Assembly (NCBI GenBank): GCA_911728435.2
Contig: OU452200.1
Span: 496,001 to 560,000 of the forward strand
Direction: 5' to 3'
DNA from: Apoderus coryli
Taxonomy: Eukaryota; Arthropoda; Insecta; Coleoptera; Attelabidae
Length of the DNA: 64,000 bases
Shown: in pieces, positions 1 through 64,000 of the stretch
Layout: the number at the start of each line of letters is the position of its first letter
How positions within the stretch are numbered: position 1 is the first letter of the stretch
The notes under the pieces: generated by a model
Database searches by the model: none
Told to the model about the DNA's origin: nothing
The model's input: only the letters and a program-made list of their open reading frames with translations
Program-made: the position numbers and the translations under genes

Positions 1-470
1 CCACCTATCTTTTCTGTACCGAAATAAAACCGTGGCAGGTCAACGCATGCGCCTGCAATCGATCCTAACAGTTTCATGACCATAAGAAAACCGGGGGTTG
101 GAACGAACCTATTATGAACTGTTTTCAAACATTTTTGTTAGATTTCGACAATGACATTACAAGTGTCATTGGATTTCGATGTCCTAACCTAAATGTACAA
201 TGTACTCTTCTATTCTTCTTTCAAACAATTTGGTTTAGGATCGATTGCAGGACACAAGTAGTTTGCGTGTTAAACGCATCCCAAAAATTCCTGAAAACTA
301 CTACACAGTCACAGAACGAACGAACAACTGAAGTAAAATTACCGATACACGCGGGAAATTTAATCGTCGCAAACGCTGGGAGGAAAACATACCCATAGCG
401 ACGATCGCTGAGCGATAATCGCTACGCGACTATCGCCAGCTACAGTCGCTCGGAGGCAAGTCCACCTTTA
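1..470. other. No gene seen; GC-rich palindromic cluster near the end
   Basis: No coding region is supported. Bases about 396-460 are unusually rich in short self-complementary GCGAT/ATCGC words (for example GCGACGATCGC), unlike the AT-rich surroundings. They may be the end of a mobile element, but no partner end was found. Confidence 0.4.
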
Positions 471-960
471 GACGTAGGTATATTCAAACATTTTCTTTAA
501 GTTCCAGATTTTTTTTCCGAATTCAATACGATAAATGAAACAACGTTGTCTATTCAATGCTAATATCATTTTATTAAAAATTAAGTAACAATACTTAAAT
601 TGATAATTTGCTGCATAACACTGACATAACAAATATACTAAACTACAACACAAAATTGAACCAAAGAGTACTCGAATAATAACAAGAAGTGTAATCTCGG
701 AAAATAAAAAAAAAAGGGAATTCAATAATCAAAACATGAAACTATTAATTACACACAGTGTTTAAGTAAATATTTCGAGGCAAAGGGTCCAGAATTATTG
801 TCGAAAAAATAATATAAAAAATATAGCTTTTCGTAATAACCTTTGATAACCACTGATGATGCAGCCCGGTGCTGCGAAACATGTATGGTAACTATCGACA
901 AATGTAATTTGTTGGAGAAATTTATTAAAGATTTATTGTGTGGAGGTCGACTTTTATTTC
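470..960 (+). repeat. Penelope-type terminal repeat fragment
   Basis: Bases about 470-620 recur in inverted orientation at about 17740-17880, so this is a dispersed repeat. It contains a hammerhead-like motif (845-896) followed by a GTGGAGGTCGACTTTTATTT block. A similar block follows the hammerhead-like sites near 10330, 49210, 50100 and 17660. In Penelope-like retroelements, hammerhead motifs sit in the terminal repeats; the assignment is an inference from that association. No reverse transcriptase is visible here. Confidence 0.5.
845..896 (+). ncRNA. Candidate type I hammerhead ribozyme
   Basis: The conserved core CTGATGA (853-859) and GAAA (876-879) flank a perfect 5-bp stem II, GCAGC/GCTGC, with loop CCGGT. 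Stem I is formed by ACCA (849-852) with TGGT (886-889), and further out GATA (845-848) with TATC (893-896). Stem III is the tiny palindrome ACATGT, as in Penelope hammerheads thought to act as dimers. One extra T sits between the core and stem II. Activity is not shown. Confidence 0.5.
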
Positions 961-1517
961 AAGAATATTTATTTATGTAACTTTATTCGGAATTATCTTA
1001 CTCCATCATCATTGGTTTATTTGAGAACCAGCCCCAAAAATATCCGAAAAACTATGAAAAAGTCTTAAAGAGGTAGTCCATTTTAGAATGAATAAAATGT
1101 GTGATTTTTAAATTATTTACTATCAATCACTAATGGCCAATTGTACCGAGTCTGTCTTTAAGTTTGTAGTCTTGCACCGCACTCCACTTAGTTAAGTTTG
1201 AAATAATCTTGGCAGCATTGCAATTCTGTCAAAATTCTATGATTTCTAACCTCATTTAAGTCAAAATTTTCTTAAACAAAAACAAAGTAGAAATAAAAGT
1301 TTATCAGGAGCAGGTCGCCACGGTCAGTGCGTAGTTGGTTCGAACCCCGGACGGGCTACACTTATACTGCTCCATTTAGTATAAGGATAGATTGTAAACA
1401 ACAATTTAAAAATAAACTGGCTGTATGCTACAAAAGTCACAAGAGGCCTTATAAAGTTAGTACTCGCTTAGGCGATACTAACTTATTAAAAAATAATAAT
1501 AAAAGTATCGTTTTTGT

Positions 1518-1860
1518 CAATTGAAATATAGAAACATGGACATAAACCAAAATAATATAACTAAAAGACACCGAAGTTCAAATTTTACAGAACGGAAAAG
1601 CCTAGTTTTTAAATATAAAAATGTTATTGAAAATAGGAAGACCCATGGTGTACTACCATACATGAGAAACGAGATACTTGGGAGAACATTCGAAGAGAAT
1701 TTAATATTGCATCTCCGGGATTGATTCCTCGGTCCTCCGATTCTCTAAAAAAATTCTATGATAACAGAAAAAAGGAGCTTCGGAAACATACTGCAAAAGA
1801 GAGATGTGAAATATACAAAACAGGAGGAAGCCGCCTCATCTACCCAAAAAACCAATAGAT
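1518..1860 (+). pseudogene. Myb/SANT-like DNA-binding domain fragment, broken
   Basis: Translation gives RHRSSNFTERK and KYKNVIENRKTHG, then after stops and frame changes SSDSLKKFYDNRKKELRK and RCEIYKTGG. This order and wording match the N-terminal Myb/SANT-like DNA-binding domain common in insect genomes, often linked to Harbinger-type elements. There are in-frame stops at about 1724 and 1745, and the rest of the protein is absent, so this is a decayed fragment. A tRNA-like B-box word, GGTTCGAACCCC, lies upstream at about 1335 and may belong to a SINE. Confidence 0.55.
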
Positions 1861-1869
1861 GACTTTTTG

Positions 1870-3060
1870 TTAGCAATTGTTAACGAAAAAACTGTTTTTG
1901 TACGACCGACCTTTTTTGATTGTTTACCGTGTCTGTCTTTATGACAGTAAGTGACATTTACTGGCTGACAACCCAAACACGACGGTAAGTAATTCACTTA
2001 CCGTTCAGAGAACGGTAAGTAAATTCACGACGGTACATCATTGCGCATTTATGCTGACGTCATTATTTTGATTTTTAAAATTGTATATTAAATGGCATTA
2101 GGTATGAACTTTTATAAGCATTTTCATACCGTTCTCTGGAATTATAGCGGCTATTTCAACATTCCATGCTTCATCAAGATATTCACATTCAAAGTCACTC
2201 ATTTTCAATAATAATACTTATTTAAATAAGTTCTGACAAATACATGACATAAAAAATACGATAACAATCATATCAATAACAATTAGTTCCATGGCAACGT
2301 TCATCTGCAACTTTGTAGAGGGTATTCAGCTAGCCTGAATTTGTATTTCATTGAAAATAATAATTATTAAAAATAATAAAATTGCAATTTCAGCTATTTC
2401 GATCGTACAAAAAATAGTATAAGCATCTCAAACAGTAAGTAGTTTACCGATCTCCTCCAATTTTGGCGACTTCGCTTCGCTCAGTCGCCAAACATTGTCG
2501 TCGATCGGTAAACTAAACTTACTGTTCTCAATACTTAATATACTATTTTGGTCTTGAAAATCTTTTTGATGGAGATTTCTTAAATTTAGAACCGAAAATA
2601 ATTCAGATAATGAGGTAAACTAATAACATTTTTATTTGTTAATATTTTAATGTAATCCTATTAATAGATTTCCCACCAAATAAAAAAAATCCATTATTTG
2701 TAAATTTTACGAGCTTTATAGTGGACTAAAAATATAATGCACTCTAGAAAACAAACTTCCAAAAAAAAAAACTGTTTCAAAAACACAGGAAAAGGAAGGT
2801 TAGAAAGGCTTCCTTAAATATTTAAGCCTAGAAAAACCGTGGCTTAATTTAAGTCTCACTTAAATACATTTTGACGTACCGTGCAAAGAGATAAGAAAAG
2901 CTTAAGCCTAAACTTGCCTTAAAAACGTCGGTGCAAATGACCATAAGAAACTTCTTTAGCCTGAATATCTCCACTTAAAACTTATTTTGTAATGCTGTTT
3001 TGAAAAAAATTCGAACAGAATTGAACACGCAAACTTCAAAATTCAGATCAACCGTTCATT
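1870..3060. other. No gene; short palindromes
   Basis: No reading frame is supported. Bases 2432-2525 form a nested palindrome: AGTAAGTAGTTTACCGAT pairs with ATCGGTAAACTAAACTTACT, and an inner TTTGGCGAC pairs with GTCGCCAAA. Bases about 1980-2035 hold repeated ACGGTAAGTAA-type words. These look like remains of small hairpin elements. Confidence 0.4.
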
Positions 3061-3245
3061 TCTTTTTCCAATTCCTTTTCTCATTAAACAAACAAGTAAA
3101 AGCAACTTTTAATAACTAAGCATTTAACAAAAAAAAAAAAAAATGGTAACAGTCATTTACCCTAAATATAAAAATATATTTGTTACTTCTTAAGTTATTC
3201 TAGAAAATACGTCAACTTAAACTAATAAAATCAAAACACGGATAT

Positions 3246-6200
3246 TTAGTTGGATAAAAACACCTTTTTCGAGCCGGTTCCCAACTTTTCAAACACTTCT
3301 CCTCTCACATCCCTTACACTTTCCAATTCCTTTGCTTCCTTCTCCGACATATCAGGCAATTGAGCAAACAACTCTGTTTTCGTAACACCAGACTTTTTCT
3401 TTTTGTCATTATTTTTACCACTGTGATTATCTGCGCGTTGATCATCATCAGCTTTACGGGATCCCTGCAATCTTTGACGCTGCTCAAGACGGAAGTCACG
3501 CTTCTTTGATGGCGGTTCTACATCCAATTTGCGGAGAATTTGTTTCTGTGCACAATGATCTTGCGGATTGTATGATGCTGAGGGTTCTGTGTCCCATGAA
3601 GTATCTACTGGAGTGGTGTTGTTGTGTATGGGGAATTTTTCGCCTGGAATAAGACATTTATTAAATACCACTACGGCAACTACTTATATTTTGAGCTTGA
3701 GGCATTAGTTCCACCAGCGCACAAAAAATATTACCTATTTAGCTGTGAAAAAGGTTGGCTCTCGTTGGATCCCACAGCTCAAAAAGATACACGTGTGAAT
3801 TCATGCAAACAAATGCTCAAAAATACAATAAAGGTGTTTTCATAGTATATTTTAAATTATATATATTAAAAATTAAAGAAATTAAAGCCCAAAAATAGCG
3901 CTGGATTTGACGGCATACCTGCATTCCTAATTAGGGATTGCGCATATATATTTGCTAAACCATTACAAGTCCTAATCAATAAACGCTCAAACCTTTCCCG
4001 ACGTTTGGAAGAAGGCTCGTATATGTGCAGTGCACAAGGACAATGATGTCAACGAAATAGTGAACTATCGTCCGATATCCATTTTGTCTAACTTCTAAAG
4101 GTCTTTGAGATAGCCATACATGACAAATTATTTAGTCAAATAAAAAATTTAATAATAGTTCAACAACATGGCTTCTATCAGAAGCGCTCAACCGTCACTA
4201 ACTTATCCGAGTTCCTGCAGTATGTTTATCCCACCATGAGCAGAGGTGAACAGGTTGATGCTATCTACACAGACTTCTCGAAGGCTTTTGACAGGTTGGA
4301 CCATGGTATTATATTACGTAAAATGAGGGCGCTGGGATTCGGTGTTGCCCTTGTTGGATTCTTCGAGTCTTATCTTACGGGACGTACCTTGTTTGTTGAG
4401 TACAATGGCTTTAAATCTATGGATTTTGTAGCTACAAGTGGTGCACCGCAGGGGAGCAACTTGGCTCCACTTATATTTTCGATATACGTCAACGATATCA
4501 CTGCGAATGTATTTAGTTCCTGTCACCTTGTTGCTGATGATCTGAAGCTCTTCAGGATAATACGTAATCCCTTGGACTGTGAGCTGCTTCAGACGGACTT
4601 GGTGGCGTTGGAGCGTTGGTGTACAGATAACAGGCTTCCACTTAACACAAAAAATGCAAATGTATGTCGTTCGCCAGGAGTGCTGATATCGTCCGGTATG
4701 AGTACAGCATAGGCGATGACATTCTTCAGAGATGCAAGGAAGTTAGGGATCTGGGTGTCCTTGTTGACAATGAATTGTCACTCAATCCTCACCTTCACAG
4801 TATTTGCCAAGAGGCGACTAGAGCACTTTGGTTTATTATAAGGTCAACAAGGGAATTTCAGAATATAGACCCTCTTATAGCTCTTTACCAATCGCTGGTG
4901 CGGTCAAAGTTGCAATACGCGTCTGTCGTGGGGTCACCGATTTACCAGGTATATATAAATAAACTTGAGCAGGTTCAGCGTAAGTTTTTAAAGTACATTT
5001 CGTACAAGATTGATGGACGATATCCAGACAGGGGGGTTGATCATAACGAACTCTTAAACCGTTTTGGTTTTCAATCGTTGCAGTGTCGAAGAGTGTCTGC
5101 ATCTCAAATATTTCTTTTTAAATTAATCAACTCGATGCTGGAATGCCCTCATAGAAAGAGAGTTATTAATAACAATTAAAAGCAGAAAACTTCAGTATTT
5201 GGGCTCTGGGCTATATGACTCGTGGACCAAGATAAGCCTTACTTCAATTGATAATGCAGGGAAGGATCCAAGGTACAAGAAGCCTGGGTAGAAGAAGGAT
5301 ATCCTGGTTGAGAAACTTGAGAGAGTGGTTTGCATGTTCCTCGATAGAGCTTTTTAGAGCAGCTGCATCCAAAATAAGAATTACCATGATGATCGCCAAT
5401 CTTCGTCGCGGAGATGGCACCTAGAGAGAGAGAGATTGAAAGAAAAGGCCAATTTCAAATCAGAGCATCTATATTTATTTAGTATAGGTAAATAAGTTGT
5501 CTTTTTATGATTAATCATAAGTTTATTTGTGTTTAAAACACCATTCGTTGAATTTATGCAGCATAGTTTCGACTCTAAATCTTAGCAGATCTGGATAGTT
5601 CGCAGACACAGTAATTGCAGTATCGTCAGCAAACATACAGACATACCCCGTAGAAATATAATCCGGCAAATCATTCACAAAAATCAGGAATATCAAGGGG
5701 CTCAATACACTCATCAGACACATCCTCACCTACTCTAACCCTAAAGGACTTTTTTGCGGAATTTATGCCACATGTAGACATTTTGTACAATCCATCACAT
5801 AAAATTCAATAAGATCTGGTAAAAATTCAGATTGCACATGAACATTTCAGAAAAACAATCGAGAATATTCGAACAAATTTTTTGTCACCTGTTGCAGATA
5901 CTACAAACGGTACAAATACAAGCATGGTACGTATAATACCTATACACTTGTAAATGATCTAGCTCCACATAATATGAGATTAATAAATTGTGTATCGAAA
6001 AATATCTTGCCTTATTATAAAGGAACTTACCTTGCGCGACGCTTGACTCTTCCTGGTAAATACTCAACTCTACATGGCGTTTATCTGGACACCGTTCGTA
6101 ATGGTATTCAAGTTCGGGCTCCGCAATTCGATGCGACACATTAAAATCACATTGTACAATATTTGTATCAGGATAATTTTTACGGCAAAGCACCAAATGT

Positions 6201-6283
6201 CTCTCCATACGGTTCTTCCGTACGTGATGGCTTGGTTCGTAAGGACAATGCATTTTTTCTTCACCTGTGTTTAATATCTCCAT
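3246..6283 (-). CDS. GTSF1: GTSF1-like protein, short paralog (two exons, 216 aa)
   Basis: Exon 1 is 6283-6031 (start ATG at 6283) and exon 2 is 3643-3246. The 253-nt exon 1 ends in phase 1 at a GTAAGT donor. Exon 2 follows a TTATTCCAG acceptor and the frame joins as Gly85. Residues 13-33 and 45-65 are two CHHC zinc fingers with exact C-x5-H-x9-H-x3-C spacing. The tail has an acidic motif with Trp101 and TrpAspThrGluPro, then a basic lysine-rich stretch. In the GTSF1/Asterix family the fingers bind RNA and the tail contacts PIWI proteins in piRNA silencing. The 2.4-kb intron holds LINE fragments. Leader, exon 1 length and intron start are shared with the plus-strand copy at 9771. The exon join is inferred from splice signals and phase. 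Confidence 0.8.
3885..5180 (+). mobile_element. LINE reverse transcriptase fragment, frameshifted
   Basis: Translation shows a non-LTR reverse transcriptase: AGFDGIPAFLI near 3900, IYTDFSKAFDRLDHG, SGAPQGSNLAPLIF, then the catalytic box as VADD (usually FADD). A frameshift near 4660 is followed by the thumb region EVRDLGVLVDNELSLNPH and SKLQYASVV. Stops before 4230 and the frameshift make it inactive. The 5' end is truncated and lies next to the paralog's exon 2. It sits inside the intron of the minus-strand GTSF1-like gene. Confidence 0.85.
5200..5440 (+). mobile_element. C-terminal remnant of a second LINE ORF
   Basis: Frames here read GRRRISWLRNLREWFA, SSIELFRAAASK and MMIANLRRGDGT. This is the closing segment typical of a widespread insect LINE polyprotein (SWLRNLREW followed by MIANLR). 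Nothing upstream of it survives, so it is a 5'-truncated copy, with (GA)n-like sequence just after the stop. Confidence 0.65.
5523..5745 (-). mobile_element. Jockey-type LINE reverse transcriptase fragment
   Basis: The minus strand encodes LSPLIFLIFVNDLPDYI followed by the catalytic FADDT box and a palm-domain stretch ending FNEWCFKHK. Only about 70 codons remain. It lies within the intron of the minus-strand GTSF1-like gene. Confidence 0.75.
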
Positions 6284-6394
6284 TTTTTTTAATTATGCAG
6301 CAATATCTAAAACTGTATTTAAATCGCAAAAACACTTTCTACAAGAATGCAGCAGGTTATTGAATAAAGCAATAAAGCAAGGTTATTTTTAGAT

Positions 6395-7047
6395 TAGGGA
6401 TGTTGGAAAAATATCGATATGTCGAATGGATGATATTTTCCCTCCAAAATATCGATATATATCGTCGATATTTTCTTTAACGATATATCGATATTAAAAT
6501 ACAGCTATCGATTGCGATATTTTTTTAAAATTACTGATATACATAATTACCTATATTTCATTTCTGCTTTGCCCCAAAACAATGAAAGGTTCTTTTATCG
6601 CTTTTTTACTAATAGTCGATAAACAAAAAATCGACATAACCCCCATAACTAGCCTAGTAACCATCTTTTCTTCTTCATACTATGCTTTTTGATGTTTACT
6701 CAACACATAGCGGCGCCTATAGTAAGCATCTCGAAGATTAATATGTAGCGGTTGACATTTGTCAACTACCACAAATAGGGTATTCCCCAACTATCTTTTA
6801 AACTTTTCTTTACCTCTACAGACCATATTTTCATTTATGTGGTGTACTACTAGTCTAAAGACAATGCTAGTATTAGTTATTTGAAATATATGTAATAAAA
6901 TTTTCGAAATCAAATGTTTGTTTTTTTTATTTCGAATATGCCGATATATCGATATTTAGTAACACAATATCGAATAACCGATACAATATATTTATAAAAT
7001 ATTGATATAATATATATCGATATTTTTTTTCGATATCAACATCCCTA
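6395..7047. mobile_element. hAT-type MITE packed with TATCGATA motifs
   Basis: The ends are inverted (TAGGGATGTTG at 6395; CAACATCCCTA at 7037-7047). They are flanked by a perfect 8-bp target duplication, TTTTAGAT, at 6387-6394 and 7048-7055, as expected for hAT insertion. The 653-bp body has no coding capacity but is crowded near both ends with ATCGATA/TATCGAT words. TATCGATA is the DRE motif bound by DREF in Drosophila. The element inserted just upstream of the minus-strand GTSF1-like exon 1. Confidence 0.8.
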
Positions 7048-7559
7048 TTTTAGATCAGTGTTGTTCCTAGTTCCTAGAGATTTTTTGAGTATGCATTGTC
7101 CATTTGTCAACGTTCCAATAGTGCCAGTTTTCCGACAATGGTGCCAGATTTAAAAAAAATCATTTTAAATTAAAATTGTAAATAAAAAAAATACAATATG
7201 TACATGTATAACATATTTATTAATTTCTAATAAACCAAACGTTAATAATAATAAATATATAAAAAGAAACCTAGATCAATAGTAAAAAAAGACGTAAAAC
7301 AATTTATTTTTGAACACAAAAGGAATAATCACAAAAATATAACACATTTATTAATTTTTAATAAACCAAAATTTAATAATAATAAACTGTTGCCCTCGAG
7401 GCACGAATAGCTCTCCATATTTAAGTGTAAAAGTAATAGTTTTATGACCTTTTTGTCATTTATCTAAATGAAATAAATTTTTGTTTTGTTTTAGACATCA
7501 GCTATTTTTTTTAAGTATCGGGTTTTGTGCCTTTTTCTTCTCTTTGGAGGCACTATTTA

Positions 7560-9130
7560 TACGCAGATATTTTATATTTCAGATCTAGGCCAAGTTCTTG
7601 AACGCAAATTCATTGTTTTTTTTTTAGTTTTATTATAAAATTTATTTTGCCCCCTTTTCTACTATTTACGAACGCCTATGTAAACAAAATTGTTATGCTG
7701 CATGTTGTAGGTTATCCGTTAAGTGGTTTTTGCGTTATCACGGATACAATTTTTTTCTGACCCTTTTATAGAATTTTCACGGACGCCTATGGAACATTAA
7801 TTTTTGTCGTGTATTTTTAACACCAATTCAACTAGTTAAATCCAAAATTTTTTACATTTTAATTTTTTTTTATTTTACCCCTTTTTTTACTATTTACGAA
7901 CGCCTATGTAAATACAAATTTTATGCTGCATTTTTTAGGTTATCTTATATGAAAGCTACATATAATTAGCCAATTTTTCTGGTATATTTGGGAAACATTT
8001 TTTTTTTGTTTTTTACCCTTTTTTAAGACTATTTTCGAACGCCTGTGTGAACTAATTCTTTTATGTAACATTTTTAGGTTATATTCTATCACAACTATAA
8101 AAAATTATTCAATATTTCGGATAAGTTTAAGAACTATGATTTTTTAAATTTTTGAACCCTCTTTTAAACCCCTTGCCTACGCTCAATGTTAATCATTACC
8201 TATAAATATCCTGTAGTATTTTCGTACCAAATGTGGTTAAAATCCGTTAAGTGGTTTTTAAGTTATCACAAATACAAATTTTTTCTGACCCTTTTATAGA
8301 ATTTTCACGGACGCCTATTGTACATTAATTTTTGTCGAGTATTTTTAACACCAATTCATCTAGTTAAATATAAAAAATTTTACATTTTAATTTTTTTTTA
8401 TTTTACCCCTTTTTCTACTATTTACGAACGCCTATGTATATAAAAATTTTAAGCTGCATTTTTTAGGTTATCTTATATCGAAGCTATATATGATTAGCCA
8501 ATTTTTCTGGTATATTTGAGAAGCATTTTTTTTTCGTTTTTGACCCTTTTTTTAAACTATTTTCGAACGCCTGTGTGAACCAATTTTTTTATGGAATATT
8601 TTTTAGCTTATATTGTATCACAACTATGAAAAATAATTCCATATTTCGATTAAGTTTAGGAAATATATATTTTTTATGTTTTGACCCCTTTTCCACTATT
8701 TACGAAAGCCTATGAAAGTAAGTTATTCATGACACATTTTATAGGTTATATTCTATCAAAACTATAAATAACTAGTTAATATTTCTGCTATTGTTAAGAA
8801 ATACGTTTTTTTTTTAATCTTTTTTTCCCCATTTTACACTATTTTCGAACGCCAATGTGGTCTAATATTGTATGTTCAATATTTTAGGTTATATTCAATT
8901 AAATGCGTAAAAAATTATGCAGTATTTCGGATAAGTTTAAGAACTATGAATTTTTTTAATTTTTGAACCCTCTTTTAAACCCTTTGCCTACGCTCAATGT
9001 TTCCCAAAATCTAATCAGCTCCTTGCCATGTCCAATAGTATTTTTGTACCAAATTTGGTTAGAATCTGTTAAGCGGTTTTTGCGTTTTCGTGGATACAGA
9101 CAGACAGACGGACATTTTTTAAAACTACTT
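7560..9130 (+). repeat. Diverged tandem array, about 150-bp units with higher-order period
   Basis: The words ACTATTTACGAACGCCTATG and ACTATTTTCGAACGCC recur at about 7660, 7890, 8025, 8425, 8560, 8695 and 8840. Each is followed by a T-rich run and TTTTTAGGTTAT. Larger blocks repeat too: 7740-8000 resembles 8270-8520, and 8100-8180 resembles 8900-8990. The right end carries GTTAAGCGGTTTTTGCG and an ACAGACAGACAGACGGACA tail. No protein is encoded. Confidence 0.7.
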
Positions 9131-9770
9131 ATTTATGTATAAAATGACCAAAAACAAGTATTTCCGGTGAAATTAAAAAAAAATTTTTTTTCATGAAACT
9201 AATAGTCTCCATATATACTTATATTACATATTATATGATATGGAGAGCTAAAAAAGGTTTTTTGAAAAAACTTTCACACCCTGTATTTTGAAAACCATGC
9301 ACTTCCGAACATCAGTCTCTTATCTCAAACTGCTTGTCTATGGTTTCTCAATATGCCCCAGAAGTTTTTTTTCCAATTGAGAGGTGACACCCTGTATAAA
9401 TGTGCTTTATTTTGCTAAAATAGTAATGATACGCCCATGCCTCCAAACCGACAGATGTAGGGGTATTTTTTATGATAACTGATAACTAGTCGAGTCTAAG
9501 CGAAGATAGAAACAACGGGTTTTGAAATAAATAAAAATACTATACACACGGACGCTCTCGATATTTTGTTATTTTTTTAATATAAGTAATTAATTTACTT
9601 AGTTTTGTGTTATTTGATAGTATTTTTTGTAGTAGTAGTTTTTTTATAAGTAAACTTATTTAACACAGTCTATTCAATAACCTGCTGAAATCTTGTAACA
9701 ATTCATAATAATAAACGTGTTTTTGCGATTTAAATACAGTTTTAGATATTGCTGCATAGTTAAAAAAAAA

Positions 9771-12700
9771 ATGAAGCCAGTAGACACAGGTGAAGAAATG
9801 GACATTTGTCATTACGATCCAAGCCATCGCGTACGGAGGAACCGTATGGAGAGACATTTGGTGCTTTGTCGTAAAAATCATCCTGATTCAAAATTGGTAA
9901 AATGTCATTTTAATCCGTTGCATCTATATGTGAAAACTGAAATTGAAAACCATCACGAAGTGTGTCCAGACAAACGCCATGTAGAGTTGGCTATTTACCA
10001 GGAAGAGTCCAGCGTCTCGGAAGGTAAGTTCCTTTATAATGAGGCAATATTTCCACAACATGTGCGAATTTCATCAAACCTCTTTTAACGCTGCTGTTCC
10101 GTCAGTGTCATTCTTAGAGAAGAATGGAACACTGTCACCATGGCTTTCGGGTTGAGTCGCATACTGTCAATTTCATGAACTTAGTGTATGAAAGGCTGGA
10201 TCAGAATGAGTTTATGATCGCCTTGCTTTAATCTAGGGTTCTTTAAGCCACTGATGATGGACATATGATTCGAAAGATGTCTGGCTAAAATTACAAGATT
10301 TCAACGTATATATACAAATCATTTTGTGGAGTAGACGTGTTTTATTCAATTAATATCTACTTCAGAAAATAATAAACTGTAAATTTGGATTAATTGTATT
10401 GTCAGCGTTGGTATAATGATTTTTATAACCGATGCTACTTTTGTGATTACCAGGAAATTCAACCCTGAATTTTTAAATATTTCCCATTAGTTGCTGGGCA
10501 ACGAAGTTCAAAACATGTAGTTCCAGTTGGATGGTGCCCCTGCACATTTTGCATTGGATAGTAAGGCGTACTTTGGATTGATTATTTTCTGAGAAATGGC
10601 CTCTGTGGTTCACATAACTAACCCCCAGATCTCCAGACTTGACACCACCAGATTTCAGAGCCGAACTATCCATCGGCACAAAGAAAATGTAAAAATCGCC
10701 GATGATGGTACAAGACTGCAGCTCGGAATATACAGGGTGGTCCAACTTTTACCTGCATAATTTTCAGAATCGATAGATAATCGACAAATAATGTGAGTTT
10801 GGTTAATAAACTATGTGCGAAAAATGCTTCGTTACGAAGTTACAGGGTGTTGAAATTTAAGAAATAAATTCGAATTTTATTAATATATTTATAACCAATT
10901 GAGATATTTCAATGAAATTTGGCACGTGTGGAGAAATAATCTAGCTTCATTTTTTCATGTAATAATATTATTTTTATTTCCACCAGTGGCGTGCGTACGG
11001 CTACTCATTGCGACATTTTTAATGAAAAAACAGATACGCCACTGGTTTATCTCAAAATGAAAATCATAATTGCAATTCTTGTTCAATTTAAAAGAAAAAA
11101 GTACTCTTGCCTTTTTTTCGTATGACGCAACATTTTCGAGTACAAAAATAAAAATCGTCTAAATTAAATGTATTGAAAACCAACATAAAAATAACATATA
11201 ATAATGCCGCGGCCAAGAATACGGTTTTTGCGAAGAAAATGCAGTAGTATCCGCAAGGGAGTATTCCCTAATAGACGTCATCCAACGAGAGAAGTTTTCT
11301 CTCAAGGTCATCGGGCATTTCGAGAACTAGGTTTAAATACTACTTTTAACATAAAAAACAATAGACAGCACCGTAGAAGAAACAATTTGGCGGATGAAAG
11401 GCGTATTTTAAGAACGTTTGATCCAAATTAAAACCTAAATTCACGAAGAACTGCTGTCATGCTTAACATATCAAGGTCCTACCTTGATCAGTAGCCGTAA
11501 ATAGATCGTCCGTGACATTAAGCAAGGCAGTGCAACAACTATAATCGGATCTGAAACCGGATTGAATTTTGGGCAATAAGCTTTGTTTCTCCACGTATCC
11601 CTTTACCTGGTCATCGAGAATTCTTTCAAGAATCTTGCTCATTGTAGGCAAAATACTCACAGGTCGCAAATCCTTGAAATCTGACGGATTTGACATTTTA
11701 GGCAGAGGAACAACTTGACTAATTTTCCAGATTTTAGGGTTTAGTCTAGTCTAAGGCTTTGGCGATATCTTCAATATCTACCATTTTAAAGTCGAAACTA
11801 TTGGCTTTTGGATTATGGTTAGACGAGTAAAAATTTAAGGTCTCAACAGCAGGCTTCCCGATAGGAATGTTCACAAAATATTCATTTATTTTGTCAAGAC
11901 CCTCCAAATGTTGAGGTATACTTGTTGTCTCTTTGCCATAAACATTCATATCTCTAAATAGCTTCCAATTATTCGTAGAATTGTTTTGTTGAATACGGAC
12001 CTGTAAGAAAGATCTTTTTTCCAGTTTTCTGGAATTTTATGTTTCTTATATCGCGTGAGGGCTTTATTTCGTAGTTTTTGTAAATTCTTAAAATCGTTGG
12101 TTATCCATGGCGCTCTCTTTTTTGTTATTCGAACTGTCCTAACCGGGGCGTGATTATTAAAAATATTTATTAAACATTTCTATTTTTGTGTCAACATCAT
12201 TTTCATTATAAATGCTGTGAAAAGGTTGATTTATTAAATCTTGATAAAACATGTCTTGGTTAAAATGTGTAAAATCTCTGAAAGTATGAAAAAATGGTAT
12301 TGGTTTTTGTTGCCTCGACATATTTTTAAATATACAATGTATAGGTACGTGGTCCGAGAAATCTATTAAAAAATCTAAACGAGGTTTATCAATATAGTGG
12401 CTGTTTGAGCAAATGATAATGTCTAGAAGCGATGGGTTGCCAGTACCGTATCTAGTGGGTTCTTCAATTAGTTGTTTAAATAATAATAATAATAGCTTTA
12501 TTACTCAACAGAACAAGTTCCATTTACAGAGCAATGCTTACAAAAACCAACTATAACTAAAGCTTAACTATATTAAATAACAGTAGGTACATCAATAAAC
12601 AACGAAAATCAACCTAAGGACACAAGTATTAATGAACATCAAGTTCCTTTAGTATTGATTCCGCGGAAGACAATATTTCATTCAGAGAATCAAAAAATAT

Positions 12701-15700
12701 ATCACACTGATCATTAACCAAATTAAATTGCCGGCACATAGTATAAATGGGAGATTTTAATATAACATTTGTTCTGGCTCGCTCATTATAAAATGCAATA
12801 GAACTTCTAGCATTGATACGCGGAACCAACAGAGATACCTTTTCCAGTAGCTCAGGGCACACTACATCACTATTGAATATCTTATATAGGAAGCTTATAC
12901 TAAACAAATTTCTCCTTAAACTTAAACTTTGAAATTGAAATTGGTCAATAAGATATTTGTAAGATATTCCGCGATCAGGGTAAGTTCCATCAATCTTAAA
13001 GCACAAACATTTTAAAAATTTACGCTGAACTTTCTCAATCATTTGAATATCACAGTCATAGCAGGAGTACCAGACCAAAGAGCAATATTCAAGCTTAAAT
13101 CTTACATATGCATAATATAGAGTATTCAAAGTAACGACACTCTCGAAATATTTGCTGTTTCTAACAATAAAGCCAAAAGCTTTGGTCGCACCAGCCACCT
13201 TATCTGTAATATGTTTCTTGAAAGTGAAATGCATCTCAAAAGTAACTCCAAGATCTTTAATAGCCTCCTTTCGATTAAGAATTACTCCATTTACATTATA
13301 ATAAAAGATAGTCGGGGACGTTTTGCGGGTATAAGAAACAACATTACATTTCTTAGGATTGAGGGAAAGTCTGTTTTGTTCACACCAAGCATTCACCAAT
13401 TGAAGACTGCCCTGTAGCGAAATACAATCCTGCGGCGTACTTATCGTTGTAAAAATCTTTAAGTGATCTGCATAAATCAGTTTACTGCAAATCAATAATT
13501 CTCCCAAATCATTAATGAATAATAAAAATAATAGATGTCCCAGATTTGAACCCTGAGGTACACCAGATAGAGCTGTATAATATGTCGATGTATATCCATT
13601 GTATGACACAAACAGAACTCTATCAGTAATATAAGATTGCAGAAGACAGACGGCATCAGCGCTAAAGGCAAAATGCGGAAGCTTTTGTATAAGGATTGTA
13701 TGATCAATTCTATCAAACGCCTTGCAAAAATCGGTGTATACAACGTCAACTTGACCGCAGTTATCCAACGTCCCAGACACGTATTGTGAAAAAATTGACA
13801 AATTTGTAAGTGTGGACTTGTGTGCAATGAAACCATGCTGATACTGGACCAGCCTATGTTGAACAATTGGATAAATACGATTGTAAAGGACTATTTCAAG
13901 TAATTTAGAAAAATTAGACAGAATTGATATAGGCCTATAATTGGTTATATCCGCACGATCTCCGCTCTTGAAAACAGGACACACCCTAGCATTCTTCCAG
14001 ACCATAGGAAAAGTATTACGTCTTGATATTAAGTTATAAATTATACACAGAGGAACGCACATTACTGAAATTGTATCTTGGACCAAGAATGAGGGAATCC
14101 CGTCAGGTCCGGAAGTAAACCTGTTCTTTAATTTGCGAGCAGCCATAACTATCTCTCCCTCAGTATATTTCCAAATGTGATATCATTTCCACACAGGAGC
14201 GATAATGCATCATCATTACCACAACCCACAGGTCCCACAAAGACACTTTCAAAGTATTTAGCAAACGTTTTTTGTTTTAAATTATAGTCAATTCTGAGCT
14301 GTGGGATCCAACGAGAGCAAACCTTTTTCACAGCTAAATATTCATGTAATATTTTTTGTACGCTGGTGGAACTAATGCCTCAAGCTCAAAATATAACTAG
14401 TTGCCGTAGTGGTATTTAATAAATGTCTTATTCCAGGCGACAAATTTCCCATACACAACATTCCCACCGTGCCAGCAGATGATTCATGGGACGGAGAACC
14501 CTCAGCAACATACAATCCGGAAGAATATTGTTCACAGAAACAGGTTCTCCGCAGATTGGATGTAGAACCGCCATCAACGAAGCGTGACTTCCGTTTTGAG
14601 CAGCGTCAGAGATTGCAAGGAACCCCTAAAGCTGATGATGATCAACGCGCGGAGAATCGCAGTGGTAAAAAAAATAACCAAAAGAAAAAAAAGTCTGGTG
14701 TTACAAAAACAGAGTTATTTCCTCAATCGCCTGATATGTCGGAGAAGGGAGCGAAGAAATCGGCAAGTGCAAGTGAGGTGAGAGAAGCAGATGATTCAAG
14801 GGACGGAGAACCCTCAGCAACATACAATCCGCAAGAATATTGTTCACAGAAACAGGTTCTCCGCAAATTGGATGTAGAACCGCCATCAACGAAGCGTGAC
14901 TTCCGTTTTGAGCAGCGTCAAAGATTGCAAGGATCCCCTAAAGTTGATGATGATCAACGCGCGGAGAATCGCAGTGGTAAAAAAAATAACCAAAAGAAAA
15001 AAAAGTCTGGTGTTACAAAAACAGAGTTATTTCCTCAATCGCCTGATATGTCGGAGAAGGAAGCGAAGAAATCGGCAAGTGCAAGTGAGGTGAGAGAAGC
15101 AGATGATTCAAGGGACGGAGAACCCTCAGCAACATACAATCCGCAAGAATATTGTTCACAGAAACAGGTTCTCCGCAGATTGGATGTAGAACCGCCATCA
15201 ACGAAGCGTGACTTCCGTTTTGAGCAGCGCCAAAGATTGCAAGGATCCCCTAAAGCTGATGATGATCAACGCGCAGAGAATCGCAGTGGTAAAAAAAATA
15301 ACAAAAAGAAAAAAAAGTCTGGTGTTACAAAAACAGAGTTATTTCCTCAATCGCCTGATATGTCGGAGAAGGAAGCGAAGAAATCGGCAAGTGCAAGTGA
15401 GGTGAGAGAAGCAGATGATTCAAGGGACGGAGAACCCTCAGCAACATACAATCCGCAAGAATATTGTTCACAGAAACAGGTTCTCCGCAGATTGGATGTA
15501 GAACCGCCATCAACGAAGCGTGACTTCCGTTTTGAGCAGCGCCAAAGATTGCAAGGATCCCCTAAAGCTGATGATGATCAACGCGCAGAGAATCGCAGTG
15601 GTAAAAAAAATAACAAAAAGAAAAAAAAGTCTGGTGTTACGAAAACAGAGTTATTTCCTCAATCGCCTGATATGTCGGAGAAGGAAGCGAAGAAATCGGC

Positions 15701-16385
15701 AAGTGCAAGTGAGGTGAGAGAAGCAGATGAGGACGGAGAACCCTCAGCAACATACAATCCGCAAGAATATTGTTCACAGAAACATTTTCTCCGCAGATTG
15801 GATGTAGAACCGCCATCAACGAAGCGTGACTTCCGTTTTGAGCAGCGTCAAAGATTGCAAGAATCCCCTAAAGCTGATGATGATCAACGCGCAGAGAATC
15901 GCAGTGGTAAAAAAAATAACAAAAAGAAAAAAAAGTCTGGTGTTACGAAAACAGAGTTATTTCCTCAGTCGCCTGAGATGTCGAAGAAGGAAGCGAAGGA
16001 ATCGGCTAGTGTAAGTGAGGTGAGAGAAGCAGATGAGGACGGAGAACCCTCAACAACATACAATCCGCAAGAATATTGTTCACAGAAACAGGTTCTCCGC
16101 AGATTGGATGTAGAACCGCCATCAACGAAGCGTGACTTCCGTTTTGAGCAGCGCCAAAGATTGCAAGGATCCCCTAAAGTTGATGATGATCAACGCGCGG
16201 AGAATCGCAGTGGTAAAAAAAATAACCAAAAGAAAAAAAAGTCTGGTGTTACAAAAACAGAGTTATTTCCTCAATCGCCTGATATGTCGGAGAAGGAAGC
16301 GAAGGAATCGGCAAGTGTAAGTGAGGTGAGAGAAGTGCCTGAAAAGTTGAGAACCGGTTCGAAAAAGGTGTTTTTACCCAAATAA
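9771..16385 (+). CDS. GTSF1: GTSF1-like protein with six-fold repeated tail (two exons, 733 aa)
   Basis: Exon 1 is 9771-10023 and exon 2 is 14437-16385. Exon 1 ends in phase 1 at AAG|GTAAGT; exon 2 begins after TTATTCCAG and completes Gly85 in frame. Two intact CHHC zinc fingers occupy residues 13-33 and 45-65 (C-x5-H-x9-H-x3-C). The tail starts DKFPIHN, has Trp102, then runs through six near-identical units, each with acidic TYNPQEY, a basic RDFRFEQRQRLQ and a lysine run, ending TGSKKVFLPK. Family members are usually far shorter. In GTSF1, tail aromatics contact PIWI; here only unit 1 keeps the Trp. The 4.4-kb intron holds mariner and LINE pieces. Leader and intron start match the minus-strand copy. 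That exon 2 belongs to exon 1 is inferred from phase, from the other copy and from family tail motifs. Confidence 0.78.
10080..10380 (+). repeat. Penelope-type terminal repeat fragment with hammerhead-like motif
   Basis: Within the intron of the plus-strand GTSF1-like gene. Bases 10246-10286 form a hammerhead-like motif: AGCCA, CTGATGA, GAAA, then TGGCT closing a 5-bp stem I. Stem II is weak (GGA/TTC). A GTGGAGTAGACGTGTTTTATT block follows at about 10334, as at the other such sites. Bases about 10120-10230 may encode a decayed reverse-transcriptase scrap (HGFRVESHTVNF). Confidence 0.45.
10470..10735 (+). pseudogene. Mariner-type transposase C-terminal fragment
   Basis: The plus strand reads FQLDGAPAHFA near 10515 and PRSPDLTPPDF near 10625. 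These are the second and third catalytic regions of the Tc1/mariner-superfamily transposases related to the element at 55002. It is broken by stops and ends where the 10733 element begins. Confidence 0.6.
10733..11476 (+). mobile_element. 5' half of a mariner-type element
   Basis: Starts with CAGGGTGGTCCAACTTTTA, the same terminal inverted repeat as the complete copy at 55002-57251, and follows that copy through the start of the transposase (FPNRRHPTREVF and NNLADERRILRTFD). It stops abruptly after ATATCAAGGTC at about 11476, where an unrelated minus-strand LINE begins. Confidence 0.8.
11477..12482 (-). mobile_element. Jockey-type LINE fragment: endonuclease end plus reverse transcriptase start
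   Basis: Read on the minus strand, 12480-12300 gives the end of an apurinic endonuclease domain (TRYGTGNPSLLDIIICS and FSDHVPIHCIF). It is followed at 11949-11746 by the linker and at 11696-11463 by the reverse-transcriptase fingers (DLRPVSILPTMSKILERIL, IQSGFRSDYSCCTALLNV). The catalytic centre is missing. It lies in the intron of the plus-strand GTSF1-like gene, antisense to it. Confidence 0.8.
12483..14290 (-). mobile_element. 5'-truncated LINE with long open reverse transcriptase and (ATT)n tail
   Basis: One open frame from 14146 to 12629 (505 codons) covers most of the reverse transcriptase and thumb: SGPDGIPSFLVQ, NYRPISILSNFSKLLE, VYTDFCKAFDRIDH, SGVPQGSNLGHLLFLLF, then a YADH catalytic box in place of FADD or YADD. 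The C-terminus runs to SILKELDVH. The 3' end carries an (ATT)n microsatellite at about 12482-12496, a typical tail for this type. The 5' end is cut at about 14290, directly before sequence shared with the other GTSF1-like copy. The altered catalytic Asp suggests it is inactive. Confidence 0.88.
14478..16337 (+). repeat. Six in-frame coding repeats of 312 or 306 bp
   Basis: Units start at 14478, 14790, 15102, 15414, 15726 and 16032. The first four are 312 bp (104 aa) and the last two are 306 bp, having lost two codons at the unit junction. Nucleotide differences between units are few, which indicates recent amplification or gene conversion. Unit 1 reads DDSWDGEPS; units 2-4 read DDSRDGEPS (TGG to AGG); units 5-6 read DEDGEPS. 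The minus-strand paralog at 3246-3643 has a single unit. Confidence 0.95.
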
Positions 16386-16945
16386 ATGTCCGTGTTTTGT
16401 TTTTATTAGTTTAAGTTGACGACGTATTTTCTAGAATATGCTAATAAGTAACAAATATATTTTTATATCTAGGCTAAATGACTGTTACCATTTTTTTTTT
16501 AAATACTTATTTATGAAAAGTTGCTTTTACTTGTTTAATGAGAAAAGGCTACAGAAGTGTCTTAGTGATTGATAGTAAATAATTTACAAAGCACACAACC
16601 TTTTTCTACAGAATCAAATTAGATCAAATCTTAACAAAGAAGAAACAAACTTTGATTAAAGGTTGACGATGAACAGTATTCTCATTAGTGTTACAAAAAT
16701 CATGTCGATCTGTGATATTTTTAATCGGTTGTACAATCGAATTTTAATCGTTACCTGTATAAAAAATCATAATAAACTCGAAGCTCATGCTTCTAATTTA
16801 AATAAACATTTTTAATTTTCGACCCTTTGCGTCGAAACTTTTACTTAACCAATGTTGTAATTGTATAAAATCAAACAACGTCAGCTCCACAAAATAAACA
16901 TAATTATGTTATTATACATCAAGGCACTCTGCCTGCGTCAGATAA

Positions 16946-16974
16946 GTTTCGAGAAACAATTTTCTCATCATCAG
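16946..16974 (-). ncRNA. Hammerhead-like core
   Basis: On the minus strand: CTGATGA, one T, a perfect 6-bp stem GAGAAA/TTTCTC with loop ATTG, then GAAAC. Stem I is poor here, so it may be decayed. Confidence 0.4.
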
Positions 16975-17019
16975 TGTTTTACCATTATAACATAGTACCA
17001 TTAATACAAAATACGTTCA

Positions 17020-17180
17020 AATTCAAATTCTTTATTCAGCCATCACAAATACAAATATTGTACAATTGGCAAGTCAAAAGGCAAAAGATATACTTATACA
17101 AATGAACAAAAAATACAGACAAAAGCAACACATACATCTAAAAAATATTTAATAAATTAAAAAAAGCATCAGTTCACCTT
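17020..17180. mobile_element. Insertion in the left arm of the palindrome
   Basis: This block is absent from the right arm, where the two flanks meet directly. A GTTC word is present on both sides (about 17017 and 17173), compatible with a short target duplication. It starts with a TTCTTTATTCAGCCATCACAA-like LINE tail motif. No coding sequence. Confidence 0.5.
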
Positions 17181-17575
17181 AAATTATTAAATTTCAATAT
17201 AAATTACATAGAATAACTAAAAAATTCTCTTAATGAAGAACATAAGTGATGGCATGAAGCCTTATTTTTATATATCAGACTAGATCAGTGAAATTTTGAT
17301 TGAAAAATTCTGTAGATTTAAAGCAGTAACATTAGATGAACATTGTTAATTCACATGTTCATCTAATGTTACATTAAATCTACATAATTTTTCAATCAAA
17401 ATTTCACTGATCTAGTCTGATATATAAAAATAAGGCTTCATGCCATCACTTATGTTCTTCATTAAGAGAACATTTTAGTTATTCTATGTAATTATATTGA
17501 AATTTAATAATTTAAGGTGAACGTATTGTATTAATGGTACTATGTTAATTATAATCCTTATTTTCTCATCATCAT

Positions 17576-17620
17576 GTCACTGATGATGATCAGAAAATTG
17601 TTTCTCGAAACATGTCTGAC
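17576..17620 (+). ncRNA. Candidate hammerhead ribozyme
   Basis: GTCA (17576-17579) and TGAC (17617-17620) pair as stem I around CTGATGA (17580-17586) and GAAAC (17607-17611). Stem II contains AGAAA/TTTCT. The predicted cleavage triplet is GTC at 17614-17616. Confidence 0.45.
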
Positions 17621-17699
17621 GCAGGCAGAATGCCTTGATGTATAATGATATAATTATGGTTATTTTGTGGAGCTGCCGTTGTTTGATTCTATTTCTGTC

Positions 17700-17950
17700 T
17701 GTCTGTTTCTATTTTGTGTATATTTGTTATGTCAATGTTCTATACAGCAAATTATTATATTTAAGTATTGTGTTCATTAATTTTTAATAAAATGATATTA
17801 GCATTCTATAGACAACGTAGTTTCATTTATCATATTGAATTTGGGAAAATAAAATATTTGAATATACCTACGTCAAATGCTGCAAAACAGCTTGTTAGTT
17901 TTGGAAGAAACACGATCAAATTTCCTAAAATCAAAGACACGTATTTTGGT
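17700..17950 (+). repeat. Copy of the repeat at 470-620
   Basis: Sequence from about 17740 to 17880 matches the reverse complement of about 475-615, including TTAATAAAATGATATTAGCA and the TACGTC end. It lies between the palindrome and the LINE that begins near 18010. Confidence 0.65.
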
Positions 17951-18459
17951 TTATTCTTGGAGCCGGTTTTGTGTCAATTTTATCTAAAAATAATGTCTAA
18001 TTATTACTTGTATGCATTCTTAGTACCATTTGAGAATCTTGTCACCAGGCACCTGCCGGCGGCCTTGGGTCCTTCCATTATAGACGAGCAATTTGGTTCT
18101 CAATCCGGTAAATCCACAGAGCTCAATCTTCTCGAGTTCGGGGACTTCTTGTCTCGGGCGTTGGACAGCGGTGATCAGGTTCATACATTGTATACTGACT
18201 TCGCCAAGGTTTTTGATCGCGTCAACCACGGGTTTGTCGTTCATAAGCTTGAGGGTGCCGGGGTGGAAGATTTCCTGCTTGAGGAGCTACCTGTCAGGTT
18301 GTTCGACTTAACGAGTTTCATTCTCGGCCAGTGAAGCTTCTGGTGTTGCCCAGGGATCCAACTTGGGCCCATTGTTGTTCAACCTATTTATTAACGACAT
18401 AGAGCAATGCTTTCTATATATTGAGCTCAAGCTGTTTGCCGATGATCTCAAGTGATATA

Positions 18460-19296
18460 ATAATAATAATAATAATAATAATAACTTTATTGCTCTGTAA
18501 GATTATACATCTTATAACAAAAGTATGGTTAGATTACATAAATTCATCATTGACATGCATGTTGCAAATTGTGCAAGTCTCATTAGGGTTTATCCTATAT
18601 GTAAACTGTCTGAATGAAAACTTATAGTAATATTTACTACATAGTCGCAACTGGCATAGAATTCTTGTTACGTGAATCAGAAGTCTAAAAAGTAAATAAG
18701 TACCTCTACGCTGAGGCGTCGATATTTAAACTCTCAAAAAACACAGCGGAGGTAGAAGTTTGTACTCTTAAAACATCCTCACTATAACATTTGTTTTTGT
18801 ATTGACTTAGCAGATCTCTTCTATTTGACTTACGCGTGCAAAACTAAGGTTTTCCCAGAGGTCGAGTCGAGTGATATAACCAAACATTTCTTGAATTTGC
18901 ATGGCCCAATTATACCTAGCATCGCAGCAGTCACTCAGACGCAACAGTCTCACAAAACAAACCTTAGGATATCGTGCATCATCCATGGCTAGAACTTTGC
19001 ATAACCAGGCCATTTTAAATAGGAGGTAAGACAATCTCGTTAATCCGACCTCAAGCCGCAACATAGAGCCTGAAGTATTCTTAGGCAAGAGTAGAAAATC
19101 CAGTCTGTGCTTTCTCCAAGATATCTGCATAACGCAATCCCCATACCGCTGCGCAATTTGTTAAAGGGCTCACAACTATTGATTCAAACAGTTTGATACG
19201 CATCTGCCAATAACTTGCTTTAGATTTAACCAAAATTGACATTACTGCTCCCGTAGACTGCGCCGCTCTCACAACGGCTCTTTCCGACATACTGCG
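18460..19296 (-). mobile_element. Nested 5'-truncated LINE with 11-bp target duplication
   Basis: Flanked by CAAGTGATATA at 18449-18459 and 19297-19307. The 3' end carries (TTA)n at about 18460-18480. The minus strand encodes the C-terminal part of a reverse transcriptase ORF: RIKLFESIVVSPLTNCAAVWG, then after a frameshift LPKNTSGSMLRLEVGL and KVLAMDDARYPKVCF. It interrupts the older plus-strand LINE exactly after its catalytic FADDLK segment. Confidence 0.88.
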
Positions 19297-19771
19297 CAAG
19301 TGATATAGGACGATCCGAGGTGTCACCGACTGCAGGAGGACGGCACTCGGTTGATTCATTGGTGCGAGATTAACGGTATGGATTTAAACGGCTTGAAGTG
19401 TTTTTGTATCAATTTTACTCGTTCCAGAAATCCTCTTTTTCATGATTACTTCATGGGTCAATCGGCCCTGGAGCTCAGGACCACCGTTAGGGACCTGGGA
19501 GCCAATTTGAGCTGCGGTCATCACATCCAGCGTTCTGCATCGCATTCCTTGCAAATGTTGGGCTTCGTCAGGCGTTGCTCGGTAGACTTTAGCAGTGTGA
19601 ACACATTTAAATTGTTATTGTCAGACCTCGCATCTCGAATACGCGTCTACAGTTTGGAGCCTCCTCTATGCCTTTCATGTGGCGCATATCGAGAGGATTC
19701 AGCACCGTTTCCTGAGAATTAGTAATTTTAAGCTCCGTCTCCAACCACCTGTTGACCCTATCTACAATTAT

Positions 19772-20607
19772 CAGACAGATCAGTAATTTAAGCGTGGACC
19801 TGCCACCGATAAAACCGTGTTGATTTATTGATAAATTAGGCTTTGTCACTCTATAAATCCTCTGATATAAAATAATTTCAAACAGCTTTGAGAAATTTGA
19901 TAAGATCGATATAGGTCTATAATTACAAATACAAGCCCTGTCATCGCTCTTAAAAATCGGACACACCTTCGCAACCTTCCAATCCTGTGGAAAAGCACAA
20001 GTCCTGCAAATCAAATTAAAAATTTTAGATAGGGGAGTGGAAAGGACAGTTATTGTATCCTTTACAAAAAAAAGAGGGTATTTCATCCGGACCGGAAGTA
20101 AACTTATTTTTCAATTTTCGGGCAGCCCAAAAAATCTCCTCAGAAATTTCATATAGGAGATAGTCGCGATTTGCCACCAAGTCAGATCTCGCAGCACAAT
20201 TGTCCTCCGACCCGACAAAAACGCTCTCAAAATAGCTGGCAAATGCCTCAACAATTTGTTGAGGGTCATCTATTGATGACGGCAATCGGACTATTGTCCG
20301 ATTCCCATCGTTCATAACACCAGGTATCCGAGAGTCACGATTGTTTACGTTAATATATGACCAAAACATTTTAGGATCCGTATTTATGTTATCTCACACA
20401 GTCGGACATATGACTTGTAAGCCTCCGCAATTTGATTCTTTCTAACAATGCTTGAAGTGTACCAACGTGGATAGCTACGTCGAAACGTTTTGACTAGTGG
20501 AACATACAAGTCGAACAGACCGTGCAAATTCTTATAAAACATGTTCAGCGCAAGATCAACACAACGAACATCTGCCAGACATGACCAATCACACCCAACG
20601 AGCGCGC
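19772..20607 (-). mobile_element. Second LINE piece inside the same host LINE
   Basis: The minus strand encodes the linker and first part of a reverse transcriptase (FASYFESVFVGSEDN, KLKNKFTSGPDEIPSFF, NYRPISILSNFSKLFEIILY, NQHGFIGGRSTL), close kin of the LINE at 12483-14290. The 7-bp word CAATTAT borders it on both sides (19765-19771, 20608-20614). It lacks the LINE 3' end, which is unexpected for a simple target-primed insertion; an internal deletion or rearrangement is likely. Confidence 0.75.
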
Positions 20608-21138
20608 CAATTATGATGCACTGATGGAGGATATGGGATTGACGACGTTGGAGCCCGAAGGATCGTGAGAGATCTTACCATTTTCTACAAAATTATTACT
20701 AACATCATTCGTTCATCTGGGTTGCTTCCACAGATTGCGCTCCATGTTTCTCCCAGAGGACAAATTACGTCAGGGGAAATTTTATTCCTAGAGCATGTCG
20801 TTTGGTCAATGAATGTTCATGCCTGGCACAGCACTTTTTCTCCCCAATTAATGAGTTCCTGGGCCACTTGATGCTCGCCTCCTGATAGGGCGGCTTTTCT
20901 TAACAGATTTCACAACGGCTTTACCCTTCTTCATTCTTTTTTTATGGAAGTAAAAATAATAAAGAAACAAACTTAGTGTTTCAGACATTTTTTTTATTTT
21001 ATTTATAATACAAAAAAAGAATCGTAAATTAAATCTAAAACATGAGAATTTAAGCGTATTTTAAGTAATTTAAACCCAAGTTATAATTATGACCTGGCTC
21101 GAAGGACCAAGCGCTACATTGTACCTATACATATTCAT

Positions 21139-22942
21139 TTAATTTTTCCGCCCACCTCGTCGCTTCATTGATGTTGTACATTGCGGACAATACCATTTAC
21201 CTTTCGGTGGTGCCGTAATACCAACACATGGATAATGGAACCATTCGGAGGGGCACTGTAAAATTAGATTATTACCCATACTACCCAACCCAACCCATAC
21301 TAAATCAAAAAAAAACTAGTACTTACATCTTCGTTATCACACGCCACCATATCACCATAGGATACCTGATTACAAAGACAGTAGCGAGGCTCATTGGGAT
21401 CGTACGGCCATTCGCCATCGGTCGCATCCGCATTTGTTGCATCCACATCCATTGAGGCAGTATCAATGTTAGATGTAGCATTAACAGAGCTTTGAACACT
21501 GTTGTTATGTGACGCTGATATTCCTGACGATGACGCTGCAACTGATACTGCTGATGTGGCTAGATTCGATGTTGCTGAACTGCTGGCAGTGTTGTTACTG
21601 GAATTACTCCATTTCCTAGATAAAGAAGAGGGTAACAGCTTTAGCTCAAAGGGTCAACACATGATGAGTTAAAGGACAGAGCTGCAAATAAAATGTCACT
21701 TACTTTTGTTTCTTCTTATTGTTGGCATGATCCTGTTGTATCGCTTGAATAGCCGTTTGCGCCGCCCCCGCTAACTCTCTACCAATATTAAATTCATGCC
21801 CATGTCCCCCGGTATTATTAATAGCCTCATAAGACGCCTTAAGACTAGCTGTTCTTCTACCTTGTTGCATCTACAAAGAAGAAAAAACAAACAGTTTCAA
21901 GACATTTTTCCCAAATGCAAAGTTTACCTGTTGCGTCGCGGCAATAGCTTGTGAAGCAGCCGCAGCAATCGCCGGTCCCGCTCCCAACCCATGGTGACCC
22001 AACGTGTATGTAATGTTTGACGATGTGACGGTAGTCACGTTTTGACAGGTGACAGGTCGCGATGAGGACGAGGCGGATGATGACGAATTGTTGTCGATGA
22101 GGGACGATGATGGGGGAGGAACTGCCGCTGCTACAGCTTGTCGTTTCTCGCTAAATGACGAATTAAGAGAAGCAGCGCTGTCGCGACGTTTTTCGCTGCG
22201 AGGTCTTGTATACCGGAAGTTATTTGTACTCAAGCTGGGGAAAACAATTAAATATATATTACACTTACAAGTTAAGGCAGAGTTTTGTATTACCTTTCGT
22301 ATCTGTTTTCCTTTTGTTGCGAATGCAAATTCGACGTAGGTGTCGGAGTATCCAACTCCAAAGATCTCTTCTCCAAAACCTCCGTAATACCCTTATTATC
22401 CGCCTCAAGTTCACATTTGAATTTGTGTAACTCAGAGTCTAACCTGCGCAAATATTTATCCACTAAATCATACATTTGATTCGCTAAATGCACCTGAAAT
22501 CGAATAGAATAACGTAAAACTGTCCATTAACTATTAATTTAATTTCTCTTAATACTTTTTCATCAGCATCTTCTAAAGTCTTATAATACTCTTTACGTAG
22601 CAACTGGAACTCAGAATCGAGTTCCTGTGAGATTTCTTGGTTTTGGTAGTGTTTACAATCGTTGAAAAACACTTTAACTCTCTTTTCTATTTCATCCATG
22701 TTATCTGAAAGAACAAGATAGGACTCTACCGGTAAAATCTAAATAAAAGGAACTTACTGTGTATTGATAAGTCCATTTCACGCATATCAGTAAATCTATC
22801 CCTTAATTCTTGAGGCAAATGCTCAATCACTGAAATAAGAGTAATATTAAGTATAAAATGTGGTGTTACTAGACACGGTCCTCCAGTAAAACAAACAATG
22901 CTTCTTCAACTTACTTTCCAAATAGTCTTCGAGATACAACAT
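21139..22942 (-). CDS. ING3: Inhibitor of growth protein 3 (ING3), 8 exons, 442 aa
   Basis: Exons: 22942-22915, 22829-22758, 22704-22556, 22493-22294, 22234-21928, 21870-21704, 21615-21327, 21255-21139. All joins keep frame with GT-AG borders. The N-terminus [20 protein letters not shown] and the ING coiled region ([29 protein letters not shown]) are ING3-type. The middle is serine/alanine-rich and disordered. The C-terminal PHD finger shows the C4HC3 ligands: CLC, CDNEDC, HYPC, CPQC. ING3 is the H3K4me3 reader of the NuA4/TIP60 acetyltransferase complex in the nucleus. The length is close to that of vertebrate ING3. Confidence 0.93.
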
Positions 22943-23990
22943 TTTAATTATGGACAATTAAGAAAAAGCCGTTATATAATGTTTGTTTTCAATAGCTTCT
23001 GTAAATATAATTATTTAAAATTATTATTTTGTGTTTTAAATCTCCTCGTGGTAAAATTGAACTTTTAACCATAATAAAAACAATTTATTTATTTATAGCC
23101 ATATTATATTTATTTTCTGACATTGACATATGTCAGCTTAGAACTGAGATGCACGAAAGTTTTCGCTCACCTCTCTTTTTTGCAAAAAAAGCATTTTCTT
23201 TAAGGACAATGAGATTGCCATTAGCTTTATTCGGGTTCGTACAGACTGTTCTACAACTGTCAGGAGTGTGCGCAGTTCAAATTTTTATATTCTAGTTTTC
23301 TTGAACTGATTTAGAACGGTTCTCTGAGCTATTATTATTAAACACCAAGGACAAGATGCGTTCGGTAATTCTAAATTGTTCGTTTATTGATCCACATGTA
23401 GGAGAGAACCTAAAAATAACAATGCAGCAAACCTAAGAGAATTAAAATGTTGATTGACAATTGACACACGTCTACTGTCAGTATTATTGACAAGCAAAGG
23501 AATCCCTTGTCTTTGTCTTGTCAAACATTGTCTTCCTTATAAACACAATGGTATTAGCATTGTCTTTAAAAGGTTTATAAAGACAATGGTATTAGGTATT
23601 ATACAAAAATGGTTTTGGAACGTTTTAAAACTGTTTGTACTACTTTTTGTTACTTACTTATTAAAAAGGATTAATTCTACCAATTTTTGTTATATGTTGG
23701 AGTAAGTACCTATAACGCACGAGATAGCAAATATAATGTAAACTATAAAGTACATACTATTGTATAGCCTATTTTATATTTGAATTCTCTGAACAGATTT
23801 TGTTCAAAATAATAATTTTTATTGGACGAATAAAACAATAAATATATAGAATTTATTATTGAATTTTAATTATTACAAACATGTTTACTCAACTTTTCAC
23901 TATTGATATAATTTAAGAATTAAACTTAAAAATAAACCAATTTTATATTATCACAAATCATTAGGTACTAATACAAACAATGGCTCATGA
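22943..23990. other. Intergenic, ING3 upstream region and ferritin light-chain 3' region
   Basis: ING3 and the ferritin light chain are both on the minus strand. This 1-kb gap holds the ING3 promoter side and the light-chain 3'UTR. A minus-strand AATAAA candidate lies near 23818. A repeated word around ACAATGGTATTAG occurs at about 23550 and 23584. No gene seen. Confidence 0.4.
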
Positions 23991-26582
23991 TTATGCGTTT
24001 TTCTGCAAATACTCATCAAACAAGAAGAGAGCCAAAGTACTGTCAGGCCCACTAAGCAAATCACCCAAATCATTAGTATATCCTGACAACTTCCTTATAA
24101 TATCCCGATGTTTAAACGCATAGGTCTCCTCCAAATGGTGAGTAATCTCAGGATCATGGTTATCATCACGTCTTCTAGAAGACTCTCGGTGAATATCAAA
24201 CACTTCCAGTGCTAATTTCTTTTGAATATCTAATGCTTTAGCGAAAGCTCCGATTTCGTATAACTCGGCATTAGGGATAGTACCAATTTCCTCTTTAATT
24301 TCATCGTTAAAAGCGTTAAAATCCATGGAACCTCCACGTGAAGTTATGTATTTAATCAAACCGATACTATCTTCCCATAGGTAGTCAGAGAGGTCTCGGA
24401 ATACTTTCTCGAAACCAGCGCGGTTTTTCTGGTAATTCGCGAAATGCGTCGACATAAGAAGGTAGTCGAACGAACGCATGAATTGGTGGTTGGCATATTT
24501 TTGTAGATCGCTTTGCACGTTGCGTATTGCCCCGTAAGTAGCATTGCAGTTCGGTAGTTCTGTACCTAGAATTGAATCAAAACAAAGAAAGGTCAAACGT
24601 ATAACATTTATGATACCTATTGTGTTACATTATGATAATGATAATTATTATGATTCGTAGAAACAAGTTATTTGTTATAAATTTATATTAAACATTGAAA
24701 TTAAAGTCAGTAGATTATTTTTTGTACTTTGGTATTTCCGTTTCATTCTGTTTTAAAATTACATGCAGTTGGGTTATAGTCCAAGAGCTGGCTACTGGCT
24801 ACATAGATCATTTACAGGTTCCGCTATTGCCGACACGGAGATAATGTGAGAGTAGGGGGTTAAGTTAAATATGTACTTTTTTCTCATAAATAAGTGATCA
24901 GAGAAATGCAGCCATGAAAATTTACAAACAAAGCTAGAGGAAAAATCGCCAGAAGGGTAGGCCTATGTGCACTTCTGGCAATTTGTTTACTTATTCTCCA
25001 ATTCAAAACGAGATTACGACAGAAGGTGGAACAATAAGAGTTGTATTTTATATTTTACTTCATCAAGTGCATTAGTCAACATAGTTTTTACTTTAGTAAA
25101 CTATTGGAAAACTGCCAGAAGTGATTGAAATTGCTAAGTAGAAGTACACGTGATTTTGATGTGACCAAGCAAGTGTTAATAATATAATAACGAGTGTTAC
25201 GAACAATAAAACACTTAATAAACAATATTATCATACTTTTGAAACAATCGTTTATTTTTTTTTTAATGGAACAAATGATTCAGATAGACATTACAAAAAT
25301 TTATCAGTGTATGTGAACATTTGATACATACGCTGATAAGTAATTACAACAAAAGTAATATCGTACACAAAGCTAGCTAGAGAAATATTTGTTTTTTTTC
25401 AACACAATTCAATTACGGATAAACCTACTTGAAACTAGATATTGGGTCGGACAATAGTATGGTGGTTGACCTTTGGTCTAATATTATGTACAATGATTTA
25501 CGATTTTATATAAGAAACCTTCGCAGATGAATTTCACAGAGTTCTACCAGGGACTTTAGTGATGCTCAATGTATAATGAATTTATAGATAGATTTGTTAT
25601 TATCTATTATGTTGGATAGGCTTGAAAAACACAAAACCATACTTGCAAATTTTGCTAGTTTCTCCCTATATCTGCCCCTGAAGATATTTCTGCAAAATCA
25701 GCCCATTTTATTAATTTATCATCATTTTATGAAAACGATTTGTTCAAAGTAACAGAGCCACTCTTAAAGCTGAATTCAAAATTTTCGCCATTGAACCATT
25801 GATTCCAAAAAACATCGATACTGTGCGCAAAATGATAGAACATGATAGACATGTAACCTACAGAGACTCAGAAGCTCCGCATTAGACCTATTTCATAGAA
25901 TATTTCGAAAACTATTGCTTGACAGTTAAATTTAAATGTTTTATAATTTTCACCCTCTTCAAGGTGGTGCTTTTTTCAAATTTTACCTCAGACGTTTCTT
26001 CTTTAACTTTTTTAAATATAGACCTCGACCAAAAGAAGGAACCTGACCAATACCGGAAAAAATGCCGGTACAAAAAATCCCTATAGCTCTTTGTTAAAAT
26101 ACAAAAAAAAACATAAATAACCTTCCTACAATCCCCCCCGTCATTTCTATACATCCTTTTTGCAAAATAAATGTCCTAACTTAACCTAATGTCCTTGTTT
26201 TAATTATTAAAATTAATTATGAAAATTAATAATAAGATGTTCTATTATTATGACTGATTTTTTTTATTAAACGATGTGTATTAAATTTCAATGTCAGCTT
26301 TTAAAAGTGTATATAAATAATACTGGATGCGTCCCTGCTTTAAGCAATAAAAATATAGAACAGCTGATTAAAATGTCAAAATAGCACAACTAATAAAAAA
26401 TTCCATACCTAACCCTAATTACAGTAAAAAACGTAAAATTATTTTAAATAAACTAATAGGCACATACCTTGCTTGGTGGCTGATGGTTTACATGCTTCCT
26501 GCGTATCTTTATAGCAAAAGTCGTCAGCGGCCCTGGCCGACAAAACAATCAAACTGAAGAGTACAACAAAGATGGCTTTCAT
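23991..26582 (-). CDS. Fer2LCH: Secreted ferritin light-chain homologue (229 aa)
   Basis: Coding exons 26582-26468 and 24565-23991, joined in phase 1; a 5'UTR exon ends at a CAG|GTTAG donor near 26669. Residues 1-18 are a signal peptide (MKAIFVVLFSLIVLSARA), so the protein enters the secretory pathway as insect ferritin does. The four-helix ferritin fold follows, with cysteines near the N-terminus (FCYK, EACK, NCNATYG). The ferroxidase EExxH motif is replaced by WEDSIGLIKYI, so this is the non-catalytic subunit that supports mineral nucleation and assembly with the heavy chain. It is divergently arranged with the heavy chain 1.3 kb away, as in Drosophila. I find no iron-responsive element in its leader. 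The 1.9-kb intron shows no gene. Confidence 0.93.
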
Positions 26583-26769
26583 GATCCCTATAACAATAAT
26601 AACAACAATATTAGGTAGGTATATTACAATCGGGTTGAACACGTCGAAAAACAAATTGAACTAACCTGGCATCTCGTCAGCGTAATCAAGAATAGCTTTT
26701 GACAAAACGTTTTCCACTAGTAAATACGTAAGTATCTTTATTTACACAATCTGTATTGTAATTTTATAA

Positions 26770-27700
26770 TAGCAGAACGCAGTTGTCAGACAATTATCAA
26801 CCGTATAGACGTGCGCAAAAGTGCGGAGCGCACCTATTCAAAAATTCCCAACAACAAAGGAAAAGAACAGTCATGAGTTTCATAGGAATGCGACATTGCC
26901 ATGTTGCAATAAAAAGTGGCAAATTAACAGGAGTTCTCATTTTCGAAGTGGTTAGCCTAACTCATCTTCGTAATAAGTAGTTTCGTCATTTCAAAAATTA
27001 TTTTTATGTGAATAAAGTCTTAAAACACTGGCAACCTTCTTAGTTTCCGTATATGTAGGCTTTGAACCATAAAACAAATCGTCATTACTTGCTATTATAA
27101 GAATCGTTCATGAAATACTTTGTCAGCTAAAGCATAGGTCACCAAGATATCTCACGGTGACCAACCATTATAGTATATCTGAGAGCACTTTGATTTATTC
27201 CTTCTTCTTCTTTTCCTATGGCCATTTGCTTCATTAAACATTGGGTCATCCCACTTTGATTTCAATTTTAATAGAAGTAAGCCTTCATTAAGCCTTGTAA
27301 AGGAGGATTAACAGAGTGGTCACAATATGATATTGAAATTGAATTAAAAAAACAATCAATATTTTCAAATGGATCCCATTTTTCTTATGATTTTATTAAA
27401 TTTAAAGGTGACATCAAGTTGTCACAAAAAATTAATGAAAACATTAGCATTCAACAATTATTTTATTGTAAAAAGTAATTACTTCATTGTAATACATGTT
27501 TTACAATTCTATACACCTAGTACTACTACTATTTTTTTAATAATTATAATTGTTTCTGGAAATTTCCAAGACATTATTTACCAGGCACAATGTGGCAACA
27601 ACGCGGTAGTATCGAGTGAACACAACACAAAACCCATACGATTTGTGTGTAAAAATTAGTGCAGTGCGCAAATTGAGGACTAGTACAAGTAAACACCAAT
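26770..27700. promoter_or_regulatory. Shared divergent region between the two ferritin genes
   Basis: About 0.9 kb separates the light-chain 5'UTR exon (minus) from the heavy-chain leader (plus). Head-to-head ferritin genes are the usual insect arrangement and suggest joint control of the two subunits. No TATA box or metal-response element can be assigned with confidence by eye. Confidence 0.5.
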
Positions 27701-27733
27701 TCAAAAGAACAATTGGAAATATAGTATAGTCCA

Positions 27734-27758
27734 CCTTCTGCACCAGTGAGTGTAAAGG
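27734..27758 (+). promoter_or_regulatory. Iron-responsive element in the ferritin heavy-chain leader
   Basis: A canonical IRE lies 123 nt before the heavy-chain ATG. The hexaloop is CAGTGA (27744-27749). The upper stem of five pairs is TGCAC/GTGTA, with one G-U pair. A single bulged C is at 27738. The lower stem is CCTT/AAGG. IRP1 binding to such loops blocks ferritin translation when iron is low. Confidence 0.92.
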
Positions 27759-27880
27759 CAGACTGCAGGCGAGTGATTCAGTAAATAGCGAAATACCTAT
27801 TAATAATTATAATCGCGAGACATAATATTATTCTTAACGTACAACACGAGAAGAGCCAATTGTACTTCAATCAAGACAAA

Positions 27881-30307
27881 ATGAGGAACATCCTATTAAC
27901 ATTTGTCGTTTTGGCAATTACAGCAACGGGTTTCACATCGGCCCAACTACATTGTGAGTTAAATACTTGATTAATTATTGATATTTATTATTATTAATGA
28001 GTTATGTTATTCCGTATTAGCATTATTTTTGTTTTGATTCTTGTTTTGGGGTCAAGGTTAAATAATAATAGTTCTGTGCTGCCATGTTTTTATACAGAGT
28101 CGTATTCAAAGAAATTATGATTTTAAGGACTCTGTAGGAATAGTTATTGTCATTGATATTAAGTCAACAACATTTTGTTTAACCCAATAAATTGATGTAA
28201 AAATAATAGTAAGAGCTCCGTACTAATATTATAGATGGTAGGAGGTCTTCATTTATTGCTTTGAGGTATTCTATTTATGTCAGGTTTATTTGTAAAACTT
28301 ATAAAACCAAAACCAACTGTATTATAAGGGTTCTAAGAAAAGTGAGTACTTGATTCTAAATAGGAATATATTTATTTTCAATTTATTGTTATCTGTAAGT
28401 GAAATTTTATTAAAATTGAATTAGTATTTATGATTTAAATCAGTTGTTTTCTTGTCAAGGGTTTTTAAATAATTTATCTATTGACGTGGGTAAATTTTGT
28501 CGTACTTGATAAATAAAATTACTCAAGTAGTTGTTTCAGATAAGTATGTTCTCTTAAGGTACAGACTTTGGATTTTAGGGTCAAACATTTGAAAAGGAAT
28601 TTAGCAAACAATCTAATGATTTTTCATTACTTAGTCTTATTTTAGATTTTTTTATATAAGCAGAAGATGCATCCACCACTGTACTGCTGTTATATTTTTA
28701 ATTATTACATTCGAAAACATAGTTTTCTTAACAGTTTGACAGGGCTGTCAGCATTAGCAGTGCAGTGGTAATCCTGTGCCTCCAAATGTTTGGTAAAAAT
28801 ATTCAGAGCATGTCTTTTGTTCAGACTTTAATTTAATTGGAAAGGGGATAATCACCCCTTTTTTAAATAGTTGATATTGACGTCAACCTCTGTTGTACTG
28901 TTCAAATACCCAAAACCAAAAACTCAAGTATGGTTAAGCGACTAAGCATGTGATAACTTTAGAGTATCAAAAAGCGCAAGAATTCAAATTGGGAGCTCTC
29001 TGGACAAAGTTTTAGATCTGGAATAAGCACAACTAGCCTTAACGCACAGACAGCTTTCTCTTGCCTAATTCGTGCGCTTTATACACTGGTGTGAGATGCA
29101 TGATATGTTGAAAGTCTTTAAATGTTTTTGACTAAACTGAATGTGAATTTGAGTAAATTGAAATTTCTAACTAGAAGACCTCTTTTATATTGATACTTTA
29201 TCGATCAATTAGTCAGGGTTTGGGGAGTTTACTGCGACACTTCCCTGCATTGTATCAATACCATCAAGTCGCCCTCGTCCTGTTGATTTTGTTGTTGATC
29301 AGTTGGGACTCACGGCGTTGAGGTAGAGGAGAGTAGTTACAGACCTAAGAGATACTATACAAGATTTTAATCAATATTTTTTCGATTGTTAATTAGTTCT
29401 CATGTCCCCTCTAGACACTATAAAGGCTCTCCTCTCGAGAAACGAGATTGGCAAATACTTGCTCTCATTCCAGTATTGATTTCTTTGCACCTATCGGTGA
29501 ATTTATTCGCTCCTTGAAATGTCAAGTGCCGTAGTGGCATGATTCCGATTACTATTCTATTGAAATTTGCTTTTATCTATTAATAAATAAATATATTTAC
29601 AGGTGAGCACCGCAAACCAAACATCCCAGATGACTGGCTGGACATGGTCGATCCATGCGTCAACCAAATGCGCACGCAAATCCAACAAGAACTGAAAGCA
29701 GCCATGCAATACATGGCGATGGGCGCACATTTTTCTAAAGACACTATCAATCGACCGGGATTCGCTCACCTGTTTTTCGAAGCAGCTAGCGAGGAACGGG
29801 AACATGCCATTAAACTGATCTCCTACTTACTTATGAGAGGTGAACTTACTTCTAGAGTCAGTGATCTCATCAAAAGAAATGTACGTGTATGAGAATTTAC
29901 CTTCAAATCATATCATATCAACTGTTATTTCTTTAAATTCTAGCTTGCTCCACCGGTAATTACTTGGGCGTCTGCTGCAGACGCTTTGAGAGATGCCTTG
30001 AAGCTAGAAGCTTTAGTTACTAAGAAGATCCGTAACGTTATTAAAGTCTGTGAAGATGGTGAAAACAAGGCTAACTTTAATGACTATCATGTAACTATTA
30101 ACGAGCATTTGTACGAATTCTTTCGTTTACTTTTGTTTTTGATTTCAGTTGGTTGATTATTTGACATCTGACTTCTTGGACGAGCAATACAAGGGTCAAC
30201 GTGATCTGGCTGGCAAACTCTCAACTTTGGACAAGATGATGGATCGACATGGAGCTTTAGGAGAATTCTTGTACGACAAAAAGTTGCTTGAAGCCACTGT
30301 TATATAA
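27881..30307 (+). CDS. Fer1HCH: Secreted ferritin heavy chain (218 aa, 4 coding exons)
   Basis: Exons 27881-27953, 29603-29880, 29944-30090, 30149-30307, all with GT-AG borders and consistent phase. Residues 1-21 form a signal peptide (MRNILLTFVVLAITATGFTSA). The ferroxidase centre is present: Glu in IQQELKAAMQY with its Tyr, Glu and His in SEEREH, Glu in LKLEALV, and a Gln in DEQYKGQ. It oxidises Fe(II) and, with the light chain, forms the secreted ferritin shell used for iron storage and transport. An IRE in the leader indicates translational control by iron. A polyadenylation signal AATAAA is at about 30399. Intron 1 (1.65 kb) shows nothing else. Confidence 0.95.
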
Positions 30308-30309
30308 AT

Positions 30310-31486
30310 TATAATAGTACAAACAACCATCAACAAAAATTAATGAGTTTGTGATTTCTATTAAATATATTTTTCAAGAAACGATTTTAATATGAAAATA
30401 AAGACCATTTTTTATTAGTAAAATATTGTCTTACCTAAGAATTGTGATAGTTATTTTCTATGTTATAGTAAAGATTTTTTGTTTCAATTACAATTAAAAA
30501 TACTTTAGTAAGTACTGTAAGGGATTTTTTTCTAAATATATTATTAAAACAGTGCATTAGTTTAATTTAAATTAAAGTCTCTTCATAAGCACGTAGTTGC
30601 AAACATTACGTAGTGCATCTACGTTTAACATCAGCCTGGTCTTACAAATTGCTTTTCGAATTGAGTGAATTTAAGTATACATACCTAATAGGTACTTACT
30701 GATGAGTTTACTTCGTCTGGAAAATAACAATCGCACAGTTTAACTACATTAACACTTCACATATTCCCTTTAACTCCGAATTAATTATATTTTCCTATTA
30801 AGTTCGAATGTCTACTGATAATTATTTAATTAAAAGACAGTTAGGATTTATGAGTTCCATATATTTATTATTAATTGGTTCCATAGCTTATTTAAAAATA
30901 AATATAAGTTCTTATTTTCTAATGTTGGCTATAGCTATGACAAATGTCAAAACTTTTTCCAAAGCCTGTGTCACATTTAAGTGGAAAATTTGTACGTATG
31001 ATGTAAAAGATGAACACCATTGTCTAATACAATGGCAATATCATTATCATTGTTTTTATAAACAACAAAGCTTTATTCGGAATGACGATTATTATAGTTT
31101 AAGTTCCTTTTACAACACAATACAAGTGAAGTGAGTGCTAGGTGACCATGTAACATCAATTCAGTTCTTAGATTAGGAAAGAGAGATTCAGTTAGTTAGT
31201 TAGACCGTGACTCAGCTGAGCTGTAATAGGAAAACGATTCTTGGTTTTAAGCTGAATACACAATATAATTTCTTGAAACGAAGTCGTATGTCGTATGTTT
31301 TCTTAACATAACCGACTAATATAGAATACTAATTAACGGGTTTTGATTAAACTAACTGTGATCACAGCTTTAAAAGTTTATTTACATTCCTAAATCCCAA
31401 ACATTTTTTAACGGTATGATTTCTGTTTATTTTTCTATTTATATAATAATAACAAAATAAGTATTTTTATTACATCTAAGCACAAT
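30310..31486. other. Ferritin 3'UTR and intergenic region
   Basis: Holds the heavy-chain 3'UTR (to about 30415) and AT-rich sequence. A 108-codon open frame at 30808 has no recognisable domain and reads like chance AT-rich sequence. No gene supported. Confidence 0.4.
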
Positions 31487-32795
31487 ATGACTATAATTAT
31501 AAAACGTTTCTCACAGCTCGCAATGGACTCCACAGTAGCCCGAAGCAAATTCCGGGGCTGTCTTTTAGGCGCATTAATGGGTGACTGCCTTGGCGCGCCT
31601 TATGAGGGCGATATAGTCTCTAGCGGTGATAAAATTATTATACAACGGTATTTCGATAAACTGGAAGATCCAACATACAAGGGTAATGGAAATTACTAAA
31701 CAATTAAATTATTAAGTACTAGTTTTACTATACATACTAGGACCATTCCGAAGATATACAGACGATACTGCTATGACGAAGTCTGTAGCACAGTTCCTCA
31801 TAGATAAACCTGAACCAGATTATAAATATTTAGCAAAACTGTTTGTGGAGGAGTATTATAGGAAACCTAAACGCGGATATGGAAGCAATGTTATGGGGGT
31901 GTTTGAAAAATTGAAGAAAACCAAATATGAAGATGTATTTAAACCTGGTAAAGCTTTCATAGTTCTGGTATCCAAAGATTTTCTTGTAAAGATCCTGTCT
32001 TTTAGCTAGTGAACAATTCGGAGGCGCAGGATCTTATGGCAATGGTGGAGCAATGCGAATTGCTCCGCTAGCACTATTCTATAATGATAATTACGATGCA
32101 ATGGTAAAAGTTGCGAGAAATGTTACAAAAATCACACATTCAAACCATATTGGTATAAATGGAGCATTGTTACAATGCCTGGCTATTCATCAAGCATTCC
32201 TGATACCGTCAGATCAGAATATCAATGTGAAAGACTTTTGCGAACAGTTGTATCAGAAAATCAAACATATCGAAACCCCAAATGTCGATGATCAGGAGGA
32301 CAGTGACAAGTAAGTGGAAAAGACATCTGAAAAGCAGGGAAATGAACTATTAATTACAGCGAAGCCCAGAAACCGTACCAAAACAAGATGAAAATTGTTG
32401 AAAACATGTTGGGATGGAAATACTCCGATGAATTGGATGATGAAATAATTGTAATGTTAGGGAATGATATTAACGCGTATGACTCAGTACCAACAGCGAT
32501 TTATTGTTTCTTGAGGGCTCAGAACAACATACCAGAAGTGCAGGTTAGGTTTTTCAAACTGGGTCCTTCGAGTCAGTAAAATGTTTTGTTTCAGACTGAT
32601 AATCTGTTCAGGAGAACCATACAATACGCGATTACTTTGGGAGGGGATACCGATACTATAGCTTCGATGGCAGGTGCTATTGCCGGGGCATATTTAGGAG
32701 AAGAAAGAATTAACAATGAATTGCTCAAACATTGTGAATTTCATAGTGAAATTAGAGACATTGCAGATAAGTTGTATGAGGCGTCGCAAACTTAA
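31487..32795 (+). CDS. ADPRS: ADP-ribosylhydrolase ARH3 (ADPRS), 5 exons, 363 aa
   Basis: Exons 31487-31682, 31741-31947, 32006-32309, 32360-32543, 32595-32795; frames join cleanly. If the ATG at 31523 is used instead, the protein starts MDSTVARSK and is 12 residues shorter. Motifs of the ARH fold: GCLLGALMGDCLGAPYEGD (metal-site Glu), FRRYTDDTAMT (Asp-Asp pair), GSYGNGGAMRIAPLAL, and LGGDTDTIASMAGAIAGA (second metal site Asp-Thr-Asp). These bind two Mg ions and the ADP-ribose. ARH3 removes serine-linked ADP-ribose from proteins after DNA damage and degrades poly(ADP-ribose), in nucleus and mitochondria. Human ARH3 is of the same length. Confidence 0.94.
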
Positions 32796-33056
32796 ATTTT
32801 ATTTATAGCTTTTATTGTTATGTTAGCAAGTAATATATATTATATAACAGTTACCAGTGTTTTATTTAAATGGATTCTGAGAGAGTGAACCGTGTATTTT
32901 GAACTGTTCTCTATGACTGTCCAGCTTGTTGTGAAAGTAACCCTAGAATAGAAGATATAGTACTTTTTATTTTGGAGCAAAATATAACAAGTCCCACTTG
33001 AAACAAAAATCCCATGCCACTTGTAAAGCATTGTATTCAATGGGCTAGATCTCCTG

Positions 33057-33750
33057 TTGCATAATGCCCAACAGACAGACACAGACTTTACTTGTTTAGC
33101 CAGGAACTTTTCCCGATTAAGATGTTTGATCGATGAAAGTTCAAGGATTAATGCGTCTGATTCGGTAATTAATGGGGATCAGAGTGACGTCATTTACACG
33201 GACTGCTCTCGTGCATTCGATAAGGTTGACCATGCATTGCTTCTATCCAAACTTGTTGAACATTATGATTTCTCTAAAGATGCTTATCTTTTTATGACAT
33301 CTTACCTAGAAGGTAGGATGCAGTCGGTAAATGCTGTTCTACTGAGTTTTGCAGCACATCGGGAGTTCCTCAGGGCAGCAATTTGAGTCCCTTATTGTTT
33401 AATATTTTTATTAACGAGCTGCCTAATGTATTAAAGCATTCCTCTGGCTTGTTACTTGCGGATGACTTTAAGTTTTACAGAGCAATCACTTGTGAGCGGG
33501 ATTGTGAGTATTTACAGAAGGATATTGATGCTGTGAGCAGCTGGTTTCATCTAAATAATATGACACTCAACATTCAACAATGTGCTGTGGTCAGCTACAC
33601 TTATGTATCAATGTGAGGATACTCAGCTTACTCGAAAGTCTGAAGTCAGGGACCTGGGGGTTTGTTTTCAGCAAAACCATAGATTTCCAAATCATTACAA
33701 TTTTATTATAAATAAAGCATTTCCAATGCTAGGCTTAGTGTTTTGATAAA
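33057..33750 (+). mobile_element. LINE reverse transcriptase fragment
   Basis: Translation gives DVIYTDCSRAFDKVDHALLL, then a frameshift near 33380, MSPLLFNIFINELPNVL, a LADDFKFY catalytic box, and near 33640 SEVRDLGVCFQQNH. Broken and truncated at both ends; it ends in an ATTATTATTAA tail near 33770. Confidence 0.8.
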
Positions 33751-33779
33751 TAAAATAAAGATTATTATTAATTGCCGAA

Positions 33780-34300
33780 GACATCTTGTCCGGAATCTTA
33801 TAATGGTCTCAGACCGATCCGGCTTTGTCAAAGGTTTTTGAGCGTATAGTCAGCAACCAGGTGAGGGGCTATCTGGATGAATTTTCTATTCTGTCTGTGG
33901 TCCAGTCTGGTTTCCGCGAAAAACATAGCACTACCACAGCATTGCTAAGGGTGGTCGACGACATAGCGAGTGCAATGGATAAATCGCAACTTGTAATGCT
34001 TGCTTTATTGGATCAAAGCAAGGCTTTTGATCTGGTCAACTTCAAGCTGCTAATTAGCAAGCGAAAATATCTTGGTTTTGATGATGCCTCGCTGGATTGG
34101 TTTCGAAGTTATCTGACAAATAGGAGACAAAGAGTTAAGCTTGGTCTGACGAACTATTCGGGGTTTGGCGTGACGAAAAGTAGAGTCACCCAGGGTAGCA
34201 TTTTGGGCCTAGTCTTGTTCCTGATTTCTACATTCGATGTGACTTCGGTCGTGAACTGCTCCAGACTGCATATGTTTGCGGATGATGATGCTTAGTTGAT
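33780..34300 (+). mobile_element. Second LINE fragment, different lineage
   Basis: Reads LSKVFERIVSNQVRGYLDEF, VQSGFREKHSTTTALLRV, LLDQSKAFDLVNFKLL, FRSYLTNRRQRVKLG, TQGSILGLVLFLI and ends at MFADDDA*. This is the finger and palm part of a Jockey-like reverse transcriptase, cut off right after the catalytic box. Confidence 0.82.
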
Positions 34301-34695
34301 TGTGTCATGCTTAGTTGATTGTGTTATAGTTGCGTAGAAATAATAATAAATTAAGGAACACTTTTTTTTTCATAGTTGTTAAGATGTTCATGGTTGAGGT
34401 TGTGAAAGCCCTCCAATAGTTATGATCTGGTAGCTATGATCAGAGAGGTCACTCTCAATAACAACTATCTGTGTGGTACTCCTACCTAATTCTTTACTAG
34501 ATACTGTCAAATGTTGTTTGAGGGTTATCGTTGATAATCCCGTCATAAATTCTTGCAGCAGTTTCATTTTTTATCTGTATTCAATAAGAAAAGGGTTCCA
34601 ATTCTCAAAATAAACTCTTGATTCACTATCCTAGGTCGCATAACCATCTCATACCGTTGATGCTTACCAATGTGATCGACTGTTGTCCAACATGA

Positions 34696-35162
34696 GAAGA
34701 CGCGAGTGTGAAATGTTCGGATTGGGCATCGCTGGCTGAGTCCATTTTGGAGAAATTCACGGTGTTGGCGCAGTCGGGAGCTGGCGAAGGCGATATTGCA
34801 CACAAACTGATTAAATGCGATGCTGGCACTCGAAACAGATTAGTTTTGGCGATACCGTACATAGTTAGGTAAGGGATTTATTGTATGTAGTAAATTAGTA
34901 TCATTAAATATGTTTTTTCCTTAGGAAGGAGTCAATGCTGGGTAAACTAATGGTGCGGTACGGCGGTCTTGATATCCTCCTGCAGTTATTACGCGATTAT
35001 AAGTCCCAACTACAAAGCAACACAATTGAAGCGTTAAATATTCTCGCGACGCGCGGTTTAAACATTGCCAATCCCAAAAAGATCCTTCGGATCCTTTACG
35101 CGAAGAAAATCCCATTCCAAAACCTTGAAACGGCTCCTCCTTTTTTTTTTCATAATTGCTAA
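34696..35162 (+). CDS. Partial armadillo-like protein, two exons
   Basis: Exon A (from about 34696 to 34868) reads CSDWASLAESILEKF, QSGAGEGDIAHKLIKCD and RNRLVLAIPYIVR, with a GTAAGG donor. Exon B (34925-35162, acceptor TTCCTTAG) continues in phase with KESMLGKLMVRYGGLDILLQ, NTIEALNILATRGLNI and then runs into a poly-T tract and a stop. The helical LLxLL pattern resembles armadillo repeats, and the wording recalls ARMC5, but that is from memory and unsure. No start codon, no BTB domain and no further exons were found, so this is probably a displaced gene piece or a pseudogene. Confidence 0.45.
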
Positions 35163-35315
35163 GGTAGAGTGGAAGAATGGCATTTGCCAAATCTCTGTCT
35201 TTTTGTGCAAATGTAAGAACTTATATTTCACAATAAATCATTTATTTATTTATAAAATTTGGTATTTATACTAATGATGAATCATAGAATATGTCGCGGT
35301 TAAAAATATCCCTAC

Positions 35316-35640
35316 GTTTCGCGGAGAACTACCGTTTCATCAGCTAAAATGATTTAATGCTTAGGCCTTTGTTCTGAAAAAAGCTCCAAATTAACCTCCT
35401 ACTAAGAAAACGAAGCGTTGTTCAGAATTGACCCTTCGAGCCAACTAAATACCTGTTCTAAATGACTCGAAATAAAACAACCTTTTCATCAGCTAAAATG
35501 ATTTAATGCTTAGGCCTTTGTTCTGAAAAAAGCTCCTAATTAACCTCCTACTAAGACAACGAAGCGTTTTTCAGAATTGACCCTTCGAGCCAACTAAATA
35601 CCTGTTCTAAACGACTCGAAATAAAACAACTGGATAATCA
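35316..35640. repeat. Tandem duplication of about 153 bp next to a hammerhead-like motif
   Basis: A block starting TTTCATCAGCTAAAATGA at about 35334 is repeated from about 35486. Both copies end ACTCGAAATAAAACAAC (35472-35490 and 35617-35631). On the minus strand, 35343-35316 reads CTGATGA and GAAAC around a short stem, another hammerhead-like core. Confidence 0.6.
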
Positions 35641-35809
35641 TACTTGAAACATTCATGTTAATTGGAATGAAATCACATAAATTAATATTTAATCACTGTT
35701 AAACCCCAAAACGTTCAGTGCTCATCTACTATAAACATTTAGCGCTAGATACAAATCTATTCTGTCTGTAATTGTTACAAAAAAAAAATAATACACTAAG
35801 TTAGGAAAA

Positions 35810-45088
<9,279 letters not shown>

Positions 45089-45099
45089 GATGTGAATTT

Positions 45100-46440
45100 G
45101 TTTATAGTTGGATATGCCTTAACGTGTTTTCTATGTTATTTTATCTATATTATTAATAAGTTAATTAACATGAACATGCCACAATTCCGAAAAGCATTCA
45201 ATAACTTTTGTTATATTAACCAGTGTTGCCAACCGAAACTATAATAATGTCTCTGTGAGGAAAAATTTAATTTAAATACTAAAATAAGCGTTATATTATA
45301 TGTATGTATACATAACTAAATATTTATAACAATTAAAAATAATACTAATTATATTAAATACCGGGTTTTCTTAACGATTTAGAAAGTGAAAGCATTGTCT
45401 TTGAAAAGACAATGGTGAAAGTATGGATATGTGTGAATCAAACAATCTTTGGCAACTCTGCGGCTTAAGCTGTCATAGTTGTCAATATTTGTTAAACAGG
45501 AAACGATGTGCAGAAGAGTATTGCCGGTATAGAGTTCTGGCCTCAGATAAATATTATTTGTGCTAGCTAGGCGTTTGCCATAGAGAGGCAAACCTTACCT
45601 CTCACCAATTAAAAAACAAACATTCTTGCCGGAACCTCAGAAAAATATTATTTATGTTGGGGCGATTCAAAATGGTTCTTTTTATCAGAAATTAAATAAA
45701 ATGTAATACAAAACAATTTTTATTTCTCAACTCACTTCCCCGCCCAAAACGCTCTCCCTACCCACAATCTGACAATTGACATTTCAAAAATAGTCTTCTT
45801 GTTAATCTAGGCACAACAAATCACACAAATCACAGAGTATACACTAAAATAGAACATAATACATACTAAACTTATTTAGCGCCAAATTCAAATGCGTATA
45901 CAACCATAGAAATCTTATATTATATATTATGTACTCTAGAATACTAATTAAATCCAGCCGAATACCAAAAAGTGTAACGGGTATGCAGAGTTTTCACGAT
46001 CTACGCATGCTCCTCAGTATCTTATTTTCAGTACAGAGCTGCCATATTTAAAACTATTTTGTCGTTCGCCTTATAGAATTTATGCGACATATCTGTTTTA
46101 TAAATAAATCCATATGTTGCGTCATACGAAACTGCTTGACAAAATCAAATAATTAAATGTTATCGGTAAAATTGCATACTGTTTAGTTTTCAGCAATATG
46201 AACGAAACATTTTTTTCCAAATCTTATTAAATTTAGGAGATTTCGCAACAGCGTCTGTTTTCGCAAATGACGTTTCTCGTAGTGGGAATATCTGTCAGAG
46301 TCGGCTTCACAACAATTCAGATAGGTTTTATAATTGAGTTATGGTTTTATTCGTGGTATATTTTAATTGTTGATAGATATTTGTGATTAAAATTGTTTTT
46401 AATATTTGTTATTTTGGTTTGGTAGTTCGTTTATTTAACA
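45100..46440. other. Intergenic; DHX15 upstream region
   Basis: Contains the DHX15 promoter side. A 70-codon minus-strand open frame at 45591 has no recognisable feature. Nothing else is supported. Confidence 0.4.
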
Positions 46441-46444
46441 AACA

Positions 46445-47102
46445 ATGAGGTGTATAGTGTTGTGGTGTAAAAATGAAGGTCTCATTCCTGGTATTAAATA
46501 TTTTCAGTAAGTTATTGTTTCGGGTTTCTAACAGTCTCAGTTTGAGTCAATATGATACCATTGACATGATACTCATTTTTAGCTTGACAAAAAAAAGACA
46601 TGATGTTTGGATGCGGGCATTGGGATCCTAGTACAGAAAATGTATGTAATAGGAATGTCATATGCAGTAAGCATTTCGCTGCAGAAGATATCATTTGTAG
46701 AGGAGACGGCAAGGGGATCACCCTCGTACCCGATGCAGTTCCCAAACTTTTGTTGAAAAGAAGAGATTATGTAAATGAGAGTGGAAGATAAATTCTTAAT
46801 CGTTTGATATCTGGACACTGTTTACTTAAAAGCAGTCTGTCAAAAATGCTTGATATGTATGTCAAGAATATATTTCCTACGTTGTGTAGGTATACAAAGT
46901 TCGTTTGAATTCTGTTGTTAAACTGGAATATACTTAATTATAGAATCCTCCATGAAATTGCTGAGAATACAAGTTCTACCAACCATGTTTTGTCACAAAA
47001 TACTATTGCGAGTAGTACGGATGATATGGAAGTGGTTTACATGGACACGGAAAATATTTGTGAAGTCACTGTTTCTTGCACCCCTTTGAAGGCTGTAGAG
47101 AG
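46445..47102 (+). pseudogene. THAP-domain gene, frameshifted
   Basis: Exon 1 (46445-46506) begins MRCIVLWCKNEGLIPGIKYF with the first zinc Cys pair and a GTAAGT donor. Exon 2 (from 46583, after TTTTTAG) continues LTKKRHDVWMRALG, which fits the THAP consensus, but then shifts frame before HWDPSTENVCNRNVICSKHF (the C-x2-H pair) and the AVP box (LVPDAVPKLL). A further exon-like piece (46944-47102, ILHEIAENTSSTNHV to LKAVER, donor GTAAGA) does not join exon 2 in phase. THAP domains bind DNA and derive from P-element transposases. Either a pseudogene or a gene with a sequence error near 46620. Confidence 0.6.
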
Positions 47103-47109
47103 GTAAGAC

Positions 47110-48365
47110 GCCTAAGGTTGTTGTGTAAACAAACAAATATTATATAATAATAAAATAAATAATTAGAATGCTCATGTCCTTAAGATATTTTCCAGTATTA
47201 GAATTTTTACTTATTTCTCGTTTCTGCTTAGATTTATTATTATTATTGGGTTGTATCTGTTAGATATTTAATGTAATTTTTTATTTTTTAAATTCCTTTA
47301 TTCCATTTTTTTATTTGAATGTTACCAAATGGTAAAATTTAATTTTAAATATACCTATAACAGTAATATTACATTTAACCAAAGCCGGTCCTGTTGAAAA
47401 ATAAGTTACTGGTGATCATGCGCATTATGCACAGCTCTACACTTTTGGTTACATTTTTGTACTACGGGATTATCATTCTAGAGTATATATATAATATAAG
47501 ATTTCTGTGGTGGTTTTCGGTGGGGTTGGAACAGACCTATTATTTTGGCTGCCATATTAACGCAATATGTTGTATTATGTGTTGCATAACTTCTTACTAA
47601 AAGTGTTGTGTATGAAGAGTTGCATATCCAGCTATTTTATACCGCGAAATCCACATTAAAACATTTAAATTTTAGATTCTCGAAGCAGAAGTTATTGAAC
47701 ATTAATTTTTGATCCTTTAACAGCAAAATAAATAGTATTAGTATGTTATTTAAGACGACCTATAAATGCATTATTATTTCAAGTTGGAAACAATATTTAT
47801 CACCAGCATTTTAGTTGAGAACATGGAAACTTAATTTAGATATGATACCGATAACAATAGCAACCAAGCCTAAACGTATCAGACACAAATAATTAAAATT
47901 TTAAAATAGAAACTAATTAAAATTTTCACACAAATGAATTCAATAATACCTACTCACATAATTGTAAATAATATTAATGGGAAAATATAATTTATTTGAT
48001 ATAATGACTGTTGATAATTTTATGAAAATATAGAAAATGAAAAAAACAAGACTGTTTAGTATCAGAATATTATTTACTTATACTTATATTCGGTATTATT
48101 ATTTCCAAAATATTTGCTCAAAATGAGAGAAATCTTTACCACATATACCTAAGTACGTATATTTTTTTAAACATTTCATATTTATAGAAAATTAACATAT
48201 CAATTAAATAATAAATCACAGTAAGTAATTATATTTGTATCTATTAATTAATTAAATTATTCAAAAATATAAATCACGGAATACAAGTGTAAACAAACAT
48301 CTATTATTATTATTTATTTATATCTTTTTAAAGAAGTAAGTAGTCCATATTGAAGTGGAGTAGAG
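47110..48365. other. AT-rich sequence, no gene
   Basis: No coding region, repeat or RNA gene is supported. Possible continuation exons of the THAP-domain gene were looked for and not found. Confidence 0.35.
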
Positions 48366-48367
48366 TG

Positions 48368-49240
48368 AAATAAAAGTCAAGCTTCACGAAACAAATTTAA
48401 TTGATTTCTCTAAAAAAATTTTGACAACCATAGGTGGTCAAAATTTGTGAGCGAATTGAGGACGTCCAATCATGAAAAAAACCTAAATTGTAATTTCTCC
48501 AAAAATCCTTATTTACAAAGATACAGGGTGTTAAAGATGACTGCCTGAGGACGATTTTTTTGAAATATATTCGAAACGAGTAAAGATGAATTCATCAAAT
48601 GTAGCATATTTATTCACCTAGTTAAATGTCGTAAACTGACATGAAATTGAATAAAAAAATATGACCATAGGCGGGTAAACGGGGGGACCCTTGCCTTAAT
48701 TATAACCTAACTTTTTTTTCTTGTGACTTTTATTCCATTTGAGTCAAAAATGTGATAAAATAAAGTTTTCTACATAAAAAACGCATACTTGTTTTTTCTC
48801 GAAAAACTTAAAGGTTTTCCAGAAATTCGAGTTTGAAAATTTTAGGGGAAAACTGGTCCTTATTGAAAACTTTTCGTTAGCAAACTGTATTTTTTTAGGT
48901 TGTGTACTAAGGACCAGTTTTGTCCTAAAATTTTAAAACTCGAATTTCTCGAAATTGTAGAAATCTTTATTTTATCACATTTTTGGCAAAAATGGAATAA
49001 AAGTCACAAGGAAAAAAAGGCAGTCATTTTTTTTTCGGATTCAAGTTCTTGAAAACAAAATGTTTTCTTTTCTTAATTTTTAGCGAAAGTTACATTTCGC
49101 TTGTCTAACTTTATTACTACGTTTCGGCGATGGTTTATCACCTTCTTCAGGTCATTCTAGAAATTACAAATTACAAATATTATCATAATAAATAGGTATA
49201 TTCATTAAATTTGTTTCGTGGAGGTTGACTTTTATTTCAA
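48368..49240. repeat. Fold-back element with inner 300-bp palindrome and hammerhead-like core
   Basis: The outer ends are inverted: GAAATAAAAGTCAAGCTTCA at about 48368 mirrors GTGGAGGTTGACTTTTATTTC at about 49220. Inside, about 48709-49018 is a second palindrome (CTTGTGACTTTTATTCCATT against AATGGAATAAAAGTCACAAG; AGGACCAGTTTT near the centre). On the minus strand 49150-49121 has CTGAAGA, the 6-bp stem GGTGAT/ATCGCC and GAAAC, a hammerhead-type core. Confidence 0.65.
49121..49150 (-). ncRNA. Hammerhead-like core
   Basis: CTGAAGA fits the CTGANGA consensus; stem II is GGTGAT/ATCGCC with a 5-nt loop (AAACC), then GAAAC. Stem I is not convincing. Confidence 0.4.
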
Positions 49241-49552
49241 GAACATAATTATTTATATCTTTGTAATGTTAGTTGATTATTTTGTTTACATTTTAAACAT
49301 GCAGTTCAAAAAATGAATCTAAAAAGATCTATACGCGGACGGGATGCACAAATTCTTTTTTGTAAGGGTTGGTACAAGAGGGTTATTATCGGCAACACCG
49401 ATAACTAAGTGTTGTTGATTACCTACTAAGTATACCTAATGGTAATTACTTGGCTTAGGTACCCGAAAGTAGATTAATTAAATTAAAAATTTCACCAGTT
49501 AGGTAGTTGGAACCTATTATTATTACAATTAAAATTCAATATTTGTTACCAG

Positions 49553-49626
49553 GTTTTTGTAGCGTCATTAGAAGGGCGTTCGCTTCGCATGCGGAAGGTT
49601 ATACGTTCGAATCCCAGCTCTGCCAA
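49553..49626 (+). other. tRNA-Ala-like sequence, probably a SINE head
   Basis: TAGCGTCATTAGAAGG resembles an A box, and TTCGAATCCC is a T-arm/B box. A 7-nt anticodon-like loop TTCGCAT (CGC, Ala) lies between TCGC and GCGG. The 3' end CTCTGCC has no pairing 5' acceptor strand, so this is not a functional tRNA. Confidence 0.4.
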
Positions 49627-50029
49627 TACGTTTTTTTCTGATTTTTGAATAATTTAGTTTGTTACGTTAGTTTATTGGAAATAATGAAAATAATACATAT
49701 TCATACCAACAAAATTTCGTTATTACGTTTGTCGATGACGTTCTTGCTATTCCGGCTTTAACAAAAAAACAAATAGTTAAATAGTCTTAAAACTTTATTA
49801 GAAAACAAGAAAAATATGATATACAAAAAGAAAATTAGACCAAAATATGCAATTGTAATTTTAATTAAATTTTAATAATTCAAATATATTTTTCCATACA
49901 ATGGTAAGTTAAACGATAATTGCACATATTGATGAACGAACTAAGAGTGAGGTGTGTTTTTCCAGACTTCAATAGAAATTTAATGGAACATTGTACGTCT
50001 TAGCGTTGTGTTTGTTCGATTGTTGACAT

Positions 50030-50072
50030 GCCACTGATGATGGGACTAGTCTAGTCCCGAAACATGTATGGC
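50030..50072 (+). ncRNA. Candidate type I hammerhead ribozyme
   Basis: The clearest of the set. Stem I is GCCA (50030-50033) with TGGC (50069-50072). The core is CTGATGA (50034-50040). Stem II is seven perfect pairs, GGGACTA/TAGTCCC, with loop GTC. Then comes GAAAC and the palindromic short stem III ACATGT, with cleavage expected after GTA at 50068. One extra T separates the core from stem II, as at 853 and 17580. Confidence 0.55.
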
Positions 50073-50435
50073 CGATAGTTTCTATTAAATTTATCTTGTG
50101 GAGATTCGACTTTCATTTAAACACTAAAAAAGAAAATAATACAATCATAATAATTAAAATTCTGTTTCGTTACGCAGGTCGTATATTTTTGATTATATTA
50201 TAACTTGTGGGGAAAGTTTTGGGGTGACACAACCGATTTTTTTTTCTTCGAATAGTCAACTGTTTGACGTTCTGTGTGCGAGTTGGCTCTTTCATATAAA
50301 GAATAATGCGACGTTTTCGGTAGTTCTTCCTGATTTTGTGTATGATTTTTGGCAAACTAATTGCTGTATATTATTCAGCGTTAACTGTTGTTTCGTTCTC
50401 GAAAGTAATTAGGTATTGATTTTAACAAAACACTA

Positions 50436-50960
50436 GGTTTGGTATAGGACGCTATCATACAGGACCTAATCAAGACCTAAGAGACTATCCTTAATGACCG
50501 TTCCAAAGAATCTCTTTTGACATGCAAATAGCCCTTCATAATATCATTGTCCTGCGTAAATTTCACGACCCCATTATTAGGAAAACAGATTTAAGTTTTT
50601 AGGGGCCTTGGTTTGGTATAGGACGCTATCATACAAGACCTAAGAAACTATCCTTAATGACCGTTCCAAGAATGTTGTTTGGCATGCAAATAGCCCTTCA
50701 TAATATCATTGTTCTTCGTAAATTTCACGACCCCATTATTAGGAAAACAGATTTAAATTTTTTGGGGTCTTGTTTTGGTATAGGACGCTATCATACAAGA
50801 CCTAAGAAACTATCCTTAATGACCGTTCCAAAGAATGTCGTTTGGCATGCAAATAGCCCTTCATAATATCATTGTCCTGCGTAAATTTCACGACCCCATT
50901 ATTAGGAAAACACATTTTAAATTTTTGGGGCCTTGGTTTGGTATAGGACGCTATCATACA
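50436..50960. repeat. Tandem repeat, three full units of about 165 bp and a partial fourth
   Basis: Units beginning GGTTTGGTATAGGACGCTAT start at about 50436, 50610, 50772 and 50935. They share CATGCAAATAGCCCTTCATA and TTTCACGACCCCATTATTAG. The first unit carries an extra TCAAGACCTAAGAG-type segment. No coding function. Confidence 0.85.
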
Positions 50961-53150
50961 GAGTGAAAAACATTTATTAAGATAAATTAAGTACACAATA
51001 AACAAAAACAGTCCAAATTCCCTAATATTGTTCAGAGCATTTTATTTTGGTTGATGTTCGTGCTAGGTCTTGGGTCTACCATATACCTATTGAGTTTATG
51101 TTCCTGCTAGGACTAGGTATAAACACCGTTGTCAAACAATAATAAAAATGCATTTTAATTAGTCTAAATTTAGTTTGAACATGAACAATTTATTCAATAT
51201 TTTTCTTCAATTAAACTCATAATTCAGTGCAAGAAAAATCCCAGCAAACCTCATATTATATATATGGATATCTACTTTTATATAATGCGTATTGATGTAA
51301 GAAAAAATCCAAGAATTCTGTATTTTTTCTATAAAACAGTACCACACAGGCAGAAGAATTATTATTATTATTCTATTAACAATTTAATTAGTAGACTATA
51401 CCTACTAAGATACATAATATTTTATGTATATTAACTAAATAAAAATTTTGAATCAATAAAATACCACAAAATTTAAATATTACCTATTTTTCATAATAAA
51501 ATATAGGTACATATCGTGCAGCAAACACACACATAATGTTAATCCAAGTACCTATTTCTCTTAAGGTGCAGCTTAATTAATTCAGTTTCGTAGGTATTAT
51601 TGGTTTGTGATAATAATTTTCCTCTTCTAAATACGCAAATATATTTCCTAAAATCATTTTATTTTGCATAATATGACCAATCAATCAACAGTAGTCATGG
51701 GCGCCGGAAGGAATAAGGTTCAAAATACCTATACTTATACAGTCAATCCAACTTCTTTTGAAGTTTAATTTATATATTAAGTACTTAAAATATTATATAA
51801 TTGAGAAAAAACTTAAGATAAACTGATCCTGATTGGTTATAACATAAATTGAACATAAGTCTAATCAGAAAATATCTTATTAACTTTCCAGTTTTGTGGC
51901 TGTTGTTACTACAATAATTTGGCATTGTCTTTCACCACACCAAAGATTTATGTAGGTACACAATTATTAATCTATGCTTTCACTAACAGTTAATTAAATA
52001 AACACTATTACACTATTGTTCTTAAAACTAGAATTCAATAAATTTTATAACCAAATAACTAATAAAAATGGAAAAACGTTGAAAACTTTTTAGAAAATGG
52101 AATAAACGAATGTAAACAATCTTTAATATTCGTTCATATTGGAATTTTACCCAATTCGACAGCTTGCGCACAAAAGCGCGCGAACGAACACAAAATCCCA
52201 TCGAAATCGTCAAGATAAACTTCTGGTTAGCGTAGCTTTCTTATTCTATGGTATTAGTATTTTTTTTTTGACAAATTAATTCTAATTGCCTGGTGTTTTC
52301 TTTGTTTTGGGATTTTGAGTGAATAAATATTAACAATAACTAACAAATTATATAAAAAGTACTCAAATTTTACATAAGAAACATTAATTAATATTGACAA
52401 TAGGTATTTTATTGACTACGCCACTGATAAATCAATAATATATAAAAATGCATTACAAAAATGTTTTGCAGGGAAAAAACCGATAAGTATAGCCGTGTAT
52501 CTACAGAGAAATTAACTTATGGAATACCCATGAATGAAATAACATTAATCAAAAATGCAAAACCCAAATAAAAATCAACTATTTATATCAAAACAGCTTC
52601 TGTAAAATCCTCAGTTATAATTAACTTGTTGTTCAACAATCATAACATAAATAGTGTTTCTTCTCCTCTGCAATAAATAATTATTAATACTTAACAGTAG
52701 GTAATATGGTGTTGGACAATTTAATAATTTGTGTCTTCTATTATTATATCATAATTACATAATTGGGTTGAATTGAATCATATTCTTTGGACAGTTTAAG
52801 CTGCTAAATACAGGTAATTTGTTATTAAAAATACAGTTAGAAAATGTAAAAAGTGCGCAAAACAATAAAAAACAGTGGATTATCTAGACCGACCACTTCT
52901 GTAAGTCTAAAGCTGTTGGTCCCCGTCCCGTAAAGTAACAAGTTGCGCTAGACGTGGCAATGCCTGCTGAAGCCCATCAGTTAATGAACTGTGCCAGATC
53001 CGGGTTTACAACTATAAATTCTGTTAAAATTAAATTATTTTTGATTTAAATAAATATTGATTACACACAGTGTATTGGTTCTGCTAACGAATGTTATTCC
53101 TGCTTTTATGAAAATCTAACTAAAAGAAGTGTAGCTTGATTTTTTGATCT
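50960..53150. other. AT-rich sequence, no gene
   Basis: Nothing beyond short chance frames and (ATT)n runs is seen. A hint of tRNA-like sequence near 52920-53010 was not convincing. Confidence 0.35.
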
Positions 53151-53245
53151 GCACTTTTACAATTTGATTATTTTTGGGTATAAACACTTTCGTTCTCTTG
53201 ACGACGTTTCGACTTTTATAAAGTCATTTTCAAACAAAATCACAA

Positions 53246-53564
53246 CAGTTATATATAACGCAACATAAGATGATAATTATAAATAATTTGCAACATATAG
53301 GAAAAAATTATACAATAATTTCAAAAAATTTTAATTAGAAGACCCCGTTCTAACCTATTTTTATGTAAATGTCCTTTGGGATTTTAATTTTAGTTGTCAC
53401 AAAAAACACCCTATTCTTGTGAGTATGAATTATCTGTTTTATTAATTAAAGATAAAATCATTAAAGAGAAAAATATGTTTTTAAATTGTTTCTCTTGTAT
53501 TATTATATAATTTTTTCCTATATGTTGCAAATTATTTATAATTGTCATCTTATATTGCGTTATA
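53246..53564. mobile_element. MITE inserted in the left arm of the inverted repeat
   Basis: This block is absent from the right arm, where CAACAGTTA directly meets CATACAGAGTGAG. Its own ends are inverted over about 65 bp (AACGCAACATAAGATGATAA against TTGTCATCTTATATTGCGTT). No coding sequence. Confidence 0.75.
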
Positions 53565-55001
53565 CAGGGTGAGTTATTAGTGCGTCGAAGTTCGATATTA
53601 CCTCAAAGACCAAAAATTTCACGCAAAACTAAGCAGCCAGTGTGTAGGCAGTCAAAAAGTACGTATTTTAAAATTATTGTTATTTGTACAGGGTGACTCA
53701 TCTCATCATGGTGAACCAAACTTACGTTTTTTTAAATGGAAAGCCCTATTTATTATTCCACAATTTCATTGGTTTAGACTTGACATAAATTTTAAAAATT
53801 ATAAATTCTGATAGTGCTGTCTTTGTCGTCGAAAATCTGCAAAACGGCCGAATTTAAAGCCACCATAACTAAAGTTACACCGTAACAAGTACCCGCAGTT
53901 CAGTCTAAATGGCAATTTTATTTTCGAAACTTTTAAATAGGCTACTTTTCAACTGTGATTTAATGCGGTCTCACTATTTTATTAATTAATTTAATTACAT
54001 CTACACAGTTAATTGAAGTGTGCGACGCAGAGGGAGATATTCTTCTGGGGCTATTCACAAATATATGATCACATCCATCCATCTGACGGCTTTAATGGCA
54101 CTGTCACTTTAGGTTATTAAGGTTATTATCACTTTTTCAGTAAAATTACTTTAAATACACAATGACAACTTCTAAATTTACTACAACTATATCGAATAAC
54201 CTTTTTATAACACTACAATATACAACATGTTGATAAAAATTGATCTTAAACATAAAAATAATGCCGAAAACTCTTAGGCTATTAATGTAAACAAAGAAAA
54301 TAATAAACTATTTGACACAGCAATTTGTCTGTCGGTTAGAAAAAACATTCTGACCAAAACCAAATTATGACGTGAAACTAGAAGTGTCAACGAAACTAAA
54401 ATAAGTGACACCAACGTTAGAAATATTAGCAAATTATGACGTGAAACTAGAGGCGCACCTATATTGGAATTTTTCGATTTTTCTTTGAAAACCATTTTCA
54501 TGACTTTATTCTTAGAAAAACATATGGGAGAAGCAATTTCGTATATTTTTAGTCGCAATCGTGTCAAAGAATGACGTACACATTCGTAAATTCTATTGAA
54601 AAATTATTAATCTTTAAAAATATGACTCACTTCACACATACTACGTTCCTTTTATAAATATCACTATTCCAAATGTCATATAAATTGTGACAGCTACCCC
54701 ACACAAAAATATTTCGATATCAATAAATAATTGTTTGTATTGGAAGCACCTAGCTAACAAACCTTATATGAAAATTTCCAGTCAAAACTGATACTTATCT
54801 AAAAAATAATGCAAATACACTGAACTCCACCACCAAAGAAGTAGAGGTTTTCCATAGTGTCAAATTATAACATAAATCCATCTGTCATAATAATTAACAT
54901 GTACTATACTGTCTATAGTAAAACAACGTAAATACAATAATTTCCAAAAATATGCAAAAATATTACTCTAAAAGACAGAATGGAAATTGAAAAAGAATAT
55001 A

Positions 55002-57251
55002 CAGGGTGGTCCAACTTTTACCTGCATAAATTTCAGAATCGATAGATAATCGACAAATAATGTGAGTTTGGTTAATAAACTATGTGCGAAAAATGCTTCG
55101 TTACAAATTTACAGGGTGTCAAAATTTAAGAAAAAAATTTGAATTTTATTAATATCTTTATAACCAATTGAGATATTTCAATGAAATTTGGCAAGTGTAG
55201 AGAGGTAATTTAGCTTCATTTTTGCATGTAATAATATTATTTTTATTTCCACCAGTGGCGTGCGTACGGCTACCGATTGCAACATTTTTAATGAAAAAAC
55301 AGATACGCCACTGGTTTATCTCAAAATGAAAATTATATCTGCAATTCTTGTTCAATTTAAAAGAAAAAAGTACTCCTGGCTTTTTTTCGTATGACGCAAC
55401 ATTTTCGAGTAAAAAAAGAAAAATCATCTAAATTAAATGTATTGAAAACCAACATATTATCATTACACGTTTTACACATATTTAACAGATTTTACAGGTT
55501 TTTTTTTGCAGAAACTGTTCAAAATGACTACCGTCATTGTCAATACATAATTGGTAAAAGGCGCATAATTATCACATTAGCTTTCATTCAAACAAAACAC
55601 TTGGTTACAAACCAGAAATGTCAATCATTTTGTCACAATAAATTTGTGTTGTATTTAAGTGTTCTTTTTAGTGTTAATAATAATTCCGCGGCTATTTAGT
55701 AACCAAGAATAGGGTTTTTGCGAAGAAAATGCAGTAGCAGCCGCAAGGGAGTATGCACGCAGATTCCCTAATAGACGTCATCCAACGAGAGAAGTTTTCT
55801 GTCAAGTTCATCGGGCATTTCGAGAACGAGGTTTAAATACTACTTTTAACATAAACAACAATAGACAGCGCCCTAGAAGAAACAATTTGGCCGATGAAAG
55901 GCGTATTTTAAGAACGTTTGATCGAAATCCAAACCCAAGTTCACAAAGAACTGCTGTCATGCTTAACATATCAAGGTCAACCATTTTTAAGTCACTTCAT
56001 AAAGATGGTAGAAAGGCTTGCCATTTTAGGACTGTGCAAGATTTATTGCCTGAGGACTATGTTAAAAAGCATAACTATTGCAAATCGTTATTGAATAAAG
56101 TTCAAGTAGATAGAGCTTTCCTGCATAAGGTTTGCTGGACTGATGAAGCCTCATTTACAAGAACTGGTATAACGAATTACCACAACTTTCATATTTGGTC
56201 ACAACACAATCCATACGAAGTGCGAGCGAGAAAGTTTCAACACCAGTTCACTGTGAACGTGTGACTAGGAGTAATATCCAATAATCTCCTCGGACCATTC
56301 TTTTTACCAGCTAGGTAAAAAGGACTTTTTACAGAATACTTTAAATTATTTAATGGATGCACTTCATTTACTTGCAAATGGTTGGTTTCAATTGAATGGA
56401 GCACCAGCATATTTCGGGCGGAATGTGAGAAACTAAATAACAGAGCATTACGGAAATCAATGGATTCGCTGTTTCCCTGGAGAAGTCGAAAATAATCAGG
56501 AGGGACCTATATCTTGGCCCCCAAGGTCGCTTGACTTGACTCCACTTGATTTCTTTATTTGCGGCTACCTAAAAGAAAAAGTATATAGAGTGCCGGTCAG
56601 AAAACGCGAAGAATTAGTCTTAAAAATTCAAAAAGCTTGTGATGAGTTGCATCGTAACAATCACATTATATCAGCAGCAATTAATAGCATCACAAGAAGA
56701 TGCCAATTGTGTATTGACATTGACGATAGTCATTTTGAACAGTTTCTGTAAAAAAAACTGTAATATCTGTTAAAACGTGTAATGATATGTTATTTTTATG
56801 TTGATTTTCAATACATTTGGTTTAGACGATTTTTATTTTTTTACTCGAAAATGTTGCGTCATACGAAAAAAAGCCGAGAGTACTTTTTTCTTTTAAATTG
56901 AATAAGAATTGCAGATATAATTTTGATTTTGAGATAACCCAGTGGCGTATCGGATTTTTCATTAAAAATATCGCAATCGGTAGCCGTACGCACGCCACTG
57001 CTGGGAATAAAAATAATATTATTACATGCAAAAATGAAGCTAAATTACCTCTCCACACTTGCCAAATTTCATTGAAATATCTCAATTGGTTATAAAGATA
57101 TTAATAAAATTCAAATTTTTTTCTTAAATTTTGACACCCTGTAAATTTGTAACGAAGCATTTTTCGCACATAGTTTATTAACCAAACTCACATTATTTGT
57201 CGATTATCTATCGATTCTAAAATTTATGCAGGTAAAAGTTGGACCACCCTG
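55002..57251 (+). mobile_element. Mariner-type transposon with long inverted ends, inactive
   Basis: CAGGGTGGTCCAACTTTTAC at 55002 is mirrored at 57251; the inverted ends run for more than 400 bp. The flank is TA on the left and TT on the right. The transposase reads from about 55715: ENAVAAAREYARRFPNRRHP, an HTH region (MLNISRSTIFKSLHKDG), first catalytic Asp in CWTDEASF, second in FQLNGAPAYF, third in RSLDLTPLDFFICGY, ending HFEQFL. Stops near 56262 and 56315 break it, and the second catalytic Asp is Asn. A half copy lies at 10733-11476. Confidence 0.85.
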
Positions 57252-57479
57252 TTTACGGAAGATAAGTGTACAATCATATAAAATAGGGTTATCACCGTAC
57301 ACTTTGATGAAATTATTTGTTGACACGCCGCAACGACTTAACTAACCATTATTTGTAGGAAAAACTTACTTTTTTTTGCAACCCTCAATGACTTTTTTCA
57401 TAGATAAAACTACCACAAAACGACTGGGAAATCTCAAAGGGATTTCTTGTTAATCATACTAAAATTTTAGAAAATTATA

Positions 57480-58919
57480 CAGAGTGATTCAAAAGTTACC
57501 ACTAGTATTATATGCAAAACATGGCGAATTCTAAGACTTCTTGTACTGGAACTGAAATAATTTAAGCTCTGCTTCTTACGGGCATAGCTTTTTGATAGTT
57601 ATCAAGTTTTAGAAAATGATAATTGTTAGTATATAGTGCAAAACCTGTATACAGGGTGAGTCCAAACTCAAATTTTCGTTTTACTCGAATTTTCTAAATG
57701 AGACACTCTGTATATAATATCAAAAACTGAAAGGAAAATTGATAAGCTTTTATTCTTATATAGCCTTTCTTATACCTAAAGCTATTAGTTTTAAGATATT
57801 TTTATTTATGAAATGTGGCTTCATCTCCAAAAAACACAAAGTCAAAAAAATCTACCTGATTGTGAATTTGTTGTTGCGCCCATTGGTCGAACATAATTCG
57901 CCGGAGATAGTCATCGTCATTTTGTTTTTATGTAGAATTCTTTTGACTGAGCTTTGGCTTACCGATTGTTCCCGAGCAATTTCACGCGTGCTGATATGTG
58001 ATTTTTCTACCACTTTTAACATTACATTCATTTAAATTTCATCATTCAAAACAGTTTTGGTCCTAGTTTATTTCGGATATTTTACTGATCCCGTGTTTCC
58101 AAAACGATTCATTAAGTAACCTTTCCATTGTTATCTTTTTTGGTTGCCTTCGAGCAGGCTATCTTTCTTGGTAAATTCTTTGCGCAAGTAAAACATTTTG
58201 CATAAATTCTCTCAATATCGAAATCATATTTATCTATTCATCTATCTCATTTATGGAAAAATTCATTTCAACCAAAATTTAATTAAGTAATTATTAATAA
58301 ACTAATTGTTATAGGTACTTAATAGAATACACTTTTATAATAAATAGCTAATGATTAAATGTCACTGTCATTCGATCAAATTCTTGTTGATTTAGTTGAT
58401 AAATATTGCAATTATATACCGGTTTTGATTACGATTATGATAAATAATTGACTATTAAAAAATAGGTTGAATTTGAAAAATATTATTTTGGTGATCTTGT
58501 GTAATGTTTTTCAATAACAAATATCAAAAATTAAATTAGGTATATGCAAAATGCTCACGTAAAGTCCAAATTTTCTAATAATTTTTTGTTTAAATGAAAA
58601 TATCTTAAAAACTAATAGCTTTAGGTATAAGAAAGGCTATATAAGAATAAAAGCTTATTAATTTTCCTTTCAGTTTTTGATATTATATACAGGGTGTCTC
58701 ATTTGGAAAATTCGAGTAAAACGCAAATTTGAATTTGGACTCACCCTGTATACAGGTTTTGCACTATATACTAACAATTATTTTTTTCTAAAAGTTGATA
58801 ACGATGAAAATGCTATGCCCGTAAGAAGCAGAGTTTAAATTATTTCAGTTCCAGTACAGAAGCCTTAGAATTCGCCATGTTTTGCATATAATACGAGTGG
58901 TAACTTTTGAACCACTCTG
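57480..58919 (-). mobile_element. Second mariner-type element with transposase remnant
   Basis: The termini CAGAGTGATTCAAAAGTTAC and GTAACTTTTGAACCACTCTG are inverted, with TA on both sides (57478-57479, 58920-58921). The inverted ends extend roughly 350-400 bp each and include internal ACAGGGTG words. The minus strand from 58035 encodes an HTH stretch (STREIAREQSVSQSSVKRIL) and from about 57910 RRIMFDQWAQQQIHNQ and FFGDEATF, that is, two separated parts of a transposase with the middle deleted. Confidence 0.8.
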
Positions 58920-59290
58920 TATAATTTTCTAAAATTTTAGTATGATTAATGTCAAGTCTAAACCAATGAAATTGTGTAATAATAAATAGGGATTTCCATT
59001 TAAAAAAACGTAAGTTTGGTTCACCATGATGAGATGAGTCACCCTGTACAAATAACAATAATTTTAAAATACGTACTTTATGACTGCCTACACACTGGCT
59101 ACTTAGTTTTGCGTGAAATTTTTGGTCTTTGAGGTAATATCGAACTTCGACGCACTAATAACTCACTCTGTATGTAACTGTTGTGATTTTGTCTTGTAGT
59201 GTCCTGAAAATGACTTTATAAACGTCGACAAGAGAACGAAAGTGTTTTTTTTTACTGACCTATACCCAAAAATAATCAAATTGTAAAATA

Positions 59291-59611
59291 AGTGTTTCTG
59301 AGGCGTATACGACACACACAGACAATCTCCATATTACATCCAGAAGGGATGTTCTGTTGGTTTGTGACAGAGGGACGTAGGTACATCAAAGATCTAACTC
59401 GATGGCGAAGAATTTTTTTCTGCTCTTCTCTAGCAGAACAAAGGAGGGCACTGTGCTTGATCGATACTTTAGAAGAAAATACAAAAGCCTTTGTAACCAT
59501 CAAGGCTTGAATTCACATAAACTATTGCGTGATTTCCCATTAATAAAGTTATGTAGATATTAATAATTTATATTTACAGGAACGCCAATAATAACTAGTA
59601 ATACAATTATT
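59291..59611 (+). other. FLVCR: Presumed 5' region of the FLVCR-like gene
   Basis: An acceptor-like TTTATATTTACAG ends at 59579, so 59580-59611 is probably the start of the coding exon's leader. A 72-codon frame at 59292-59510 has no recognisable domain. The true first exon may lie further left, beyond the transposon cluster. Confidence 0.35.
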
Positions 59612-62600
59612 ATGGAAAACGGTAAATCCCTCTCGACAGAAAAGGAAAATCGTATCAACAACAACAACTGTAAACAAGGAGAAACTCATGATGTAAAAGT
59701 CTCAAATAAACGATGGTTTATTCTATTTGCATTTATCTATTATGCGTCGATGAATTCTGCTCAAATGACTGAATATGCTAGTATAACGAACATTTGCGTT
59801 AAATATTACAATGTTGACGCTATGACTGTCAACTGGACCTCCATTATTTACATGGCATTGTATCCGGTTTTAGTTATACCGGCATCTTACATTATTGAAG
59901 CTAAGGTTAGTAAGGTACCATCTTGGTTTGCAAGAATCCTGTCTATACTTTTTTTTGAACCAGCAAGTAGCCGCACAGGTTTTTCTGTCTAAGCTGCCTA
60001 AGTGCTAGATCTACTCTCTGATAACCGCAAGGGTCTGTTTTAGGGCCTACTATTAATGAAATTAAAATTTTCATTTTTAAGTTCCAACAAATTTGAACCA
60101 GACAATAATTAAGAAAAAAAAATAATTGATACAATTATACAGTAGGTGAAATTCCCCTATACAGTTATTATATTTATAATTATGACTATAATTTGTCACT
60201 AATTAGTCGTGGGTGCTAGCTATACTTTTTATGATTCATTAAATCAATTTTATTTCGCTATACCTGTTAACTCATACCATAAAAATCTCCACTTCTGATT
60301 CTAAAATTTAAATTTTTTCCAAAAATCACCACGTAATGAATCTTTCCAGGGTCTTCGTACAGCAGCTCTCATCGGCTGCCTTGGTACAGCAGTAGGTACA
60401 CTGATAAAGCTATTCTCAACGGAATCAACCAACTTTTGGGTCGTACTTCTAGGCCAGACAATTGCAGCTGCTGCACAATTGTTTACAATTTGTTTACCAC
60501 CAAAAATAGCTGCAATTTGGTTCAAATCCACTGAGGTAAATTACAAAAAAAAGATGATCAAAAAACACAAAAAAAAAAACTTGATAATTATTTGTTTCAG
60601 GTCTCCTTAGCATGTTCCCTTGGCACGCTAGGTCCTAATTTAGGGAATGCGTTAGGTTACATTTTAACAGTATCGATTGTGACAGATAGTGAGGATATGA
60701 CCATGGTTGGTGAGAGGTTATACATTTTGTGTTGGACATTCTTCGTTATGACGGTTCCAGTAACATTGATAGTTGTTTTTTGTAAGTACCAACGGGTTTT
60801 AACCGCTATTTAGGTAGCTGCTATTTATTACAAAAGTGTATTCTATTAAGTACCTACCTATAACAATTAGTTTATTAATAATTACTAAATTAAATTTTGG
60901 TTGAAATTAATTTTCCCAAAAATGAGTTAATAGATATTATTATTGAGACTGTGCTATATGATTATATTTATCCATGTGTTAGAAACTTTATTACACCGAA
61001 TCAACATGGATTTATGTCTGGACGTTCCACTGTTACAAATCTTGCCTTGCTTTCACAACAAACTACCGAAGTGTTGGATGGTGGCGGGCAGATGAATGTA
61101 ATTTATACGGATTTCGCCAAAGCGTTTGACAGAATGGACCATGTTGTTCTAATCAAAAAGCTTGATGAACAGTTTGGATTTCGGCATGATCTCTAGATCT
61201 TTTTTAGTTCATATCTACGCAACATAGAGCAATACATCTTCTATAATGGTCGTAGATCCTGCAATTACACTGCCACCTCTGGAGTTCCTCAGGGATCGAA
61301 CTTAGGACCTTTGCTTTTCCTTTTATTTATTAATGATCTTGATGCCCGACTCAATTGTCATAAGTTATTGTTCGCAGACGACTGCAAAATTTTTCAATCT
61401 ATAAAAAGTTATGACGATTGTGTGCAACTCCAGTCTGATCTCTCTTGTATTGAGGAATGGTGTATTCAGAACAGGTTAAGCTTAAATGCGGGCAAATGTA
61501 AATATATAACAGTTTCACGAAAAAAAGAAATAGTTGATTATGAGTATGCCGTGAACCGAACTCAGATTTCTCGCTGTAGCACTGTTACAGATTTAGGTGT
61601 TGTGTTTGATGAGAAATTTTCTTACATTGACCATATTAATGCCAAGGCTTCTGAGGCAAGCAAAATGTATGGATTTATTGTGCGTAATTGTAGAGGTTTT
61701 GATAACATTGATGCCCTCAAAATGTTGTATTACTCATATGTTTGTTACTGAACTTCTGGATAAATCCTGCGTCAAATTTAAACTAGCTAACGTTTCGCTG
61801 ATCATCCTGTCAGCTTCTTCAGAGCAACTTCACGTAAACGCGGTTAAACTGAAACTAAATTCTCTTGCTGTGTACATATCCTTATATAGTGGTGCCATCG
61901 GTCTGTGCCTTGCTTGTCGCTTCGTGGTTGGTCGGTGTTGGTAGGGGTGGGGTTGGGTTCTTGATGACTGCGTGCCATATGGGTGAAAGATATAAACCCG
62001 TATCACGGTTTAAGTTTATTGGTTGTTTGAAAATTTCTATTGCCTCCCGTATTTTTCTTTGATAGTAGAACGGTGTATTTACTATTAACTTAGAATTCTG
62101 AAATAAGATTTTATGTCCGGTTTCGACAAAATGTTCGGCGAGTGCTGAGGAAGTTATATTTCGAAGTCTGACCGATCTTTCATGTTCTTTCAGTCGTGTT
62201 GAAACTTTTCTTCCTGTTTCTCCAATGTATTCTTTACCACATGAGCATGGTACCGTATATACGCCTGATGCCTCTAGAGGTATTCGATCCTTTATTGGTC
62301 TTAAATAAGCAGATAATTTCGAACATGTTGCGAATCTAGATTTAATGTTATAGTTTTTCAAGATTTTTGAGATGCGGTCAGTTGTGCCTTGTACATACGG
62401 AAGAACTACCTGAGCAACTGGAGGCTGAGACTCGCTACTGTTATTGATGATGATATGTTTGTTCCAAACGTGAATATGCGTCGCTGATCTGGTTCCGATA
62501 TATGATGCCCATAAGTTCACTGTGGAGGGACTTCAGCGTCGTTTCCTAAAATATTTATCATTTAAAAGAGATGGCGTTTATCCTGAGAGGGCGATCGATT

Positions 62601-63528
62601 ATGGGTACCTTTTGAGTAGGTTTCAGTTTAGAAGTCTTGATTTTCGAAGATCTTTGTGTGCATTGTGTTTTCTGCATAACTTAATTTGTGGAAGGGTCGA
62701 TTGTTCGGGGTTGCTTTCTGCATTAAATATAAATGTTCCGAGACTGCACAATCGCACTAGTCGAACTTCGACGCACTAATAACTCACCCTGTATTTCAAA
62801 TGCATAAAAAATGCAAATTATGCATTTATGCCCTTTTTTAACAATTATACATTCTCACATGCGCGGCAGCTTAGTGAATGAGTGATGAACAGATTTCAGC
62901 AAAAGTTGCTCGAGCGCGAAGCATAGACAATACGTGGACAGCAATATTCGTCACCTCATCGTATCTTATTTGCTATTGTAGGGTTTTCAAATAGTCCGTC
63001 AATACCGCCCAACAATTTGCTACAATCCAAGATGATTGAGGCAGAAAAGAGCAGACAGCGTGGTGGGAAATTAGCTCTAATGTTAGCTCTGTTTCGAAAG
63101 CGTGGTTTCGTAACACACGCCATAGCTTATGCCAGCAATATTGCTGTGCTTAGTGGTGCCATGATTTTGCTGAGTGAATATGTAGTTGAAGTTTTCCAGG
63201 CAAGTAATTTCTTGATATTTTAAAAATACCATGAATTTTATTTAATCATCATAATATTTAGGATGCCGCTGAAGATGCTGGGCGAATGGGATTTCTTATG
63301 ATGATATTCGGATTTTTCGGTACAGCCTTTTTTGGAGTAATCCTGGATAAGACACACAAATACAAGTAAGTTACGAAACAATAATTGTTTATGTCGAATT
63401 AATTATGGATTTTTCAGGGCAACAAATGTCGTTATTTATGTCATGTCTACCATTTCTGTTGGTGCCATGCTAGCTGCTTTATATTTTAAAACACTTTTGG
63501 GGACATACGTAGCCTGCTGCATTTTTGG
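59612..63528 (+). CDS. FLVCR: FLVCR-family (SLC49) membrane transporter, first six coding exons, partial
   Basis: Exons 59612-59905, 60350-60535, 60601-60781, 62982-63199, 63262-63365, 63418-63528; continues beyond the window. All joins keep frame; the intron after 63199 has a GC donor (CAG|GCAAGT). The 364 residues include MFS transmembrane helices: KRWFILFAFIYYASMNSAQ, NWTSIIYMALYPVLVIP, GLRTAALIGCLGTAVGTL, VSLACSLGTLGPNLGNALG, and an EDAGRMGFLMMIFGFFG helix. In vertebrates FLVCR1/2 move choline and have been linked to heme export. The cytosolic N-terminus is Asn-rich. Intron 3 contains a LINE with a nested Penelope-type fragment. Confidence 0.85.
61750..62487 (-). mobile_element. Penelope-like element fragment with GIY-YIG endonuclease
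   Basis: On the minus strand the frame ending near 61882 encodes SGVYTVPCSCGKEYIGETGR, KVSTRLKEHERSVRLRN and ALAEHFVETGHKILF, the GIY-YIG nuclease domain with the CxC lead typical of Penelope-like retroelements. The reverse transcriptase is absent. Just downstream on the same strand lies a hammerhead-type motif (61822-61792), as expected for the terminal repeat. The fragment sits inside the LINE reading frame. Confidence 0.85.
61785..61830 (-). ncRNA. Hammerhead-type motif of the Penelope-like element
   Basis: Minus strand: CTGAAGA (61822-61816), stem II GCTGA/TCAGC with an 8-nt loop, then GAAAC and a short GTTAGC. Stem I is possibly GCT/AGC. Its place after the GIY-YIG frame supports the assignment. 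Confidence 0.5.
62761..62797. repeat. Isolated terminal piece of the 53/59-kb repeat family
   Basis: TCGAACTTCGACGCACTAAT followed by AACTCACCCTGTA matches the ends near 53564 and 59160. It is fused directly to the LINE at 62760 without the rest of the element. Confidence 0.65.
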
Positions 63529-64000
63529 GTAAGTGAATTTAGTAATAATTATTCTCAAACAAAGTGTTTTGAAAATTCTACACACATTTTTTATTAATTT
63601 TTTATAATGGGGACCTTGGAACTTCATTAATTTTTTGGCCCATAATCTCTCTCATCCAGCATTCCAAATTTTCTTTTTTATTATTTGTCCAGATCTGAAC
63701 TATAATGTTCCACTTCAACAACACTGTCACATGTATAAATCCTTTGGTTTATTTGAAGATCACATACAAAGCAGACCGAAAATCTCATAACCCTCATAAT
63801 ATCTGAGTCTACTGAGAACATGTCATTCATATAGAAATCTTTTAAAATTGTCTCAGACAAGATATGTTCCAGAAAATTATAAAGCATTAGTAACCATTTT
63901 AATTTGATTGTAAACTCCTACAGGTTTACCTGGAACCTTCAAAGTATCTTTTAAAAGACTCAATATTAAATAATTTTGCCATTTGTCCCATGTCTAAATA
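63529..64000. other. Intron of the FLVCR-like gene at the window end
   Basis: After the GTAAGTG donor at 63529 no further exon of the transporter is recognisable before the window ends. Confidence 0.4.

Follow-up and report, generated by a model that had tools for sequence, protein, structure and literature searches.

Introduction

Proteins of the GTSF1/Asterix family are piRNA cofactors carrying CHHC zinc fingers; GTSF1 is reported to make slow PIWI proteins efficient slicers (PMC9385479), and its homologues are described as smaller than 20 kDa, generally with two fingers and with aromatic residues that bind Piwi (PMC9539491). In mouse GTSF1 the residues of finger 1 that bind RNA are R26, R29, K36, and K39, and the joint mutation of W98, W107, and W112 is reported to make MIWI binding more than 60-fold weaker; the GTSF1 tail is said to diverge greatly between mammals and arthropods (PMC9385479). 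According to a review, mouse GTSF1L and GTSF2 are bound to MIWI and MILI through the zinc finger, not through the tail (PMC9539491). For silkworm Gtsf1L, W99 is described as enhancing the binding of Ago3 and, together with D100, as broadly conserved; the W99A mutation is reported to abolish Vreteno binding and to affect Ago3 binding, some Ago3 binding is retained by the protein without its C-terminus, and Y88A, at a position described as not conserved, leads neither to the loss of Vreteno nor to weaker binding of Ago3 (PMC10711660). In fly Gtsf1, one Trp and one Tyr are named as involved in binding in the legend to Figure 3 of the same source (PMC10711660).

The locus described here lies in a window of 64,000 nucleotides from the beetle Apoderus coryli (assembly GCA_911728435.2, contig OU452200.1, positions 496,001 to 560,000). 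It comprises two predicted genes which are, by sequence, the long (L) and the short (S) member of a head-to-head pair of GTSF1/Asterix paralogues, S having the ordinary layout of the family and L a tail in which one unit is repeated six times. Like L and S, Drosophila Asterix/DmGTSF1, CG34283, CG32625, and CG14036 belong to the CHHC-finger family of piRNA cofactors, with aromatic residues that bind Piwi (PMC9539491); they have, however, 167, 153, 144, and 93 residues (PMC12014135), where L has 733 and S has 216, and a repeated tail goes unmentioned in the text of PMC12014135 and PMC9539491 that was compared. Bombyx mori Gtsf1L resembles S and the first tail unit of L in having a Trp-Asp motif in its tail (W99, D100), where W99 is reported to be needed for Vreteno binding, but this tail is 39 residues long (PMC10711660), whereas exon 2 of L encodes 649 and lacks the Trp in five of its six units. 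L and S match two GTSF1 chains of the PDB, the mouse one (6x46) and that of entry 9nhb, through both fingers and up to the Trp-Asp; these chains have 121 and 149 residues, respectively, and in the mouse protein three Trp are implicated in MIWI binding (PMC9385479), against one in L. A lineage-specific duplication of a GTSF1 gene, as in the L/S pair, has been described for asterix in the Drosophila obscura group, where the duplicate is intronless and strongly male-biased, while L and S both keep their intron and stand head-to-head; in that group asterix, taken singly, is reported to give no positive selection in McDonald-Kreitman tests, and the ancestral copy is elsewhere counted among the adaptively evolving ones (PMC6505081). 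No GTSF1 with a repeated tail was found among the titles and abstract openings returned by a literature search of partial coverage. As a natural pair, L and S would allow one to ask what the GTSF1 tail does besides docking, and they are piRNA cofactor duplicates whose coding exons differ more than their close flanks.

Gene Structure and Family Assignment

The L gene is read from the forward strand. Exon 1 (9771..10023) encodes two zinc fingers of the CHHC type (residues 13-33 and 45-65), matched by Pfam PF05253 and by GTSF1 chains of the PDB, and the start of a linker; it is followed by a GT-AG intron of 4413 nt (10024..14436) and by exon 2 (14437..16385), which encodes a short linker, the six tail units, and a single C-terminal end with the stop (16335..16385), the latter common to S. 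Within the intron lie an antisense reverse-transcriptase ORF of LINE type (12629-14182, reverse strand) and, noticed by eye, an apparent fragment of a DNA transposon at about 11200-11430. The splice donor reads AAG/GTAAGT and the acceptor, ending at 14436, TTATTCCAG/G (strokes marking the exon borders); when the exons are joined, in exact phase, 733 codons precede the stop at 16383-16385, and the predicted protein has a mass of 84.3 kDa. The original prediction of a distant second exon joined in exact phase to give 733 residues was thus reproduced in its coordinates, donor, acceptor, and phase. Among the six acceptor positions from 14436 to 14441, the frame is open for 14437 and 14440, and AG precedes 14437 only. 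Read on past the donor, the exon 1 frame meets a stop inside the intron, this ORF ending at 10088. The probability of an open frame of 649 codons in random DNA of the same base composition is about 6e-22, which becomes about 1e-5, for one unit plus the ends, when corrected for repetition.

The S gene lies on the reverse strand, with exon 1 at 6031..6283 (two CHHC fingers) and exon 2 at 3246..3643, the latter containing a single tail unit, in which the Trp-Asp is present (codon of Trp101 at 3596-3594); its product has 216 residues and a mass of 25.2 kDa, and the start codons of the two genes are about 3.5 kb apart. This one-unit paralogue had no place in the original prediction. No third GTSF1 copy appeared at E 1 or better when both proteins were compared with the window by tblastn. 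S has two exons joined in the same phase as those of L, with donor and acceptor alike, and for this reason provides good evidence that the two-exon model predicted for L is right.

Both proteins have two fingers in tandem near the N-terminus, with the spacing C-x5-H-x9-H-x3-C; in L this spacing is exact in both fingers, which bears out the earlier description of its exon 1 as having two intact CHHC fingers. Pfam PF05253 matches L once and S twice; when single fingers were scanned, against a cut-off of 21.1 bits, finger 1 of L scored 28.9, and fingers 1 and 2 of S scored 27.7 and 30.3, while finger 2 of L, at 16.4 bits, falls below the cut-off on its own. The difference between the two second fingers (16.4 versus 30.3 bits) suggests that the one in L is the derived member of the pair.

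The first 201 residues of L match the 9nhb GTSF1 chain with E 6.6e-16 and mouse GTSF1 (6x46) with E 2e-14, the corresponding values for S being 1.2e-16 and 1.3e-15; U11-48K, the other family compared directly, gives E 0.16 with L and 0.0094 with S. The alignments to the GTSF1 chains extend past the fingers as far as the Trp-Asp. The GTSF1/Asterix-type identity originally assigned to L is in agreement with these PDB matches, at E 2e-14 or better, and with the Pfam CHHC finger. In the alignments, L and S have basic residues at three of the four RNA-binding positions of mouse finger 1, namely R26, R29, and K39, and Leu at the K36 position. Both S and L exceed the 20 kDa of the family; size is here taken as a usual, not a defining, feature of GTSF1 proteins, and the membership of both is kept. 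Judged by sequence, L is a real gene architecture of the GTSF1 family with an unusual repeated tail.

Searches of wider collections gave no relatives: in a protein database neither S (59 candidates) nor L (7988 candidates, those with the most words in common with it) had a match at E 0.01 or better, a result which, the animal coverage of the database being unproven, says little about the spread of this form; among viral contigs the pattern of S was matched 23 times, none of these matches being a relative, and Rfam had no match in the window at the gathering threshold.

Organization of the Repeated Tail

In exon 2 of L, Tandem Repeats Finder identified a 312-nt unit present in 6.0 copies, with 97% matches, from 14474 to 16335. 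The encoded units are of 104, 104, 104, 104, 102, and 102 residues and begin at residues 98, 202, 306, 410, 514, and 616; all repeat boundaries are in frame. On the forward strand, unit 1 occupies 14475..14786 (coordinates derived from the unit starts), units 2-4 occupy 14787..15722, with starts at 14787, 15099, and 15411, and units 5-6 occupy 15723..16334, with starts at 15723 and 16029. DNA differences amount to 0.3 to 7.5% from unit to unit within L and to 11 to 13% between the L units and the unit of S. Among the six L units, 22 of the 312 columns vary, one of these (column 14) only through the placement of the gap in units 5-6; the description of the units as near-identical therefore holds over the unit as a whole, but fails at the Trp-Asp motif.

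L has a single Trp in its 733 residues, in unit 1, as S has in its own unit; units 2-6 have none. The Trp102 codon of L (14487-14489) is TGG, as in S, whereas units 2-4 have AGG at this place and read Ser-Arg-Asp, and units 5-6 have a 6-nt deletion at the Trp site. Trp102 aligns with W107 of mouse GTSF1, in an alignment whose mouse stretch stops at residue 109, two past the Trp; by motif, rather than by alignment, the Trp-Asp of S and of L unit 1 corresponds to W99-D100 of silkworm Gtsf1L. The original prediction had suggested that the repeated tail, as a repeated PIWI-docking site, could make a multivalent scaffold for several PIWI complexes or could titrate them. As stated, a six-fold scaffold is unsupported, because the best-supported docking residue is left in one unit, being replaced by Arg in units 2-4 and deleted in units 5-6; L probably grips one partner, not six.

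Sixty-nine of the 104 unit positions are identical across S and all six L units, and the invariant parts are chiefly LDVEPPS.KRDFR.EQRQRLQ (dots marking the two varying positions), DDDQRA, and the lysine-rich KKKKSGVTKTELF. The net charge of exon 2 at pH 7 is +3.0 in S (132 residues) versus +25.0 in L (649 residues), and the basic, low-complexity tail of L suggests an affinity for RNA or for the nucleus. An AlphaFold2 model of L exon 2 alone has a mean pLDDT of 41.2, with 565 of 648 residues under 50; the tail is possibly disordered, with which such low values are compatible, a single-sequence model being weak evidence. The model of exon 1 is also poor (mean pLDDT 49.4).

It is proposed that the array of L arose by in-frame multiplication of the 312-nt unit, for which unequal exchange is the simplest route, and that what was amplified is the remainder of the unit, namely, the LDVEPPS.KRDFR.EQRQRLQ block and the lysine-rich block, the Trp-Asp being kept in unit 1. 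In such a protein, presumably expressed in the germline, finger 1 would bind RNA and the sole Trp would dock a single partner, either a PIWI protein or a protein with a Tudor domain; the long, basic, and possibly disordered tail would confer avidity, whether for RNA, for chromatin, or for some other partner, or would serve as a spacer or retention tail. That L has a single docking site and, after it, a long basic tail of repeats, the amplified module being the unit minus its Trp-Asp, is the reading that we favour, at about even confidence. Against single docking it may be said that the count of docking sites rests on one residue, that in the mouse mutant all three Trp were altered at once (PMC9385479), that some Ago3 binding survives in silkworm Gtsf1L when the C-terminus is removed (PMC10711660), and that mouse GTSF1L and GTSF2 are said to reach MIWI and MILI by a finger instead of the tail (PMC9539491).

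Divergence and Constraint

The close flanks of the two genes (immediately 5' of the ATG, at either intron end, and on the 3' side) are alike, with 21 mismatches over 413 locally aligned nt. In a gapped alignment exon 1 differs between L and S at 46 of 253 positions (p 1e-7 against the flanks), a contrast that could also be given by constraint on the flanks or by gene conversion; the flank segments are local alignments, which favour similar sequence. The differences in exon 1 fall on codon positions 1, 2, and 3 in the numbers 22, 14, and 10, and are densest in bases 1-42 (the N-terminus) and 127-168 (the start of finger 2), with 13 each; residues 24-36, in finger 1, are identical. For this exon dN is 0.23 and dS 0.127, a ratio of about 1.8; positive selection on it is not claimed, the comparison of N against S giving p 0.30.

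Over their whole length the two proteins (L being represented by unit 1 plus the end) align with 151 identities in 215 positions and three one-residue gaps. Frame-breaking gaps number six in the 413 aligned nt of the flanks versus none over 644 coding nt (Fisher p 0.003), a comparison which is not quite like for like, as the coding parts, when aligned freely as nucleotides, show nine gaps, six of them non-multiples of three and mutually compensating. Under simulated random substitution the frame of S stays open with a probability of 0.15 after 42 changes and 0.02 after 85, and that of L with 0.36, 0.21, and 0.13 after 20, 30, and 40 changes; open frames alone are therefore modest evidence of constraint. 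Taken together, the sequences of the pair show signs of coding constraint which are weak at the amino-acid level.

These data bear on an alternative according to which the array is a neutral or slightly harmful expansion within the disordered tail of a duplicate under relaxed constraint, L drifting and the added units having no specific role. The dN/dS of each L unit against the S unit is about 0.58-0.86, and within the array 16 of the variable columns change an amino acid (15 without column 14) and six are silent, with available sites at about 3.8 to 1; because these changes are near neutral, a selected role of the extra units is not established, and for that reason neutral expansion stays a serious rival. 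It would also account for finger 2 of L falling under the Pfam cut-off, where that of S lies well above it, and the frames, as simulated, stay open by chance fairly often. It fits less well with the fact that in both genes the frames are still open and the splice sites and the spacing of the finger ligands are kept, with repeat boundaries that are all in frame, and with the confinement of frame-shifting gaps to the flanks, subject to the qualification given for that comparison. On balance this alternative is somewhat improbable.

A bolder extension of the favoured reading, one docking site followed by a basic repeat tail, casts L as an adaptor of the one-to-many kind, or an antagonist, under selection: one PIWI or Tudor protein would be docked by the sole Trp, while the five units without Trp, by substitution to Arg or by deletion, would present another conserved module repeatedly to RNA, chromatin, or a further partner, and L, with its drifted finger 2, could oppose S or act at other targets. 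We consider this unlikely.

Possible Docking through Other Residues, and Copy Number

For a multivalent PIWI scaffold to remain tenable, docking would have to be possible through a residue of the unit other than the Trp, the retained Tyr being an example. All six L units have this Tyr close to the motif (ATYNP, or TTYNP in unit 6), the GTSF1 chain of PDB 9nhb has a Tyr at the matching place, and in fly Gtsf1 both a Trp and a Tyr are named in binding (PMC10711660), so that L might dock several PIWI complexes, or titrate PIWI, by residues besides Trp. Five of the six units, however, are without Trp, and in silkworm Gtsf1L it is W99A that is reported to harm binding and not Y88A (PMC10711660), with the caveat that Y88 need not be equivalent to the Tyr of L; a scaffold of this kind is accordingly rated as quite improbable.

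A tree of the six L units and the S unit, which carries no support values, groups unit 6 with unit 2 and places units 5 and 6 apart despite their common deletion; an array history based on this tree was rejected owing to its conflict with that deletion, and two independent losses of the Trp are not claimed, as the order of the deletion in units 5-6 and the change from Trp to Arg cannot be told. In the structure model of exon 2, one strand per unit is drawn near the KRDFR block, whose pLDDT is about 46-66; no weight is given to it.

That the number of units is partly an artefact of assembly, the true gene having another count, is very improbable: units 3 and 4 differ at one of 312 positions, where assemblies can err, but all other pairs differ at 5 positions or more and the deletion in units 5-6 is absent from units 1-4, so that an array of several units is probably real, whatever error there may be in the exact count.

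Repeats and mobile elements around the GTSF1 pair

The long GTSF1/Asterix-type gene (L), with its six tail units, lies head-to-head with S, a GTSF1 paralogue carrying one tail unit (3246-6283, minus strand), whose exon phase is identical to that of L. The introns of both genes contain a reverse-transcriptase ORF matching RVT_1 and antisense to its host, at 12629-14182 on the minus strand in L and at 4092-4712 on the plus strand in S; because the sole match between the two parts in the DNA comparison is short (53 bases, 77%), these ORFs look like separate insertions. In the spacer between S and L, where tandem repeats of about 139 nt are present, the repeat search and DNA comparison placed repeats at 7714-8163 and 8242-8692, and at 7862-8145 and 8598-8857; by DNA comparison, a 451-base stretch has a second copy there in unchanged orientation (89%).

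Other features of the window

Two apparent DNA-transposon protein fragments, at about 11200-11430 and at 55713-56264 (the latter also matching the DUF4817 helix-turn-helix), apparently belong to a single family, judging by eye from the PNRRHPTREVF block found in each. Two neighbouring ferritin-like ORFs lie on opposite strands, at 23991-24629 (minus; score below the Pfam cut-off) and 29587-29892 (plus). The minisatellite at 36980-37772 consists of TCGTTTATGTCAATTACA-like units, the three plus-strand frames being free of stops throughout.
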